64,000 nt of DNA, from assembly GCF_011682175.1 (NCBI RefSeq), contig NZ_WHJG01000017.1, positions 1 to 64,000 on the forward strand, given 5' to 3'. Shown one piece after another: positions 1 to 64,000 of this stretch. Below the pieces are notes generated by a model. That model was not told the DNA's origin, ran no database searches, and saw only the letters and a program-made list of their open reading frames with translations. Positions within the stretch are counted from its first letter, which is position 1, and the number at the start of each line of letters is the position of its first letter. This DNA comes from Massilia frigida. Lineage in GTDB: Bacteria; Pseudomonadota; Gammaproteobacteria; Burkholderiales; Burkholderiaceae_D. A program made the position numbers and the translations under genes.

Positions 1-1
1 C

Positions 2-100
2 ATGCGCAGCTTGCCGCTGGCGACGACGGTGGACGAGGTGGAGGCGCTGTTGCCGTGGAATTTGCATAGCCATGATTTAGCCAGCGAAACGGTTCCCTGA
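2..100 (+). pseudogene. C-terminal end of an IS66-like transposase (partial at window edge)
   Basis: An open frame enters from the left edge and stops with TGA at 98-100. The visible residues include the segment VDEVEALLPWNL. This resembles the C-terminal tail of IS66-family TnpC transposases, which usually ends in a motif like IDELLPWN. Only about 32 residues can be seen, so family membership is an inference from this short motif, and the rest of the element lies outside the window. The stop is followed at once, in the same frame, by hydrolase-like sequence. That suggests an insertion-sequence remnant abutting a disrupted gene. No terminal inverted repeat could be identified. Confidence 0.5.
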
Positions 101-595
101 ACAGCCTGGGGTTCATGGGGCACTTACGAACAGCCGGGTGAACGGATTGGCGTGATCGGCACCTCGCTCGGCGCCGCAGCGCTGGTGTTGTCGAAACCCG
201 GACGCGGGATCGATGCGCTGGTGATCGAGGCGATGTATCCGACGATTGAAGAAGCGATCGACAATCGCCTGCGCCTGTATCTGGGGAGCGCGGGTGCGGC
301 GCTCGCACCGCTGTTGCTATGGCAGGTGCCGCTGCGGCTGGACCTGACTCTGGACCAACTGCGGCCGATCGATGCGGTGGGAGCGCTGGCCTGCCCTACC
401 CTGATTGTGGGTGGCGAGAAGGATCAGCATACCAACGAGGCCGAAACGCGCCGCATTTACGCTGCCGTGCCAGAACCAAAACAGCTGTGGATCGTGGCTG
501 GGGCTGCACATACCGACTTTTATGGCGTCGCAAGGAGCGAGTACGAATCGCGCATCGGCCAGTTCATGGCTCTTCACCTCCGCGGCATCAAATAG
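101..595 (+). pseudogene. 5'-truncated alpha/beta hydrolase
   Basis: The reading frame encodes the C-terminal two thirds of an alpha/beta hydrolase. The nucleophile elbow GTSLGAA (pattern G-x-S-x-G) lies just after GERIGVI. The expected acid appears in a VGGEKDQHT loop, and the catalytic His in AGAAHTDF. Hydrolase-like residues can be read upstream of the first GTG (152) back to about position 119, but the N-terminal strands and oxyanion-hole region are missing. The frame is interrupted by the TGA at 98-100 that ends the transposase-like fragment. The gene therefore looks truncated by a mobile element rather than starting at 152. The substrate cannot be inferred. Confidence 0.6.
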
Positions 596-596
596 C

Positions 597-1469
597 TCAG
601 CCACGCTGTACCAGCGCTGGTAATGCTACTTCATTGGTACGAAAACACATTTTCCAGTACCAAACCAAGGCCATCATACAGAACGGCAATAGCGCTAGTT
701 CAGGCAGCCAGTAGCCGATTGAATCAATCTGCGATTTTTCTGCGACCAAAGAGATTCCGTATCCTCGCCCTATAAAAAAGATGATCGCATTGTAGGCGCC
801 ATGAACGAACATAGGAGCATACAACGAAGCAAACCTTACAGCTAAAATTGCATAGATAATTCCGTGCACAAAACTACTCAAGAAACTTTGATCAATATGA
901 AAAACTCCGAACACAAATGACGAGGCGAGGATGCCGTAGCTTAATTGATATTTTTCGCGCAAACGTCGCAATATGAAGCCGCGAAAAATAATTTCCTCAA
1001 TAATAGGGCCGATGAGCACAGTTGTCATTGCTTCTAGAACTAGCCAACTGCGCAGCCATTTCGTCTCTTCAAACGCCGAAGCCGAAACAAGGTTCCAATG
1101 CCGGTAAGCCCATTCGACATTAATCTGCGCGCTAAAAAGAACAAGCAATGCCCAGCATGCGATCCCAGACAATACGGTTACCATGATTACGATCACCAGC
1201 TCAATACGGGCCGAACGTGTTATTTTATTCCCCATCATTTTCGCGAAAGTAAGATTTTCTCTATGTAGAAAATTTTTACTTAAAATAATCATTGTGATCG
1301 CAATGCCAATCCACTGCAAGTATATAAAATTAGTTATCCCACTTCCAACGTAAGTACAAGCCTCGTGCCATGCAACAGTCACAACCATCCACACGATAAG
1401 AATTTCGTAGACCCTAACAGGGGCCGAGCGCGACAGCGTGGGCACAACTGAATTTTCTGTTTTCAGCAT
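597..1469 (-). CDS. CPBP-family intramembrane metalloprotease, candidate bacteriocin self-immunity protein
   Basis: The product is a polytopic membrane protein of 290 residues with the CPBP (Abi, Rce1-like) signature: EEIIFRGF around residues 158-165 (EExxxR), FGVFHID around 188 with a conserved His, and FVHGAYN around 222-227 with a second His and an Asn. These are the metal and catalytic residues of the family. The ATG at 1469 is chosen over an upstream TTG (1511) because a GGGGGAG purine tract precedes it. The gene is the last of a minus-strand run behind a double-glycine peptide and its ABC exporter. In Gram-positive bacteriocin loci (plantaricin PlnI/PlnLR and sakacin 23K types), CPBP proteins give self-immunity. 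That role here is an inference; leader or signal processing is the alternative. The gene is clearly richer in A+T than its flanks. Confidence 0.8.
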   Translation of the reverse strand: MLKTENSVVPTLSRSAPVRVYEILIVWMVVTVAWHEACTYVGSGITNFIYLQWIGIAITMIILSKNFLHRENLTFAKMMGNKITRSARIELVIVIMVTVLSGIACWALLVLFSAQINVEWAYRHWNLVSASAFEETKWLRSWLVLEAMTTVLIGPIIEEIIFRGFILRRLREKYQLSYGILASSFVFGVFHIDQSFLSSFVHGIIYAILAVRFASLYAPMFVHGAYNAIIFFIGRGYGISLVAEKSQIDSIGYWLPELALLPFCMMALVWYWKMCFRTNEVALPALVQRG

Positions 1470-1502
1470 TACTCCCCCATGGCAAATTCCAAAAATTTTT
1501 AA

Positions 1503-1539
1503 GGGTGGCAAAGCGCCGCGCCGCTCAGCTCTACCACCC
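1503..1539 (-). terminator. Hairpin between bacteriocin peptide and CPBP gene (possible attenuator)
   Basis: On the minus strand GGGTGG (1539-1534) pairs with CCACCC (1508-1503), and a self-complementary GC-rich block lies inside. An A/T-rich stretch with a run of five T follows. It sits between the peptide stop and the start of the protease gene, so partial termination would give more peptide transcript than immunity transcript. The structure is seen; the function is inferred. Confidence 0.4.
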
Positions 1540-1574
1540 GGTTTTTAATCGCCGATATACCTATCCTCTATTTT

Positions 1575-1769
1575 TTACTCGTGAGTCATGTCATAGAGCC
1601 AACGGCCCAACCTTCCGCCCCAACTCTGTAGCTGATTAAACCCTGAGGAAATTGCATTACCGAAGTCCGCCGGGCTACCAGTACAGCCAACCTCTTTTGT
1701 GGAGACCGAGCAAGAGAGTTCACCACCACTGATTGCATTGAGAATAGCAACATTGTCGATTACTTGCAT
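1575..1769 (-). CDS. Double-glycine leader peptide, putative bacteriocin/microcin precursor
   Basis: This gene encodes 64 residues. The leader MQVIDNVAILNAISGG ends in Gly-Gly and has hydrophobic residues at spaced positions, as in substrates of C39-peptidase ABC exporters. The predicted mature peptide has 48 residues, starts ELSC, and carries two Cys nine residues apart that could form a disulfide. It has a Gly-rich middle (GNAISSGFN) and a Trp/Arg-containing amphipathic end (SWGGRLGRWLYD). The ATG at 1769 is preceded by a perfect GAGGAG at 1775-1780 with a 5-base gap. An in-frame GTG at 1775 overlaps that ribosome site and is less likely. It lies directly downstream of the matching exporter genes and upstream of a CPBP protease. 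I recognise no named bacteriocin in it. Confidence 0.75.
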   Translation of the reverse strand: MQVIDNVAILNAISGGELSCSVSTKEVGCTGSPADFGNAISSGFNQLQSWGGRLGRWLYDMTHE

Positions 1770-1821
1770 AACCACTCCTCGTTAAATTATCAACCGCGCC
1801 GGATGCGAGATTGATTCCCTA

Positions 1822-1850
1822 CTATTGAAAAAGGCTAGAAAAATCGTCAA
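1822..1850 (-). promoter_or_regulatory. Weak candidate promoter for the bacteriocin peptide gene
   Basis: In the AT-rich gap between the exporter stop (2000) and the peptide start (1769), TTGACG (1850-1845) is separated by 17 bases from CAATAG (1827-1822). The -35 box is good and the -10 box is poor. A separate promoter here would allow peptide expression independent of the exporter genes. The only other support is the 230-base non-coding gap. Confidence 0.25.
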
Positions 1851-1999
1851 TAATTTGATTTTATAAATTCTACTTAAAAATTCGATATGTTAAAGTTGAC
1901 TCGCTAGGGCAAGGATTCATCAATCGATTCGCGTATTTATATTTTCCCATGTTTTCGCAAGTCGTCATTGTCACAAAACAATCAAGTCCCAGCCATGTT

Positions 2000-4102
2000 T
2001 CAGCAAGCCTGAGGGGTTGAGCTATGGTTACTCAACTCAACCGCTTTCCCGCCACTCAAACCAACCACACGATCCGCAGAGTTAATCGTCTCAGGCCGAT
2101 GGGCCACCATGATGCGCGTCAGTTCCATGGCACTCAACACCGCGTTCACCAGCTGTTCATTTTGAATATCCAGATGGCTGGTCGCTTCATCCAGCGCCAG
2201 CACTTTGGGCGACTTATACAGCGCCCGGGCCAAAAGAATCCGTTGTTTCTGCCCGCCCGACAAACTGCTGCCCATGTCCCCCACCAAGGTCTGATACCCC
2301 ATCGGCATTGACACAATCTCGTCATGCACAGCCGCCAGCCGTGCGCACCGCTGCACGTCGGCATATTCACATTTGCTGTCGAAAAAACTGATGTTGTCGA
2401 TGATGGAACCCGCCAGGAGCACATCATCCTGCATCACTGTCCCGACCAGCTGTCGATATGCCGGCAGGCCAAGCTGCTGAATCGGTATTCCATCGATCAT
2501 CACCTCCCCTTCTGTCGGCGCGAGCAAGCCGAGAAGGATCTTGCACATCGTGGTCTTGCCGCATCCGCTAGGACCGACCAACGCAACGCTCTGCCCCGCC
2601 GGTATGTGCAGATTCACGCCATCCAGAATCCATGGCTCGCCGTCCGCATAGCGAAACTTCACATCGCGCAGGGTGATGCTGGGAGAAATCCGGCTCAAAT
2701 CGCTCTCCCACATGGTCGTCGGTTCCGCCGGCTCAAGAACGATATCGGACAGCCGCTCTGCATGCAGTCCCAGCATCTTCAGGCTGATCAGCATATCCAC
2801 CAGACTGATCATGCGGCCGGCGAACGTCCCCGCGTAACTGATGAATGCCATCAGCATCCCCACCGTCAGCGCGTTTCGCAGCACCAGCCCCGCCCCAACG
2901 TAGAAAACGACCAGACCTTGCAAGCCGATGATCGTGCTGTTCGCCGCCTTGAGCAAAATGGTGAGTTTTTCGGTCCTGGCATCGCGGTTCACGACATCCT
3001 GCTTCAGGTTTTGCCAGCGTGCCTTGCGCTCGGCCTCTCGTCCAAATAACTTGAGGGGAACGATGGCGCGCACGGTTTCCACAAAATGCGTATTTTCCTT
3101 CGCTGCGAGTATCAACCGTTCCTGCGATGCGGCTCTGAGCGGCTGGTAGAAAATCCATCTCAACGCGGCATACAGCGCGACGCTGAGGACCACGATCAGC
3201 GTGAGCTCCGCGCTGTACATCAACATCATCCCCAAGGCCAGCAATGCCATCAATCCATCCAGCACGCTCTCCACGAACACGCTGGTCAAGGTCTGCTGGA
3301 TCGCGGTAATACTGCCGAAACGGGACAGCACGTCGCCCAGGTGACGTTTCTCAAAAAATACCGTCGGCAGGTTGATCAGATGCGAGAACACGCGGGCCGA
3401 CCATTGCAGCCCGACGTCGATACTCCATCTCATCAACACCATGCTGCGCGCGATACCGATCAGCGTCTGCGTCACCAGCAGCAGAGCAAAGCCGACCACC
3501 AATATCTGCAGCAACTGGTGATCGCCGCTGACGATCACCTCGTCGATCACGTACTGGTTAAACAGTGGCGATACAAGCGCAAACACTTCAAGCGCCAGTG
3601 CCAGCGCAAACACTTGCAACAAGGCCCGGCGCAATCCCACCACCGGTCCGGTCAGCTGCTTGATCGACATTCTCCGGGTGGCGTCTTTTTTCTCGAATTG
3701 CGCCGTCGGCAGGAGTTCCAGTGCGACCCCGGTAAAATGGTCCGACACCTCGGCCATCGTCAGGTGACGTTCACCGACGGCCGGATCGAAAATAACGACA
3801 GTCGTGGTGCCGCGCAAGCTGCGCTTGATCGTCTTGAGGACGACGAAGTGATTCAGATTCCAATGCAGTATGCAGGGACACTTCAAGGCACCCAATTCTT
3901 CCAGCGCCAGTCTTAACGGCCGCGAGGCGAGATGCATCGAACCGGCATGGCGCATTAATTGCGCCAAATTCGCGCCCTTGAGACTGATCGAAAAACGCCG
4001 CCGTAAATCCGCCAGATCCATATGGCTGCCGAAATGGCTGGCCACCATGGCCAGGCAAGCCAGGCCGCATTCGCTCGATTCGGTCTGTAGAATGGGTTTC
4101 AT
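2000..4102 (-). CDS. Peptidase-containing ABC transporter (C39 peptidase, bacteriocin exporter)
   Basis: This 700-residue protein has the classic three-part layout. The N-terminal C39 peptidase (1 to about 140) has QTESSECGLAC with Gln6 and catalytic Cys12, His85 in NHFVVLK and Asp106 in FDPAVG, so the protease triad is intact rather than degenerate. A six-helix transmembrane domain (about 160-450) follows. The ATPase domain has Walker A GPSGCGKTT near 510, signature LSGGQKQR near 611 and Walker B VLALDEATS near 633. Such proteins (CvaB, LagD type) cut the double-glycine leader and export the mature peptide. GGGAGG precedes the ATG, 21 bases after the HlyD-like gene stop. With that adaptor and an outer-membrane TolC (not in the window) it would form a type I secretion channel. 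Its likely substrate is encoded just downstream. Confidence 0.92.
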   Translation of the reverse strand: MKPILQTESSECGLACLAMVASHFGSHMDLADLRRRFSISLKGANLAQLMRHAGSMHLASRPLRLALEELGALKCPCILHWNLNHFVVLKTIKRSLRGTTTVVIFDPAVGERHLTMAEVSDHFTGVALELLPTAQFEKKDATRRMSIKQLTGPVVGLRRALLQVFALALALEVFALVSPLFNQYVIDEVIVSGDHQLLQILVVGFALLLVTQTLIGIARSMVLMRWSIDVGLQWSARVFSHLINLPTVFFEKRHLGDVLSRFGSITAIQQTLTSVFVESVLDGLMALLALGMMLMYSAELTLIVVLSVALYAALRWIFYQPLRAASQERLILAAKENTHFVETVRAIVPLKLFGREAERKARWQNLKQDVVNRDARTEKLTILLKAANSTIIGLQGLVVFYVGAGLVLRNALTVGMLMAFISYAGTFAGRMISLVDMLISLKMLGLHAERLSDIVLEPAEPTTMWESDLSRISPSITLRDVKFRYADGEPWILDGVNLHIPAGQSVALVGPSGCGKTTMCKILLGLLAPTEGEVMIDGIPIQQLGLPAYRQLVGTVMQDDVLLAGSIIDNISFFDSKCEYADVQRCARLAAVHDEIVSMPMGYQTLVGDMGSSLSGGQKQRILLARALYKSPKVLALDEATSHLDIQNEQLVNAVLSAMELTRIMVAHRPETINSADRVVGLSGGKAVELSNHSSTPQAC

Positions 4103-4123
4103 CGCCGCCTCCCTCAGATTGAC

Positions 4124-5524
4124 TTAACGCTGCGCCGCCGCCAGCAACGGCGCGGCGATCCATTCCCAAATGCGCCGCTCGTCTTGCACGATGTCGGCTT
4201 CCAAGGTCATCCCGGCGCGCAGCGGCTGCGCCACGCCATACACATCGATGCTCTGGCGCGATAACTGGACCCTGATCCGGAACAAGGCTTCGCTGCTGTT
4301 GGCTCCGGGCGTGCTTAGTTGGGCATTGCTCAGGATCGTACTGGCCAGATGAGGGGGCAATTCATTGGGCGCGAACGGCGCCTTGCTGATATCGACAATG
4401 CGCCCGCGATGCAGCCCGAATTTCTGATAGGGATAGGCCTGATAACGTATCAAGACCGTCTGCCCGTCAGCGACAAACCCCATCATCCGGCTTGGCGCAT
4501 ACAGTTGAACCTCCAACGGCTCCATGGATTGCTTGCCGTTCGCCCCGGGAATCAATACCGCCAGCGACTGAGCTGCAACGACCGCTTGTCCGGACCGGTA
4601 GGTGATGGTCGCCACGATGCCGGCCTGTGGCGCGAGTATCAGACTGGTTTTCCGACTTTGATTTTCGGCGATGTCCTTGTCGATGCCGGCCTCCGAACGC
4701 TGTAATTGCGCGATCATGTTAGCCAGCTCGCCGGCGCTGGCGTTGCGTTCGGCCGTCAGGTTCAGCCAGCTGGCTTGTAGCTGCAGTTTTGCTCTCGCAA
4801 GCGTACTCACCCGTGCGCCAAGATCGATCAATTCTTCTTGCTTTTGCTGCGTCTGCGCGGCGGAGACGAAGCCATTTCCTTGCAGTGTTTCATACTTGGC
4901 GAGGCTAGCCCTGGCCAGTTCGATCCGTCGCTGCGCCAACGCGATTTCCTGATCCAACTCCAGCGTTTCCGCATTGACGTTCAACAAACGTTCATCGATG
5001 GCGCTCGTCTTGTCGCGATGCTGTGCCAGCCGGGTGCGGCGCTCCGACGCCAGCGTGTTTTTCTGGATCGTTAACTGTTGGGCCACCAGCATGGAAATCT
5101 CCCCGCTGCCGCCCTGGCGTTCCGTGGACACCTCGAACAGCGGCTGCCCGGCGACGACAGCCTGCCCTTCGGTCACGAAACTGCGCGAAAGAATTCCCGA
5201 GTTCATGGCAGAGATCGTCAAGCTTCCGCCTGCAGGCAAGGTCATCCCTGTCACCCGGGCTTTGCTGGTCACGCTGCCGAAGAAAATGTAGGCAAGAACG
5301 CACAGCGCCATCGCCAGGGCAACGCATGCAACGATCCGGACCGACATGGGCTGGGCGAGCCGGATCGCACCCATCCATTGATTGGCGTGCGCTTGCGCCA
5401 CCTCCTTGCGGAAGAAGGTGTCGTTAACAGCGGCTTGATGTTCGGGTGGAGCGGCCTGCGGCGTATCCGGCGCGGCGCTGGTGAGCGTGTTCTGACAAAT
5501 GTTCGACATTGGGCAAGGTCTCAT
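4124..5524 (-). CDS. HlyD-family periplasmic adaptor of a bacteriocin type I secretion system
   Basis: This membrane-fusion protein of about 466 residues has one N-terminal transmembrane segment (about 64-84). A biotinyl-lipoyl-like half motif (SGILSRSFVTEGQAVVAGQ) follows, then a long Gln/Ala/Glu-rich coiled-coil hairpin (about 140-290) and a second lipoyl half (APQAGIVATI). This matches CvaA/HlyD adaptors that bridge the inner-membrane ABC exporter and TolC. Two in-frame ATGs (5524 and 5509) are possible, and neither has a strong ribosome site. It heads the cassette and is followed after 21 bases by the peptidase-ABC gene. No TolC-like gene lies next to it, so a housekeeping TolC is presumably used. 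Confidence 0.88.
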   Translation of the reverse strand: MRPCPMSNICQNTLTSAAPDTPQAAPPEHQAAVNDTFFRKEVAQAHANQWMGAIRLAQPMSVRIVACVALAMALCVLAYIFFGSVTSKARVTGMTLPAGGSLTISAMNSGILSRSFVTEGQAVVAGQPLFEVSTERQGGSGEISMLVAQQLTIQKNTLASERRTRLAQHRDKTSAIDERLLNVNAETLELDQEIALAQRRIELARASLAKYETLQGNGFVSAAQTQQKQEELIDLGARVSTLARAKLQLQASWLNLTAERNASAGELANMIAQLQRSEAGIDKDIAENQSRKTSLILAPQAGIVATITYRSGQAVVAAQSLAVLIPGANGKQSMEPLEVQLYAPSRMMGFVADGQTVLIRYQAYPYQKFGLHRGRIVDISKAPFAPNELPPHLASTILSNAQLSTPGANSSEALFRIRVQLSRQSIDVYGVAQPLRAGMTLEADIVQDERRIWEWIAAPLLAAAQR

Positions 5525-5707
5525 TTCACGGTAAGCAGCGCGCGTCGCCTTCCAGCGGCGCGGTTTGCGTGAAGAAACAGAGTCTCAAAGCCTATCGAAC
5601 ATGAAGTCTTAGCTAATGACTTAACGTAAGTTTTTCCGACAATCTATTTAATGCATGTCAGCTTGCGGTAGAACAATACTGTGATTGTAAGATCAAACGG
5701 TCAGCGT

Positions 5708-5727
5708 GCTGCCCTGCGGAGGGCAGC
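5708..5727 (-). terminator. Stem-loop downstream of the MipA/OmpV gene
   Basis: An 8-bp perfect stem (GCTGCCCT/AGGGCAGC) with a 4-base loop lies 15 bases past the stop of the MipA/OmpV gene. No T tract follows on the minus strand, so it is a weak or factor-dependent terminator candidate. It may also insulate the bacteriocin cassette, whose own upstream region (5525-5707) is AT-rich and gene-free. Confidence 0.35.
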
Positions 5728-5741
5728 GCTTGCAATACCGC

Positions 5742-6584
5742 TCAGTCGCCGGCCAAGCGGGTCGAACGGCCCAGGGTCCAGGCGAACGCCACGCCGGCCG
5801 ACGCACCGGACTTCTTCTTCATCAGCGGACTGTCTTCGTTGGCGGCACCCGCATAACTCTCAAACCGCACGAAACCCAACACGCGCATATCGTCATTGAG
5901 CATGCGCGACGCGCTCGCGCCCACCCGTGCCAGGATCAGCCCCGCGTCGGCCTGATAAGCGGGCCGGGTCGATGTGGCGTAGCGCGGCTGAACTTCGTAG
6001 AAATAACGGTTCACCTTCTTGTCGCCGATGGCCACGCCGGCATTGGCATCGAAGGTCCACAAGCCGTCGGCGCTGCGCATTTCGTACACCACTTTCGGCT
6101 CGAACGTGAAGCCCTGCGTGCGCATGCCGGCGCGCGCTTCGATCACGGCACGCAGCGGGATGTCGAGGCGGATGCGGCTCGATGCGCTAGGTTCGGCGAC
6201 GCGCACCTTCAGGCGCGGCCCGAATTCGAGCAAGAGGCCCAGGTTGGGCATGCCGGCGCGCGCGGCCACGTCGTCGGAGCGCGCCGGCAGCGATGCCGCC
6301 AGGCCCACATCGAGTTCGACCGCCTCGCGCTTGAGCAGGCGCGCGCCGATGCCGTTTTGGTCAGCGCGCAACACCAGGCCGCGGTAGATCAGGAACGGCA
6401 ACACCAGGCCGCGCGATGAGCGGTCGGCCGAGCCGGGATACGCAGGCGCGGAGGCGACGCCGCCAAGGACGCCGGCTTCCCACAGCGGGAGCGGTTTGTT
6501 TTCGGGTGGCGCGGCGAAAGCGGCGATGGGGAGGGCCAGAAGGATGGCGGCAATTGCTACGGCTGGTTTCATGCGGATGCTCAC
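5742..6584 (-). CDS. MipA/OmpV family outer-membrane protein
   Basis: The product has 280 residues. Its N-terminal signal peptide (hydrophobic run PAVAIAAILLALPIAAFA) ends in an Ala-x-Ala type site. The rest is rich in alternating hydrophobic/polar strands, with the family-typical opening LWEAGVLGGVASAPAYPGS and PFLIYRG. MipA/OmpV proteins are beta-barrel outer-membrane proteins. Some act as scaffolds for murein-synthesis enzymes, and others are of unknown transport role. An internal ATG four codons later is an equally plausible start. It is the most downstream gene of the minus-strand island but is separated from the nuclease gene by about 100 bases that include a repeat, so it is probably transcribed alone. 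Confidence 0.75.
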   Translation of the reverse strand: MSIRMKPAVAIAAILLALPIAAFAAPPENKPLPLWEAGVLGGVASAPAYPGSADRSSRGLVLPFLIYRGLVLRADQNGIGARLLKREAVELDVGLAASLPARSDDVAARAGMPNLGLLLEFGPRLKVRVAEPSASSRIRLDIPLRAVIEARAGMRTQGFTFEPKVVYEMRSADGLWTFDANAGVAIGDKKVNRYFYEVQPRYATSTRPAYQADAGLILARVGASASRMLNDDMRVLGFVRFESYAGAANEDSPLMKKKSGASAGVAFAWTLGRSTRLAGD

Positions 6585-6601
6585 GGGTGGATCAGCGAAC
6601 T

Positions 6602-6628
6602 TGGATCCCCGCCTGCGCGGGGATGACG
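6602..6628. repeat. REP-like palindromic unit
   Basis: The sequence at 6602-6628 contains an imperfect palindrome whose arms, ATCCCCGC and GCGGGGAT, flank a short centre (6605-6624). It is bounded by TGG and GACG. Dispersed extragenic palindromes of this CCCCGC-GCGGGG form are common in GC-rich betaproteobacteria. A related unit with CTCCC/GGGAG arms is at 16463-16488. Both lie in gaps between same-strand genes, where they may act as mRNA stabilisers or terminators. Confidence 0.55.
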
Positions 6629-6688
6629 TTGGAGGCGCGGTCTGCTTGCCAGACCTCGAGACTACACAGGGAGGTGTCGAAATGATAG

Positions 6689-7744
6689 TTACGGCCAGAT
6701 GGTTTTCAGCAGCGACGCCAGATGGTAACCGCCTTTGATCAGCTGCGTCTTGGCCAGCGCCGAACTGGGCACCGGATAATTCGATCCCATCTCCAGCCCG
6801 AAGGTGTAATACGTCTCGCCCTTACGGTTCACCTGCTTGCCGATCGCGCCCGGCGTCACGTCCGAATAGGCCATCTTGGACGCCGCCAGCGCGTCATCCG
6901 CCCACTGGTACGGCCAGCTGGTGACCTCGCCCGTGTTCATCGTCACCGCCGGTTTGCCATCGATGACCTTCTGCGCGAACTGCTCCGGCGTCTTGGTGCT
7001 GATGCGGCGCATCGCGTAATCGACCACGGTGCTGTCCCAGTACGCGTGGAACGGCCTGGTCGTCCACTTCGGCACACCGGGCGGCAGCGGCTTGGCTTCG
7101 CCCGGAATCAGGGCGGCGCTCAACGAGGTCAGTTTGTCGTCGTCGAGAAGCAGGCTGTTGCCGCCGCGCGAATCGTAGATGTTGAGGCTATCGATATCCG
7201 CGTGCTTCTTCGGCACCACGAACTTGCCATCCTTGCCGACAAACGCCGCCCCCACGTGCAGCGGCTGGTGAATGTCGCCGGTCATGTGCGCCACCAGCAG
7301 CAAGGCCTGGCGCCTGGTCAGCTTGTTCGGATTGAGCGCCGGATCGGTCTTGCCCTGCAAAACGGCGATCGCCTGCTTGAGCGTTTGCACGATGTCGACA
7401 TCGGCGGTGCCCACCGCACCATCATGATAGTGCTCGTTCTGGAACGGGATGTCGGTGTAGTGGTATTCGCTGTGGCGGGGATTGGCCGCCGTGTAGGCGT
7501 TCATTTCCTCCGTTGGCGGCGTGTAGCCGGCACCGCCCTTCGCGCTGTCGGCCCACACGGTAATCGATTCGAGGCTTTCGCCCGGCAGCAGCAGGGCCGC
7601 GACCTGCTTCTCCGCATTGCTGCCCTTGATCAGTTTTTCGGCGATGGCGCCGACCGCGCGGTGCCCCTCGGCGCCCCACGCCAGCGCATCTACCGATACG
7701 AAGGCGCCGGACAGCGCCAGTACACAAGCCAGTTTCTTCATCAT
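6689..7744 (-). CDS. Secreted S1/P1-type nuclease
   Basis: This 351-residue exported protein has a signal peptide followed by Trp23 of WGAEGHRAVG. That N-terminal Trp and His28 are zinc ligands in S1/P1 nucleases. Further family motifs are YHYTDIPF, HMTGDIHQPLH and DSRGGNS, which supply the other zinc-binding His and Asp residues. The enzymes cleave single-stranded DNA and RNA to 5'-mononucleotides. The ATG at 7744 has AAGGGG five bases upstream and overlaps the stop of the upstream phospholipase D-like gene (ATGATGA), so the two are translationally coupled. An open frame upstream to 7813 lacks such a ribosome site. With the coupled 5'-nucleotidase gene it suggests periplasmic or extracellular breakdown of nucleic acids for phosphate, purine or carbon supply. 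Confidence 0.88.
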   Translation of the reverse strand: MMKKLACVLALSGAFVSVDALAWGAEGHRAVGAIAEKLIKGSNAEKQVAALLLPGESLESITVWADSAKGGAGYTPPTEEMNAYTAANPRHSEYHYTDIPFQNEHYHDGAVGTADVDIVQTLKQAIAVLQGKTDPALNPNKLTRRQALLLVAHMTGDIHQPLHVGAAFVGKDGKFVVPKKHADIDSLNIYDSRGGNSLLLDDDKLTSLSAALIPGEAKPLPPGVPKWTTRPFHAYWDSTVVDYAMRRISTKTPEQFAQKVIDGKPAVTMNTGEVTSWPYQWADDALAASKMAYSDVTPGAIGKQVNRKGETYYTFGLEMGSNYPVPSSALAKTQLIKGGYHLASLLKTIWP

Positions 7745-8955
7745 TCGTTCCCCTTGTTCGGTTTTGGATAGTCTTTGCCGATTTCGATCGGCTGGGCGTA
7801 CGAGGAGCTCCACGCCTGCTCGTGCAGCGCGCCGATGCGCTGCGCCATCTTCTCGTTGCGCAGCACCACTTCGAGGTTGCGCGACTTGTCGAAGTAGCCG
7901 CCGGCCCAGTTGCTGGTGCCGACCCAGGCCAGCTTGCCGTCGATCGACATGGTCTTGCTGTGGATGACGCGCGCGAACGGAATCGGGCCGCTCGCGGCAA
8001 GCGGCAAGGTGACGATGCGCACCTCCACATTCGGCAGCAGCGCCAGGCTTTTCAGGTAGGCGATGCCCGGTTGCTCGGTATTCCAGTTCGAGACCATCAG
8101 CTTGATCTTGACGCCGCGCGCAGCCGCCGCGCGCACGGCATTGTCGATCACGCCGTAGTACGGGCGCGTGTTCTCAAGCCCATAACCGAGCGGCGCGTAA
8201 TCGAGCAGCTGGATGCGCACCTCTTGCCTGGCGTCGGCCAGCAACGCCGGCAACACCGCTTCGGAATCGGCCACGCCGGGCGGATTGAAGGCGGCCGGAC
8301 TGGCGACCAGCTGCGCGGCCTGCGCCGCCACCGGAACCGCGACGGCGCGCGGCACCGCCAGGTTCGCCGCCAGCAGCGACTGCGCCTGCCAGTCACGCTC
8401 GAACACGGCCTGCACCTGCGCCACCACGGCCGCGTCGGTGATCAACAGGCCGGTCTCGTGAATGTGGGTGAACGCACGCCAGTCGAAGTTCTGGCTGCCG
8501 ATAAAGGCGGCCTTCCTGTCGACCGCGATGTACTTGGCGTGGATGATGCCGGTGCCGGTCAACTGCGCGTAATCGAGCACGCGCATGTCCAGATTCGGGA
8601 TCTTGCGTAGCCGCTCCAAGGTGGCCGGATCGGACAGGCCGATGCCCTTCTTGTCGAGCAAAAAGCGGATCTTCACGCCGCGCGCGCCGGCCGCTTCGAG
8701 CCGTTCCACCACCTTCTCGAATGGCGTGCCGGCCTTGCTGATGGCGTAGAACTGGCCGATCACGATCTCGCCGCGCGCCTCGTCGAACAGCTGGGACCAG
8801 ACTGCGGCGCTGCTGCGCAAGTCGGCGTTGACGAGCGTGGTTTCCAGCGGCGCGGTCTGCACCAGTTCATAGCCGGGAATGGAAAAACCGGCCTGCGCGT
8901 GCGCTCCGATGAACAGCGCAAGCAGCGCCGCCAGGCCGCGCCGAAGCGGCGTCAT
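7741..8955 (-). CDS. Exported phospholipase D-family protein with two HKD motifs
   Basis: This 404-residue protein has an N-terminal signal sequence and two HxKxxxxD catalytic motifs: HAKYIAVD (His139, Lys141, Asp146) followed by GSQNFDWR, and HSKTMSID (His332, Lys334, Asp339) followed by GTSNWAGGY. Two HKD motifs in one chain form a single phosphodiesterase active site. Cardiolipin synthase-like lipases and PLD-type nucleases share this fold. The exported location and the flanking S1/P1 nuclease and 5'-nucleotidase genes (4-base overlaps on both sides) make a nuclease role possible. A phospholipid substrate is the alternative. Confidence 0.85.
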   Translation of the reverse strand: MTPLRRGLAALLALFIGAHAQAGFSIPGYELVQTAPLETTLVNADLRSSAAVWSQLFDEARGEIVIGQFYAISKAGTPFEKVVERLEAAGARGVKIRFLLDKKGIGLSDPATLERLRKIPNLDMRVLDYAQLTGTGIIHAKYIAVDRKAAFIGSQNFDWRAFTHIHETGLLITDAAVVAQVQAVFERDWQAQSLLAANLAVPRAVAVPVAAQAAQLVASPAAFNPPGVADSEAVLPALLADARQEVRIQLLDYAPLGYGLENTRPYYGVIDNAVRAAAARGVKIKLMVSNWNTEQPGIAYLKSLALLPNVEVRIVTLPLAASGPIPFARVIHSKTMSIDGKLAWVGTSNWAGGYFDKSRNLEVVLRNEKMAQRIGALHEQAWSSSYAQPIEIGKDYPKPNKGNE

Positions 8956-10640
8956 TGCACCGTCCCGATGCGCCCGGCCGGCGAGTCTGCGCCCACCGGT
9001 TTGTCCGCCTTGTCCTGCCTGATCAGGAACTGGACCACGGCGTCGATATCGCGGATCTGCGTATCGCGCTTGTTGGCGGCGGCGGCGAATGCCGGGAAGC
9101 TGTCGCCGCCTTCGGCCAGGAAGTTATTGCCCGCCACCCGATACACGGCGGCGTCGTCGAGCACCTTGCCGTTCAAGCTGACGCTGTCGCGGATCACGCG
9201 CTGGCCGGCCGGCGCGGCCGGGTTCCAGCGGTAGCTGAAGCCGTCCGACACTTGCAGTACCGAGACGCTGCTCGCCGCCGGACGCGCCCACTGCTGCTCC
9301 AGCAGCGCGCGGATCTGGGCGCCGGTCATGTCCATGACCACGATCGTATTCCCGAACGGGAGCACGATCTGCACGTCGCCGTAGGTGGCGGTGAGACTGG
9401 CGCCCACGTCGAGGTCCTGGCGCATGCCGCCCATGTTCATGAAGCCGATCTGCACGCCCTGCGACCTGGTGGCGGCCAGCACGGCGTCGGCGATCAGGCC
9501 ACCGAGCACGGTTTCGCCGGCGGCGCTTTCCTTGCGGTTGATCGAACGGATGGCCACGCGCGCCACCGGCCGCGCCAGCGCCGCCTCGCTGCGCTCTTTG
9601 GCCTGCTTCAGATAGGCCGACACGCGCTGGTCCGGCGGATACTGGCCCGGTTTCATCACCACGTTGCGTACCCCGATCTCGCGCACCGCGCCGCTGGCCG
9701 GATCGACCATCATCTTGATGCGCGACAGGACATGGCCGCCCATGTCGCCCTGGGTCACCACGCGGCCATCGACCTTGCACTGGAAGCCGGTGTGCGAGTG
9801 GCCGCTGACGATCACGCGGATAGCCGGATCGAGCTTCCTGACGATGTCGACGATCGGACCTTTCAGGTCGCTGCAATCGGGTTTGTCGAATGGTTCGGGC
9901 GTGTGCCCGCCTTCGTGGATCAGCACCACGAATACCTGCGCACCCTGCGCGCGCATGGCCGGGATGACGCGGTTGATGGCGCTGACCTCGTCCTCGAACG
10001 TCAATCCCGCGATGCCCGACGCCAGCACCACCGACGCGGTATTGCGCAGCACCGCGCCGATCAGGCCGACCTTGACGCCCTTGACGTCTTCGATCCGGTA
10101 GGCCGGCAAGAACGGCTTGCCGGTGGCATCGTCGATCACATTGGCGGCCAGGTAGGTAAAGCCGGCGCCACGGAAGTCGGGCGTGAACTGGCAGGCTTTT
10201 TCAGGACGGACCGACTCGCAGCCGCCGCGCTGCTGGCGCAGCAGTTCGGCGCGGCCATTGTCGAATTCGTGGTTGCCGACCGAGGAGATGCGCATGCCGG
10301 CCAGGCTCAGCGCCTCTAACGCCGGTTCGTCCGCCCACATCGACGACATGGCGGGCGAAGCGCCAATCAGGTCGCCGGCGCCAACGAACAGCAAGTCCTT
10401 GTCTTCCTTGCGCCAGGCCTGGACGGCGGCGGCAATGGTGTCGATGCCGCCCGCCTGCTCGGTTTGCTCGCCGCTGGCGTGGATGCTGTTGTACTGGAAT
10501 TTGGTGGAGTCGAGGTGGCCATGGAAGTCGTTCAGGGCAACCAGGTTGATCTCGATCGGGGGCGTCGGGCGCGTGGCGCAGCCCGCCGACAGGAAGGCCG
10601 CGGCGAGCGCGGCGCAAAGAGGCCTTGAGAGTAGTGTCAT
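8952..10640 (-). CDS. Lipoprotein 5'-nucleotidase / UshA-family metallophosphoesterase
   Basis: This 562-residue lipoprotein has the lipobox LSAGC with Cys21 after a hydrophobic signal. The calcineurin-like phosphatase domain follows, with LNDFHGH near residue 36, GDLIGAS, GNHEFDNG and VSGHSHTG as metal ligands. A C-terminal 5'-nucleotidase substrate-binding domain completes it (IRALLEQQW, YRVAGNNFLAEGGD). Proteins of this family hydrolyse 5'-nucleotides, and sometimes UDP-sugars or 2',3'-cyclic nucleotides, to nucleosides outside the cytoplasm. The ATG at 10640 is chosen because it places the lipobox correctly; the frame stays open to 10718. The stop overlaps the start of the PLD-like gene (ATGA), so this gene heads a three-gene unit with the PLD-like protein and the S1/P1 nuclease. 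Confidence 0.88.
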   Translation of the reverse strand: MTLLSRPLCAALAAAFLSAGCATRPTPPIEINLVALNDFHGHLDSTKFQYNSIHASGEQTEQAGGIDTIAAAVQAWRKEDKDLLFVGAGDLIGASPAMSSMWADEPALEALSLAGMRISSVGNHEFDNGRAELLRQQRGGCESVRPEKACQFTPDFRGAGFTYLAANVIDDATGKPFLPAYRIEDVKGVKVGLIGAVLRNTASVVLASGIAGLTFEDEVSAINRVIPAMRAQGAQVFVVLIHEGGHTPEPFDKPDCSDLKGPIVDIVRKLDPAIRVIVSGHSHTGFQCKVDGRVVTQGDMGGHVLSRIKMMVDPASGAVREIGVRNVVMKPGQYPPDQRVSAYLKQAKERSEAALARPVARVAIRSINRKESAAGETVLGGLIADAVLAATRSQGVQIGFMNMGGMRQDLDVGASLTATYGDVQIVLPFGNTIVVMDMTGAQIRALLEQQWARPAASSVSVLQVSDGFSYRWNPAAPAGQRVIRDSVSLNGKVLDDAAVYRVAGNNFLAEGGDSFPAFAAAANKRDTQIRDIDAVVQFLIRQDKADKPVGADSPAGRIGTVQ

Positions 10641-10745
10641 AGGTAGTAGGATAACCGAAGAGCGCAGGCCGCAGCGGACGCCACGCCCTTTCAAATGTAG
10701 CGGGAATGTATCGATCAAGGCAAAAAATCACGCACGGGCGGGACG

Positions 10746-10775
10746 AAAAAAAACGGCCAGTGTCGCCACCGGCCG
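10746..10775 (-). terminator. Intrinsic terminator of the TonB receptor gene
   Basis: On the minus strand a stem with arms CGGCC-G-GTG and CAC-T-GGCCG (one G-T wobble) and a short loop is followed by eight T residues (10753-10746). It lies 26 bases past the receptor stop codon. Confidence 0.85.
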
Positions 10776-10800
10776 CTCTTCAATCTAGCTTAGCCACGCA

Positions 10801-13800
10801 TCAGAATTCGTACTTGACGGTCGCTTGAATGGCCCACTGCGATTCGCCCTTGGTCTGGCGAACGTCGAGCGATTCGACGCTGTCGCGTACTTTGTAGATG
10901 TACTTGCCGTTCGCATCGAGACCGACGTAGTCGACGAAGCTGCGCGCCTGTGCGCCCGCGCCCTGGAAGCCGACTTCATTGGTACGGCCCCATTTCTTGT
11001 TCAGCAAGTTGCCGAAGTTGAAGAAGTCGAGGCTGAACACGGCCTTGTTTTTCCCGTAACCCGGCAGTTCCTGGGCGACACGCATGTCGAAGCTGTTGGT
11101 CCATGGCGAGAAATCCGAGTTACGGCCAACCACGCCGCCGGCGGCTTTCTTGAGCACGCTGTTGCTGTTGACGACGCCCCAGAACTTGTCTTCGTTGACA
11201 GTGCTGCCTGGCTTGTCGCCTTGGAACACCACCTGGCCCGAACCCGGTGCCGATGGGATGTACATCAGGTCGTTACCGCCCGAACCATCACCGTTCAAGT
11301 CGTTGTTGACGGTCCAGCTGTATGGCTTGCCCGAACGGCCTTCGTAGAACATGCCGAAGCGCGTCTTGTAAGCACCGAAGAAAGCCTTCTGGAAGTTGAC
11401 GATGGCGTTCACACGGTTCTTGACCAGGTAGCTCGAATTGGCGTTGACTTCTTCATTCGGATTGAAGATCGAACGGCCGGTGAAGTTCGAGTTCGAGGTC
11501 GACGAGGTCAGTGGCGACACTTCCTTGGCGTCGGTGTAGGTGTAGGCCATCGACCAGCCCAGGCCCGAGGTCAACGGACGGCTCAGCGAGAGGGTCGCCA
11601 TGCCGCTGCCACCCTTGTCGGTCTTTTGCGCCAGCAGCACGTTGGCGAACGATTCGTTGCTCAGTGCCTTGCTGCGGAAACCGGTGCAGCCCGTGCCGCT
11701 GGTGATCGCGTTGCCGGTTGCGCTCCAGCACGCCGCACTGTAACCCTGCGGCGTGTAATACAGTGCGCGGCCATCGCTGCCCTGGCGGGTTGGTGCGCCG
11801 AGGTTCAGGTTCTGGTAAAAGATGGCATCCTTGGACTTGAGGTGCAGGTATTCGGCGCCGAAGACCAGGCCGTACCATGGCAATTCCATGTCGAAGGCGA
11901 TGTTGGCTTTCCACACCGATGGCTGGCGCAAGCCTTGGGCCAGGATGTCGACGTTGGCCGCCGGCATCGCGGCGTTGCCGCCGAAGCTGCTCTTCTGCTG
12001 GTCCGGATTGGCGCTGAAGATGGTCGCGCCGTTGCACGAAGCAAAGTTACCGGTGCCGCAACCGACCGTGGTGGTTGCCACGCCAGGGTTCGAGAACGGG
12101 TTCGACAGCCAGACAGCGGCAGCGTTACCCTGGAACAAGCCGGCGCCACCGCGGATTTGCATCTTGCGGGTGGTGTCGAAGTTGTAGTTGATGCCGAAAC
12201 GCGGCTGCGCCAGGTTCTGGCCGTCGAAGGTGTTGGTGTTGTCCATGCCATAGCCACCTTTTTCGCGCAGGCCGGTGGCAGCATTGCCTTCGATCTTAGG
12301 TGCGGCGACGGCGTCGTTGCGGCGCGGGCGGTCGTCGATGCGGGCGGCATCGAGGCGCACGCCAAAGCTCATCGTCAGGCGCGGGCTGATGGTCCAGGTG
12401 TCTTGCACGAAGGCGCCGTAGTTTTTCAGCGAGAAATTGGCGACGGCATCATTCAGGTTCACGCCAGGGGCGGCAACCTGCAGCTGGTACGAGCTAGGAC
12501 GGCCCTTGCTGAAGTTTTCCAGGATCGCGCGTTCGACATCGGCCGGGCTGGCGGTGCCGCAGGTGATGGCGCCGAAGCTGTAGGTCCAGGCCGCGCTGCT
12601 GTTCTGGCAGCTGAACGAGTAATTGCCGAAAATGTTTTGCTGGAAGGCGTTATAGACCGTGTTGTTACTGTAATCGCCGCCAAACTTGACTTCGTGGTCG
12701 CCCAGGGCCCAGTTGGCCCCCAGGTACACGTCGTCGGTCTTGGTGCCGAGGATGTTGCGGTGACGGCTGTTCTCGGTGCCGAAGGCCAGCGAGCGGTTGG
12801 TGGTCGGCACCGATGCAGGCGTACCGGCTGGATTGGCGCCGGTCATCGACAGGCTGATCGACGGCAGGCGCGCGTTCAGGGTCGGCACGCTGTCATAGTC
12901 GCGCTGCGACAGCTTGAATTCGGTCGAGAAGTTCGGGGTCCAGTCCGACGTCACCTGGGCCACGAAGGTTTCGATCGCTTTCTCTTGCGAATACCACTGC
13001 GAGTTCAGCGACAGGCCGGTGGCGGAAATGCCGGCAAACTGCGGCTCGGCCTGCGACGTTTTCGCGTAGCGGAACATGGCGCGGTGGTCGTCGTTAATGT
13101 TCCAGTCGACCTTGACCAGCATGTCTTCCACGTTCAGCTTGGCGCCACTCGGCACATCGGTGGTGCCGGCATTGATGCCGTAGGTGTTGGTGGCGATGCC
13201 CTGTGCGGCCGAGATCAGCGCCGGGGAAATGCCGACGTTGGTCAGTGAGCTGCCCAGCGGGCCGAAAGCGGGCGCCGAACGGCTCGATTCGAGCTTTTCG
13301 TAGTTCGCGAAAATGAACAGCTTGTCCTGGATCAGCGGGCCGCCCAGGGTCACGCCCTTGGTGGTTTCCTTGAACGACGGTGGCGCATAATACGTATCGT
13401 TGGCATTGTTGTAGCGGTCGCCGGCCATCGCATCGTTACGGAACACGTAGTAGACGCTGCCCTTGACGGTGTTGGTGCCGGACTTGGTGACGGCGTTGAT
13501 ATTGCCGCCGGTGTAGCCTTTTTGCGTGACGTCGTAGTTGGCGACGTTCACTTGCACGGTCTGGATCGCTTCGATCGAGATCGGTTGCTTGGCGGTCGGG
13601 CTGCCGTTCGCTTCCAGGCCGAAAGTATCGTTCACGGCCACGCCGTCGATGGTCAGCGAGTTGTAGCGCGAGTTCTGGCCGGCCACGGAGATTTCGCCGC
13701 GTTCCTTGTCGGTCTGGGCCACGCGCGGGTCGGCACGGGCGTAGTCTTGCAGGTTGCGCTGGATCGATGCCTGGGTGGCGATCTCGGTCGAACCGAGGCT

Positions 13801-14223
13801 GGTGCCGGCGCCCATGGACGATTTCGAGAACTTGTCGGAGCGGGCTGCCGAACCGGCGATGGTCACGGTCTGCATCGGTGCGCCCAGGGTGGCGTCGATA
13901 GAGGCGGTCTCGGCCAGCTGGATGTAGACGTTTTCGCGTTTTTCGGTGATGCCGCCTTTGCTGATGATGATCGTGTACGGACCGCCCGAACGCAGGCCGC
14001 GCGCCACGTAGCGTCCCTCGCCGTCGGTGACGACATTGCTGACGGAACCGGATTCGGCGTGGACGATGGACACGGTCGCGCCGCTGGCAGGCTTGCCGTC
14101 GGCAGCGGAAATGCGCCCGCCGATGGCCGACGTGGTGTTCTGCGCCATGGCCGGCAAGGTCGCCAGCGCGATCGATAGCGCCAGCGCCAGCTTGGTGACC
14201 TGCATCCGATTATGATTGATCAT
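10801..14223 (-). CDS. Oar-like TonB-dependent receptor with carboxypeptidase regulatory-like N-terminal domain
   Basis: This 1140-residue outer-membrane protein has a signal peptide ending LPAMAQ. A carboxypeptidase-regulatory-like beta-sandwich (about 35-115, with DGKPASGATVSI and TDGEGRYVARGL) is followed by a plug domain (VAGQNSRYNSLTIDGV, GGNINAVTKSG) and a long beta-barrel ending in the aromatic signal VKYEF. The size and layout match the Oar group of TonB-dependent proteins. Most have unknown substrates; some are linked to protease export or to uptake of large nutrients. GGGG lies seven bases before the ATG at 14223; an internal Met7 is the alternative start. It stands between the 5'-nucleotidase unit and an exported adenosine deaminase-like gene, so uptake of nucleic-acid products is a reasonable but unproven role. 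It is a single-gene unit with its own terminator. Confidence 0.85.
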   Translation of the reverse strand: MINHNRMQVTKLALALSIALATLPAMAQNTTSAIGGRISAADGKPASGATVSIVHAESGSVSNVVTDGEGRYVARGLRSGGPYTIIISKGGITEKRENVYIQLAETASIDATLGAPMQTVTIAGSAARSDKFSKSSMGAGTSLGSTEIATQASIQRNLQDYARADPRVAQTDKERGEISVAGQNSRYNSLTIDGVAVNDTFGLEANGSPTAKQPISIEAIQTVQVNVANYDVTQKGYTGGNINAVTKSGTNTVKGSVYYVFRNDAMAGDRYNNANDTYYAPPSFKETTKGVTLGGPLIQDKLFIFANYEKLESSRSAPAFGPLGSSLTNVGISPALISAAQGIATNTYGINAGTTDVPSGAKLNVEDMLVKVDWNINDDHRAMFRYAKTSQAEPQFAGISATGLSLNSQWYSQEKAIETFVAQVTSDWTPNFSTEFKLSQRDYDSVPTLNARLPSISLSMTGANPAGTPASVPTTNRSLAFGTENSRHRNILGTKTDDVYLGANWALGDHEVKFGGDYSNNTVYNAFQQNIFGNYSFSCQNSSAAWTYSFGAITCGTASPADVERAILENFSKGRPSSYQLQVAAPGVNLNDAVANFSLKNYGAFVQDTWTISPRLTMSFGVRLDAARIDDRPRRNDAVAAPKIEGNAATGLREKGGYGMDNTNTFDGQNLAQPRFGINYNFDTTRKMQIRGGAGLFQGNAAAVWLSNPFSNPGVATTTVGCGTGNFASCNGATIFSANPDQQKSSFGGNAAMPAANVDILAQGLRQPSVWKANIAFDMELPWYGLVFGAEYLHLKSKDAIFYQNLNLGAPTRQGSDGRALYYTPQGYSAACWSATGNAITSGTGCTGFRSKALSNESFANVLLAQKTDKGGSGMATLSLSRPLTSGLGWSMAYTYTDAKEVSPLTSSTSNSNFTGRSIFNPNEEVNANSSYLVKNRVNAIVNFQKAFFGAYKTRFGMFYEGRSGKPYSWTVNNDLNGDGSGGNDLMYIPSAPGSGQVVFQGDKPGSTVNEDKFWGVVNSNSVLKKAAGGVVGRNSDFSPWTNSFDMRVAQELPGYGKNKAVFSLDFFNFGNLLNKKWGRTNEVGFQGAGAQARSFVDYVGLDANGKYIYKVRDSVESLDVRQTKGESQWAIQATVKYEF

Positions 14224-14925
14224 TGTGTAACCCCAAAAAAAGACATGTTATGGTGGAAAGCGGCGAAGCCTTCCCTCTGTACTTTGTTGCAAATCTGCGC
14301 TGGCGGCACTGGTGGCGCCGCCACGAAAAGCCTGTCACATGAAGCGAAACCGTCTTGTTTGTCATCCGTCGTGCCCGCCGAGCGACTGCGCCCGGCCGCG
14401 GCATGTTGCTGCGCAGCGCGCAAGTCTACTTGCCGAATGTGTCAGCACCATGACTGGGCGGCAACAGGCAATACCATGTTTCCGGGAACATTCTCAGCCA
14501 ACTATGCAGCAGCGCCCGCGCGGCTGACAAATACCATTTCGCTTATGCATTTATATATCGATCATATAAATTCATGCATAAAGTAGTGCTAGAACGGCTG
14601 AGATAGACATCTTTACGGGCTTGTTGCCTTGGCGGATTATAAATCTTCCCTTCCGACGTGAATTCCTTTCATAGGGATTTTCGACAAAGGTTTGCCCGGA
14701 CGCGCAAATGTGTAGCGGGATGGCCACAAACTTTACATTACGTAAATCATTTTTTATAACAAACTGTGGATGTTTGGTGTCGCGCAAGGTAGCGCGGCTG
14801 CCATTGTGCAGCGTTTGGGAGGAGGGAGCGGGAAAACGGCAGAATTGGGATGCGACGGACACGGCAGGGCCGGGCCGGTGCCGCGGTCGCTCCTGCCAAT
14901 GACAGAAACGACCGGGCTTGACAGG
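14224..14925. other. 702-base gap without a convincing gene
   Basis: This gap between the TonB receptor start and the stop of the adenosine deaminase-like gene shows no convincing gene. Open frames on both strands are short, lack ribosome sites and have no recognisable product. It contains an AT-rich palindrome at 14543-14581 and a generally AT-rich middle (about 14520-14770), suitable for a promoter/regulatory region of the receptor. A 6-bp stem-loop near 14876-14920 follows the deaminase gene on the minus strand. Confidence 0.5.
14543..14581. promoter_or_regulatory. 39-base AT-rich palindrome upstream of the TonB receptor gene
   Basis: Arms TTATGCAT (14543-14550) and ATGCATAA (14574-14581) are perfect inverted repeats. 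Inside them TTATAT (14551-14556) and ATATAA (14564-14569) are a second inverted pair around ATCGATC. One arm is lengthened by four bases. It lies about 320 bases upstream of the receptor start. The symmetry suggests a dimeric regulator site or cruciform. No regulator can be named. Confidence 0.4.
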
Positions 14926-16440
14926 TCAGCGCGCGCGTTGCGTGACGCTGGCGGCCGCCGGCCAGGAGGCCACCAGCGCCTCGAAGCGCGCAAAGCGCTC
15001 GTCGAGCTGGCGCATCAGGCGCTGCTTTTCCTGCTCCGGCAGGAAGGCGTAGCGCACGCCGTTGTACGAGACCTTCTTGATTTCCGCGTACGACGGCTGG
15101 TAGCGGCTGGCGAACAGCGTGTATTCCTGCGACAGGTTGTGGCGCGTGACGCCGGCGTCGTCGGTCGAAATCACATACGGCACGCCGAATTTGCGGTACA
15201 AGGTCACCGGATGGTTCGCGCCTTTGATGCCGGAAATGAAGGCATTGCTGGTCAGGTTGATCTCGACCGGAATATCCTTGTCGCGCATGGTTTTCATGAT
15301 CGCCGGCGCGTTCGATTCGTGCGCCAGGTCGATGCCGTGGCCGATGCGATCGGCGCCGGCCACGTTCAGGGCTTGCTCGATGTGGAACTTGAGGCCTTCC
15401 GGCGGCACGTCGCCCAGCGCCAGTTCGCCCGCGTGCAGCGCCAGTTTCACCTTCGGATAGCGGGTTTTCAGGAAGCGGAACATCTTCATGTGCAGTTCAT
15501 AGTCGCGCATCGATGGCGCCAGGCTTTCCTGGCCGACGATATTGACGCCGACGATCAACTCGCTCTGGCTGGCGGCCTTGAAGCCGGCCAGCATCGACGA
15601 GAACACCATCGACGGATTTACCAGGCGCAGTACATACGCCTGGTAGCGCATGGTGAAGCGCTCGTCGTCGATGTTGGCGTGATTGGTCTTGATGCGCTCG
15701 ACGTAATCGGCCAAGGTCTGGTTGAAAGTGGGGTCTTTTTCCAGCGTCTCCATCCAGCTGCGCATGGCGGCGGTGAGTGCGGCGTCGTCGCCGGCTTTCC
15801 ACATGGCGTTGTCGGCGTCGACATTACCGGTCATGGGCGCCAGCTTGAACATGGTTTCGATGTAGCCGACGTTTTCGGCGATGGCGCGCTTTTTCAGCTC
15901 CAGCAAGCCATCGTTGTAATTGGCGTTCGAGACCGGGCCAAAGAAGCCGAAGGTCTGGAAGAACTGGCGGTCCGGCGGCGGCTGGATCGCGCCGTGGTTG
16001 TCGAAGTCCTTGCTGGACCAGCGCTGCAGCAGCTCGCGGTAGGTGAAGTCGTCGGCCAGCACGTCGGCTGACGACAGGCAGGTGCGCTCGGCGGCGGGCA
16101 GCGCGCGCTGGGCGTCGATCACGGCCTTGCTGGTTTCGATGCGGTAGGTCTGCTTGTTGACGCACAGGCCCTGCTTGTCGAGGAAATCGACATATTGTTC
16201 GGCGTAGAGGGCACCGGAGTAGTGGTGGTGCAGGTCGGCGCCCTTGGGCATCTGCGAGAAGAACAGGGTCAGTTCGGACAGCTTCGGCTCGGCGCCGGCG
16301 ATCAGGCCCGCCAGATGGCGCGCGGTGGCCGCTTCGTTGGCCTTGGACTTGGCGGTCGGCGCGGTGGCGTGCGCGTTGGCGACATACGCGTTCGCGGCAA
16401 GCGCCAGGGCGATCAACAAACTGCTCGTTTTACGGATCAT
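14926..16440 (-). CDS. Exported adenosine deaminase-family hydrolase
   Basis: This 504-residue protein has a signal peptide (cleavage near ANAHA). The metal-dependent deaminase barrel follows: GADLHHHYSGA (His71 and His73 as HxH zinc ligands), ALHAGELA with the zinc-ligand His, DRIGHGIDLA, and the STDDAGVTR motif with the catalytic Asp pair. The long N-terminal region before the barrel resembles secreted adenosine deaminase/ADGF-like proteins more than the roughly 340-residue cytoplasmic Add. It probably converts adenosine or deoxyadenosine to the inosine form in the periplasm or outside the cell. The ATG at 16440 has a GAGAAG ribosome site. It lies downstream of guanine deaminase but is separated from it by a palindromic repeat. 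Confidence 0.82.
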   Translation of the reverse strand: MIRKTSSLLIALALAANAYVANAHATAPTAKSKANEAATARHLAGLIAGAEPKLSELTLFFSQMPKGADLHHHYSGALYAEQYVDFLDKQGLCVNKQTYRIETSKAVIDAQRALPAAERTCLSSADVLADDFTYRELLQRWSSKDFDNHGAIQPPPDRQFFQTFGFFGPVSNANYNDGLLELKKRAIAENVGYIETMFKLAPMTGNVDADNAMWKAGDDAALTAAMRSWMETLEKDPTFNQTLADYVERIKTNHANIDDERFTMRYQAYVLRLVNPSMVFSSMLAGFKAASQSELIVGVNIVGQESLAPSMRDYELHMKMFRFLKTRYPKVKLALHAGELALGDVPPEGLKFHIEQALNVAGADRIGHGIDLAHESNAPAIMKTMRDKDIPVEINLTSNAFISGIKGANHPVTLYRKFGVPYVISTDDAGVTRHNLSQEYTLFASRYQPSYAEIKKVSYNGVRYAFLPEQEKQRLMRQLDERFARFEALVASWPAAASVTQRAR

Positions 16441-16462
16441 GAATTCTTCTCTCGATTAGTAT

Positions 16463-16488
16463 CCGTCGCTCCCTCGCGGGAGTGACGG
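16463..16488. repeat. Palindromic unit between guanine deaminase and the deaminase-like gene
   Basis: CCGTC-G-CTCCC and GGGAG-T-GACGG form an 11-bp stem with one non-Watson-Crick G-T position around a TCGC loop. It is related to the repeat at 6602-6628. It lies just past the guanine deaminase stop on the minus strand and may end the xdh/guaD transcript, although no T tract follows. Confidence 0.5.
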
Positions 16489-16506
16489 TTTGTAGTGTAG
16501 CGATAC

Positions 16507-17835
16507 TTACAATGTCGTCGCTACCGCGCGCTCATGCACCTTGCGCCCCGCCGCATACGTCGCCCCAATACACCGGTCGTCGCCCAGCAGCGCCAGCGCG
16601 AACAGCAGCTCCTCGAGATTATTGCAGCGCTCCGTGCGGCGCGCCAGCAGCGGTGTCGCTTTTGGGTCGAGCACGATGAAATCGGCCTCCGCCCCGGCCA
16701 CCAAACTGCCGATGGTCCCTTCGAGTTGCATGCTGCGCGCCGCGCCCAGCGTCGCCAGGTAAAACATGCGCGCGGCCGGCAGGTAGCTTCCTTTCAGTCG
16801 CGCTACTTTATAGGCTTCATTCATAGTTTGCAACATGGAGAAGGAAGTCCCCGCCCCCACATCGGTCGCCAGCGACAGCGATACCTGCGCCGCGTCGGCC
16901 TTTTCAAAATCGAACAAGCCGCTGCCGAGGAAGAAGTTGGAAGTCGGGCAGATCGCCGCCGCCGACCCGGTTTCGGCCATGCGCGCGAAATCGCGGTCGT
17001 CAAGCCAGATGCAGTGGCCGAACATGGCGCGCTCGCGCATCAGTCCATAGTGGTCGTACACGTCCAGATAGCTGCGCGCCTCCGGAAACAGCGACTTGAC
17101 CCAGCTGCACTCGTCCGCGTTCTCCGACACGTGGGTCTGGATGAACGTGTCCGGATACGCCGCCGCCAGCTCGCCCGTCAGCCGCAACTGCGCCTCGGTG
17201 GAGGTGGGCGCAAAGCGCGGGGTGATCGCGTACATGGCGCGCCCCTTGTTGTGCCACTTCTTGATCAGGTCTTCGCTGTCGCGCGCCCCGCTTTCGGCCG
17301 TGTCGCGCAAAAACTCGGGGCAGTTGCGGTCCATCAGCACCTTCCCCGCCGCCATGCGCAGGTTGCGCGCCTCGCTGGCCTCGAAAAACGCATCCACCGA
17401 TTCGCGGTGCACGGTGCAGTACACCATGGCCGTGGTGGTCCCGCAGCGCAGCAGCTCGTCGAGGAAGAAGTCGGCCACTTCGCGTGCGTGCGCCGGGTCG
17501 CCGAACTCGCGCTCGGTCGGAAAGGTGTAGGTTTCCAGCCACGGCAACAGGCCCGGCGCCGGGGAAGCGATCATGTCGGTCTGCGGGAAATGCAGGTGGG
17601 TGTCGATAAAGCCCGGCATGATCACCTTGCCACGGTAATCGATCACCAGCGCGCCCGCTGGCAGCGTCGGGAACAGCTGCGCATAATCGCCGGCAGCCTG
17701 GATTTTGCCGCCCGAGACGATCAGCAGCCCATCTTCGTGCCACAGGCAGGCATCCTTGCTGAAGGCCGGGTCGGCGTGAAAATGCAGCAAGCTGGCTCGG
17801 TAGGCTTGCACGGTGGTTGGTGGTACGGTAGACAT
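16507..17835 (-). CDS. guaD: Guanine deaminase
   Basis: This 442-residue amidohydrolase converts guanine to xanthine and ammonia, feeding xanthine dehydrogenase. The metal-binding DTHLHFPQTD (His80, His82) is followed by the guanine deaminase-typical LLPWLETYTFPTE. HVSENADE, FGHCIWLDD and SLATDVGAGTS supply the remaining His and Asp ligands. The length fits bacterial GuaD (about 430-440). Its start overlaps the xdhC stop by one base (TGATG), which argues for one transcript and translational coupling. Confidence 0.93.
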   Translation of the reverse strand: MSTVPPTTVQAYRASLLHFHADPAFSKDACLWHEDGLLIVSGGKIQAAGDYAQLFPTLPAGALVIDYRGKVIMPGFIDTHLHFPQTDMIASPAPGLLPWLETYTFPTEREFGDPAHAREVADFFLDELLRCGTTTAMVYCTVHRESVDAFFEASEARNLRMAAGKVLMDRNCPEFLRDTAESGARDSEDLIKKWHNKGRAMYAITPRFAPTSTEAQLRLTGELAAAYPDTFIQTHVSENADECSWVKSLFPEARSYLDVYDHYGLMRERAMFGHCIWLDDRDFARMAETGSAAAICPTSNFFLGSGLFDFEKADAAQVSLSLATDVGAGTSFSMLQTMNEAYKVARLKGSYLPAARMFYLATLGAARSMQLEGTIGSLVAGAEADFIVLDPKATPLLARRTERCNNLEELLFALALLGDDRCIGATYAAGRKVHERAVATTL

Positions 17836-18848
17836 CAGACTCTTTCGGTGATTGCGGCCGCCGGTTTTGCCATGATGCGCATGGACGCGTCAGGCGTCCT
17901 TTGCATGGCTTCCCACACGGTCAGTAATTGCGCGCAGACGGATGCGGCGATGACCGCCGGCGCTTTGTTGGTGATGCCGGCCAGCCCGATCGGGCAGACC
18001 ATGGCGTCGATACGCGCCGCGTCCACCCCACGCGCGTGCAGGCGGTGTTCGAACTGGCGGCGTTTGGTTTTCGATCCGATCAGGCCGAACCAGCCCACGT
18101 CCGGCCGCGCCACGATCGCTTCGGTCAGGCGCTGGTCGAGCGCGTGGCTGTGCGTCATGACGAGGTAACTGGCACCGGCTGGCGCGGCGGCTACCAGCGC
18201 CTCCGGCACATCGGAGGCTTCCACGGTGACGTTGGCCGGCACCTGCGGCGGGAACATGTCGTCCCGTTCATCGACCCAGGTGACATTGCATGGCAGGTGC
18301 GCCAGTGCGCGCACGATGGCCGTGCCCACGTGGCCGGCGCCGAACAGCACCAGGTGCGCGCGCGGAGCGAACACCGGATCGACCAGCCAGCGCCGCCCGT
18401 CCGGTTCCTGCATGACGTAGGCGCCGCGGTCGCGCGCGAATACCGGTGGACGCGCGCCAAGCAGCCAGCGCCCGTCGCCATCGAACAGCGCGCTGTCCGC
18501 CGCGCCGTCGATGGAAACCACGCGCCAGCTGTCGTCCTGGCGGCGCTGCCCGAGCAGCGCGGCCTGCGCCGCATCGAGCAGTTCGTACGCCAGGTGCACC
18601 ACGCCGCCGCAGCACTGGCCCAGGCTGGGGCCGAGCGCATAGCGTTCAAAGTGGCGCGGGCGGGCGTCTGCCAGCATGGCGCGCGCGGTCTCGATGGCGC
18701 GATGCTCCAGATGGCCGCCGCCAATGGTGTCCCACACGCGGGTGGCGTCGACCAGCATCTTGGCGCCGCATTCGCGCGGACCGGAGCCTTCGACGATGGC
18801 CACGGTCACCAGCACGGCTGGACCGGTGGCGCTGAGCCAGTCGTCCAT
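17835..18848 (-). CDS. xdhC: XdhC, molybdenum-cofactor sulfuration/insertion factor for xanthine dehydrogenase
   Basis: This 337-residue protein has an N-terminal XdhC/CoxI domain (GSGPRECGAKMLVD, DTIGGGHLE) and a C-terminal Rossmann fold (VLFGAGHVGTAIVRAL). XdhC binds the molybdenum cofactor, protects its sulfurated form and hands it to XdhB. A GTG at 18851 is possible, but the ATG at 18848 overlaps the xdhB stop as TGATG, matching the other junction. It lies between xdhB and guaD, as in many proteobacterial purine operons. Confidence 0.92.
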   Translation of the reverse strand: MDDWLSATGPAVLVTVAIVEGSGPRECGAKMLVDATRVWDTIGGGHLEHRAIETARAMLADARPRHFERYALGPSLGQCCGGVVHLAYELLDAAQAALLGQRRQDDSWRVVSIDGAADSALFDGDGRWLLGARPPVFARDRGAYVMQEPDGRRWLVDPVFAPRAHLVLFGAGHVGTAIVRALAHLPCNVTWVDERDDMFPPQVPANVTVEASDVPEALVAAAPAGASYLVMTHSHALDQRLTEAIVARPDVGWFGLIGSKTKRRQFEHRLHARGVDAARIDAMVCPIGLAGITNKAPAVIAASVCAQLLTVWEAMQRTPDASMRIMAKPAAAITERV

Positions 18849-21184
18849 CACGCCGCCTTGAGCGCCGCTTCGACAGCGGAAATGGATTTGAGGATTTCTT
18901 CGCTGGTGGCCGGAGCGTTCAGCGGAGGGTTGACCTTGTGCCCGCCGACACTGGAAATCGCATCGCGGATCGCAAAGAATACCGAGAATGGCAGCAGCAG
19001 CGGCGGCTCGCCCACGGCCTTGGAGCGGTGGATGCTGTCTTCGACGTTGCGGTTGTCGAACAGGCGCACGCGGAAGTCTTCCGGGCAGTCGGACACGCCG
19101 GGAATCTTGTAGGTCGACGGCGCGTGCGTCATGAGTTTACCGGCCGGGTTCCACCACAGTTCCTCGGTGGTGAGCCAGCCCATGCCCTGGATAAAGGCGC
19201 CTTCGACCTGGCCGATGTCGATCGCCGGGTTGAGCGACTTGCCGGCGTCGTACAACGCGTCGGCGCGCAGCAGCTTCCATTCGCCGGTGAGCGTATCGAC
19301 CACCACTTCGGCCACGGCGGCGCCGTAGGCGTAGTACGAGAACGGGCGGCCGTTCATGGTCTTCGGATCCCAGTGCAGGCCCGGCGTGGCATAGAAACCA
19401 TCGGACCACAGCTGCACCCGCGCCAGATAGGCTTTTTGCACCAGCACCGGGAATGCGACTTCGTGGCCGTTGACGAACACGGTGTCGCCGGCGAACACCA
19501 CCTCGCCAGCCTCGCCGCCGTACAGCTTGACCGCGTAGGCGGCCAGGCGTTCACGGATCTGGCGCGCCGCGTCCTGCGCTGCCTTGCCGTTCAAATCGGC
19601 GCCGGTCGATGCGGCCGTGGCCGAGGTGTTCGATACCTTGCTGGTGTCGGGGGCGGTGGCGCGCACATGCGCGATGTCCACGCCCAGTTCGTGCGCGACA
19701 ACCTGCATCACCTTGGTGTTGATGCCCTGCCCCATTTCGGTTCCGCCATGATTGACGATGATGGAACCATCGACATACACGTGCACCAGCGCGCCGGCCT
19801 GGTTCAGGTGCGTGACGTTAAACGCAATGCCGAATTTGACGGGCGTGAGCGCCAGACCTTTTTTGAGGACCGGGCTGGTGGCGTTGAAAGCGCTGATTGC
19901 CGCGCGCCGTGCGCGGTATTCGCTGGTCTCTTCCAGTTCGGCGGACAGTGCGTGAATCACGTTGTCCACCACGACCTGGCCGTACGGCGTGACGTTGCGC
20001 TCTTCGCGCCCGTAGAAATTCAATCGACGGATGTCGAGCGCATCGCGCCCGAGGTTACGGGCGATTTCATCGATGATGTATTCGATGGCAATCGCGCCCT
20101 GCGGACCGCCGAAGCCACGAAAGGCGGTATTGGACTGCGTGTTGGTCTTGCCGCAGGCGGCGCGGATATCGACGTCGGACAAATAATAGGTATTGTCGAA
20201 GTGGCAGACCGCGCGCGTGGCCACTGGCCCCGAGAGGTCGGCCGAATAGCCGGCGCGGGTGACCATGTCGACCTTGGCAGCGACAATGCGGCCTTCGTCG
20301 TCGTAGCCGACTTCGTATTCGTAGTGGAAGCAGTGGCGCTTGCCGGTGACGAGCATGTCGTCGTCGCGGTCGGCGCGCAGCTTGACCGGGCGCTTGAGTT
20401 TCGAGGCGGCGATGGCGGAAGCGGCCGCCCACAGCGCCGATTGCGATTCCTTGCCGCCGAAGCCGCCGCCCATGCGCCGGCATTCGACCACGATGTTATG
20501 CGAGTGCAGGCCGAGCGCGTGTGCCACCACATGCTGCATTTCGCTCGGGTGCTGGGTAGAGCAGAGCACCAGCATGCCCTTGTCTTCCTTCGGGATCGCG
20601 TACGAAATCTGGCCTTCCAGGTAAAACTGCTCCTGCCCGCCCACATACAATTCGCCCTTGACCGAGCGTGGCGCTTTCTCGAAGGCGGCCTGGTAGTCGC
20701 CGCGCGTGAGAAGCATCGGTGGCAGCACGTACGATTGCGCGGCCCTGGCGGCTTGCGGCGTCAGGATGGCGGGCAGTTCCTCGTAGGTGACCTTGGCCAG
20801 CCGCGCCGCGCGGCGCGCGTGGTCGTGCGTGTCGGCGACGACGATGAAGATCGGCTGGCCGACGTACATGACCAGGCCATCGGCCAGGATCGGATCGTCG
20901 TGGATGATCGGGCCGCAGTCGTTGGTGCCAGGGATGTCGGCCACCGTCAGCACGGCCACCACGCCCACGCTGGCGCGCACGGCGGCGAGATCGATGGCGC
21001 TGATATTGGCGTGCGCCTTGCTCGACAAGCCGAGCGCCGCGTGCAGGGTGCCCTGCACTTCCGGGATGTCATCGGTGTAGGTGGCCTGGCCGAGCACGTG
21101 CAGCGTGGCCGATTCGTGCGCGCGCGAGACGCCCACGCCGGTCCACGCCGCCGCTTTGAGCGCTGGGGTAGCTGCGTCGTTCAT
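18848..21184 (-). CDS. xdhB: Xanthine dehydrogenase molybdopterin-binding (large) subunit
   Basis: This 778-residue subunit holds the molybdenum cofactor and the hypoxanthine/xanthine oxidation site. Visible family motifs are GQEQFYLEGQ, RRMGGGFGGKES, TAFRGFGGPQG, EMGQGINTK and the C-terminal AVGEPPLLL containing the catalytic Glu. The ATG at 21184 has AAGGAG six bases upstream; an upstream ATG at 21226 extends into the xdhA end and is rejected. The subunit pairs with XdhA encoded ten bases upstream, in an (AB)2-type enzyme that makes urate. Confidence 0.95.
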   Translation of the reverse strand: MNDAATPALKAAAWTGVGVSRAHESATLHVLGQATYTDDIPEVQGTLHAALGLSSKAHANISAIDLAAVRASVGVVAVLTVADIPGTNDCGPIIHDDPILADGLVMYVGQPIFIVVADTHDHARRAARLAKVTYEELPAILTPQAARAAQSYVLPPMLLTRGDYQAAFEKAPRSVKGELYVGGQEQFYLEGQISYAIPKEDKGMLVLCSTQHPSEMQHVVAHALGLHSHNIVVECRRMGGGFGGKESQSALWAAASAIAASKLKRPVKLRADRDDDMLVTGKRHCFHYEYEVGYDDEGRIVAAKVDMVTRAGYSADLSGPVATRAVCHFDNTYYLSDVDIRAACGKTNTQSNTAFRGFGGPQGAIAIEYIIDEIARNLGRDALDIRRLNFYGREERNVTPYGQVVVDNVIHALSAELEETSEYRARRAAISAFNATSPVLKKGLALTPVKFGIAFNVTHLNQAGALVHVYVDGSIIVNHGGTEMGQGINTKVMQVVAHELGVDIAHVRATAPDTSKVSNTSATAASTGADLNGKAAQDAARQIRERLAAYAVKLYGGEAGEVVFAGDTVFVNGHEVAFPVLVQKAYLARVQLWSDGFYATPGLHWDPKTMNGRPFSYYAYGAAVAEVVVDTLTGEWKLLRADALYDAGKSLNPAIDIGQVEGAFIQGMGWLTTEELWWNPAGKLMTHAPSTYKIPGVSDCPEDFRVRLFDNRNVEDSIHRSKAVGEPPLLLPFSVFFAIRDAISSVGGHKVNPPLNAPATSEEILKSISAVEAALKAA

Positions 21185-21194
21185 GGTGTTCTCC

Positions 21195-22676
21195 TTACGC
21201 GCGCACGGCAAAGGCGTTGACGGCATCGGCCGCCAGCGGGTTGTGTTGACGGGTCTCGAACCAGAAGCGGCGCAGCAGGTTTTGCGCAGCCTTCATGCGG
21301 TATTCGCTGGACGCGCGCATGTCCGACAGGGGAGCGTAATCCTGCGCCAGCATGGCCATGGCAGCGTCCACCGTGGCCTCGCTCCACGGCTGGCCGGCCA
21401 GCAGGGCTTCGGTCTGGGCGGCGCGCTTGGGGGTGGCGGCCATGCCGCCGAAGGCAATGCGGGCCTCGGCCACCACGTCGCCATCGATGCGCAGCGCGAA
21501 GGCGGCGCACACGGCGGAGATGTCCTGGTCGAAACGCTTGGCCAGTTTGTAGGTGCGGAACTGCACGCCGGCGCGCGGCAGCGGCACGCGCACGGCCTGG
21601 ACGAATTCGCCCGCTTGCATGTCCTTTTTCTGGTAGCCGAGGTACAGGTCTTCCAGTGCCATCTCGCGTTCGCCGGCGGCGCCGCGCAGCACGACGCGTG
21701 CGCCCAGGGCGATCAGCCACGGCATCGAGTCGCCGATGGGCGAGCCGTTGGCGACGTTGCCGCCCAGGGTGCCGGCGTTGCGGATCGGGAGCGAGGCAAA
21801 GCGCTGCCACATGGCCGACAGTTCGGCCGGATAGTGCGCGGCGATCGCCTCGTAGGCCTCTTCCAGCGTCACGCCGGCGCCGATGTCGATCATGCCGTCC
21901 TGCTGCGTTACCTGCTTGAGCGCGTCGACGTGGCCGAGGTAGATGAGGTCGCCCAGCTCGCGCATCTGCTTGGTGACCCACAGGCCGATGTCGGTGGAAC
22001 CGGCCAGCAGCACGGCGTCCGGCTTGTCGGCGCGGATGCGCACCAGTTCATCGAGCGTGCGCGGGGCGTAAAACGAGGCACCAGCGGCGCTGTAGGTGGC
22101 CATGGCGCCGCGTTGCAGGGGCGCCAATTGGGCCGCCAGCGCGGCGCGGTCGAAGTTCACGGCGGGCAGTTCGCCCATGCGCCTGGCGGCGTCGATAATC
22201 GGGCGGTAGCCGGTGCAGCGGCACAGATTGCCCGAGAGAGCGTCGTCGATCTGGCAGCGGGTCGGCTCGCGCGTCGCATCGCGCCCTTCCTGCTTGAGGT
22301 ACATGCCCCACAGGGACATGACGAAACCGGGCGTGCAAAAGCCGCACTGGGAACCGTGGCATTCGACCATGGCTTGCTGCACCGGGTGCAAGGTGCCGTT
22401 GGGCTGCTCCAGGTCTTCGACCGAGAACAGGGCCTTGCCGTCGAGCGTGGGGGTGAGCTGGATGCAGGAATTGACAGCCTTCATCTCGACCTGGCCGTCC
22501 GCGCCCAGCGAGCCGATGACGACCGTGCAGGCGCCGCAGTCGCCTTCGGCGCAGCCTTCCTTGGTGCCGGTGCAGTGCAAGTCCTCGCGCAAATGCTGGA
22601 GAATGGTCTGCGTCGGCGCGGCCTGCGTCACTACACGCACGGCGCCCTGATAGTAAAAACGAATCGGTTCTGACAT
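21195..22676 (-). CDS. xdhA: Xanthine dehydrogenase iron-sulfur/FAD (small) subunit
   Basis: This 493-residue subunit carries two [2Fe-2S] clusters and FAD. The plant-type ferredoxin domain has [10 protein letters not shown] (Cys42, 47, 50). The alpha-helical domain has [10 protein letters not shown] and [10 protein letters not shown]. The FAD domain follows with [12 protein letters not shown] and [17 protein letters not shown]. The ATG at 22676, with a GAGG ribosome site, is chosen over an open frame reaching 22826, because residues [10 protein letters not shown] match the normal N-terminus of the family. It is the first gene of xdhA-xdhB-xdhC-guaD. Confidence 0.95.
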
Positions 22677-22768
22677 TGTTGCCTCGGCTTTGTCCCAGTA
22701 TGCAAGGCTACCACCCAAGGCATCCGCAATTATATCTATTTGAAGATGTCGGTTATCAGCAAAAAGCA

Positions 22769-23701
22769 CTATGCCGGGTGGGCGGCCTTCCAGTGATCGG
22801 CGATATCGATGCGCCGGGTGATCCATACCTTGTCGTGCCTTTGCACGTAATCGAGAAAGCGCGCCAGTGCCGCCGCCCGCCCCGGACGGCCCACGATGCG
22901 GCAGTGCAGGCCGATGGAGAGCATTTTCGGCTGGTTCAGGCCATCCGGATCGCCTTCCGCGTACAGCACGTCGAAGGCGTCTTTCAGATAATCGAAGAAC
23001 TGGGTGCCGGAATTGAAGCCCTGCATGGCGGCAAAGCGCATGTCGTTGGTGTCGAGCGTGTAGGGCACGACCAGGTGCGGCGTCACGCCGCCCGCGCGTT
23101 CGACGTTTTGCCAGAACGGCAGGTCGTCGCCGTAGTGGTCGGCGTCGTAGGCGAAACCGCCATGCTCGACCACCAGCCGGCGCGTGTTGGGCGAGTCGCG
23201 CCCGGTGTACCAGCCCAGCGGGGCGGAACCGGTCAGTTCGCGCATGATCTGCACCGCTTCAGCCATGTGGGCGCGCTCGGTGGCTTCGTCCACGTTCTGG
23301 TAGGAGATCCATTTCAGGCCATGGCAGGCGATTTCGTGTCCCAGCTCCCGGAAGGCGGCCACGGCTTCCGGATTGCGCTTGAGCGCCATCGCCACCCCGA
23401 ACACGGTCAGCGGCAGCTTGCGCTCCTCGAACATGCGCAGCAGGCGCCACAGGCCCGCACGCGAGCCGTATTCGTATAGCGACTCCATGCTCATGTGACG
23501 CATGGGAAACGCGGCCGCGCCGATGATCTCGGATAAAAACGTTTCGGAGGCGGCGTCGCCATGCAGCACATTGTTTTCGCCGCCCTCTTCATAGTTGAGC
23601 ACGAACTGCAGCGCCACCCGCGCCTGGCCCGGCCATTCTGGACGGGGCGGGGTGCGCCCGTAGCCAATCAGGTCGCGTGGGTAGTTGTCATAAGTGGTCA
23701 T
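22769..23701 (-). CDS. puuE: Allantoinase PuuE (polysaccharide deacetylase fold)
   Basis: This 310-residue protein of the NodB-like deacetylase fold has the PuuE-typical opening [19 protein letters not shown] and [14 protein letters not shown], then [12 protein letters not shown] and [11 protein letters not shown]. PuuE allantoinases open allantoin to allantoate without being related to amidohydrolase-type allantoinases. The ATG at 23701 gives the family length of about 308-310; an upstream ATG at 23767 would add an atypical tail. It precedes xdhA by 92 bases on the same strand and is divergent from the HIU hydrolase gene, so the locus covers steps on both sides of urate oxidation. Confidence 0.9.
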
Positions 23702-23746
23702 GAATGGGCTCTGGATGGAAGGGAAGGCATGGAGGGTATAGTGCGC

Positions 23747-23780
23747 ATCATATATTGGCGTTCGCACCTCAGTATATGAT
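23747..23780. promoter_or_regulatory. Inverted repeat in the puuE-uraH divergent promoter region
   Basis: ATCATATA (23747-23754) and TATATGAT (23773-23780) are perfect 8-base inverted repeats, 18 bases apart, in the 121-base gap between the divergent puuE and HIU hydrolase starts. This is a plausible operator controlling both directions. ATCATATA also occurs inside the palindrome at 14561-14568. No regulator gene is adjacent. Confidence 0.4.
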
Positions 23781-23822
23781 CAGCCAGATAACAAGCGTCA
23801 ATATCGACATATAGGAAAGACT

Positions 23823-24176
23823 ATGGGAAAACTTAGTACACACGTGCTGGACACAACGCAAGGCAAACCCGGGGCCGGAGTGGTAGTCGAACTGTACGCC
23901 GTCGCTGGCGGCGCGCGCACCCTGCTCAAGACCGTCACCACCAACCGCGATGGCCGCGTCGATACGGCCCTGCTCGAAGGCGACGCCATGCAGGCCGGAC
24001 GCTACGAGCTGGTGTTTGCCGCCGGCGATTATTTCGCCGCCCAGGGCGTGAACCTGCCCGAACCGCGCTTCATCGACCAGGTGACGCTGGCCTTCGGCAT
24101 TGCCGATCCGTCCCAGAACTATCACGTGCCGCTGGTGCTCACGCCGTGGTCGTATTCCACCTATCGCGGTAGCTGA
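23823..24176 (+). CDS. uraH: 5-hydroxyisourate hydrolase (transthyretin-like)
   Basis: This 117-residue protein has LSTHVLDTTQGKPGAGV near the N-terminus and ends in the family signature YHVPLVLTP...YSTYRGS, which separates HIU hydrolases from transthyretins. It hydrolyses 5-hydroxyisourate, the product of urate oxidation, to OHCU. No signal peptide is visible, so it is cytoplasmic. A GGAAAG ribosome site precedes the ATG. It is transcribed away from puuE. Neither the OHCU decarboxylase gene that often accompanies it nor a urate oxidase gene is in the window. Confidence 0.95.
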   Translation: MGKLSTHVLDTTQGKPGAGVVVELYAVAGGARTLLKTVTTNRDGRVDTALLEGDAMQAGRYELVFAAGDYFAAQGVNLPEPRFIDQVTLAFGIADPSQNYHVPLVLTPWSYSTYRGS

Positions 24177-24243
24177 AATACCAAGGAAACCGTGCGGCGG
24201 GCAAAAACTTGCTATTCTTGGGCAGAAAGCTTCAGGAGAGATA

Positions 24244-24804
24244 ATGTCGCTGCACATCGTTCACTTTATCGGCCCCATCAACCATAGCGCGGTGTGCACC
24301 ATCCGCAACCTCTGCCTGCAAGCGCTGCAGAGCGGCGCCAGCGAGATCGAATTGCACATGTCGACCGAAGGCGGCAATATGACCGCCGGCTTCGCGCTGT
24401 ATTTCTTCCTCAAGTCGCTGCCCCTGCCGCTGACCACCCACAATATCGGCAGCGTCGAATCGGTGGGCGTGGTGATTTTCCTGGCCGGCGGCAAGCGCTA
24501 CGCCTGTCCCGGTACGCGTTTCCTGGTCCATCCGCTGCACTGGGGTTTCGGCAGCCTGGTGGCGGCCGACCACTCGCGCGTGAGCGAATGGCGCGACTGC
24601 CTCGATTTCGACGCCGAGCGCTATGCCTGCATTTTCGAGGATGCGACCAAGGCCGCCGGTGCCCAGGACGATATCCGCACCAATCTGTTCGGCAATGCGC
24701 GCATCTACGACGCCGACCAGGCTGTGGCGGCCGGCATCATCCACAAGGCGACGCAGGCGCGCCTGCCGGGCGCCGGCACCACGTCGCACTGGTGGAACGG
24801 CTGA
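24244..24804 (+). CDS. ClpP-like serine protease family protein
   Basis: This 186-residue protein of the ClpP/crotonase fold has STEGGNMTAGF (strand-turn of the fold), GSVESVGVVIFLAGG with Ser73 at the nucleophile position, and FLVHPLHWG with His96. A C-terminal YDADQAVAAGIIHKA matches the ClpP segment before the end. The Ser-His arrangement is retained, but the surroundings differ from true ClpP (ESVG in place of the usual AASM). It is probably one of the stand-alone ClpP-like proteases of unknown substrate. AGGAGA precedes the ATG. No ClpX/ClpA partner is nearby. An open frame back to 24100 is ignored because it runs through uraH. Confidence 0.7.
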   Translation: MSLHIVHFIGPINHSAVCTIRNLCLQALQSGASEIELHMSTEGGNMTAGFALYFFLKSLPLPLTTHNIGSVESVGVVIFLAGGKRYACPGTRFLVHPLHWGFGSLVAADHSRVSEWRDCLDFDAERYACIFEDATKAAGAQDDIRTNLFGNARIYDADQAVAAGIIHKATQARLPGAGTTSHWWNG

Positions 24805-25003
24805 CGGGCCGATACGGTGGCGGCAAAAGTTGCGGCACTACGTGACGCATATGTGACGCACACATCATGGTCAAACTTGCACGGAGGCGGGGCTTGACTT
24901 AAAATCAGCAGCTCTGCGGTTGCCGTTCCGGCGAGCGCACCATTCTGGGCTTGGCCCGCTTTTCATGCTCCCCTGTTTTTCCACCACCGCGGCACGCTGA
25001 CCC

Positions 25004-26284
25004 TTGGATACCGTGTCGCCCTGGGTGCTCGTCGCCGCGCTTGTCTTCCTGATTCTGTGTTCGGCCTTTTTCGCCATGGCGGAAACGGCGCTCATGGCCG
25101 CCAACAAATTCCGCCTGCGCAGCCTGGCCAAGCGCGGCCACCGGGGCGCCATCACCACCCTGTGGCTGCTCGAGCGCACCGACAAGCTGCTGTCGCTGAT
25201 CCTGATCGCCAATACCCTGGTCAACGCCATGGCGACGGTGCTGGCGACCGCGATTGCGATTTTGCTGTTCGGCTATGAAGAGAGCGTCATCGCGATCGCC
25301 ATCGCACTGCTGGTATTCGTGCTGATCGTGTTCGCGGAAATTGCGCCCAAGTTCATCGGCGCCACCTATCCGGAAACCATTTCGCTGGTGGCCAGCACCC
25401 TGCTCAAGCCCATGATGGCCGTGTCCAAGCCGCTGATCTGGTTCGTCAACCTGTTCGTGCGCCTGTTTTTGACGATCCTGCGCGTCAAGCCGGCCGACAG
25501 CGCGGCCCAGCACCGCGTCTCGCCGGAAGAGTTGCGCGCCATCGTGCTCGAAAGCAGCAATTTCATTCCGCAGAAGCACAAAAGCATCTTGCTCAACCTG
25601 TTCGATCTGGAAACCGTCTCGATCGAAGACATCATGACCCCGCGCTCCCAGATCGAGGCGCTCAACCTGGCCGTGCCGGTGGCCGAGCTCAAGGCCCAGC
25701 TGACGACTTGCTACCACAACAAGCTGCCGGTGTACGAAGGCGAGATCAACCGCATCATCGGCATCCTGCACGTGCGCCACGCGGTGGCCCTGCTCAACGA
25801 GGACGACGAACTGAGCATTGCCCACTTCCGTGAACTTTTAACAACACCCTATTTCATTCCCCAGGATACGAGCGTCTTTACTCAGCTACAATATTTCCAG
25901 GAAAACAAGGAGCGCCTGGGCATCATTGTCGACGAGTACGGCGAAGTGCAAGGCCTGGTCACGCTCGACGATATCATCGAAGAAATGATTGGCGATTTCA
26001 CCACCTCGGTGCCCGGCGCGGCGCGCGGCGACAGCTTCGGCTGGGATGCGCGCGGCGAATGCCTGCTGGAAGGCACGGCGCCCCTGCGCGAGATCAATAA
26101 ACGGCTCGGCCTGGCCTTTCCGCTGGACGGTCCCAAGACCGTCAACGGCTTGATGCTGGAGCAATTGCAAGAGATTCCCGACGCCCCGATCAGCCTGAAA
26201 ATCGGCAATGTTGTGATCGAAGTCATCCAGGTAAAAGACCAGGCAATCAAGGTGGTCAAGCTGACTCGCCCGCCGCTATCCTAA
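25004..26284 (+). CDS. CorC/HlyC-family membrane protein with DUF21 and CBS domains
   Basis: This 426-residue protein has an N-terminal DUF21 transmembrane domain of about four helices (FFAMAETALMAANKFRLRSL; FVLIVFAEIAPKFIGATYPE). Two CBS domains follow (DIMTPRSQIEAL; IIVDEYGEVQGLVTLDDIIEE), then the C-terminal transporter-associated domain (GWDARGECLLEG). The family is linked to Mg/Co ion efflux or homeostasis. A TTG at 25004 is the furthest start, with no clear ribosome site. GTG at 25013 is possible, so the exact start is uncertain. It is upstream of pilB on the same strand but separated by more than 200 bases. Confidence 0.88.
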   Translation: MDTVSPWVLVAALVFLILCSAFFAMAETALMAANKFRLRSLAKRGHRGAITTLWLLERTDKLLSLILIANTLVNAMATVLATAIAILLFGYEESVIAIAIALLVFVLIVFAEIAPKFIGATYPETISLVASTLLKPMMAVSKPLIWFVNLFVRLFLTILRVKPADSAAQHRVSPEELRAIVLESSNFIPQKHKSILLNLFDLETVSIEDIMTPRSQIEALNLAVPVAELKAQLTTCYHNKLPVYEGEINRIIGILHVRHAVALLNEDDELSIAHFRELLTTPYFIPQDTSVFTQLQYFQENKERLGIIVDEYGEVQGLVTLDDIIEEMIGDFTTSVPGAARGDSFGWDARGECLLEGTAPLREINKRLGLAFPLDGPKTVNGLMLEQLQEIPDAPISLKIGNVVIEVIQVKDQAIKVVKLTRPPLS

Positions 26285-26495
26285 TCAGACTGTCACCAAC
26301 AATTTCAGTTCAGCCATACAAGTTCCAAGTTGCAATTGAACGTTCCATTTTAGCTACGTGGTATGGTTGCCTCCCCCATGCAGCAAACACTTTACAAATG
26401 TGATGCTCGGAGGCATGATCCAAGGCAGTTCGCCGCAACAGTCACCACTGGACGGCGCTTTGTCGTTCTCCGTACCAATTAAACCAAGCGCGCAT

Positions 26496-28223
26496 ATGGC
26501 TGCAGTCCTCCCCAATACGACCCCCGGAACGCCCATGCCGGGCCTGGCCCGCGCCCTGATGCAGGCTGGCCGCCTCAGTGCGCAGCAAGCCGATACACTG
26601 CACAAGAAATCGCTGATCGACAAGAGTCCGTTCATCGATACCTTGCTGCTGACCGGCACCTTCGACGCGCGTACCCTGGCCGCCTTTTGCGCGGAAACCT
26701 TCGGCTACCCGCTGATGGATTTGCAGAGCTTCAATGTCGACGCCCTGCCGCCGAACGCCATCGACGGCAAGCTGATGCAGACCCAGCGCGTGATCGCCCT
26801 GGCCAAGCGCGGCAACAAGATGTCGGTCGCCATTTCGGACCCGACCAATATCCAGGCGCTCGACCAGATCAAGTTCCAGAGCGAAGCGTCGGTCGAGCCG
26901 GTCATCGTGCTGCATGACGCCCTGCTGACCCTGCTGGCCAGCCTGGGCCGCAATGCCGAACAGAATTTGAACGACATGGTCGGCGACCAGGAAGATATCC
27001 AGTTCGGCGAAGACGATGCGCCCGCGGTCGTCGACCAGGCCGCCGCCGCCGATATCGAAGACGCGCCGATCGTCAAGTTCCTCAACAAGATCCTGATGGA
27101 CGCGATCAACCTGGGCGCGTCGGATATTCACTTCGAGCCGTTCGAAAAATTTTACCGCATCCGCCTGCGCGTGGACGGCGTCCTGCGCGAGCATGCCCAG
27201 CCGCCGATCACGATCCGCGACAAGCTGGTCTCGCGCATCAAGGTGCTTTCCAAGCTCGACATTTCCGAAAAGCGCGTGCCGCAGGATGGCCGCATGCGCC
27301 TGATCCTCTCGCCCACCAAGGCGATCGACTTCCGGGTCAGCACCTGCCCCACCCTGTTCGGCGAAAAGACCGTCATGCGGATCCTGGACGCGACCCAGGC
27401 CCAGATGGGCATCGACGCGCTCGGCTACGATCCGGACCAGAAGGAATTGCTGCTCGAAGCGATCCAGCGTCCGTACGGCATGGTGCTGGTGACCGGCCCG
27501 ACCGGTTCCGGCAAGACGGTGTCGCTGTACACCTGCCTGAACGTGATCAACAAGCCTGGCATTAATATTTCGACAGCGGAAGACCCGGCCGAGATCAACT
27601 TGCCGGGCGTGAACCAGGTCAACATCAACGACCGCTCCGGCCTGACCTTCCCGGTCGCGCTCAAGTCCTTCCTGCGCCAGGATCCGGACATCATCATGGT
27701 CGGCGAGATCCGCGACCTGGAAACGGCCGACATCGCGATCAAGGCCGCCCAGACCGGCCACATGGTGTTCTCGACCCTGCACACCAACGATGCGCCATCG
27801 ACCCTGACCCGCTTGATGAACATGGGCGTAGCGCCCTTCAACATCGCCTCGTCGGTGATCATGATCACCGCGCAGCGCCTGGCGCGGCGCCTGTGCACCT
27901 GCAAGAAACCGGTCGAGACCAGCCGTGAAATCATGCTTGCCGCCGGCTTCAAGGAAGAAGAACTGGAAGGCGGCTGGAAGCCTTACGGTCCGGTCGGCTG
28001 CGACCGTTGCCTCGGCGGCGGCTACAAGGGCCGGGTCGGTATCTACCAGATCATGCCGATTACCCCGGCGATCGAAAAAATCATTCTGGCGAACGGCAAT
28101 TCGATGGAAATTGCCGCGCAATCGGAGCTGGAGGGCGTGAAATCCTTGCGCCGTTCCGGCCTGATGAAAGTAAAGCAAGGCTTGACCAGCCTTGAAGAAG
28201 TTCTTGGCTGCACCAACGAATAG
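26496..28223 (+). CDS. pilB: Type IV pilus extension ATPase PilB
   Basis: This 575-residue ATPase drives pilin polymerisation at the inner membrane. An N-terminal MshEN/T2SSE domain (ALMQAGRLSAQQAD) precedes the AAA-like secretion ATPase domain: Walker A GPTGSGKT near 334, Asp box TAEDPAEINLPGVNQV, Walker B DPDIIMVGEIRD near 397, and His box GHMVFSTLHTNDAP. A tetracysteine zinc motif (LCTC and CDRC) follows. The frame is open to 26358, but the ATG at 26496 gives the normal PilB length. pilC follows after 11 bases; the classical third gene, pilD, lies beyond an inserted acyltransferase. Confidence 0.93.
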   Translation: MAAVLPNTTPGTPMPGLARALMQAGRLSAQQADTLHKKSLIDKSPFIDTLLLTGTFDARTLAAFCAETFGYPLMDLQSFNVDALPPNAIDGKLMQTQRVIALAKRGNKMSVAISDPTNIQALDQIKFQSEASVEPVIVLHDALLTLLASLGRNAEQNLNDMVGDQEDIQFGEDDAPAVVDQAAAADIEDAPIVKFLNKILMDAINLGASDIHFEPFEKFYRIRLRVDGVLREHAQPPITIRDKLVSRIKVLSKLDISEKRVPQDGRMRLILSPTKAIDFRVSTCPTLFGEKTVMRILDATQAQMGIDALGYDPDQKELLLEAIQRPYGMVLVTGPTGSGKTVSLYTCLNVINKPGINISTAEDPAEINLPGVNQVNINDRSGLTFPVALKSFLRQDPDIIMVGEIRDLETADIAIKAAQTGHMVFSTLHTNDAPSTLTRLMNMGVAPFNIASSVIMITAQRLARRLCTCKKPVETSREIMLAAGFKEEELEGGWKPYGPVGCDRCLGGGYKGRVGIYQIMPITPAIEKIILANGNSMEIAAQSELEGVKSLRRSGLMKVKQGLTSLEEVLGCTNE

Positions 28224-28234
28224 GAAAATACAGT

Positions 28235-29458
28235 ATGGCACTCGCTCAATCTAAAACCAACGCCGTCAAGGAGTCGGTCTACGCCTGGGAAGGCAAGGAC
28301 AAGTCCGGCAAGACCGTGCGCGGCGAACTGCGCGCCGGCGGCGAAGCCGTGGTCAATGTGACCTTGCGGCGCCAGGGTGTCATGGTCACCAAGGTCAAGA
28401 AAAAGACTTATCGCAGCGGCAAGAAGATCACGGACAAGGATATTTCCCTGTTCACGCGCCAGCTGGCCACGATGATGAAGGCCGGCGTGCCGCTGTTGCA
28501 ATCGTTCGATATCGTCAGCAAGGGCCACGCGAATCCTTCGATGGCCAAGCTGATCCTGGACTTGCGCTCGGACATCGAAACCGGTACCAGCCTGAACAAT
28601 GCTTTCCGCAAGTATCCGCTCTACTTCGACCCGCTGTTCTGCAACCTGGTCGGGGCCGGCGAACAGGCCGGTATCCTGGAAGACTTGCTGACGCGCCTGG
28701 CGATCTACAAGGAAAAAACCCTGGCCATCAAGGCCAAGATCAAGTCGGCGCTGATGTATCCGGTGTCGATCCTGGGCATCGCCTTCATCGTCACCGCCGT
28801 GATCATGATCTGGGTGGTCCCGGCGTTCAAATCGGTGTTTACCAGCTTCGGCGCCAATTTGCCGACCCCGACCGTGATCGTGATGGACATTTCCGACTTC
28901 TTCGTCTCGTACTGGTGGGCCATTTTCGGCACCCTGTTCGCCGGCCTGTACTTCTTTTTCCAGGCCTGGCAGCGTTCGGCCAAGATGCAGCGCTTCATGG
29001 ATCTGGCGCTGCTCAAGGCACCGATCTTCGGCAGCGTGATCCGCAAGGCGGCGATCGCGCGCTGGACCCGTACCCTGGCCACCATGTTCGCGGCCGGCGT
29101 GCCGCTGGTCGAAGCGCTCGACTCGGTCGGCGGCGCGGCCGGCAATGCCCTGTACCTGGAAGCGACCAAGCGCATCCAGAACGAGGTGAGCACCGGTACC
29201 AGCCTGACCGCGGCGATGCAGAACGCCAATGTATTCCCGCCGATCGTCACCCAGATGGTCGCCATCGGCGAAGAATCGGGCGCACTCGATGCAATGCTGG
29301 GCAAGGTCGCCGGCTTCTTCGAAGATGAAGTCGACGAGGCCGTCGCGACCCTGGCATCGCTGATGGAACCGCTGATCATGGTGATTTTGGGCGTGCTCAT
29401 CGGCGGCCTGGTGGTCGCCATGTACCTGCCGATCTTCAAACTGGGCGCGGTGGTGTAA
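28235..29458 (+). CDS. pilC: Type IV pilus inner-membrane platform protein PilC
   Basis: This 407-residue protein has two GspF/PilC domains. Each contains the typical FTRQLATMMKAGVPL or WTRTLATMFAAGVPL segment, and transmembrane helices lie near 170-200, 215-240 and 375-400. PilC forms the platform contacted by PilB and PilT. The start ATG is 11 bases after pilB. The gene is followed by an unusually strong intrinsic terminator, so pilB-pilC form a closed two-gene unit. Confidence 0.95.
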   Translation: MALAQSKTNAVKESVYAWEGKDKSGKTVRGELRAGGEAVVNVTLRRQGVMVTKVKKKTYRSGKKITDKDISLFTRQLATMMKAGVPLLQSFDIVSKGHANPSMAKLILDLRSDIETGTSLNNAFRKYPLYFDPLFCNLVGAGEQAGILEDLLTRLAIYKEKTLAIKAKIKSALMYPVSILGIAFIVTAVIMIWVVPAFKSVFTSFGANLPTPTVIVMDISDFFVSYWWAIFGTLFAGLYFFFQAWQRSAKMQRFMDLALLKAPIFGSVIRKAAIARWTRTLATMFAAGVPLVEALDSVGGAAGNALYLEATKRIQNEVSTGTSLTAAMQNANVFPPIVTQMVAIGEESGALDAMLGKVAGFFEDEVDEAVATLASLMEPLIMVILGVLIGGLVVAMYLPIFKLGAVV

Positions 29459-29499
29459 GACAAGCCCGGCCAGTCCCGTCAGGGGCTGATCCGCGCCCG

Positions 29500-29548
29500 T
29501 CGCCGTAGCGGCTTGCTTTCGCAGCAAGCGGCTACGGCGATTTTTTTT
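29500..29548 (+). terminator. Strong intrinsic terminator after pilC
   Basis: A long hairpin has a 10-bp outer stem (TCGCCGTAGC/GCTACGGCGA), one G-G mismatch, a 7-bp inner stem (GCTTGCT/AGCAAGC) and a 5-base loop. Eight T residues follow at 541-548 of the 29 kb block. The 3' end of the opposing acyltransferase gene (stop at 29532-29534) lies inside the structure. Confidence 0.92.
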
Positions 29549-30608
29549 GGGCCGCGCCGCTGCGCCGCAACAGCCAGCGGCGCAGCGGCGCATCGGCGCG
29601 CCGGTCGATCAGCCAGCATAGCGGCAGCAGCACGGCAACGAAGGCCAGCCCGGCCCAGGGCACCGGCACGGGCGCCATCGGCAGCTTGACCAGCACCCCG
29701 TTGACCAGCCTGCCCAGCGGTACATGCAAGACGTACAGCGGATACGATAGGGCGCCCAGCAGCGCGCAGGCGCGCGCCGCCGCGCCCGACAGCCGGCAAG
29801 CCATCGCCAGGTAAATGAGCACGGGAAAAGCCACGGTGACGGCCACGAAATCGAACCAGGGACGCAGCGCCGCCGACGGCCGTGCCAGCAGCACGGCCAG
29901 CAACAGCGTGGCGCACAGCCCGGCGCGCACGGCGCCGCCATCCATGCGCGCCCGGGCGCGGCTGTTGAATTGGCCAAGCAACAAGACGCCGGCAAAAAAA
30001 CCATAGCCCACCCGGCACAGGCCGACCAGCATGCTGTCCGGCGAAAAGCCCCCGTGCAGGCCGGCGCCCGGATCGGCGTGCAAGACCAGCGCGAGGCCGC
30101 ACGCGCATGCCAGCATGATCGCGGCCAGCACCCCACCGCTCAAATGGCGCATCAGGGCCGCGTAGGCCAGGTTGGCCGCCAGCTCGAAGAACAGCGACCA
30201 CGAGGGCGAATTGAGCGGGAACAGGTTCGGTTCGCACACCAGCGGCAGCATCAGCGCAGCCGCCAGCAGCACCAGCGGCAAGGGAGTCTGGATCGATGCC
30301 GGCAGCAGCCCCAGCACGGCGGCAATGACGGGAAGCAAACCGAGGATGCTGCCCAAGACATACAGGGGATACAGGCGGATCAGCCTGACCAGGGCAAAGC
30401 GGCCCGTGGACATGCCGCCGCGCAAGCGCGATGCATAGGCATTGGCCACCACCACCCCGCTCAGGACGAAAAACAGATCGACCGCCAGATAGCTTTGTGG
30501 AATGGTCCAGTTGCCCCAGAAATATCCCGTATGACGCAGCATCACCACCAGCGCAGCCATGCCGCGGATGGCATCGAGCACGTGGAAGTAGTGTTCCTGG
30601 GTTTTCAT
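29532..30608 (-). CDS. Acyltransferase 3 family membrane protein
   Basis: This 358-residue polytopic protein begins with the acyltransferase-3 motif DAIRGMAALVVMLRH (catalytic-type Arg and His), followed by AVDLFFVLSG and about ten transmembrane helices. Family members O-acylate exported sugars, lipids or peptidoglycan. The ATG at 30608 (MKTQEHYFHVLD) is chosen because the upstream open frame to 30725 is not membrane-like and runs into the pilD promoter region. The gene is on the opposite strand between pilC and pilD, where most relatives keep pilBCD contiguous, so it was probably inserted. A role in modifying surface glycan is possible but unproven. Confidence 0.82.
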   Translation of the reverse strand: MKTQEHYFHVLDAIRGMAALVVMLRHTGYFWGNWTIPQSYLAVDLFFVLSGVVVANAYASRLRGGMSTGRFALVRLIRLYPLYVLGSILGLLPVIAAVLGLLPASIQTPLPLVLLAAALMLPLVCEPNLFPLNSPSWSLFFELAANLAYAALMRHLSGGVLAAIMLACACGLALVLHADPGAGLHGGFSPDSMLVGLCRVGYGFFAGVLLLGQFNSRARARMDGGAVRAGLCATLLLAVLLARPSAALRPWFDFVAVTVAFPVLIYLAMACRLSGAAARACALLGALSYPLYVLHVPLGRLVNGVLVKLPMAPVPVPWAGLAFVAVLLPLCWLIDRRADAPLRRWLLRRSGAAQKKSP

Positions 30609-30793
30609 GGCGGCCTCGGCGCGGCAACGATCGGTCGTCCAGTGTGGCCCTCCCCGGTCCGGCGGAGGTCCAAATGCGACAAGATCGGCCTTGCGCCGGG
30701 CCAAGGCCCATCGGCCTCCCCCCAAAGCGCGCGAAACCCCCTAAAATACCTTGTTGTACAGAACTGCTTGATCAATTCTTAACGTGGAGCATC

Positions 30794-31687
30794 ATGCTAC
30801 CGGAAACACTCTTGTTCGCCGCCCCCGGCTCCCTGGGCCCGGCCCTCGCCGCCGGCCTGTTCGGCCTGCTGATCGGCAGCTTTTTGAATGTCGTCATCTA
30901 CCGCCTTCCCAAGATCCTCGATCGCGAATACAACGATTACCTGGCCGGCGAGTACGGCTGCGGCTGCGGCACCCGCAAGGTGCACACCGATAAATTCAGC
31001 CTGTGGGCGCCGCGCTCGGCCTGCCCGCACTGCGGCCACAAGATTGGCGCGCTGGAAAATATTCCCGTGATCAGCTACCTGGTCCTGGGCGGCAAATGCA
31101 AAGGCTGCAAGGCCAAGATTTCGCCGCGTTATCCGATCATCGAACTGGTGACCGGATTGATGTCAGCCCTGCTGGTATGGCACTTCGGCAGCGGCTATAC
31201 CGGCCTTGCCACCCTGGTGTTCGGCTACCTGCTGCTGTCGATGACCTTCATCGATGCCGATACCCAGCTGCTGCCCGACGAACTGACCTATCCGCTGCTG
31301 TGGATCGGCCTGCTGATGAATATCAACGGCAGCTTCGTGCCGCTGCCAGACGCGGTCATCGGCGCGGTGGTCGGCTACCTGTCGCTGTGGTCGGTCGCGA
31401 CCCTGTACGAAAAGGTGCGCGGACAAGTCGGCATGGGCCATGGCGACTTCAAGCTGCTGGCCGGACTGGGCGCCTGGATGGGCTGGAGCGTGCTGCCGAG
31501 CGTGATCCTGATTTCGTCGGCGGTCGGGTCGGTGGTCGGCCTGTGCCTGATCGTGTTCGGCGGACGCGCGCACAATGTCAAGATTCCTTTCGGTCCTTAC
31601 CTGGCCGCGGCCGGCTTCATCGTGATGCTCTACGGCAAACCGATCGGCGCCATGACCGGCATCTTGCTCCAGTACTGGATCCGCTAA
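30794..31687 (+). CDS. pilD: Prepilin peptidase / N-methyltransferase PilD
   Basis: This 297-residue membrane aspartyl protease cleaves and N-methylates type IV pilins and pseudopilins. Cytoplasmic zinc cysteines are CPHC (77, 80) and CKGC (102, 105). The catalytic aspartates are Asp154 in FIDADTQLLPDE and Asp218 in GHGDFK, with the family spacing of 64 residues. GGAG precedes the ATG. The gene is separated from pilBC by the inverted acyltransferase gene, so it must use its own promoter in 30609-30793. coaE starts directly at its stop codon. Confidence 0.95.
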   Translation: MLPETLLFAAPGSLGPALAAGLFGLLIGSFLNVVIYRLPKILDREYNDYLAGEYGCGCGTRKVHTDKFSLWAPRSACPHCGHKIGALENIPVISYLVLGGKCKGCKAKISPRYPIIELVTGLMSALLVWHFGSGYTGLATLVFGYLLLSMTFIDADTQLLPDELTYPLLWIGLLMNINGSFVPLPDAVIGAVVGYLSLWSVATLYEKVRGQVGMGHGDFKLLAGLGAWMGWSVLPSVILISSAVGSVVGLCLIVFGGRAHNVKIPFGPYLAAAGFIVMLYGKPIGAMTGILLQYWIR

Positions 31688-32344
31688 GTGGACAGTGCGC
31701 GCGCCCCTGACGCCGGCAAGTTCAGCGTCGGCCTGACCGGCGGCATCGGCTGCGGCAAGACGGCCGTCTCGGACCGCTTTGCCGCGCTGGGCGCGAGCAT
31801 CATCGATACCGACCTGATCGCGCATGCGCTGACCATGCCCGGCGGCGCCGCGATGGATGCCCTGCTGCACGAGTTCGGCCCGGCCTTTGTCAGCACCGAC
31901 GGCGCGCTCGACCGCGTGCGCATGCGCGAACTGGTGTTTTCCGACGCGGCCGCCAAGGCGCGCCTGGAAGCCATCCTGCACCCGCGCATCCGCGCCGCCA
32001 CCGCGGCCGCCGCCGCCGTGGCCAGCGGTGCCTATCTGATCTACGTGGTACCGCTGCTGATCGAGTCCGGCGGCTGGCGCGAGCGGGTGGCGCGCGTGCT
32101 GGTCATCGATTGCCCTGAAGAAGTACAAATTGCGCGCGTGATGCGCCGCAACGCCATGAGCGAAGCCCAGGTGCGCGCCATCATGGCCAACCAGGTCAGC
32201 CGCGCCGGGCGGCTGGCGGCGGCCGACGATGTGCTCGTCAACGATGGCAGCCTGGAAGCCCTGGACCGTCAAATTGCTCTATTGCATGCACAATATCTGG
32301 CATTTTCGGAGAGAATGGCACTATTCCCGGTGCAGCGTTTGTAA
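31688..32344 (+). CDS. coaE: Dephospho-CoA kinase
   Basis: This 218-residue P-loop kinase ([12 protein letters not shown] at about 14-25) catalyses the last step of CoA synthesis. It has the CoaE-typical [19 protein letters not shown] and VLVIDCPEE segments. The GTG start at 31688 follows the pilD TAA without a gap, so translation is coupled. The pilD-coaE-zapD-yacG order is conserved in many beta- and gammaproteobacteria. Confidence 0.95.
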
Positions 32345-32405
32345 TTTTGCGTCGCTTGGTTCAGAATCACGGGATTCTTCTCCTGCCATGTAAAGGGATG
32401 TCATT

Positions 32406-33161
32406 TTGATCGTCTACGAATACCCTTTCAACGAGCGCATACGCACGTTGTTGCGGCTGGAAGACCTGTACGAGAAGTTCAAGTTCTTTGTGCACCAGGA
32501 ACATGCAATGCAGCATCATGTCGCCCTGGCCACCATCTTCGACATGCTCGAAGTGGCCGGCCGCGCCGATCTCAAGAGCGACCTGCTGCAGGAACTCGAA
32601 CGCCAGAAGCAAAGCTTGCTGAGCTACCGGTCCAATCCGAATGTCGCCGCCGACATGCTCGACGCCGTCCTCGCCGAGGTCGAAACGGTCAGCGGCGCGC
32701 TGGTCGCGGCGCAGGGCAAGACCGGCCAGAACGTACGCGACAATGAATGGCTGATGAGCATCCGCGGCCGCACCATCATTCCCGGCGGCGCCTGCGAATT
32801 CGACTTGCCGTCCTATTACGCCTGGCAAAAGCGGCCGGCCGAGCAGCGCTTCAACGATATCGTCAACTGGTTCGCCCCGCTGGCGCCGCTGTTCGACGCC
32901 CTGGCCCTGGTGCTGCGCCTGCTGCGCGACTCGGGTGGCCCGGTCAAGATGATCGCCATCGCCGGCAGCTATCAGCAAATGTTGCAAGGCAAGGTCTACC
33001 AGATGCTGCGCCTGACCATGGATGAAGCGATGGGGGCGATTCCCGAAATTTCCGCCAACAAGTACATGTTGTGGGTGCGCTTTACCACGCAGGGCGGCGA
33101 TTTGAAGCCCAAGCCGCTGGAAGAAGATGTCCCGTTCGAGCTCACGCTCTGTAATTTTTAG
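32406..33161 (+). CDS. zapD: Cell division protein ZapD
   Basis: This 251-residue cytoplasmic protein crosslinks FtsZ filaments. Its N-terminus [18 protein letters not shown] and its middle, with [17 protein letters not shown], match ZapD (YacF). The start appears to be a TTG at 32406: an AAAGGG site lies upstream, and the nearby ATG at 32398 meets a stop after three codons. It lies between coaE and yacG as in other proteobacteria. Confidence 0.93.
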
Positions 33162-33172
33162 ATCCTGCCGCC

Positions 33173-33358
33173 ATGACCGTCGTTACGTGCCCCACCTGCG
33201 CCAAAAAAGTCGAATGGACCGAGGCGAACAAATTCCGCCCATTCTGTTCCGAACGCTGCAAACAGATCGACCTGGGCGCCTGGGCCGAAGAAAAATACAC
33301 CATTCCCGGCGCCGCCCCTTCCGACCCCCTGCTGGACGACGACAACCTGCCCCAGTAG
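33173..33358 (+). CDS. yacG: DNA gyrase inhibitor YacG (zinc protein)
   Basis: This 61-residue protein has four zinc-ligand cysteines (6, 9, 25, 29) in CPTC and CSERC and the family motif [17 protein letters not shown]. In E. coli YacG binds GyrB and inhibits gyrase. The acidic C-terminus is family-typical. It starts 11 bases after zapD. Confidence 0.95.
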
Positions 33359-33460
33359 CGCCGCGCTCGTCCTGCGACGTGGCGGCGCAAAAGCGCTTAC
33401 AATGACTGACCGCCCATCACGCAAAGGATGCAACCACATGTCAATGTCACGGGCAGTGCG

Positions 33461-34612
33461 ATGAGACTCGACCGTTTCATCAATGAGCGCATGGAAGAAA
33501 TCCTGACGGAGTGGGAAGCGTTCGCCCAGACCCTGCTGCCGGCCGCCAGCCAGATGACCGATCTGGCCCTGCGCGACCACGCGCGCCAGATCCTGCAGGC
33601 GATCGCGCTCGATATCGAAACCTATCAGGACCCGGAACAGCAGATCGCCAAGTCGCAGGGCCTCGCGCCCGACACGGTCGACGGCGAAAGCGCCGCTTCC
33701 ATCCACGGCGCGCTGCGCCAGGCCAGCAATTTCTCCCTGCTCCAGCTCAGTGCGGAATACCGCGCCCTGCGCGCCACCGTGTTGCGCCTGTGGCTGCCGC
33801 AAGTCAATCGCATGACATCCGATGTTGCCGACGAAATGGTGCGCTTTAACGAAGCCATCGACCAGGCCCTGGCCGAGTCGGTGGTGACTTACTCGGGGCG
33901 CGCCGACCACATGCGCGAACTGTTTTTGGCCATTCTCGGGCACGACCTGCGCGCGCCGCTGTCGAGCATGTCGATGGCGGGCGACCTGCTGATCCGCATG
34001 CAGGTCGACGCCACCCAGGCTGGCGACATCGGCGCCCGGGTCAAGCGCGGTACGCGCCTGATGAGCAGCATGGTGGACGACCTGATCGGCTACACCCGCA
34101 CCCAGCTTGGCGGCGGCATGCCGACCCAGCTGCGCGAGGTTGACGTGGGCGACGTGTGCCGGGCGGCGCTGGCCGACGCCCACGCCACCCATCCGGCCAC
34201 GCGTTTCGAGATCGAGGCCGATGAAGGGCTCGGCGGGCAATACGATGCCGTACGCCTGCACCAGCTGCTGACCAACCTGATGGTCAACGCCGCCCAATAC
34301 GGCACGCGCGGCGCCGCCGTGCGCATCGAAGCGCGCGCCCATCCGGATGCGGTGACGGTGGCCGTGACGAACGACGGCCCGGTGATTCCATCCGACTCGC
34401 TCGAAAGCATTTTCAGTCCGCTGATCCAGCTTCCGGGCGAAGGCGAAGCCGAGGAACGCCCGCGTACCAGCCTGGGGCTGGGTTTGTTCGTCGCACGCGA
34501 AATCGCCGTGGCGCATGGCGGCACCCTGACGGTGACCTCCAGCGCCGAATGCGGCACGTCATTTACAGCGCACCTGCCGCGCGCGCCGGCGCCGAAGAAC
34601 GCCGAAGGCTGA
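33461..34612 (+). CDS. Sensor histidine kinase with RsbRD-type N-terminal domain
   Basis: This 383-residue protein has no transmembrane helix. The first about 145 residues look like an RsbRD-N helical sensor domain (MRLDRFINERMEEILTEWEAF). A HisKA domain follows with LAILGHDLRAPLSS (phospho-acceptor His161), then a HATPase domain (TNLMVNAAQYGTRG; SLGLGLFVAREIAVAHGG). The start at 33461 fits homologous N-termini; an in-frame ATG at 33428 is possible. No response regulator is adjacent, so it is an orphan kinase. It is convergent with dadA, with a hairpin between them. Confidence 0.85.
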   Translation: MRLDRFINERMEEILTEWEAFAQTLLPAASQMTDLALRDHARQILQAIALDIETYQDPEQQIAKSQGLAPDTVDGESAASIHGALRQASNFSLLQLSAEYRALRATVLRLWLPQVNRMTSDVADEMVRFNEAIDQALAESVVTYSGRADHMRELFLAILGHDLRAPLSSMSMAGDLLIRMQVDATQAGDIGARVKRGTRLMSSMVDDLIGYTRTQLGGGMPTQLREVDVGDVCRAALADAHATHPATRFEIEADEGLGGQYDAVRLHQLLTNLMVNAAQYGTRGAAVRIEARAHPDAVTVAVTNDGPVIPSDSLESIFSPLIQLPGEGEAEERPRTSLGLGLFVAREIAVAHGGTLTVTSSAECGTSFTAHLPRAPAPKNAEG

Positions 34613-34637
34613 TGACAGGTGGCGCGTCCGCGCCCCC

Positions 34638-34668
34638 ACCGTCGCCCCCGCGCCAAGGCGGCGACGGT
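34638..34668. terminator. Hairpin between convergent kinase and dadA genes
   Basis: ACCGTCGCC (34638-34646) and GGCGACGGT (34660-34668) form a perfect 9-bp stem with a 13-base loop in the gap between two convergent genes. There is no T tract on either side. It is a candidate bidirectional, perhaps factor-assisted, terminator. Confidence 0.4.
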
Positions 34669-34709
34669 AAAGATGCGCCGGAGCGACGGTTGGGCCGACG
34701 GCGCTCGCT

Positions 34710-35966
34710 TCAGCGCCCGTAGCGCGTCATCAGCAAGCCGTCGGTATCGATGTCCGGCGCCCGGCCCGACACCAGATCGGCCAGTACCCGCGCCGACCCG
34801 CACGACATGGTCCACCCCAGCGTCCCGTGCCCGGTATTGAGATACAGATTGCGAAACGGTGTCGGCCCGATCACCGGCGTACCGTCCGGCGTCATCGGAC
34901 GCAGGCCGCACCAGAAGGTCGCCTTGTCCACATCGCCCCCGCCCGGGAACAACTCGGTCACCGCGTGCACCAGGGTGGCACGCCGCGAGGCATGCAGGCG
35001 CAGGTCGTAGCCGGCGATTTCGGCCGTGCCACCGACCCGGATGCGCTCGCCCAAACGCGTGATACCGACCTTGTACGTCTCTTCCATGATGGTCGACTCG
35101 GGCGCGCTGGCGGCATCGATGATCGGCAGCGTGATCGAATAGCCCTTGACCGGATAGACCGGAATCCTGATTCCCAGGGGCTCGAGCATCAGCGGCGAAT
35201 AGCTCCCCATCGCCATCACGAAGGCATCGGCCCTGAGCTCCCCTTGCGAGGTCTCGACGGCGGTGATCGCATCGCCGTCGGCCACGAGGCGCCGGATCTC
35301 GACGTTATTGCGGAAAACGACGCCCTCCCCGACCGCCATCTGCGCCAGCGCCTGGGTGAACTTGAAGCAGTCGCCCGTTTCGTCGCCGGGCAGGTGCAGG
35401 CCGCCGACGATCTTGCCGCGCACCCGCGCCAGCGCCGGTTCGTCCACTTCGCAGCCGGCCGGATCGAGCAGCGCGTACGGCACGCCATAGCGCTTGAGCA
35501 CCGCGATGTCCTCCTGCGCTTCGTCGAGCTGGCGCGGATTGCGGAACACCTGCAAGGTGCCCTTGCTGCGGTGGTCGTAGGCGATGCCGGTCTCCTTGCG
35601 CAGCGCGATCAGCGAATCGCGGCTGTACTCGGCCAGGCGCACCATGCGGCTCTTGTTGACGGCGTAGCTGGCCGGATTGCAGTTGCCCAGCATCTGGAAC
35701 AGCCAGCGCCACATGCGCGGATCGAGCGAGGGACGGATCACCAGCGGGCTGTGACGCATGGCCAGCCAGCGCAGCGCCTTCATCGGCACGCCCGGAGCGG
35801 CCCATGGCGCCGCCATGCCCGACGAGACTTCGCCCGCGTTGGCGAAACTCGTTTCCAGGGCGGCGCCGCCCTGGCGCTCGATGACGGTCACTTCATGCCC
35901 GGCCTTGGCCAGGAAATAGGCCGACGTGGTACCGACCACGCCACTGCCCAAGACAATAATTTTCAC
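34710..35966 (-). CDS. dadA: D-amino acid dehydrogenase small subunit (FAD)
   Basis: This 418-residue flavoprotein opens with the dinucleotide-binding motif [21 protein letters not shown]. It has the DadA-typical [18 protein letters not shown] segment and the C-terminal substrate/FAD region [14 protein letters not shown] with [11 protein letters not shown]. DadA oxidises D-alanine and other D-amino acids at the membrane, passing electrons to the respiratory chain. No alanine racemase gene (dadX) is adjacent. It is preceded by mutT on the same strand at about 50 bases. Confidence 0.9.
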
Positions 35967-36015
35967 GAACTTCCTTGCGGTGCGTTATTGCGAAAGGGCA
36001 GAAAAAAGAACGTCG

Positions 36016-36426
36016 CTACGGATAGCGCAGCTGGTCGAGCCATTCGAGCAGCGGAATGGTGGCCGGCAGCAGCGGCGACACGCCGACCACGCCCTGCCAC
36101 GCAAAGGCCTGGCCTTCCAGGCTTTGCGGCTCGCCGCGCCATTCGCGGCTGATAAAGAAGTGCAGGCGCACGTGCGCGTGTTCGTACACGTGCTCCACTG
36201 CGCACCATTCGCTCGCGCTCAGGATATGAACGCCAAGCTCCTCGACGAATTCGCGTTTGAGCGCGTCGAGGATGGCTTCGCCGGTTTCTACTTTCCCACC
36301 CGGGAATTCCCAATAGCCGTCGTACGGTTTGCCGGCGGGACGCTGGCCAAGCAGCACGTCGCCATTGGGTTTCATCAAAATGCCGACCGCGACATCGATC
36401 GGCTTTTTCTTTATATGTTCACTCAT
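36016..36426 (-). CDS. mutT: NUDIX hydrolase, 8-oxo-dGTP diphosphatase MutT-like
   Basis: This 136-residue protein has a complete Nudix box (GGKVETGE...REFVEELG, with the RE and EE metal-binding glutamates). It begins VAVGILMKPNGDVLLGQRP as MutT does, and GYWEFPGG is typical. It sanitises oxidised dGTP. The ATG at 36426 overlaps the stop of the upstream ATPase gene (ATGA), so the two are coupled. Confidence 0.9.
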   Translation of the reverse strand: MSEHIKKKPIDVAVGILMKPNGDVLLGQRPAGKPYDGYWEFPGGKVETGEAILDALKREFVEELGVHILSASEWCAVEHVYEHAHVRLHFFISREWRGEPQSLEGQAFAWQGVVGVSPLLPATIPLLEWLDQLRYP

Positions 36427-37301
36427 TCAGGCAGCTTCCCCGCGTAATCCCTGGCGAACTGCCATGCCACCCGGCCCGAACGCGAACCGCGCTGCAGGGC
36501 CCATTGCAGGGCCTCCGCGCGGCTTTGTTCGATCTGCTGCGCGCTGCACCCGTAACTGGCCAGCCAGTGCGCCGCGATGCCAAGGTAGTCGTCCTGCTTG
36601 AACGGATAGAACGACAGCCACAGGCCGAAGCGCTCGGACAGCGAAATCTTCTCTTCCACCGTTTCGCCCGGATGCAGGTCGCCGTCGCCGTCATGCTTGT
36701 AGCTGGCGTTGTCGCTCATGCGCTCGGGCAGCAGGTGGCGCCGGTTCGAGGTGGCGTAGATCAGCACATTGTCCGACTGGGCCGCGATGGAGCCGTCGAG
36801 CGCCACCTTGAGCGCCTTGTAACCGCCCTCGCCTTCTTCGAACGAGAGGTCGTCGCAAAAAATGATGAAGCGCTCCGCACGCCCCGCCACCAGATCGACG
36901 ATGTCGGGCAGTTCGGCCAGGTCGGCCTTGTCGACTTCGATCAGGCGCAGGCCGTCGGCGGCGAACTGGTTCAGGCAAGCCTTGATCAGGGACGACTTGC
37001 CGGTGCCGCGCGCGCCGGTCAGCAGCACATTGTTGGCCGGGCGGCCCTGCACGAACTGGCGCGTGTTGCGCTCGATCTGCAGCTTTTGCGGCGCCACATT
37101 GTGCAGGTCCGACAGCGCGATGCTTGATGCGTGCAGCACCGGCTGCAGGTAGCTCACGCCACTGCCGGCGCGCTTGCGCCAGCGGAAAGCGGTCGAGAGG
37201 CGCCAGTCCGGCTCGCGCGGATAGGCGGGCGGCAGCACCGCCTCGACCCGCTGCAGCAGCGCTTCGGCGCGCAGCAGGAACTGTTCGAGTGGGGTCGTCA
37301 A
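36423..37301 (-). CDS. DUF815 family ATP-binding protein
   Basis: This AAA-like ATPase of about 292 residues has Walker A TGARGTGKSSL and Walker B FIIFCDDLSFEEGE. Typical DUF815 segments are LHNVAPQKLQIERNTRQF, ATSNRRHLLPE and EKISLSERFGLWL. Its biochemical role is not established. The start is most likely a TTG at 37301 (TTPLEQFLLRAEA), eight bases past the argJ stop. The open frame to 37646 runs through argJ in another phase and is rejected. The argJ-DUF815-mutT order is common in betaproteobacteria. Confidence 0.87.
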   Translation of the reverse strand: MTTPLEQFLLRAEALLQRVEAVLPPAYPREPDWRLSTAFRWRKRAGSGVSYLQPVLHASSIALSDLHNVAPQKLQIERNTRQFVQGRPANNVLLTGARGTGKSSLIKACLNQFAADGLRLIEVDKADLAELPDIVDLVAGRAERFIIFCDDLSFEEGEGGYKALKVALDGSIAAQSDNVLIYATSNRRHLLPERMSDNASYKHDGDGDLHPGETVEEKISLSERFGLWLSFYPFKQDDYLGIAAHWLASYGCSAQQIEQSRAEALQWALQRGSRSGRVAWQFARDYAGKLPE

Positions 37302-37309
37302 GGCGCGGC

Positions 37310-38548
37310 TCAGGAACGGTAGTCGGCGTTGATGGTCACGTAGTCGTGCGACAGGTCGCAGGTCCAGACGGTGGCGCTGTGGGCGCCGCGCCCCAGACGC
37401 ACGCGCACCGTGATTTCGCTTTTTTGCATCACGCGCTGGCCGTCGGCTTCCTGGTAGGCCGGATTGCGCCCGCCGCTTTTCGCCACCAGCACGTCGTCGA
37501 GGTACAGATCGAGCTTGGTCACGTCGAGGTCGTCCACGCCGGCGTAGCCGATCGCGCACAGGATGCGGCCCAGGTTCGGGTCGGACGCGAAGAACGCGGT
37601 TTTCACCAGCGGCGAGTGGGCGATCGAGTAAGCGATCTTGCGGCATTCCTCCATCGAGCCGCCCTCTTCCACCGTGACGGTGATGAACTTGGTGGCGCCT
37701 TCGCCGTCGCGGATGATCATCTGCGCCAGCGAACGGGCGATCTCGGTCACGGCGGTTTTCAGTTCGGCGTATTCGGTCGAATCGGTGTTGGCGATGGCCA
37801 GGCTGCCGGTGCCGGTGGCGATCAGCATGAACGAATCGTTGGTCGAGGTGTCGCCGTCGATGGTGATGCAGTTGAACGAATGGTCGGCCGCGTGCTTGAC
37901 CAGTTCATTGAGCACGTCCTGCGAAACCTTGGCGTCGATCGCCAGGTAGCCCAGCATGGTCGCCATGTTCGGGCGGATCATGCCGGCGCCCTTGCTGATG
38001 CCGGTCATGGTGACGCTGTGGCCGCAGATGTCGACCGTGCGCGACGCCGCCTTCGGCTGGGTGTCGGTGGTCATGATCGCCTCGGCGGCGTTGAACCAGT
38101 TGTCGGCCTTCAGGTTGCCGATGGCCCCCGGCAGCGCGCCGACCACTTTCTCGAGCGGCAGCGGTTCGAGGATCACGCCGGTCGAAAACGGCAGGATCTG
38201 GTGCGGCTCGCAATCGAGCAGGCGCGCCAGCGCGGCGCAGGTGGCGTGGGCGCTGGCCAGCCCGGTCTCGCCGGTGCCGGCGTTGGCGTTGCCGGTATTG
38301 ACCACCAGCGCGCGGATCGGCGCGCCGCCCGCGGCCACGGCCGCCAGGTTGGCTTTGCTGACCTGCACCGGCGCGGCGCAGAAGCGGTTGGTAGTGAACA
38401 CGCCGGCCACGGTGGCCGTGTCGGCGAGCTTCATCACCAGGATATCTTTGCGGTTGGGCTTCTTGATGCCGGCTTCGGCAAAACCGATCTCGATCCCGTT
38501 GACGGGCTTCAGGTCGGCGGCGACGGGCAGAGGGGAATTAACGGCCAT
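37310..38548 (-). CDS. argJ: Bifunctional ornithine acetyltransferase / N-acetylglutamate synthase
   Basis: This 412-residue enzyme recycles the acetyl group in arginine synthesis. [15 protein letters not shown] and the self-cleavage site FSTGVILEP, with Thr as the new N-terminal nucleophile, are visible. The C-terminal half has [10 protein letters not shown]. Only the first ATG after the non-conserved upstream frame, at 38548 ([12 protein letters not shown]), gives the usual N-terminus. It heads the argJ-DUF815-mutT run. Confidence 0.95.
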
Positions 38549-38778
38549 GGCGGATTCTCTAGCAGTGAAGTGGGAAGCCGCTATTGTAACGCTTGAAACG
38601 ATATGAGGGATGCAACTGCCGCAGCGCGGCAGGGAACACGTTTCCGCGCGCTCTTTCACGACGGCGGCCTGGTGGCCGGCGGCCACGCGATGTGTAACAA
38701 TATCAGTCCAGCATCGCCGTCGGCGTGGTCCGGCACGCCGCGAGAGCTGCCCGACCATCATCGATCCGAAGGACTGCC
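38549..38778. other. Divergent promoter region between argJ and the DUF4034 gene
   Basis: This 230-base gap holds no supported gene. It contains a 7-bp hairpin CTGCCGC-AGC-GCGGCAG (38616-38632) and must supply promoters in both directions. The strong ribosome site AAGGA at 38769-38773 belongs to the downstream TTG start. No clear sigma-70 boxes could be assigned with confidence. Confidence 0.4.
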
Positions 38779-40344
38779 TTGATTTTCCCGACCTTGTTTC
38801 CACGCGCGCGCCGGCCGGCCCGCTTCGCCCTCCTGCTGGCTTGTCTTGCCGCCCCCGCGTTCAGCCACGCCGGCGCGCAGCCGATCGCCAGGACGGCGGC
38901 ATCCGCCCAAGGCAGCGCCGATGGCGCCGACATGCGCGCGCGCGAAGCGCTGGCCAGCGAAACGAACCGTTACCTGCAGGCGTGCGATTACAAGGCCCTG
39001 GAAGCGCTGTATCAGCGAATCCGGGGCGCCGGCCAGCGCACCCCGAGCGGCATCTGGAAACAGGCGCTGTTCTACAACCAGCTGCGCGGATTCGGCCAGT
39101 GGAGCACCGATGCGGCGTATTGGGACACGGTGCAGACGCGGGTCAGGGCGTGGCGCAAGCAATATCCGACGTCGGTGCCGGCGCGCCTGTTCGAGGCCTA
39201 TATGCTGTTCAAGCGCGCCGAAGCGAACCGCGGTTCGGGCTACTACGACACGCTCACGGAACAGCAGCGGCGCGATCTCGGCGAGGGTTCGGCGGCGGCC
39301 ATGCGGGTGCTGGAAGCGGCGCAGGCGCTGGCCGCCAAGGCCGACGACGCGGAATGGCATCGCGCCATGCTCAATGTGTTCCCATACACGAACCAGTTCA
39401 CGCAAGCGCTTTACCAGGAAAAGATTGGCGCGGCGATGGTGCGCTATCCGCATTACCACGAAGCGTATTTCACGGCGGCGGGATTCTCGATGGCGCACTG
39501 GAACGGCGCGCCGGACGCGGTCGAGCAGCTCGCGCTTAGCCTGAACAAGGCCGGCGGCAAGGAACAGGGCGCAATGTATGCGCGCCTGTACTGGTACATG
39601 GACCAATCGGCCTACAAGGGAAAAATCTTCGAGCGCAGCCAGGCCGACTGGCCGACCATGCGCGCCAGCTTCGAGACCCTGGTCGCGCAGTATCCGGACC
39701 CGTGGAACCTGAACGCGTACGCTTATTTCGCCTGCCTGGCCAACGATGCCGGCGCCATGGCGCCCGTGCTGGCGCGCCTCGGCCAGCAGGTCGACCTGCG
39801 CGCCTGGGGCGAGCATGGCGCGGCGACCCATGCCCGCTGCGCCGCCATCACGGTGGCCGATCCGCACTTCGACAGCAAGCAGGCTGCCGCGCGCAAGGTG
39901 CGCCTGCGGCGGCTGCTCGGCGAGACGATGCAATACGCCGCGGCCCAGCGTGCCCGCAAGGAGTACAAGGAAGAACTGGAAACACTGCACAAGGCCGAGG
40001 AGCTGGACCGCGCCATGGGCTGGGTCAGCATGCCGGTGCAGTACAAGCTCGCGCTCGCCTTCTTCACGCTGAAACGCTATGAGGAAGCCGTCAGCGCCCT
40101 CAGCGCCGGCCTGGGGGCGCAAGCCGCGTTTCCGGACGCGTACTGGATGCGCGGCCGGGCGCTCGAAGCGCTGGGCCGCAAGGACCAGGCGCGCGACGAT
40201 TTCGACAAGGGCGCGCGCTACCTGCGCCAGGCCCTGCCGGGAGCGTGGGCCGGCCTGAACGCGACCCAGCGCGCCAACGTCGCGGAGATGCAACGCAAGT
40301 TCCTGGAATACGGCTTCGAGACCCCGAGCTTTCCCGCAAACTGA
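38779..40344 (+). CDS. Exported DUF4034-like protein with TPR-like C-terminus
   Basis: The product has about 521 residues. Its N-terminal segment ([20 protein letters not shown]) looks like a signal peptide after a basic start. An alpha-helical body follows ([50 protein letters not shown]). The C-terminal TPR-like repeats are near 420-500 ([42 protein letters not shown]). The pattern matches DUF4034 proteins of unknown function. A TTG start at 38779 is supported by AAGGA five bases upstream; an upstream frame from 38725 lacks this. It opens an accessory block between argJ and secA. Confidence 0.65.
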
Positions 40345-40384
40345 GGCACAGCGATGCGGTTTGTGGCTTAACGACAACCTTAAA

Positions 40385-40431
40385 AATGCTTAATGACAAG
40401 TAAAGTCATTTGCTTGATAATGTTAAGCATT
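40385..40431. promoter_or_regulatory. Nested inverted repeats upstream of the YdgA-like gene
   Basis: AATGCTTAA (40385-40393) and TTAAGCATT (40423-40431) are perfect 9-base inverted repeats 29 bases apart. Inside, AATGAC (40392-40397) pairs with GTCATT (40405-40410). The AT-rich element is directly upstream of the GTG at 40453 and downstream of the DUF4034 stop. It may be an operator for the first gene or a structured 5' leader. Confidence 0.4.
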
Positions 40432-40452
40432 AACTATTTATCAATCAATCCA

Positions 40453-41757
40453 GTGAAAAAACTTCTCCTTTGCACAGCCCTGCTGGCCTCCTTCCCCGCC
40501 TTTGCCGCGCAACGTCCCGTCGCCGCCAAGGCGCCCGTGGTCAAGATCGAATCGAACATGGGCGCTGCCGTCTCGGCGGCAGCGGACGAACTCGAACGGA
40601 ATTTCTATTGGGCCAAGGGTAGTCCGATTCCCATTTTCGACAAGCTGGCGGTGTTCGAGTTCTCCGCGCCGACTGCCGCGAAACTGAAAACCGTGTTCGG
40701 ATCGGCACGGCCGTACACCGTGACGCGCGCGCCGGCCGCAGGCGGCATGGTCGGCTTCGACATTGCGCTTCCGGCGCACAGCTATGCCGATTTGAACGAG
40801 CAGAACTGGTCGTGGGACGCGCTCAAGATGAACGTGGTGACCGATGATGCCGGCCGCACGATGACGGGCACCGGCAGCTGGCCACGCCTCACGGTCAACG
40901 TGAAAAGCGGCGACATCGTCGTCAACAACATGACCATGGAAACCAGCCAGCGCCGCAACAACGACGATGTGTGGCTCGGCACGGCGCGCGCGGACGTCAA
41001 GTCGATCGACGTGACCGGCAAAGATCAACCGGGCGCCGTGAAAATGGAAGGCCTGTCGGTCACGTCCGCAGTGTCCGAGAACGGCAAGGATTACGACCTC
41101 GGAAGCGACTTCGGCATCAAGCTGATCACGGTCATGGATGAAAAGATCGACGACCTGCGCATGTCGATGCGGATGACCAAGCTCGATATGATCTCGTTGG
41201 AGCAGTTGAGCAAAGCCATCCAAAAGTCGTCCAAGCCAGGCGGCGAGCCGAACCTGGACGATATCGCCCCCCAAGTCAAGGCCTTCGTCAAGGGCATGGC
41301 GGTACGCGGCACGGCCATCGAGATCACCGAGATGAGCGCCGGCTACCACGGCCATCGCGCCCTGATGAAGGGCAGCCTGGCAGTGGGCAAGACGGTCGAC
41401 AAGGATTTCAATTCGGCCACCGCCCTGATGAAAAAGCTGGACGGACGCTTTGAAATGCGCGTGCCGGTCGCGCTGGTCACCGCCATCGCGCGCAATGTGA
41501 CGCAGGCGCAGGCCACCCGGAAGGGCGAAACGCCGTCGCCGGAAATGCTGGACTCAACCGCCAAGAGCCTGTCCGACATGGCCGTGGACAAGGCGACGGC
41601 CGACGGCTATGCGCGCCTGGAAGACGGCGTACTGGTATCGGTCATTGAATTCAAGGCCGGCAAGCTGACCGTCAACGGCAAGGCAGTTGCCATCCCGACG
41701 GGCGACAAAAAGCCCGCCGCGGCCACCAAAAAGCCGGCCAAGCGCCGCGCCAAGTAA
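40453..41757 (+). CDS. YdgA-like DUF945 family exported protein
   Basis: The product has about 434 residues. An N-terminal signal (KKLLLCTALLASFPAFA) is followed by a beta-rich repeat-like body (TVNVKSGDIVVNNMTMET, VKMEGLSVTSAVSE, MRMTKLDMISLEQLS) and a basic Ala/Lys-rich tail ending KKPAKRRAK. This resembles YdgA/DUF945 proteins, periplasmic or membrane-associated proteins of poorly known role. The GTG at 40453 places the signal peptide at the start; the frame is open to 40393 with no better ribosome site. It is convergent with the small secreted protein gene. Confidence 0.65.
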   Translation: MKKLLLCTALLASFPAFAAQRPVAAKAPVVKIESNMGAAVSAAADELERNFYWAKGSPIPIFDKLAVFEFSAPTAAKLKTVFGSARPYTVTRAPAAGGMVGFDIALPAHSYADLNEQNWSWDALKMNVVTDDAGRTMTGTGSWPRLTVNVKSGDIVVNNMTMETSQRRNNDDVWLGTARADVKSIDVTGKDQPGAVKMEGLSVTSAVSENGKDYDLGSDFGIKLITVMDEKIDDLRMSMRMTKLDMISLEQLSKAIQKSSKPGGEPNLDDIAPQVKAFVKGMAVRGTAIEITEMSAGYHGHRALMKGSLAVGKTVDKDFNSATALMKKLDGRFEMRVPVALVTAIARNVTQAQATRKGETPSPEMLDSTAKSLSDMAVDKATADGYARLEDGVLVSVIEFKAGKLTVNGKAVAIPTGDKKPAAATKKPAKRRAK

Positions 41758-41824
41758 GCAGCACGCAGCAAGCGGCGGCCATCGTCCGATGGCCGCCTCC
41801 ACCCCGCCTTCTTTTCAACATGTT

Positions 41825-41858
41825 ACCCCAGCCGGCGCGCTAGCGCGCCGGCTGGGGT
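41825..41858. terminator. 34-base perfect palindrome between convergent genes
   Basis: The segment is completely self-complementary around a central CTAG (15 bp on each side of the centre, then the central four bases). It sits between the YdgA-like gene and the convergent small secreted protein gene, and contains the latter's last codons and its TAG stop (41842-41840). In RNA it would form a very stable hairpin on either strand, but no long T tract follows. It could be a bidirectional terminator or a cruciform-forming site. Confidence 0.6.
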
Positions 41859-42106
41859 GGCGCCACGGCAGCCAACTTGCGGCCCGAGCTGGACCATACC
41901 TGCATGCATGCCGACCCGGTCCAGCTGGTTGCATCCGGACAGCTGCACTGGTTTCCTTCCAAGGTACTATTGGCCGGGCACTGCAGGCCGCTGCGTTGGG
42001 CGTGCGCACCGGCGCCGCTCTGTGAAGATGGCGACGGGACCACGCCCCCCACCACCGCGAGCAGCAGGCATGCCGAGACAGCAACAGCGGCAAAAATGGC
42101 TTTCAT
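41840..42106 (-). CDS. Small secreted protein with four cysteines
   Basis: This 88-residue protein starts with a clear signal peptide (KAIFAAVAVSACLLLAVVGG). After cleavage it has a short region with Cys in LQCPANSTLEGNQCSCPD and GSACMQVW, a pattern of paired cysteines likely to form disulfides. AGGAGGT lies five bases before the ATG and strongly supports translation. I do not recognise a family. Its 3' end is embedded in a 34-base palindrome. Confidence 0.65.
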   Translation of the reverse strand: MKAIFAAVAVSACLLLAVVGGVVPSPSSQSGAGAHAQRSGLQCPANSTLEGNQCSCPDATSWTGSACMQVWSSSGRKLAAVAPPQPAR

Positions 42107-42243
42107 AACGACCTCCTGGTTGGCAATGAAACCTAACCATTGCAGGAAGCGCGCTTGCTATTGTTGCGTGTCATCAACTCAAACCGATCTTACTCACCAG
42201 CAATGCCACCAGCGTGGCGCCGGTACGACGCCGGCCGCTCCCG

Positions 42244-43020
42244 TCAACCGCCTGCGCCAACGGCGCAGCTGTTGCCGATACGGGTCCAGCGCACCCGCTG
42301 GCGCGCCTGCGTGGCCACCGACTTGCCCGATTGCGCCATCGTCGCGCGCACCGCCGCCGCTTCATTCGGCGTTTTCGCTTCGCGCAGCGCCTTCGCGTAC
42401 TGCACGTTGACCGCTACCTGCTTTTCCGCCAGTTCGCGCTGAAGGCGCGGCAGGTCGCGCAGTTGCTGCGCCGCCTTGGCGCGCGCCTCCGGTGTCTTGC
42501 CTTCGGCCGCTTCGCGTTCAAGCACGGGACGCATCCATGCCAGGTCCGCAGCGGGGTCGCCGGCGCGGGTGGCGCTGACGGTATCGTATTCCCACGTGAC
42601 CTTGTCGATGCGGCGGATGGTGAGCGTGACCACCGCCGCCGGACAGTTCGCCGTATGCACCAGCACCCCATCCGCGCCGACCTCGCTGGACTGGTCCGGA
42701 CAGGACGCCAGTGCCACCGCCGACGAATACAGCGCATCCGAGATCCGGCGCGGCCGGATGCAGTGCGTGACCGGGCCTTTGCCTTCATACACCTTCTCGC
42801 CCGAGTCGGCCCCGGCGACGCGCTCGCGCCGCACGATGTCGCCATTGGCGCCATCGACCCGCGTGTCGACCCGGTTGGCCGGCGCCGGCGCCGGGATGCT
42901 GCTGGTCGACGCCGAATCGAGCCGGTACAAGCCGGCCGGCGGCAGGATTTGCTCGAGCGCCGGCGCGCAAGCGGCGCTACCGGCCAGCAGGGCGCCCACT
43001 ATCGTCAATGGGATACGCAT
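42244..43020 (-). CDS. Putative lipoprotein of unknown function
   Basis: This 258-residue protein has the N-terminal signal RIPLTIVGALLAGSAAC, a lipobox with Cys18. A beta-rich middle contains cysteines (THCIRPRR, ALASCPD, VHTANCP) and TWEYDTVSA. The helical Arg/Ala/Gln-rich C-terminal part has the tract RDLPRLQRELAEKQVAV. It is weakly reminiscent of DUF3617-type proteins, but no firm family call is made. Its start overlaps the stop of the OmpA-like gene upstream by one base (TGATG), so the two are coupled and probably act in the envelope together. Confidence 0.6.
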   Translation of the reverse strand: MRIPLTIVGALLAGSAACAPALEQILPPAGLYRLDSASTSSIPAPAPANRVDTRVDGANGDIVRRERVAGADSGEKVYEGKGPVTHCIRPRRISDALYSSAVALASCPDQSSEVGADGVLVHTANCPAAVVTLTIRRIDKVTWEYDTVSATRAGDPAADLAWMRPVLEREAAEGKTPEARAKAAQQLRDLPRLQRELAEKQVAVNVQYAKALREAKTPNEAAAVRATMAQSGKSVATQARQRVRWTRIGNSCAVGAGG

Positions 43021-44027
43021 CAGCGCACCACCATTTCAACGCGGCGGTTGCGCGCACGCCCGGTGTCGTCGGCGTTATTCGCCGCCGGCGCCAGGTTGGC
43101 GACGCCGTGCGGCTGCATGCGCGCGGGCGCGATCCCGTACTGCCCACTTAAAGCCTCCACCACCGCCTGCGCGCGCTTGCGCGACAGCGCAAGGTTGGCA
43201 TCGACCGCGCCCTGGTTATCCGTGTGCCCGACGATGAACACGTTCACGCCCGGGTCGTTCTTGAGCGATTTGGCCATTTGTTCGAGCGTGTCCTTCGATT
43301 CCGGCTTGATCACAGCCTTGTTGGTATCGAACAGAATGCCGTACAGGGCGATGCGGCCATCCTTCCTGAGCGCGGCGCCAATGGCGCTGGCGTCGACCGT
43401 CACGTTGCCCTGTTCGACCCTGGCAGCCTCGATCACCTGCATGAATTGCTGGGCGCGGCCCTGGACGTTGGCGTCGCTCTCCTCGCCCGTGCGCAACGCG
43501 ATCTGCACATCCACCGCGCCCGCTGGCGCGTCCTTGCGCGCATGGATGTAGTGGAAGCCCGGCTTGTATTCGAACAGGCGGATCACATAGGCATCGCTCT
43601 GGCCATTGTCGGCCCATTGCGCGCCCTGGGCCCAGCGCACGATCTTCGACTGCGTGCGGTCTTTCTCGCACTGGGCTGCCTCGCATTCGTACAAGGTGTC
43701 GAAGCCGGCGCCGCGCAGCGCGGCCTGGTAGTTGCGGAAGATCTCCAGCGATCCGCGTCCCTTCGGTCCGAAATACATCCGGTTCGAGATCTTGCCTTCG
43801 ACCGTTTTTTCGACCGGGCCGTTCTTACCGGCGACCAGCGTGCGCGCGCTGGCGTAGCTTTCTTCGCCATGCAGGTACAAGGTGGAGCCGGCGTAGCGCG
43901 ACAGCAGCGGATGGTCGGCGCCGCCGGGGCGGTCGGCGTCGTATTTTCCCGCCTGCGCCAGCGGCGACGACAGGATGAGTGCGAGCGCACACGCCGTCAG
44001 GGCGTTGCGGTGAACCGGATAGGACAT
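43020..44027 (-). CDS. DUF4892-OmpA family outer-membrane/periplasmic protein
   Basis: This 335-residue protein has a signal peptide (ALTACALALILSSPLAQA) and an N-terminal DUF4892-like region (ADHPLLSRYAGSTLY, KIVRWAQG, YVIRLFEYKPG). The C-terminal OmpA peptidoglycan-binding domain has LYGILFDTNKAVIKPES, VFIVGHTDNQG, LSRKRAQAVVEAL and NRRVEMVV. OmpA domains anchor proteins to peptidoglycan through the diaminopimelate site (TDN and R motifs, both present). A strong AAGGAG precedes the ATG. It is coupled to the lipoprotein gene downstream. Confidence 0.85.
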   Translation of the reverse strand: MSYPVHRNALTACALALILSSPLAQAGKYDADRPGGADHPLLSRYAGSTLYLHGEESYASARTLVAGKNGPVEKTVEGKISNRMYFGPKGRGSLEIFRNYQAALRGAGFDTLYECEAAQCEKDRTQSKIVRWAQGAQWADNGQSDAYVIRLFEYKPGFHYIHARKDAPAGAVDVQIALRTGEESDANVQGRAQQFMQVIEAARVEQGNVTVDASAIGAALRKDGRIALYGILFDTNKAVIKPESKDTLEQMAKSLKNDPGVNVFIVGHTDNQGAVDANLALSRKRAQAVVEALSGQYGIAPARMQPHGVANLAPAANNADDTGRARNRRVEMVVR

Positions 44028-44071
44028 GAGAGGCTCCTTGAATGGATGGCGATGTAATCTGATGCGGGCGT

Positions 44072-44107
44072 AAAAAAAGGGAGGCGGAACATCACGTTCT
44101 GCCTCCC
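44072..44107 (-). terminator. Intrinsic terminator of secA
   Basis: On the minus strand a 12-base stem (GGGAGGC-A-GAAC with GTTC-C-GCCTCCC, one A-C mismatch, 5-base loop) is followed by seven T residues (44078-44072), 21 bases after the secA stop. Confidence 0.9.
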
Positions 44108-44128
44108 CTTCTGGTCATGCCGGGCGCT

Positions 44129-46876
<2,748 letters not shown>

Positions 46877-47101
46877 GCTTGAATTCTTGAAAAAAACGCC
46901 GCAAAAAGAAGCCGTAATGATAGCAAAAACATATCATCCAACGGCCGACTATGGCAAAAAGACTGTGATTTTATCATGCGATCTTGCCACACTTGGGGTT
47001 ATTGGCCCGGAACTCAAGAGGCAAGGTCAAAACAAAGTTAATAAAATGACTCCGACAAGGCGTTCTGGCGGGGCGCCGCGCGCTGTGATATGTTGCGCCT
47101 T

Positions 47102-47566
47102 ATGCATATCTACGGAACCAAGACGCGCCGCACCTCGATCGTCGCTACCGATTTTCTCAAGCGTAACGACAAGATGGCGGCCCTGCTGCCGACCGCGATG
47201 CGCATGGCCAGCCTGCAGAGCGATTGCGCCAAGGCGCTGCCGCCGATGTTCGGCAACTGCGACGTGCTCTCGTTCGAAGACGCGCGCCTGGTGCTGGCCG
47301 TGCCCAGTTCGGCCGTCGCGGCCAAGCTCAAACAGCAACTGCCCAAGCTGCAGGGGGCCCTGCAAAAGCGCGGCTGGCATATCGACGAGATCAAATTGAA
47401 AGTGCAGGTCACGCGCAGCATCGCGCCGGTGGTGCACACGCACCAGCTGATTTTGCCCGGCACGGCGCGCTCGGCGTTCGAGGCGCTGGGCGACGCCCTG
47501 CCCAAGACAAAGGCCAACGCCACCCTGATCGCCGCCGTCAAGGCGATGGCGGCGCGCCAGCGCTAG
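47102..47566 (+). CDS. DUF721 (DciA-like) family protein
   Basis: This 154-residue protein has a DUF721-type core (ALPPMFGNCDVLSFEDARLVLAVPSSAVAAKLKQQLPKL in pattern, with a short alpha/beta domain). The family includes DciA, a loader/partner of the replicative helicase DnaB in bacteria without DnaC. Its position beside secA and lpxC is the usual location of this gene in betaproteobacteria. The start codon is uncertain (ATG at 47102 or 47090) because no good ribosome site is visible. It is convergent with lpxC. Confidence 0.7.
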   Translation: MHIYGTKTRRTSIVATDFLKRNDKMAALLPTAMRMASLQSDCAKALPPMFGNCDVLSFEDARLVLAVPSSAVAAKLKQQLPKLQGALQKRGWHIDEIKLKVQVTRSIAPVVHTHQLILPGTARSAFEALGDALPKTKANATLIAAVKAMAARQR

Positions 47567-47629
47567 ACGGATTTGCGCTTGAATACCGTGGCCACAAGCA
47601 GTAAGACCGTCGCCCCCGCGCCAAGGCTT

Positions 47630-48565
47630 TTAGGTAAGCGCCCACTCGCGCGCCATCTGGCGCACGTACGAAGGCGGCGCGCTGCCGGGCTTTTCGAACG
47701 CCACGATCTCATAGGCGTCCGGATGCTTGAGCAGTTCAAGCAGCAGCAGGTTGTTGAGCGCATGGCCCGACTTGTGCGCCTCGTAGCCGGCCAGCAGCGG
47801 GTGCCCGACCAGGTACAAATCGCCGATCGCGTCGAGGATCTTGTGGCGCACGAACTCGTCGTCGTAGCGCAGGCCATCCGAATTGAGAATCCGGTACTCG
47901 TCCATCACGATCGCGTTTTCGAGCGACCCGCCGCGCGCCAGGCCCATGCCGCGCAGGCTTTCCACATCCTGCATGAAGCCGAAGGTGCGCGCGCGCGCCA
48001 CGTCGTGCACGTACGAGACGTCGCCAAAGTCGACAAACGCGCGCTGGGTCGTGCCATCGACCGCCGGATGGTTGAATTCAATGAAAAAATCGAGCTTGAA
48101 GCCGTCGTACGGGGTCAGGCGCGCCCATTTTTCGCTGGCGCCGCTGCCCTGGCGCACTTCCACGTCTTTCAGCACGCGGATGAATTTCTTCGCCCCGTCC
48201 TGCTCCTGCACGCCCGCCTGTTGCAGCAAAAAGACAAACGACGAGGCCGAGCCATCCATGATCGGAATCTCTTCGGCCGACACGTCCACGTACAGATTGT
48301 CGATCCCGAGCCCGGCGCAGGCCGACATCAGGTGCTCCACCGTGGACACGCGCGCATCGTCCTTGACCAGCACCGACGCCATGCGGGTGTCGCCCACCAC
48401 GCCCGCGCTGGCGGGGAACTCCACCACCGGGTCCAGGTCCACGCGGCGAAACACGATGCCGGTATCGATCGCGGCCGGGCGCAGGGTCAGTTCGACCTTG
48501 GTCCCGGAGTGCAGCCCCACGCCGACGGTGCGCACCAGTTGTTTGACGGTTCTTTGTTTTAACAT
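47630..48565 (-). CDS. lpxC: UDP-3-O-acyl-N-acetylglucosamine deacetylase LpxC
   Basis: This 311-residue zinc enzyme catalyses the committed step of lipid A synthesis. It begins [21 protein letters not shown]. Zinc ligands and catalytic residues sit in [24 protein letters not shown] and KSGHALNN, and [11 protein letters not shown] is typical. The ATG at 48565 is the family start; the open frame to 48688 is not conserved. It lies 43 bases past the DMT exporter gene on the same strand. Confidence 0.97.
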
Positions 48566-48608
48566 CTGGCGATTATAGCGAACTTGATGGGCCAGCGCTG
48601 CCGGGCCT

Positions 48609-49490
48609 CTAGGGGTGCTCGGCCTGCGCATGCGAGCGCTCGTGCCGCACCAGGTAGATGCCGCTGCCGATGATGATGGCCGCGCCAATGAGGGTGTAGC
48701 GGTCTGGCAGGGTACGCCACAGCATCCAGTCCAGCGCCACGCCCCAGGCCAGCCCGGAGTATTCGAACGGCGCCACGCGCGAAGCCTCGCCCGAATTGAA
48801 CGCTTCCGTGATCGCCAGCTGGCCCAGGAAGCCTGTCAGCGCCAGGCCGCACAACAGCCAGACGTCCTGGGCGCGCACCGCCACCCAGTTTGGCGCGGCC
48901 AGGGCCGATGCGCCGATGGCCAGGAACACCATCAGCCACAGCACCATGTGCTCGGCGCGGTCGGTGCGCCCGACGATGCGCGAGGTGATCGCCGACACCG
49001 CGTAGCAGGTGGCCGCGCCCAGCACCGCCAGCCCGCCCAGGGTCAGCATGCCGGTCCCGCTCGGGCGCAGCACTACCAGCACCCCACCCATGCCGACCGC
49101 AATGGCGATCCAGCGCGCCAGGTCGACCGACTCCTTAAGGAACACCACCGACAGCGCGGTAATGAGGGCCGGGGCGATAAAGAAGATCGAATACGCTTCG
49201 GCCAGCGACAGCTTGCGCAGGCCGAAGGCAAACAGCGCCAGCATCGTGATGCTCAGGGCCGCGCGCAGCAGATGCATCGGCCAGCGCACCTGCAGCGCCG
49301 TGCCGAACGCGCCGCGCCAGCCGACATAGGCAAACACCAGCGGCAGCGACGACAGCCCGCGCATGGCAGCCACCTGCAGCGCCGGATAATGCGCCGACAG
49401 CAGCTTGAGCGCCGTATCCATCAGCGAAAACATGACCACCGCGATCAGCATCGCGTAGATGGCGCGCAGGTTTCCGCCGCGCGCCGTCAC
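48609..49490 (-). CDS. DMT-superfamily (EamA) transporter
   Basis: This 293-residue protein of about ten transmembrane helices has two EamA repeats ([57 protein letters not shown]). It ends [16 protein letters not shown] on the cytoplasmic side. EamA carriers export metabolites or amino acids; the substrate is unknown here. The GTG start at 49490 overlaps the GNAT gene stop (GTGA), so translation is coupled. It is an extra gene between the conserved ftsZ and lpxC. Confidence 0.88.
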
Positions 49491-49936
49491 AGGCGCTTGA
49501 CCATGAACAGGCTGAGCGGGTCCGGCTGGTAGTCGCCGAACGGCGCGCAGCGGATAAAGCCGTCGCGCTCATACAGGCCGATGGCTTCGGGCTGGCTGAT
49601 GCCGGTTTCGAGCTTCAAGCAAGGCAAGCCAGCGGCGGCGGCGCGCTGCGCGATCTCGGCCAGCAGCTTGCCGCCCACGCCCTTGCCGCGCTGGGCCGGA
49701 TCGACGTACATGCGTTTGACTTCGCCGTAGCCGCCCCGGTCGACATAAGCGCCGCAGCCAAGCGCGCGGCCGTCAGGATCGCGCGCGACCAGGAACACCA
49801 CATCGGATTGGGTCAGCGAGTCGACATCCATCAAATGGTTGCTCTCGGCCGGATAGAGGCCGGCAAAATAGGCGTCCAGCCGTTCGAGCATGGCGATGAT
49901 GTCTGGCTGGCGCGGGGTTTCGGTTTGAATATGCAT
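49487..49936 (-). CDS. GNAT-family N-acetyltransferase
   Basis: This 149-residue acetyltransferase has the GNAT acetyl-CoA loop VKRMYVDPAQRGKGVGGKLL and the C-terminal LKLETGISQPEAIGLYERDGF with [16 protein letters not shown]. The same C-terminal pattern is common in small GNAT enzymes of unknown substrate. The ATG at 49936 is the first that fits the domain. The peroxiredoxin terminator (49945-49967) lies immediately upstream, leaving little room for a promoter, so low read-through may feed this gene. Confidence 0.88.
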   Translation of the reverse strand: MHIQTETPRQPDIIAMLERLDAYFAGLYPAESNHLMDVDSLTQSDVVFLVARDPDGRALGCGAYVDRGGYGEVKRMYVDPAQRGKGVGGKLLAEIAQRAAAAGLPCLKLETGISQPEAIGLYERDGFIRCAPFGDYQPDPLSLFMVKRL

Positions 49937-49944
49937 GGCGATGT

Positions 49945-49967
49945 AAAAAACGGCGCCGCGGCGCCGT
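49945..49967 (-). terminator. Intrinsic terminator of the peroxiredoxin gene
   Basis: ACGGCGCC-GC-GGCGCCGT is a perfect palindrome, followed on the minus strand by six T residues (49950-49945). It ends the peroxiredoxin transcript 27 bases past its stop, just before the GNAT start. Confidence 0.85.
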
Positions 49968-49994
49968 CTTTGCGGAAATGGTTCCGGGTTGGTT

Positions 49995-50501
49995 TTAAGC
50001 GACTTGCTTGAGCAGCGTTTCGGCGTTCGACACTTCAAACGCACCGCCCTGCTCCACGTTGAGCTGCTTGACGACGCCGTCGTCGACCAGCAGCGAGTAG
50101 CGCTGCGAGCGCGTGCCCATGCCGAACTTCGAGAAGTCCGCATCCAGGCCCAGTACCTTGCTGTAGGCGGCGTTACCGTCGGCCATCATGCGCACGATGC
50201 CGGTGGCTTTCTGGTCGCGGCCCCAGGCGCCCATGACGAAAGCGTCATTGACCGAGATGCACCAGATTTCATCGACGCCCTTGGCTTTGAGTTCGTCGGC
50301 CAGCTTGACGTAGCCCGGCACGTGCTGTGCGGAGCAGGTCGGGGTGTAGGCGCCCGGCAGGCCGAAGATCGCGATCTTCTTGCCCTTGGCCAGATCAGCT
50401 ACCTGGAAGGTATTCGGGCCAAGCGAGCAGCCTTCGGTTTCGGTCTCGACGAATTCAGAGAGGGTGCCTTCAGGCAGGCGGTCGCCGATTTTAATAGTCA
50501 T
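49995..50501 (-). CDS. Peroxiredoxin (Prx5-like)
   Basis: This 168-residue thiol peroxidase has the Prx5 active-site motif PGAYTPTCS with peroxidatic Cys56, followed by HVPGYVKLADELKAKGVDEIWC. A further Cys in IWCISVND might serve in resolution. It reduces hydrogen peroxide and organic peroxides using a thiol partner such as glutaredoxin or thioredoxin. The ATG at 50501 has GGAG upstream, and an ATG at 50513 would place the ribosome site inside the gene. A peroxiredoxin next to ftsZ and lpxC is typical of this bacterial group. Confidence 0.92.
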   Translation of the reverse strand: MTIKIGDRLPEGTLSEFVETETEGCSLGPNTFQVADLAKGKKIAIFGLPGAYTPTCSAQHVPGYVKLADELKAKGVDEIWCISVNDAFVMGAWGRDQKATGIVRMMADGNAAYSKVLGLDADFSKFGMGTRSQRYSLLVDDGVVKQLNVEQGGAFEVSNAETLLKQVA

Positions 50502-50619
50502 TCGAGGCTCCATAGTATGAGGTTGATAAGACGGCTAGTATGCCTGATCCTGATCGACCTTGCAGGCTGGCGCCTCCCTGGCGCGCGGCCGTGCCGTTCG
50601 CGCGCGGAAAAAACGGCGT

Positions 50620-50644
50620 AAAAAAAGCCGGGTTCTCCCCGGCT
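50620..50644 (-). terminator. Intrinsic terminator of ftsZ / dcw cluster
   Basis: AGCCGGG and CCCGGCT form a 7-bp stem with a 5-base loop, followed on the minus strand by seven T residues (50626-50620). It lies 21 bases past the ftsZ stop and closes the dcw cluster. Confidence 0.88.
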
Positions 50645-50664
50645 TCTTCAACACTGCGGTCCGA

Positions 50665-51870
50665 TCAATCGGCTTGCTTGCGCAGGAACGCCGGGATGTC
50701 GTAGGTTTCCACGCCATTGCGCTGCATCGCCTGCACCTGCTCGGACGCCTGCTCGCGGCGCCACACGGCTGGCTGCTTCATGCCTTCCATCGCATGGCCG
50801 CTGGCCGCGCCGGCACCCATCGACACGCCCACGGTGGCGCCCACGCCGCCGGCCGACATCATCGGACCGTTGTGGGTACCGGTGCGCAGCATCGGCTGCT
50901 GGACCAGCTGCATGGCCTTCTTGGCCTTGCCCAGGCCGGTCGCGACGACGGTCACGCGGATATCGTCGCCCATGTCGTCGTCGTACGCGATACCCTGCGC
51001 GATCGATGCATCGGGCGCCGCAAACGCGCGCACCGCCGCCATGACTTCCTTGATCTCTTTACCCTTGAGACCACGGCTGGCGGTGACGTTGACCAGCACG
51101 CCGCGCGCACCCGACAGGTCGATCCCGTCGAGCAGCGGCGACGCGACTGCCTGCTCGGCCGCGATGCGCGCGCGATCGACGCCGCTGGCGGTCGCGGTGC
51201 CCATCATGGCCTTGCCCTGCTCGCCCATGATGGTCTTGACGTCGTTGAAGTCGACGTTGATATGGCCCGGCACGTTGATGATCTCGGCGATACCGGCCAC
51301 CGCGTTGTTGAGCACATCATCGGCGTGGCGCATCCACTCGATCATGCTTTCGTCTTCGTAGATCTCTTCCAGCTTTTCGTTCAGGATGATGATCAGCGAA
51401 TCGACGTGCTGCGACAGTTCTTCCAGCCCGCTCTCGGCCACGTCCATGCACTTCTGGCCTTCGTACGAGAATGGCTTCGAGACCACGGCCACCGTCAGCG
51501 CGCCGAGCGACTTGGCGATTTCGGCCACGATCGGTGCTGCGCCGGTACCGGTGCCGCCGCCCATGCCGGCCGCGATAAAGACCATGTGCGCGCCGCGCAG
51601 CGCGTCTTCAATGCGCGCGCGCGATTCTTCGGCCAGCTGGCGGCCGACGGTCGGCTTCATGCCGGCGCCCAGGCCCGACTCGCCGATCTGGATGATGTTG
51701 TGGGCGCTCGACGCGGCCAGTGCCTGCGAATCGGTATTGGCCGCGATGAATTCAACGCCCGACACGCCCTTGTTAATCATGTGTTGAACCGCATTGCCAC
51801 CTGCTCCGCCGACGCCGACGACCTTGATGACGGTTCCTAGTGCTGCGTTATCGACCATATCAAACTCCAT
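50665..51870 (-). CDS. ftsZ: Cell division GTPase FtsZ
   Basis: This 401-residue tubulin homologue forms the division ring. It has IKVVGVGGAGGNAV, the GTP signature GMGGGTGTG at 102-110, the synergy-loop region and the conserved C-terminal peptide DIPAFLRKQAD that binds FtsA and ZipA. The 130-base gap before it (51871-52000) is the place for an ftsZ-specific promoter. It is the last gene of the dcw cluster. Confidence 0.98.
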   Translation of the reverse strand: MEFDMVDNAALGTVIKVVGVGGAGGNAVQHMINKGVSGVEFIAANTDSQALAASSAHNIIQIGESGLGAGMKPTVGRQLAEESRARIEDALRGAHMVFIAAGMGGGTGTGAAPIVAEIAKSLGALTVAVVSKPFSYEGQKCMDVAESGLEELSQHVDSLIIILNEKLEEIYEDESMIEWMRHADDVLNNAVAGIAEIINVPGHINVDFNDVKTIMGEQGKAMMGTATASGVDRARIAAEQAVASPLLDGIDLSGARGVLVNVTASRGLKGKEIKEVMAAVRAFAAPDASIAQGIAYDDDMGDDIRVTVVATGLGKAKKAMQLVQQPMLRTGTHNGPMMSAGGVGATVGVSMGAGAASGHAMEGMKQPAVWRREQASEQVQAMQRNGVETYDIPAFLRKQAD

Positions 51871-52000
51871 GATGAACTCCTAATCAAAGTGCGGTTTCCA
51901 AGCGCCAGGACTCATAGTCGTATGAAACCTGGAGGTTGAAAACTGCGTTAACCGTTAAATAACAAGAACCCGTGTGCGTATCATTCCAAACTGTGCCGAC

Positions 52001-53233
52001 TTAAAAATTCCCTAAAAACCATTCCTTCATGCGCTGCCAGACCGCTTTCACCGAGCCATCCTGGCGCGTCACGATATGCCCGCGCAGATACTGCTTCTTC
52101 GCTTCGAGCAGCAGCCCGAGCACCGTCGCGTAGCGCGGACTGCGCACCACGTCGGCCAGCTGGCCGCGGTAATCCGGCGTGCCAAGGCGCGCCGGCTTGA
52201 GGAAAATATCTTCCGCCATTTCGACCATGCCCGGCATGATCGCGGTACCGCCGGTGAGCACGATGCCCGACGAGAGCACGCCCTCATAGCCCGACTCGCG
52301 CACCACCTGGTGCACCATCGCGAACAATTCCTCGACGCGCGGCTCGATCACCGCCGCCAGCGCCTGGCGCGACAGGTTGCGCGGACCGCGGTCACCCAGT
52401 CCCGGCACTTCGAGCGACTCGTGCGGGTCGGCCAGCACCTGCTTGGCGACGCCATAGCGGATCTTGATCTCTTCGGCTTCGGAAGTGGGCGTGCGCAGCG
52501 CCATGGCGATGTCGTTGGTGATCTGGTCGCCGGCAATCGGAATGACCGCCGTATGCCGGATCGCGCCGTCGGAGAACACCGCAATGTCGGTGGTGCCGCC
52601 GCCAATGTCGATCAGCACCACGCCCAGTTCTTTCTCATCGAGCGTGAGCACCGCGTCGGCCGAAGCCATCGGCTGCAAGATCAGGTCCGACACTTCAAGG
52701 CCGCAGCGGCGCACGCACTTTACAATGTTTTGTACCGCCGATACCGCACCGGTGACAATATGCACCCGCACTTCCAGGCGGATGCCGCTCATGCCGATCG
52801 GTTCGCGCACGTCTTCCTGGCTGTCGACGATGAATTCCTGCGGCACCGTGTGCAGCAACTGCTGGTCGGTCGGGATATTGACCGCCTTGGCCGTTTCGAT
52901 CACGCGCGCCACGTCGGTGGCCGTCACTTCCTTGTCCTTGATCGCGACCATGCCGCTCGAATTGAACGAGCGGATATGGCTGCCGGCGATGCCCGCGTAC
53001 ACATTGCGGATTTTGCAGTCGGCCATCAGCTCTGCTTCCTCGAGCGCGCGCTGGATCGATTCGACGGTCGCCTCGATATTGACGACCACCCCTTTTTTCA
53101 GTCCGCGCGACTCGTGCTGACCCAGTCCGATCACCTCGTGGCGCCCGTCGGACATCACCTCGGCCACCACGGCCACCACTTTCGAGGTACCGATATCGAG
53201 GCCGACGATCAGGTTTTTCGCGTCTTTTGTCAT
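52001..53233 (-). CDS. ftsA: Cell division protein FtsA
   Basis: This 410-residue actin-like protein tethers FtsZ to the membrane. The N-terminal phosphate loop IVGLDIGTSKVVAVVAE, IDIGGGTTDIAVF and LTGGTAIMPGM are the nucleotide motifs. The C-terminal amphipathic helix VWQRMKEWFLGNF targets the membrane. The start ATG is ten bases after ftsQ, consistent with coupled expression. Confidence 0.98.
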   Translation of the reverse strand: MTKDAKNLIVGLDIGTSKVVAVVAEVMSDGRHEVIGLGQHESRGLKKGVVVNIEATVESIQRALEEAELMADCKIRNVYAGIAGSHIRSFNSSGMVAIKDKEVTATDVARVIETAKAVNIPTDQQLLHTVPQEFIVDSQEDVREPIGMSGIRLEVRVHIVTGAVSAVQNIVKCVRRCGLEVSDLILQPMASADAVLTLDEKELGVVLIDIGGGTTDIAVFSDGAIRHTAVIPIAGDQITNDIAMALRTPTSEAEEIKIRYGVAKQVLADPHESLEVPGLGDRGPRNLSRQALAAVIEPRVEELFAMVHQVVRESGYEGVLSSGIVLTGGTAIMPGMVEMAEDIFLKPARLGTPDYRGQLADVVRSPRYATVLGLLLEAKKQYLRGHIVTRQDGSVKAVWQRMKEWFLGNF

Positions 53234-53243
53234 GTGCTGTCGC

Positions 53244-54083
53244 CTACTGTCTTTGCTTTGTCTTGCTGCTGGTTGATCTGCTGTTCGGTTTTACTGCTTT
53301 TTTTACTGCCGCATTGACAGGCTTGTGCGGATCGCTCGGCAGCACCAGCGCGGCGGCGGAAAGCGCCAGGCCGTTCTGATACCGCATGTCGATCGTGTCG
53401 ATGCCATCCTGCAGGCGGCTGGCCAGTTGCGGATAAATCCCCACCAGCCGCTGCACCCGCTTCTTCAGCGTCGTCTTGTCCTGCTCCCGTCCCAGCGCCA
53501 CGCTCATGCCGTTATCAAGTTTCACGGTCCATGCGTAACGGCTCGACAGGTCCAGCTTTTCCGGCACCAGCGCGACCGGCGAAAACAGCGCGCGCAACTC
53601 CAGAAACCGCGCCAGCACTTCCTTCTCGCTGCCTTCCGGCCCGTCCAGCGCCGGCAGCGGATGATCCTCGTCCGCCTCGGCCAGGTTGGCGGTAAATACA
53701 TCGCCCTTGACCGACAACAGGCGCCCATCCTCGCCCCAGGTGCCGAGCGCTTCGTGCTCCTCGACTTCCACGATCAGCTGGTCCGGCCATTCGCGCCGCA
53801 CCTTGGCCCGCCTGACCCAGGGTACCGCTTCGAAGGCGGTGCGCACCTGTTCCAGGTTGGTCGTGAAAAAATTACCCTTGATGCGGCCTACCACGCCGGC
53901 GCGCAAGGTGAGCTTGTTCACGTGCTTCAGTTCCATTCCATACACGCTGTCGACCCGCACCGTGCGCAGGGTGAACATCGGCAGCTGCGACAACCACCAC
54001 ACGGCCGACGCGAGGCAGGCGATCACCACCGCGGCCATCAGGCCGCTCGCGCTTGCGTTCAAAGCTCTTACGTCATGCCACAT
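53244..54083 (-). CDS. ftsQ: Cell division protein FtsQ
   Basis: This 279-residue bitopic membrane protein has a short cytoplasmic part and one transmembrane helix (about 12-32). A POTRA domain follows (FTLRTVRVDSVYGMEL, WVRRAKVRREWPDQLIVEVEEHEALGTW in pattern), then the FtsQ C-terminal domain. It links early and late divisome proteins (FtsB/FtsL). The basic C-terminal tail is lysine-rich. It lies seven bases after ddl. Confidence 0.95.
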   Translation of the reverse strand: MWHDVRALNASASGLMAAVVIACLASAVWWLSQLPMFTLRTVRVDSVYGMELKHVNKLTLRAGVVGRIKGNFFTTNLEQVRTAFEAVPWVRRAKVRREWPDQLIVEVEEHEALGTWGEDGRLLSVKGDVFTANLAEADEDHPLPALDGPEGSEKEVLARFLELRALFSPVALVPEKLDLSSRYAWTVKLDNGMSVALGREQDKTTLKKRVQRLVGIYPQLASRLQDGIDTIDMRYQNGLALSAAALVLPSDPHKPVNAAVKKAVKPNSRSTSSKTKQRQ

Positions 54084-54090
54084 TACTGTA

Positions 54091-55059
54091 TTAACCCTGG
54101 CCCTGGGCCATTTTCAAGCGTGCCGAACGCACAATCTCGACACACAGGTCTTCATAGCTGATACCCAGCGCGCGCGCCGCCATCGGCACCAGCGAATGGC
54201 TGGTCATGCCCGGCGAGGTATTGACCTCGATCAGGAACGGCTTGTTGTCGCTGGCGCGCAGCAGCACATCGACCCTGCCCCAGCCTTCGCAATCGACGGC
54301 GCGGTAGGCTTCCACCGCAAGACGCGCCACTTCCGCGCTGGTCGCTTGGTCCAGCGCAGCCGGGCAAATATACTTGGTGTCGTCCGTAAAATACTTGTTC
54401 TGGTAATCGTAATTGCCATCCGGGGCCACGATTTCGACGATCGGCAGCGCGCGCGCGCTCGCGCCGCGTCCCAGCACCGCCACCGTCAGTTCGCGCCCGG
54501 TGACGAATTCCTCGGCCAGCACCACTTCGTCGAAACCGGCCGCCACATCGTAGGCCGCCTTGAAATCGGCGGCGGCGCGCACCTTGGTGATGCCCACGCT
54601 CGAGCCTTCGTGGGGCGGCTTGACGATCAGCGGCAGGCCAAGCTGCTCAACCACCTGCGCCAGGTCGGTATCGGCGGCCAGCGCGGCGTAGCGCGGCGTC
54701 GGCAGGCCGCGCATCAGCCAGATCATCTTGGTGTAGATCTTGTCCATGGCAATCGCGCACGCCATCACGCCGCTGCCGGTGTAAGGAATGCCGAGCTGTT
54801 CGAGCGCGCCCTGCAGGGTGCCGTCTTCGCCGTAGCGGCCGTGCAGCGCGATGAACACGCGGTCGAATTCCTCGGCCGCCAGTTCGGCGATGCTGCGCTG
54901 GCCCGTGTCGAACGGATGGGCGTCGATGCCCTTGCTCTGGAGCGCCTTGAGCACGCCGGTGCCCGACATGATCGACACGTCGCGTTCGGCCGAACGGCCG
55001 CCGAACAGCACGCCCACTTTGCCCAGTGCGGCCGCGTCGCCGGAATTAAATACACTCAT
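54091..55059 (-). CDS. ddl: D-alanine--D-alanine ligase
   Basis: This 322-residue ATP-grasp enzyme has VGVLFGGRSAERDVS, HGRYGEDGTLQG, the ATP-grasp loop KPPHEGSSVGI and the metal/ADP site EVNTSPGMTSHSLVP. It joins two D-Ala for the peptidoglycan pentapeptide. The ATG at 55059 follows the murC stop by two bases, with a GAGG ribosome site inside murC. An in-frame TTG (55065) upstream is less likely. Confidence 0.97.
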   Translation of the reverse strand: MSVFNSGDAAALGKVGVLFGGRSAERDVSIMSGTGVLKALQSKGIDAHPFDTGQRSIAELAAEEFDRVFIALHGRYGEDGTLQGALEQLGIPYTGSGVMACAIAMDKIYTKMIWLMRGLPTPRYAALAADTDLAQVVEQLGLPLIVKPPHEGSSVGITKVRAAADFKAAYDVAAGFDEVVLAEEFVTGRELTVAVLGRGASARALPIVEIVAPDGNYDYQNKYFTDDTKYICPAALDQATSAEVARLAVEAYRAVDCEGWGRVDVLLRASDNKPFLIEVNTSPGMTSHSLVPMAARALGISYEDLCVEIVRSARLKMAQGQG

Positions 55060-55061
55060 GC

Positions 55062-56453
55062 TCAAGCCTCCACAGGGGTAATCAGTTTATTCGGAACGCC
55101 GCTGATCGAGCCGGCACCCATGGTGATGACGACGTCGCCGTCGCGCACCACGTTCATGATGGCGGCCGGCATGTCGGCGATCGCCTCGACAAAAATCGGC
55201 TCGATCTTGCCGCCCACGCGCAGCGCATGCGCCAGCGCGCGGCCATCGGCGGCCACCACGTGCGCTTCACCGGCGGCATACACTTCGGACAGCAGCAGCA
55301 CGTCGGGCGTGCCGAGCACCTTGACGAAGTCCTCGAACAGGTCGCGCGTGCGCGAATAGCGGTGCGGCTGGAAGGCCAGCACGATGCGGCGGCCCGGGTA
55401 GGCGCCCCGCGCGGCGGCCAGCGTCACTTCCGTCTCGACCGGGTGGTGGCCGAAATCGTCCACCAGCGCGAAGCTGCCGCCGCCGGGAATACTGATGTCG
55501 CCGTAGCGCGTGAAGCGCCGGCCCACGCCGTGGAACTCCGCCAGGCCCTGCTGGGTCGCACTGTCGTCGATGCCGATTTCGCGCGCGATGGCAATCGCCG
55601 AACAGGCATTCTGCACATTATGCATGCCGGGCTGGTTGAGGATGAACTGTGTATCCGGATAGCCTTCCTGGACCACCGTGAAATGCATCTGCAGGCCGAT
55701 GGCGCTGGCATTGACCGCGCGCACCTGGGCCGCTTCGGAAAAGCCGTAGGTCGTGATCGGCTTGGTCACGAACGGAATGATGTCGCGCACATGCTGGTCG
55801 TCGATGCACAGCATCACGCGGCCATAGAACGGCAGGCGGTGCGTGAAGTGCACGAAAGCCTGCTTGAGCTTTTCAAAATCGTGCTCGTAGGTTTCCATGT
55901 GATCGGCGTCGATATTGGTGATCACTTCGATCATCGGCGTCAGGTTCAGGAACGAGGCGTCCGATTCATCGGCTTCGGCCACGATGTATTCGCCGGTTCC
56001 CAGCTTGGCGTTGGCGCCGGCGCTGTTCAGGCGTCCGCCGATGACAAAGGTCGGATCGAGCCCGCCCTGGGCCAGCACCGAGGCCACCAGGCTGGTGGTG
56101 GTGGTCTTGCCGTGGGTACCGGCGATGGCGATACCGCGCTTCAAGCGCATCAATTCACCGAGCATAATCGCGCGCGGCACAATGGGAATCTGCGCTGCGC
56201 GCGCCGCCACCACTTCCGGATTGTCGTCTTTGACGGCGGTCGAGGTGACCACGGCGTCGGCGCCGAGGATATTGTCGGCGGCGTGGCCGAGCATGACCTG
56301 CGCGCCCAGGCTGGCCAGGCGCTGGCTGGCCGCGTTGCTGCCCAGGTCCGAGCCGGACACGCTGTAGCCGAGGTTGAGCAGCACTTCGGCGATGCCGCTC
56401 ATGCCGCTGCCGCCGATGCCGACGAAGTGAATGTTCTTGATTTTATGTTTCAT
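55062..56453 (-). CDS. murC: UDP-N-acetylmuramate--L-alanine ligase
   Basis: This 463-residue Mur ligase has an N-terminal UDP-binding Rossmann motif ([16 protein letters not shown]) and the ATP loop [10 protein letters not shown] at 111-120. [22 protein letters not shown] and [12 protein letters not shown] complete the family set. It adds the first peptide residue to UDP-MurNAc. The start overlaps the murG stop by four bases (ATGA). Confidence 0.98.
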
Positions 56454-57547
56454 GTTCTTGTTTCAATTCTGTCTGTCGATCCTGCCAGTTGTTCGAGTAC
56501 ATCCGCGATTGCTTCATTGGCGTTGCGCTTGCCGGCCGCCAGCGCGGCGGTCGCCATGGTGCGGCAGGCGTCGCGGCTAAGGCCTTGCAGCAGCTGCGCC
56601 ACGCGCTGCGCGCTCAATTCCGTTTGCGGCAAATGGATTGCCGCCTTTTGTTTTTCCATCCACTGCGCATTGTCGCGCTGGTGGCTGGTGGTGCTGGCCA
56701 TGAACGGCACCAGCACGCTGGCCACCCCCGCCGCCGTCAGTTCCGACACCGTGATCGCGCCGGCGCGGCAGATCACCACGTCGGCGGCAGCGTAGGCGCC
56801 GGCCATGTCGTCGATGAAGTCGACCACGTCGGCCGTCACGCCGGCCTTGGCATACGCCTCGCGCAGCGCATCGATATTCTTCTTGCCCGACTGGTGTGTC
56901 ACGTGCGGACGCTGTTCTTCGGGCAGCAGCGCCAGCGCGGCCGGCACGCTGTCGTTCAATACCCTGGCGCCCAGGCTGCCGCCGACCACTAGGATGCGCA
57001 GCGCGCCGCTGCGGCCCGCGAAGCGCTGCGGCGGCGGCGTCATGGCCAGGATTTCCTTGCGTACCGGGTTGCCGGTGACGATGGCCTTGGCGGCGGCGCT
57101 GCCGAAATCGGCGGGAAAGCCGAACATCACTTTGCTGGCCAGCGGCGCGAGCGTCTTGTTGGACAACAGCAGCGCCGCGTCGGCATTGACCAGCGCCAGC
57201 GGCACGCCGGCAAAACGCGCCATCATGCCGCCCGGGACGCACACGTAGCCGCCCATGCCGAGCACCACGTCCGGCTTGCGCTGCCTGATGAAGCGCCGGC
57301 AAGCCGCGAAACTGGCCACCATCTTGAACGCACCCGTCACGCTGTGCTTCAGGCCCTTGCCGCGCATGCCCGAAAAATCGATGCTGTCGATCGCGATGCC
57401 GCTCTTGGGCACGAGATCCTGCTCCATGCCGTGCGAGGTTCCGAGCCAGCTCACGTCCCAGCCGCGCTGGCGCATGGTCTGGGCGATCGCGATCCCCGGG
57501 AAAATATGCCCGCCGGTGCCGGCCGCCATGATCATCAAACGCTTCAT
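56450..57547 (-). CDS. murG: UDP-N-acetylglucosamine transferase MurG
   Basis: This 365-residue membrane-associated glycosyltransferase (GT-B fold) turns lipid I into lipid II. The N-terminal [29 protein letters not shown] and the C-terminal donor site [16 protein letters not shown] with VPFMAST are diagnostic. It overlaps ftsW by four bases. Confidence 0.98.
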
Positions 57548-58755
57548 GGCCGCCCCCCCCTCATCAACACACGGTTTTCATAATCGATACGCAGCAAAAT
57601 CGCCAGTCCGACGCAGTTAATCAACACGCCCGAGCCGCCATAGCTCATCAACGGCAGGGTCAATCCCTTGGTCGGCAGGATGCCCAGGTTCACGCCCATA
57701 TTGATGAAGGTCTGCGCGCCGATCCAGATGCCGATGCCTTTGGCGGCCAGGCCGGCGAAGATCTGGTCGATGGCGATGGCCTGGCGCCCGATATCGAAGG
57801 CGCGCTTGACCAGCCAGTAGAACATGGCGATCACGACCAGCACGCCGGCCAGGCCAAGTTCCTCGCCGATGACGGCCATCAGGAAATCGGTATGCGCTTC
57901 GGGCAGGTAGTGCAGTTTCTCGACGCTGGCGCCCAGGCCCACGCCAAACCATTCGCCGCGCCCGAAGGCGATCAGCGAGTGGGTCAGCTGGTAGGCCTTG
58001 TCGAGCGCATTGCCTTCCTTCCACGGGTCCAGGTAGGCGAAAATGCGCGCGCGCCGGAATGGAGAAAAGAAGATGATGGCGCCGAAAATGGTCACCAGCA
58101 GCGCGCCGATCCCGCCGAACCAGACCGCGTTGATCCCGCCCAGGAACAGGATGCCCATGGCGATGCAAACGATCACGCCGAACGCGCCCAGGTCGGGTTC
58201 GAGCAGCAGCAGCAGGCCCACCATGCCGATCGCGCCGGCCATCGGCAGGAAGCCCTTGGTCAGCTTGTGCATGTATTCCTGCTTGCGCACCGTGTAATCG
58301 GCGGCGTACAGCACGGCCGCGATCTTCATCACTTCGGACGGCTGCAGCTTGAACAGTTTGAGGTCCAGCCAGCGCTGCGCGCCGTTGACCGAGAAACCCA
58401 CGTGCGGCACCAGCACCAGCACCAGCAGCGCCAGGCTGCCGACGAACATGACGGACGCGTAGCGCTGCCAGAGTGCGATCCGGATGCGGAATACGAAGTA
58501 CCCGGCCAGCATCGAGACCATGATGAAAATCGCCTGGCGTTGCAGGAAGTAGGTCGTTTTGTAGTTGGCGTACTTGGGCGAATCGGGCAGCGCGATCGAG
58601 GCCGAGTACACCATCACCATCCCGAACAGCATCAGCAGCACGGTGACCCAGACCAGCAGCTGGTCGTATTCCATCATTTTCGACGGGCGTGTGCGGTCCC
58701 CGGACAACGCGTCCGAAGCCGGCCCGGCGAATGAGAATGGAAACTGGAAGGCCAT
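57544..58755 (-). CDS. ftsW: Peptidoglycan polymerase FtsW (SEDS family)
   Basis: This 403-residue polytopic SEDS protein polymerises glycan strands at the septum with FtsI. About ten transmembrane helices are visible, with [19 protein letters not shown] at the start, [39 protein letters not shown] (catalytic-loop Asp region) and [10 protein letters not shown] near the end. The ATG at 58755 overlaps the murD stop (TGATG); the open frame to 58875 is not conserved. Confidence 0.97.
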
Positions 58756-60278
58756 CAGAGATCCTGTCCTTTTTCCAGCGCCAGTTCGCGCACGGCGTCG
58801 ACGAACACCTGGGCACGGTGGCCATAGCCGGTGAACATGTCGAAGCTGGCGCAGGCCGGCGAGAGCAGCACGCAATCGCCGGCCTGCGCCAGCGCGGACG
58901 CGCGCCGCACCGCTTCAGGCAGGGTCGCGCAATCGATCAACTCGACGCCGGACGGTTCGATGGCGGCGCGCAGCAGCGGCGCGGCGCGCCCGATCAGCAG
59001 CACCGCGCGCACGTAGCGCGAGCACGGTTCGGCCAGCGGTTCGAACTCCTGGCCCTTGCCGTCGCCGCCGGCGATGAGCACGATTTTCTGCGTTTCGCCG
59101 CCGAAGGCCTTGCCCAGGCCAGTGAGCGCAGCCACGGTGGCGCCCACGTTGGTGCCCTTGCTGTCGTCGTAGTAATCGATGGCATCGATGGCGGCCACCA
59201 GTTCGACCCGGTGCGGTTCGCCCTGATAGTCGCGCAGGCCGTGCAGCAGCGGCGCGAACGGCAGGCCGATGGCGCGGCACAGTGCCAGCGCGGCCAGCGC
59301 GTTGGTGGCGTTGTGCAGGCCGCGGATGCGCAGCGCGTCGGCCGGCATCAGGCGGCTGATCGTGCACGGCACCACCTCAAGCGGTTCGTTTTTCTTGCGC
59401 TTCTTTTCGCTCTCTTCGCCGGCCACGGCCACGGTCAGCCACAGCACGCCGCGTTCGTTATGCAGGCCGAAGCTGTCGGCTTCTTTCGGCTCGCCCGTTC
59501 CGAAGGTGCGCACCTCGGCGCCCGGTGCGGCCATGCGCGCGACGAGCGGGTCGTCGCGATTGAGCACGCGTACCGTCGATAGCCCGAAGATGCGGGCCTT
59601 ATCAAAGCCGTAGGCATCCATGTCGCCGTGCCAGTCCAGGTGGTCCTGGGTGATGTTCAATACCGTGGCGGCATCGGCGCGCAGGCTGAAGGTCGAATGC
59701 AGCTGGAAGCTGGACAGCTCCAGGATCCAGGCTTGCGGCAGGGCCTCGCCGCCGCCCGCTTCCTGGTCCAGCACTTCGCGCAGCACGTCGAGCGCCGCCG
59801 GGCTGATATTGCCGGCCACGCGGGTCGACAGGCCGGCGCGCTGGCACAGCAAACCGGTCAGGCTGGTGACGGTGGTCTTGCCGTTGGTGCCGGTAATGGC
59901 GATGACTTTCGGCGCATAGGCGCGTTCTTCCCTGAGCGCGGCCAGGCCCTGGGCGAACAGTTCGATTTCGCCCCAGACCGGAATGGCGCGCGTCTGGGCG
60001 GCCGGCACGATGGCGGCCAGTTCGCGCGCAGGCGCCAGGCCCGGGCTGACGGCGACGAAGTCGATGGTGTCGAGCAGCGACTCACTCAACTCGCCGCCGA
60101 TGAATTCGGCGCCCGGCAGGGCATCGCGCAGCGCTTGCAGGCGTTGCGGCGCTTCGCGCGTATCGGCCACGCGCACGCGTGCGCCGCAGCGCGCCAGCCA
60201 CTGCGCCATCGCCAGGCCGGATTCGCCCAGCCCGAGGACCAGGGCGTGCTTGCCGGCGTATTGTTCGAGGTGGTTCAT
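58755..60278 (-). CDS. murD: UDP-N-acetylmuramoylalanine--D-glutamate ligase
   Basis: This 507-residue Mur ligase has [20 protein letters not shown] at the N-terminus, the ATP site [14 protein letters not shown], the carbamoylated-Lys region, [11 protein letters not shown] and the C-terminal [11 protein letters not shown]. It is somewhat longer than the usual about 450 residues; a charged insert with [12 protein letters not shown]-like character lies in the middle domain (near residues 275-290). It is coupled to mraY upstream and ftsW downstream by TGATG overlaps. Confidence 0.97.
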
Positions 60279-61447
60279 CAGCGCAGCTTCAGGGTAGACA
60301 GGCCAACCAGCACCAGCATCATCGTGATAATCCAGAAACGCACGACGACCTGGGTCTCTTTCCAGCCTTTTTGTTCGAAATGGTGGTGCAAGGGCGCCAT
60401 CAGGAATACCCGGCGTCCGGTGCCGTAGCGCTTCTTGGTGTACTTGAACCAGCTGACCTGGATGATCACCGAGACCGTTTCGGCCACGAACACGCCACCC
60501 ATGATGAACAGGACGATCTCCTGGCGCACGATGACGGCAATCGTCCCGAGCGCGCCGCCCAGCGCCAGCGCGCCGACGTCGCCCATGAACATCTGGGCCG
60601 GATGCGCGTTATACCAGAGGAAGGCCAGGCCCGCACCGGCCATCGCGCCGCAGAAGATCAGCAGTTCGCCGGCACCCGGAATGTGCGGGATGAACAGGTA
60701 TTTCGAGTAGGTGGCGCTGCCGGTCAGGTAGGCGAACAGGCCCAGGGCCGAGCCGACCATCACGGTCGGCATGATCGCCAGGCCATCGAGACCGTCGGTG
60801 AAGTTGACCGCGTTGCTGGTGCCGACGATGACGCAGTAGGTCAGCGCGATGAAACCCCACACGCCGAGCGGATAGCTGATGGTTTTCACGAACGGCACGA
60901 TCAGGTCGGCCTTGGGCGGCAGGTCGAGCGAAAAGCCCGACTGCACCCACGCATAGAACAGCTCCCAGACCTTGCCCGGAGTCGGCGCCGACACCGAAAA
61001 CGCCAGGTACAGCGAAGCGGCGATGCCGATCAGGGACATCCAGAAGTATTTTTCGCCCGAGCGCATGCCTTCCGGGTCCTGGTACACCACCTTGCGGTAG
61101 TCGTCGGCCCAGCCGATGGCGCCGAAACCGAGGGTCACGACCAGCACCGGCCACACCAGGCGGTTCGACAGGTCGCACCACAGCAGGGTCGAGACCCCGA
61201 TGGCGATCAGGATCAGCACTCCGCCCATGGTCGGGGTGCCGTGTTTTTTCAGGTGCGTCTGCGGACCGTCCTGGCGCACGGCCTGGCCGACCTTGAGCGA
61301 GGTGAGTTTGCGGATCACGGCGGGACCGGCCACGAGGCCGATCAGCACCGCCGTGATGGTGGCGAACACCGCGCGGAAAGTGATGAAGTTGAAGATTCGC
61401 AGAGGACCGAGTTCGTCCTGGAACATTTGTGCGAGCCAGAGCAGCAT
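60278..61447 (-). CDS. mraY: Phospho-N-acetylmuramoyl-pentapeptide transferase MraY
   Basis: This 389-residue polytopic enzyme makes lipid I from UDP-MurNAc-pentapeptide and undecaprenyl phosphate. The three catalytic Asp regions are present: [22 protein letters not shown], and [12 protein letters not shown]. The C-terminal [12 protein letters not shown] is diagnostic. The ATG at 61447 follows the murF stop by one base. Confidence 0.98.
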
Positions 61448-61448
61448 G

Positions 61449-62834
61449 TTAGTGGGCTTCCTTACTTGTGTTGTGTGATCCGACCAGATGCTGGACGACC
61501 CGTTCCATTTTCATGAAACGCGAGCCCTTCACCAGTACAGTCGCGTCAGATTTGCTGCCCAATTGCGTATCGAGTGCTGCCAATAATTCGTCGAACTGCG
61601 GGTAATGCTGTGCGCCCGACGCGGCCATGTGGCGCGTCAGTTCGCCGGTGACGAGCACCGTGTCGATGCCGCGCGCGGACGCGTAGGCGCCGATTTCTTC
61701 GTGAAACTCGCGCCCTTGCGTGCCTACTTCGCCCATGTCGCCCAGTACCAGGATGCGCGGCGGGTGCGCCTGCGCCAGCACGTCGATGGCGGCGCGCACC
61801 GAATCCGGATTGGCGTTGTAGGTGTCGTCGATGACAGTGGCGCCGCCTGCGGCCTGCTTGCGCTGCAGGCGCCCGCTGACCGGCTCGAAGGCGGCCAGGC
61901 CGCGCGCCACGATATCCGGGGCCACGCCGGCGGCCACGGTACAGGCGATCGCGGCGAGCGCGTTGCGTACATTGTGCAGGCCGGCCGCGGCCAGCCTGAC
62001 GACGAACATGCGCAGCGGCGCGCCGTCGATGCGAATGGTGACATCGAGTTCGCTGCCGAAGTCGGCGGCGCGGTGCGCGCAGCTCACGTTCGATGCGGCG
62101 TCGAGGCCAAAAGTGATGGTGCGGCGGCCGGCGGCAATGCCCTGCCACAGCGGCGTGTACTCGTCGTCGCCCGGGAACACGGCCACGCCGTCTTGCGCCA
62201 GGCTGGCCAGCACGGCGCCGTTTTCGCGCGCGACCGCTTCGACGGTGTGCATGAATTCCTGGTGCTCGCGCTGGGCGTTGTTGACCAGGCCAATGGTCGG
62301 CGCGGCAATGGCGGCCAGGCGCGCGATTTCGCCCGGGTGGTTCATCCCGAGTTCGATCACAGCCGCCTTGTGCGCCCCGGTCAGGCGCATCAGCGTGAGC
62401 GGCACGCCGATTTCGTTATTCAGGTTGCCGCGCGTGGCCAGGCGCGTGTCATCGGACAGGCCGGCCGCCAGGATCGCGGCGATCATTTCCTTGACCGTGG
62501 TCTTGCCGTTGCTGCCGGTGACGCCGATCACGGGAAGGCCGAACTGCGCACGCCAGTGATGGGCGATACGGCCCAGGGCCACCAGCGTGTCGGGCACCAC
62601 GATGGCCGGCAGGGTCCAGCCGTGCGGCAGGCTTTCCACCACCACCGCGGCGGCGCCGCTGGCGGCCACCTGCGCCAGGAAATCGTGGGCGTCGAAGGTC
62701 TCGCCGCGCAGGGCGACGAACAGCGCGCCGGCGCCGGCGCTGCGGCTGTCGGTCGAGACGCTGTCAAAGGAAGCGTCGGCGGTCATGCGCGCGTGGGAAA
62801 TAGCCGCGACCAGTTGTGCGAGCGTGCCGTGCAT
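61449..62834 (-). CDS. murF: UDP-N-acetylmuramoyl-tripeptide--D-alanyl-D-alanine ligase
   Basis: This 461-residue Mur ligase has [21 protein letters not shown] at the N-terminus, the ATP site [16 protein letters not shown], and [28 protein letters not shown] completes the family set. It adds the D-Ala-D-Ala made by Ddl. Its start overlaps the murE stop (TGATG). Confidence 0.98.
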
Positions 62835-64000
62835 CAGTTAGTCCTCATCATGGTCACGCGCGCGGCCAGCGCCAGCGCGGCGTGGTCGGCATCGGAAAAC
62901 GGCATCTTGCGGCCCTTGATTTCCTGGTATGGCTCGTGGCCTTTACCGGCCAGCAGGATCACGTCCGGCTTGGCCGCATGCTTGATGGCCGACAGGATCG
63001 CGGCGGCGCGGTCTTCGATCGCCTGGAAGCGCGAGGTCGGATGGGCCGCATCCATGCCCGCGACGATCTGGGCGATGATGGCGGCCGGCTCTTCGCTGCG
63101 CGGATTGTCGCTGGTGACCAGCACGTGTTCGGCGATCTGCGCGATGGCGCCCATCTGCGGGCGTTTGCCCGGATCGCGGTCGCCGCCGCAGCCGAACACG
63201 CACCACAGCTGGCCGCCGCGTTCGTGCGCGACCTGGCGCAGGGCGCCCAGGGTTTGCTCCAGCGCGTCCGGCGTGTGGGCGTAATCGATCACCACCATCG
63301 GTGCGTCCTGGCCGCCGATCTGCTGCATGCGGCCCGGGGCCGGGGTCAGCGCTTCGACCGCGTCGAGCGCGCTGCGCAGGGCGACACCCTTGGCCAGCAG
63401 TGCGCCCAGTACCGCCAGCGCGTTGCTGATATTGAAGTGGCCAACCAGGCGCGTCTTGACCTGGGCGCTGCCGAGCGGCGAATCGAGATGGAATTCGGTG
63501 CCCGCATGACGGCTGCGGAACTGCGAGGCGCGCAGCATGGTCACGCCGGCGATGTCGGGCTGGGAGGCCGCGTCGCGCAGGGTGTAGCCGGTCACGGATG
63601 GTACGCCGCCGGTCTTGGAAATCAATTGGTTGACCAGGCGTTGTCCGGCCGGGTCGTCGAGGTTAAGCACTGCTGTTTTCAATCCTGGCCACGCGAACAG
63701 CTTGGCCTTCGCCGCTTCGTAGCATTCCATGGTGCCGTGATAATCGAGGTGGTCGCGCGTCAGGTTGGTGAACAGCGCAACGTCAAAATGCATGCCCAGG
63801 GTACGGCCTTGCCCGAGCCCGATGGAGCTTACCTCAATCGCCAACGCAGTGGCGCCCGCATCGCGCACGGCGGCGAGTTTTTCGGCCAGCAGCACGGCGT
63901 CCGGGGTGGTGTAGCCGGTGACGTCGTACTCGACGTCGCCGCGGCCGTTGAACAGGCCCACGCCCAGGGTGCCGATGACGGCGGCCGTCTCGCCCAGGCG
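62834..64000 (-). CDS. murE: UDP-N-acetylmuramoyl-L-alanyl-D-glutamate--2,6-diaminopimelate ligase (5' end outside window)
   Basis: The C-terminal 388 residues of MurE are in the window, and the frame runs to the right edge. Visible motifs are LTRDHLDYHGTM, VIDYAHTPDALE, FGCGGDRDPGKRP and the DNPRSEEP motif, which selects meso-diaminopimelate over lysine. The C-terminal GKGHEPYQ completes the set. The ATP-binding P-loop must lie about 20 residues upstream of the visible part, beyond position 64000. A short GTG-started open frame at 63961 is only an internal start. Confidence 0.97.
   Translation of the reverse strand, partial: RLGETAAVIGTLGVGLFNGRGDVEYDVTGYTTPDAVLLAEKLAAVRDAGATALAIEVSSIGLGQGRTLGMHFDVALFTNLTRDHLDYHGTMECYEAAKAKLFAWPGLKTAVLNLDDPAGQRLVNQLISKTGGVPSVTGYTLRDAASQPDIAGVTMLRASQFRSRHAGTEFHLDSPLGSAQVKTRLVGHFNISNALAVLGALLAKGVALRSALDAVEALTPAPGRMQQIGGQDAPMVVIDYAHTPDALEQTLGALRQVAHERGGQLWCVFGCGGDRDPGKRPQMGAIAQIAEHVLVTSDNPRSEEPAAIIAQIVAGMDAAHPTSRFQAIEDRAAAILSAIKHAAKPDVILLAGKGHEPYQEIKGRKMPFSDADHAALALAARVTMMRTN

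Follow-up and report, generated by a model that had tools for sequence, protein, structure and literature searches.

Four genes stand together on the minus strand at positions 597-5524 of the window (the whole 64-kb stretch of DNA analysed here), encoding an HlyD adaptor, a C39 ABC exporter, a 64-residue Gly-Gly peptide and a CPBP/Rce1-like protein. The question raised by this locus is whether the peptide is a bacteriocin and whether the CPBP protein is its immunity protein. A sequence-only reading had proposed a cassette for production, export and immunity in a betaproteobacterium, and the synteny, the constraint on the peptide and the exchange of cargo and partner in related genomes argue in its favour.

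Gene content of the locus

The order of transcription is HlyD adaptor, C39-peptidase ABC exporter, 64-codon gene and CPBP/Rce1-like gene. The first product (466 aa; 4124..5524, minus strand) is an HlyD-family periplasmic adaptor (membrane fusion protein) that matched PF13437 (8e-11); a match to TIGR01843 (4.6e-35) was under the cut-off. The exporter, of the PCAT type (700 aa; 2000..4102, minus strand), matched the C39 domain PF03412 (3.5e-31), ABC_membrane and ABC_tran. The C39 residues C12, H85 and D106 were read directly from the sequence, and residues 6-694 match the solved bacteriocin exporter 4ry2 (1.5e-95). The single full-length match in its own genome is the exporter itself, and the next one covers residues 101-669 (28%). 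A PADLOC match concerned the ATPase part of the exporter only, and the reading of the locus as a defence system was dropped. Stretches matching the TolC-type channel domain PF02321 were found 28 times elsewhere in the genome, with none on the contig of the window.

The gene for the double-glycine peptide precursor (64 aa; 1575..1769, minus strand) starts at ATG 1769 with GAGGAG upstream, and was assigned from this ribosome site, four homologs and dN/dS values. Between it and the exporter gene lies an AT-rich gap (1776..1999, minus strand) with one sigma-70-like site (minus strand, 1850-1821), which is not evidence by itself, since six promoter-like sites were found in positions 1-6000 compared with 3.4 +/- 1.7 in shuffled sequences. 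The CPBP/Rce1-like intramembrane protease family protein, the candidate immunity protein (290 aa; 597..1469, minus strand), matched PF02517 over the cut-off (2.8e-20); the genome as a whole has eight PF02517 matches above this limit. As the start of the gene, ATG 1469, preceded by GGGGAG, is preferable to TTG 1511 of the listed open reading frame. The family motifs are present as EEIIFR, FGVFH and HGAYN (EExxxR plus His motifs), and residues E158, E159, R163, H191 and H223 are invariant in all six aligned proteins. The open reading frames, motifs and domain matches thus agree with the earlier description of four minus-strand genes with an intact C39 triad, a Gly-Gly peptide and a CPBP protein.

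The locus is bordered on one side by the 3' part of an alpha/beta hydrolase gene (127..595, plus strand), recognised by DNA identity to congeners, and on the other by a gene for a MipA-like outer membrane protein (5742..6584, minus strand; PF06629, 4e-40). The scanned neighbours up to position 14223 encode MipA, an S1/P1 nuclease, a PLD-like protein, a 5'-nucleotidase and a beta-barrel protein. No modification genes of the kind that class IIb siderophore microcins have were found at the locus, a check which ran to 14223 on one side and through the hydrolase to the contig end on the other.

The double-glycine peptide and its homologs

The leader of the peptide is MQVIDNVAILNAISGG, of which M1, Q2, I4, L10 and G15 are invariant in all five homologs. 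Typical Gly-Gly leaders have an acidic residue at -8 and a hydrophobic residue at -12; the leader in the window has neither and departs from the typical pattern at these two positions, with the double glycine present. Cleavage is predicted after residue 16, which would give a mature part of 48 aa (5180.6 Da reduced, pI 5.05) with a Cys-x8-Cys motif. The leader motif combined with a ribosome site occurs twice in the 64-kb window, the second match, at 42106, resembling a Sec signal. Four such matches were also found in ten Markov-shuffled windows, so the motif alone is weak evidence. As judged from alignments, conservation in four congeners is real evidence for the gene, beyond chance.

The peptide was searched in 392 genomes of the Oxalobacteraceae, and with a limit of E 1 matches were obtained in 221. 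Five genomes were kept (E 5.4e-12 or better), all belonging, by the database labels, to the genus of the window, for which 17 genomes were sampled: the genome of the window and the congeners G002, G003, G007 and G016. The homologs in the four congeners are 45-56% identical to the peptide, with the Cys-x8-Cys motif invariant. Fifteen positions are invariant among the five, including C20, C29, S23, T24, G51, L54, G55, W57, Y59 and D60. The dN/dS ratio was 0.12-0.46 in nine of the ten pairs, and dS could not be computed for the tenth; with synonymous sites so close to saturation, these values are rough. From these ratios the peptide is constrained at the protein level and the gene is a real one, which bears out the conservation that the sequence-only reading had made a point to check. 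Positive selection was also considered and is unsupported, given the near saturation of dS and ratios below 0.5 wherever computable. A third cysteine is carried by three of the five homologs, which makes the disulfide uncertain, and the same number have GGS instead of GG at the cleavage site, so that the position of cleavage may shift.

The profile search suggested earlier did not place the peptide in a bacteriocin family: no family was matched in Pfam or NCBIfam at E 1, nothing was found in PHROG at 0.01, and nothing in the PDB was better than E 0.33. A match to a named family is not required, because such peptides are diverse. The YGNGV motif, described as the N-terminal motif of mature class IIa (pediocin-like) bacteriocins (PMC8538875), is absent from the mature part, ELSCSVSTKEVGC... 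The 216 weaker matches in the family genomes were dropped, the best (E 7.9e-4) lying within a 795-codon frame. Nine of these places were inspected. Seven of them show very similar frames in different genomes, which would seem to be explained by a shadow frame in a single conserved gene. None of the nine stretches held a listed open reading frame with a Gly-Gly leader, and an ABC match was present in one (27%, partial); these supposed distant relatives were taken as chance. In 399 order-level and 369 class-level genomes, a profile of the peptide family found the window only; this is weak evidence of absence, as the remaining four carriers were evidently missing from the samples and scoring was limited to 15-16 candidates per genome. 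No peptide match was found among plasmid sequences at E 1. The peptide family looks new, being in no library searched.

Exchange of cargo and partner beside a conserved exporter

The exporter is 93-95% identical in G002, G016 and Massilia rubra (G009) and, in two pieces, in G007, where the HlyD adaptor and the exporter each match in two frames, possibly through sequencing errors. Its dN/dS ratio among four genomes was 0.05-0.07. Whether orthologous loci pair the same four genes had been put forward earlier as a check, and the congeners differ in this. G002 and G016 have the order MipA, HlyD, ABC, peptide, CPBP and alpha/beta hydrolase. In G003 the peptide and CPBP genes lie between MipA and the hydrolase without the HlyD and ABC genes, of which no remnant was detected at this site; an exporter of 70% identity is found 131 kb away, with other Gly-Gly open reading frames beside it. 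M. rubra has another cargo and another partner.

A related CPBP gene follows the peptide gene wherever the sequence continues past it, in the window as well as in three congeners (G002, G003 and G016). Close relatives of the CPBP protein (48-61%) were found in four of the 392 Oxalobacteraceae genomes, including that of the window, and these are four of the five peptide carriers; in the fifth, G007, the contig ends behind the peptide. The CPBP gene is a mosaic, as the proteins of the window and G016 share 36% identity in the first 60 columns of their alignment and 86% in the final 45. The nearest relatives of the two proteins differ for this reason, the peptide of the window being closest to that of G003 and its CPBP protein closest to that of G016 through the shared 3' part. 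Plasmid sequences gave no CPBP match at 1e-5, and a 224-aa CPBP query gave 14 plasmid matches at E 10, none of them enterobacterial.

In M. rubra (loci L033 and L115) the same exporter (93%) stands at the same site with another Gly-Gly peptide and a 161-aa gene, and no CPBP gene was found beside it. The open reading frame in this slot has 83 codons, and from an internal Met it encodes a Gly-Gly peptide of 74 aa, rich in glycine in its core and weakly matching Bacteriocin_IIc (PF10439, 1.5e-4) and MccV (PF17508, 0.0058), both under the cut-off. The 161-aa gene has no Pfam match. Peptides of the M. rubra type were found at E 5.8e-9 or better in four of the 17 genus genomes (G009, G004, G010 and G015), the G010 copy with a stop reported inside the aligned frame; two more hits, at E 0.0025 and 0.0073, lay in long frames and were left out. 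In all four genomes, no more than about 150 bases separate this peptide gene from the 161-aa gene behind it. The 161-aa gene occurs in nine of the 17 genomes, five of which lack the M. rubra-type peptide: G002, where it lies directly behind the CPBP gene, G003, G007, G014 (at a contig start) and G013. These lone copies fit left-over or retained immunity genes, and also allow another role. Since the same exporter is accompanied in M. rubra by another peptide with the 161-aa gene, the partner appears to go with the cargo and not with the exporter, which is as expected of immunity.

A scan of public genomes gave 190 loci with relatives of the exporter, of which 80 were kept. Constant adjacency of the exporter to an unrelated large substrate would have spoken against the sequence-only reading, and it was not observed: an open reading frame with a strict Gly-Gly leader was present within 5 kb in 49 of the 80 relatives, compared with two of the 80 when the open reading frames were reversed. 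A CPBP profile identified a CPBP gene within 5 kb of the exporter in two of the 80 loci, L041 and L042, both confirmed by Pfam and both in the training set of the profile; at least 3 kb was available on both sides in 59 of the 80. In L041 (Undibacterium hunanense) the CPBP gene is directly behind the exporter on the same strand, and in L042 (Massilia eburnea) it is on the opposite strand. A regular-expression pass had missed L041, which came from tblastn; of the loci that it had flagged, the profile kept L042 and dropped L044, L073, L076, L081, L084 and L093.

The GC content was 0.42-0.49 across positions 601 to 2000, rose to 0.56-0.63 within the genes for the exporter and HlyD, and was 0.62-0.71 from 5801 to 10800. 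Among the window, G002, G016 and M. rubra, whose exporters are 93-94% identical across the aligned length, dS was 0.46-0.74 for the exporter and 0.34-0.77 for HlyD; with G003 included it was 0.09-0.50 for MipA, 0.22-0.40 for the S1/P1 nuclease and 0.17-0.36 for the PLD-like gene. Wherever it could be computed, dS was at least 0.99 across the ten peptide pairs and at least 1.51 across the six CPBP pairs. DNA identity to G016 and G002 in 100-base bins was 0.83-0.95 at the exporter end (bins 2601 to 2101), dropped to 0.27-0.68 in bins 2001 to 1201 and was regained toward the hydrolase (0.76-0.91 for G016 in bins 801 to 201; 0.76-0.92 for G002 in bins 501 to 201). The hydrolase stretch has 84%, 87% and 83% DNA identity to G003, G002 and M. 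rubra, and 80% to G016 over a longer stretch running into the CPBP gene. At the other conserved border, MipA is collinear in G002, G016 and M. rubra, and adjoins the peptide and CPBP genes in G003. The horizontal transfer suggested earlier is supported by these comparisons as an exchange of the AT-rich part.

The insertion sequence that had been noted beside the peptide is present as an IS66 C-terminal tail (positions 2-100, the first bases of the contig); this is the edge of the contig, and about 1.4 kb separate the tail from the peptide gene. The IS66-type edge (1..126, plus strand; PF13817, E 0.012, below the cut-off) is outside the cassette and cuts the hydrolase gene near base 126, where the alignment to G016 breaks. 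In G002, G016, M. rubra and G003, an uninterrupted hydrolase frame of 287-307 aa occupies the site without the element, and IS66 was rejected for this reason as the vehicle of the cassette.

Proposed function and comparison with known systems

The explanation that we consider probable from these comparisons is a class II microcin-type bacteriocin locus with cargo-specific CPBP immunity, in which the exporter is fixed and the cargo and its partner are exchanged. The product is very probably an exported bacteriocin-type peptide, and the CPBP protein is likely to be the immunity protein of this peptide; that it might act by proteolysis, as suggested by analogy and the intact motifs, we regard as an evenly balanced proposition. 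Recognition of the 64-residue precursor would be through its leader, with the C39 domain of the exporter cutting after Gly16. The 48-residue product, with a probable C20-C29 disulfide, would be secreted by the ABC and HlyD proteins together with a TolC-type channel whose gene lies elsewhere. The peptide would act on close relatives without matching protection. The CPBP protein, in the inner membrane, would protect specifically against this cargo, in all likelihood by cleaving the peptide on its arrival at the membrane. The exporter would serve as a fixed platform, with the peptide and immunity genes swapped by recombination in the conserved flanks. A fuller version of this model is put forward tentatively: an exchange slot, where the secretion platform is conserved and keeps its place in the chromosome while a weapon-plus-immunity pair is swapped between species, in which CPBP would be a proteolytic immunity protein whose variable N-terminal half reads the matching peptide, and in which the immunity genes of earlier cargoes might be kept behind, such as the 161-aa gene of G002.

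The CPBP protein might instead be a helper protease for maturation or export, or have both roles, with the immunity factor encoded by another gene. Members of this family act as processing proteases in other systems, and the motif residues are intact in all aligned proteins. In addition, a CaaX protease gene near the Caulobacter cdz bacteriocin is dispensable for killing (PMC5380434), so that gene proximity alone proves nothing. The helper role is nevertheless rather unlikely, as M. rubra runs the same exporter with no CPBP gene in the slot and a CPBP gene was found by the profile within 5 kb in only two of 80 other exporter loci, both of them in its training set. C39 exporters such as ComA export signals, and a match to ComA extends over residues 6-694, which would suit a secreted signal or surface peptide, with the CPBP protein degrading it or serving as its receptor. 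The scanned neighbours (MipA to the beta-barrel protein on one side, the hydrolase and contig end on the other) include no sensor or regulator gene, and the exchange of cargo with partner, together with partner genes without cargo, is the pattern of a toxin and its immunity; a signalling role is therefore very improbable. The cassette might also be silent or degenerating in the window, with immunity the reason for keeping it if it is kept at all, as the IS66 copy at its edge, the G003 pair without an exporter at that site and the two-frame adaptor and exporter of G007 might suggest. Against this, which we judge improbable, all four genes of the window are open, the C39 residues are intact and the exporter is under the low dN/dS given above.

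For the favoured reading, a microcin locus with CPBP immunity, the earlier statement that this pairing seemed undescribed, made there for this bacterial group, does not stand for bacteria at large. The microcin S operon mcsS-mcsI-mcsA-mcsB of E. coli G3/10 lies on a megaplasmid, and McsI is described as a CAAX/CPBP-family protein of 216 aa for which no predicted transmembrane helices were reported (PMC3316575). Immunity by McsI was tested there in an E. coli indicator, in which a truncated version failed, and the pairing is also described in PMC6795089. Like the present cassette, the operon combines a small class II precursor, a CAAX/CPBP immunity protein, an HlyD adaptor and a peptidase-domain ABC exporter, a likeness in the published kinds of gene; it differs in gene order and in its enterobacterial host. 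The order HlyD, C39 ABC exporter, Gly-Gly peptide and immunity gene is shared with mcbABCI of Moraxella catarrhalis pLQ510 (NC_011131.1), for which killing and immunity were shown by its authors (PMC2761928). The immunity protein McbI is unlike CPBP, having 74 aa and resembling no other proteins by the authors' account in that report. The exporters are 48% identical over 685 positions and the HlyD adaptors 28% over 432 aligned positions; the window peptide gave no match to McbC and is unrelated to it. A Vibrio cholerae microcin with proteolytic immunity, outside the Enterobacteriaceae, is reportedly the subject of Kim et al. 2024, judging by the title.

In lactic acid bacteria, PlnI, PlnL and SkkI are described as Abi/CPBP-family membrane proteins encoded with a bacteriocin and proposed to degrade it (PMC8538875), in Gram-positive hosts and with other bacteriocin classes. 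A predicted peptide beside a PF02517 gene and a C39-domain ABC transporter was described in silico in Bacteroides sp. 2_1_56FAA (PMC4573289), which is of another phylum and has another peptide family. A Treponema pallidum 'CPBP' (PMC9200625) was rejected as a precedent, the protein as described there being without the family motifs. Class II microcins are described in Serratia, in an account containing no CAAX/CPBP hits in the text available (PMC13101503), and in Pantoea, Erwinia and Xanthomonas (PMC13174018); for Massilia antibiotica, an antiSMASH 'bacteriocin' cluster is mentioned with no detail in the text available (PMC7988111). A limited literature search found no report of a class II microcin with CPBP immunity in the Massilia group, for which the earlier statement holds within that search.

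The kind of locus is already known, since microcin S, mcbABCI, the Bacteroides cluster and the Abi immunity of lactic acid bacteria precede it; the peptide family and the host group are new within the libraries and searches covered. The homolog sample is small, and its five peptides and four CPBP partners, tied to one exporter site, form a naturally occurring allelic series in which the specificity of CPBP proteins for their peptides could be tested by swaps. If immunity is proteolytic, the cut site and the specificity region would be directly mappable. In comparison with the known systems, this locus would extend the microcin S type, a microcin with CPBP immunity, to the Oxalobacteraceae.

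The cassette site and its borders

For the congener G003, the peptide and CPBP genes were found between the conserved MipA and alpha/beta hydrolase border genes (locus L149, 6982-7553), and no remnants of HlyD or the exporter were detected between these two borders. Export from this site would need an exporter located elsewhere. The start of the contig in the window falls within an IS66-type element (1-126), which interrupts the hydrolase gene; this gene is open in four congeners.

The 161-aa protein gene

The glycine-rich Gly-Gly peptide was absent beside the 161-aa protein gene in five genomes (G002, locus L113, 10154-10639; G003:C55; G007:C393; G014:C65; G013:C1), whereas elsewhere the gene follows the peptide. 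At the exporter site of one of these five genomes, the 161-aa gene came immediately after that for the CPBP protein. The lone 161-aa genes are candidates for left-over immunity.

Other exporters and Gly-Gly ORFs

Another exporter type in the congeners (approximately 70% identical) was accompanied by different Gly-Gly ORFs with MRALNxxELDYVSGG leaders, at 4481-4822 of locus L117 (G016) and at 5875-6060 and 6284-6526 of locus L118 (G003), the latter two resembling each other. Massilia sp. Bi118 harboured three similar Gly-Gly ORFs in tandem (locus L082, 3239-3733), in which cysteines flank a short threonine-rich core, upstream of an exporter with 51% identity.
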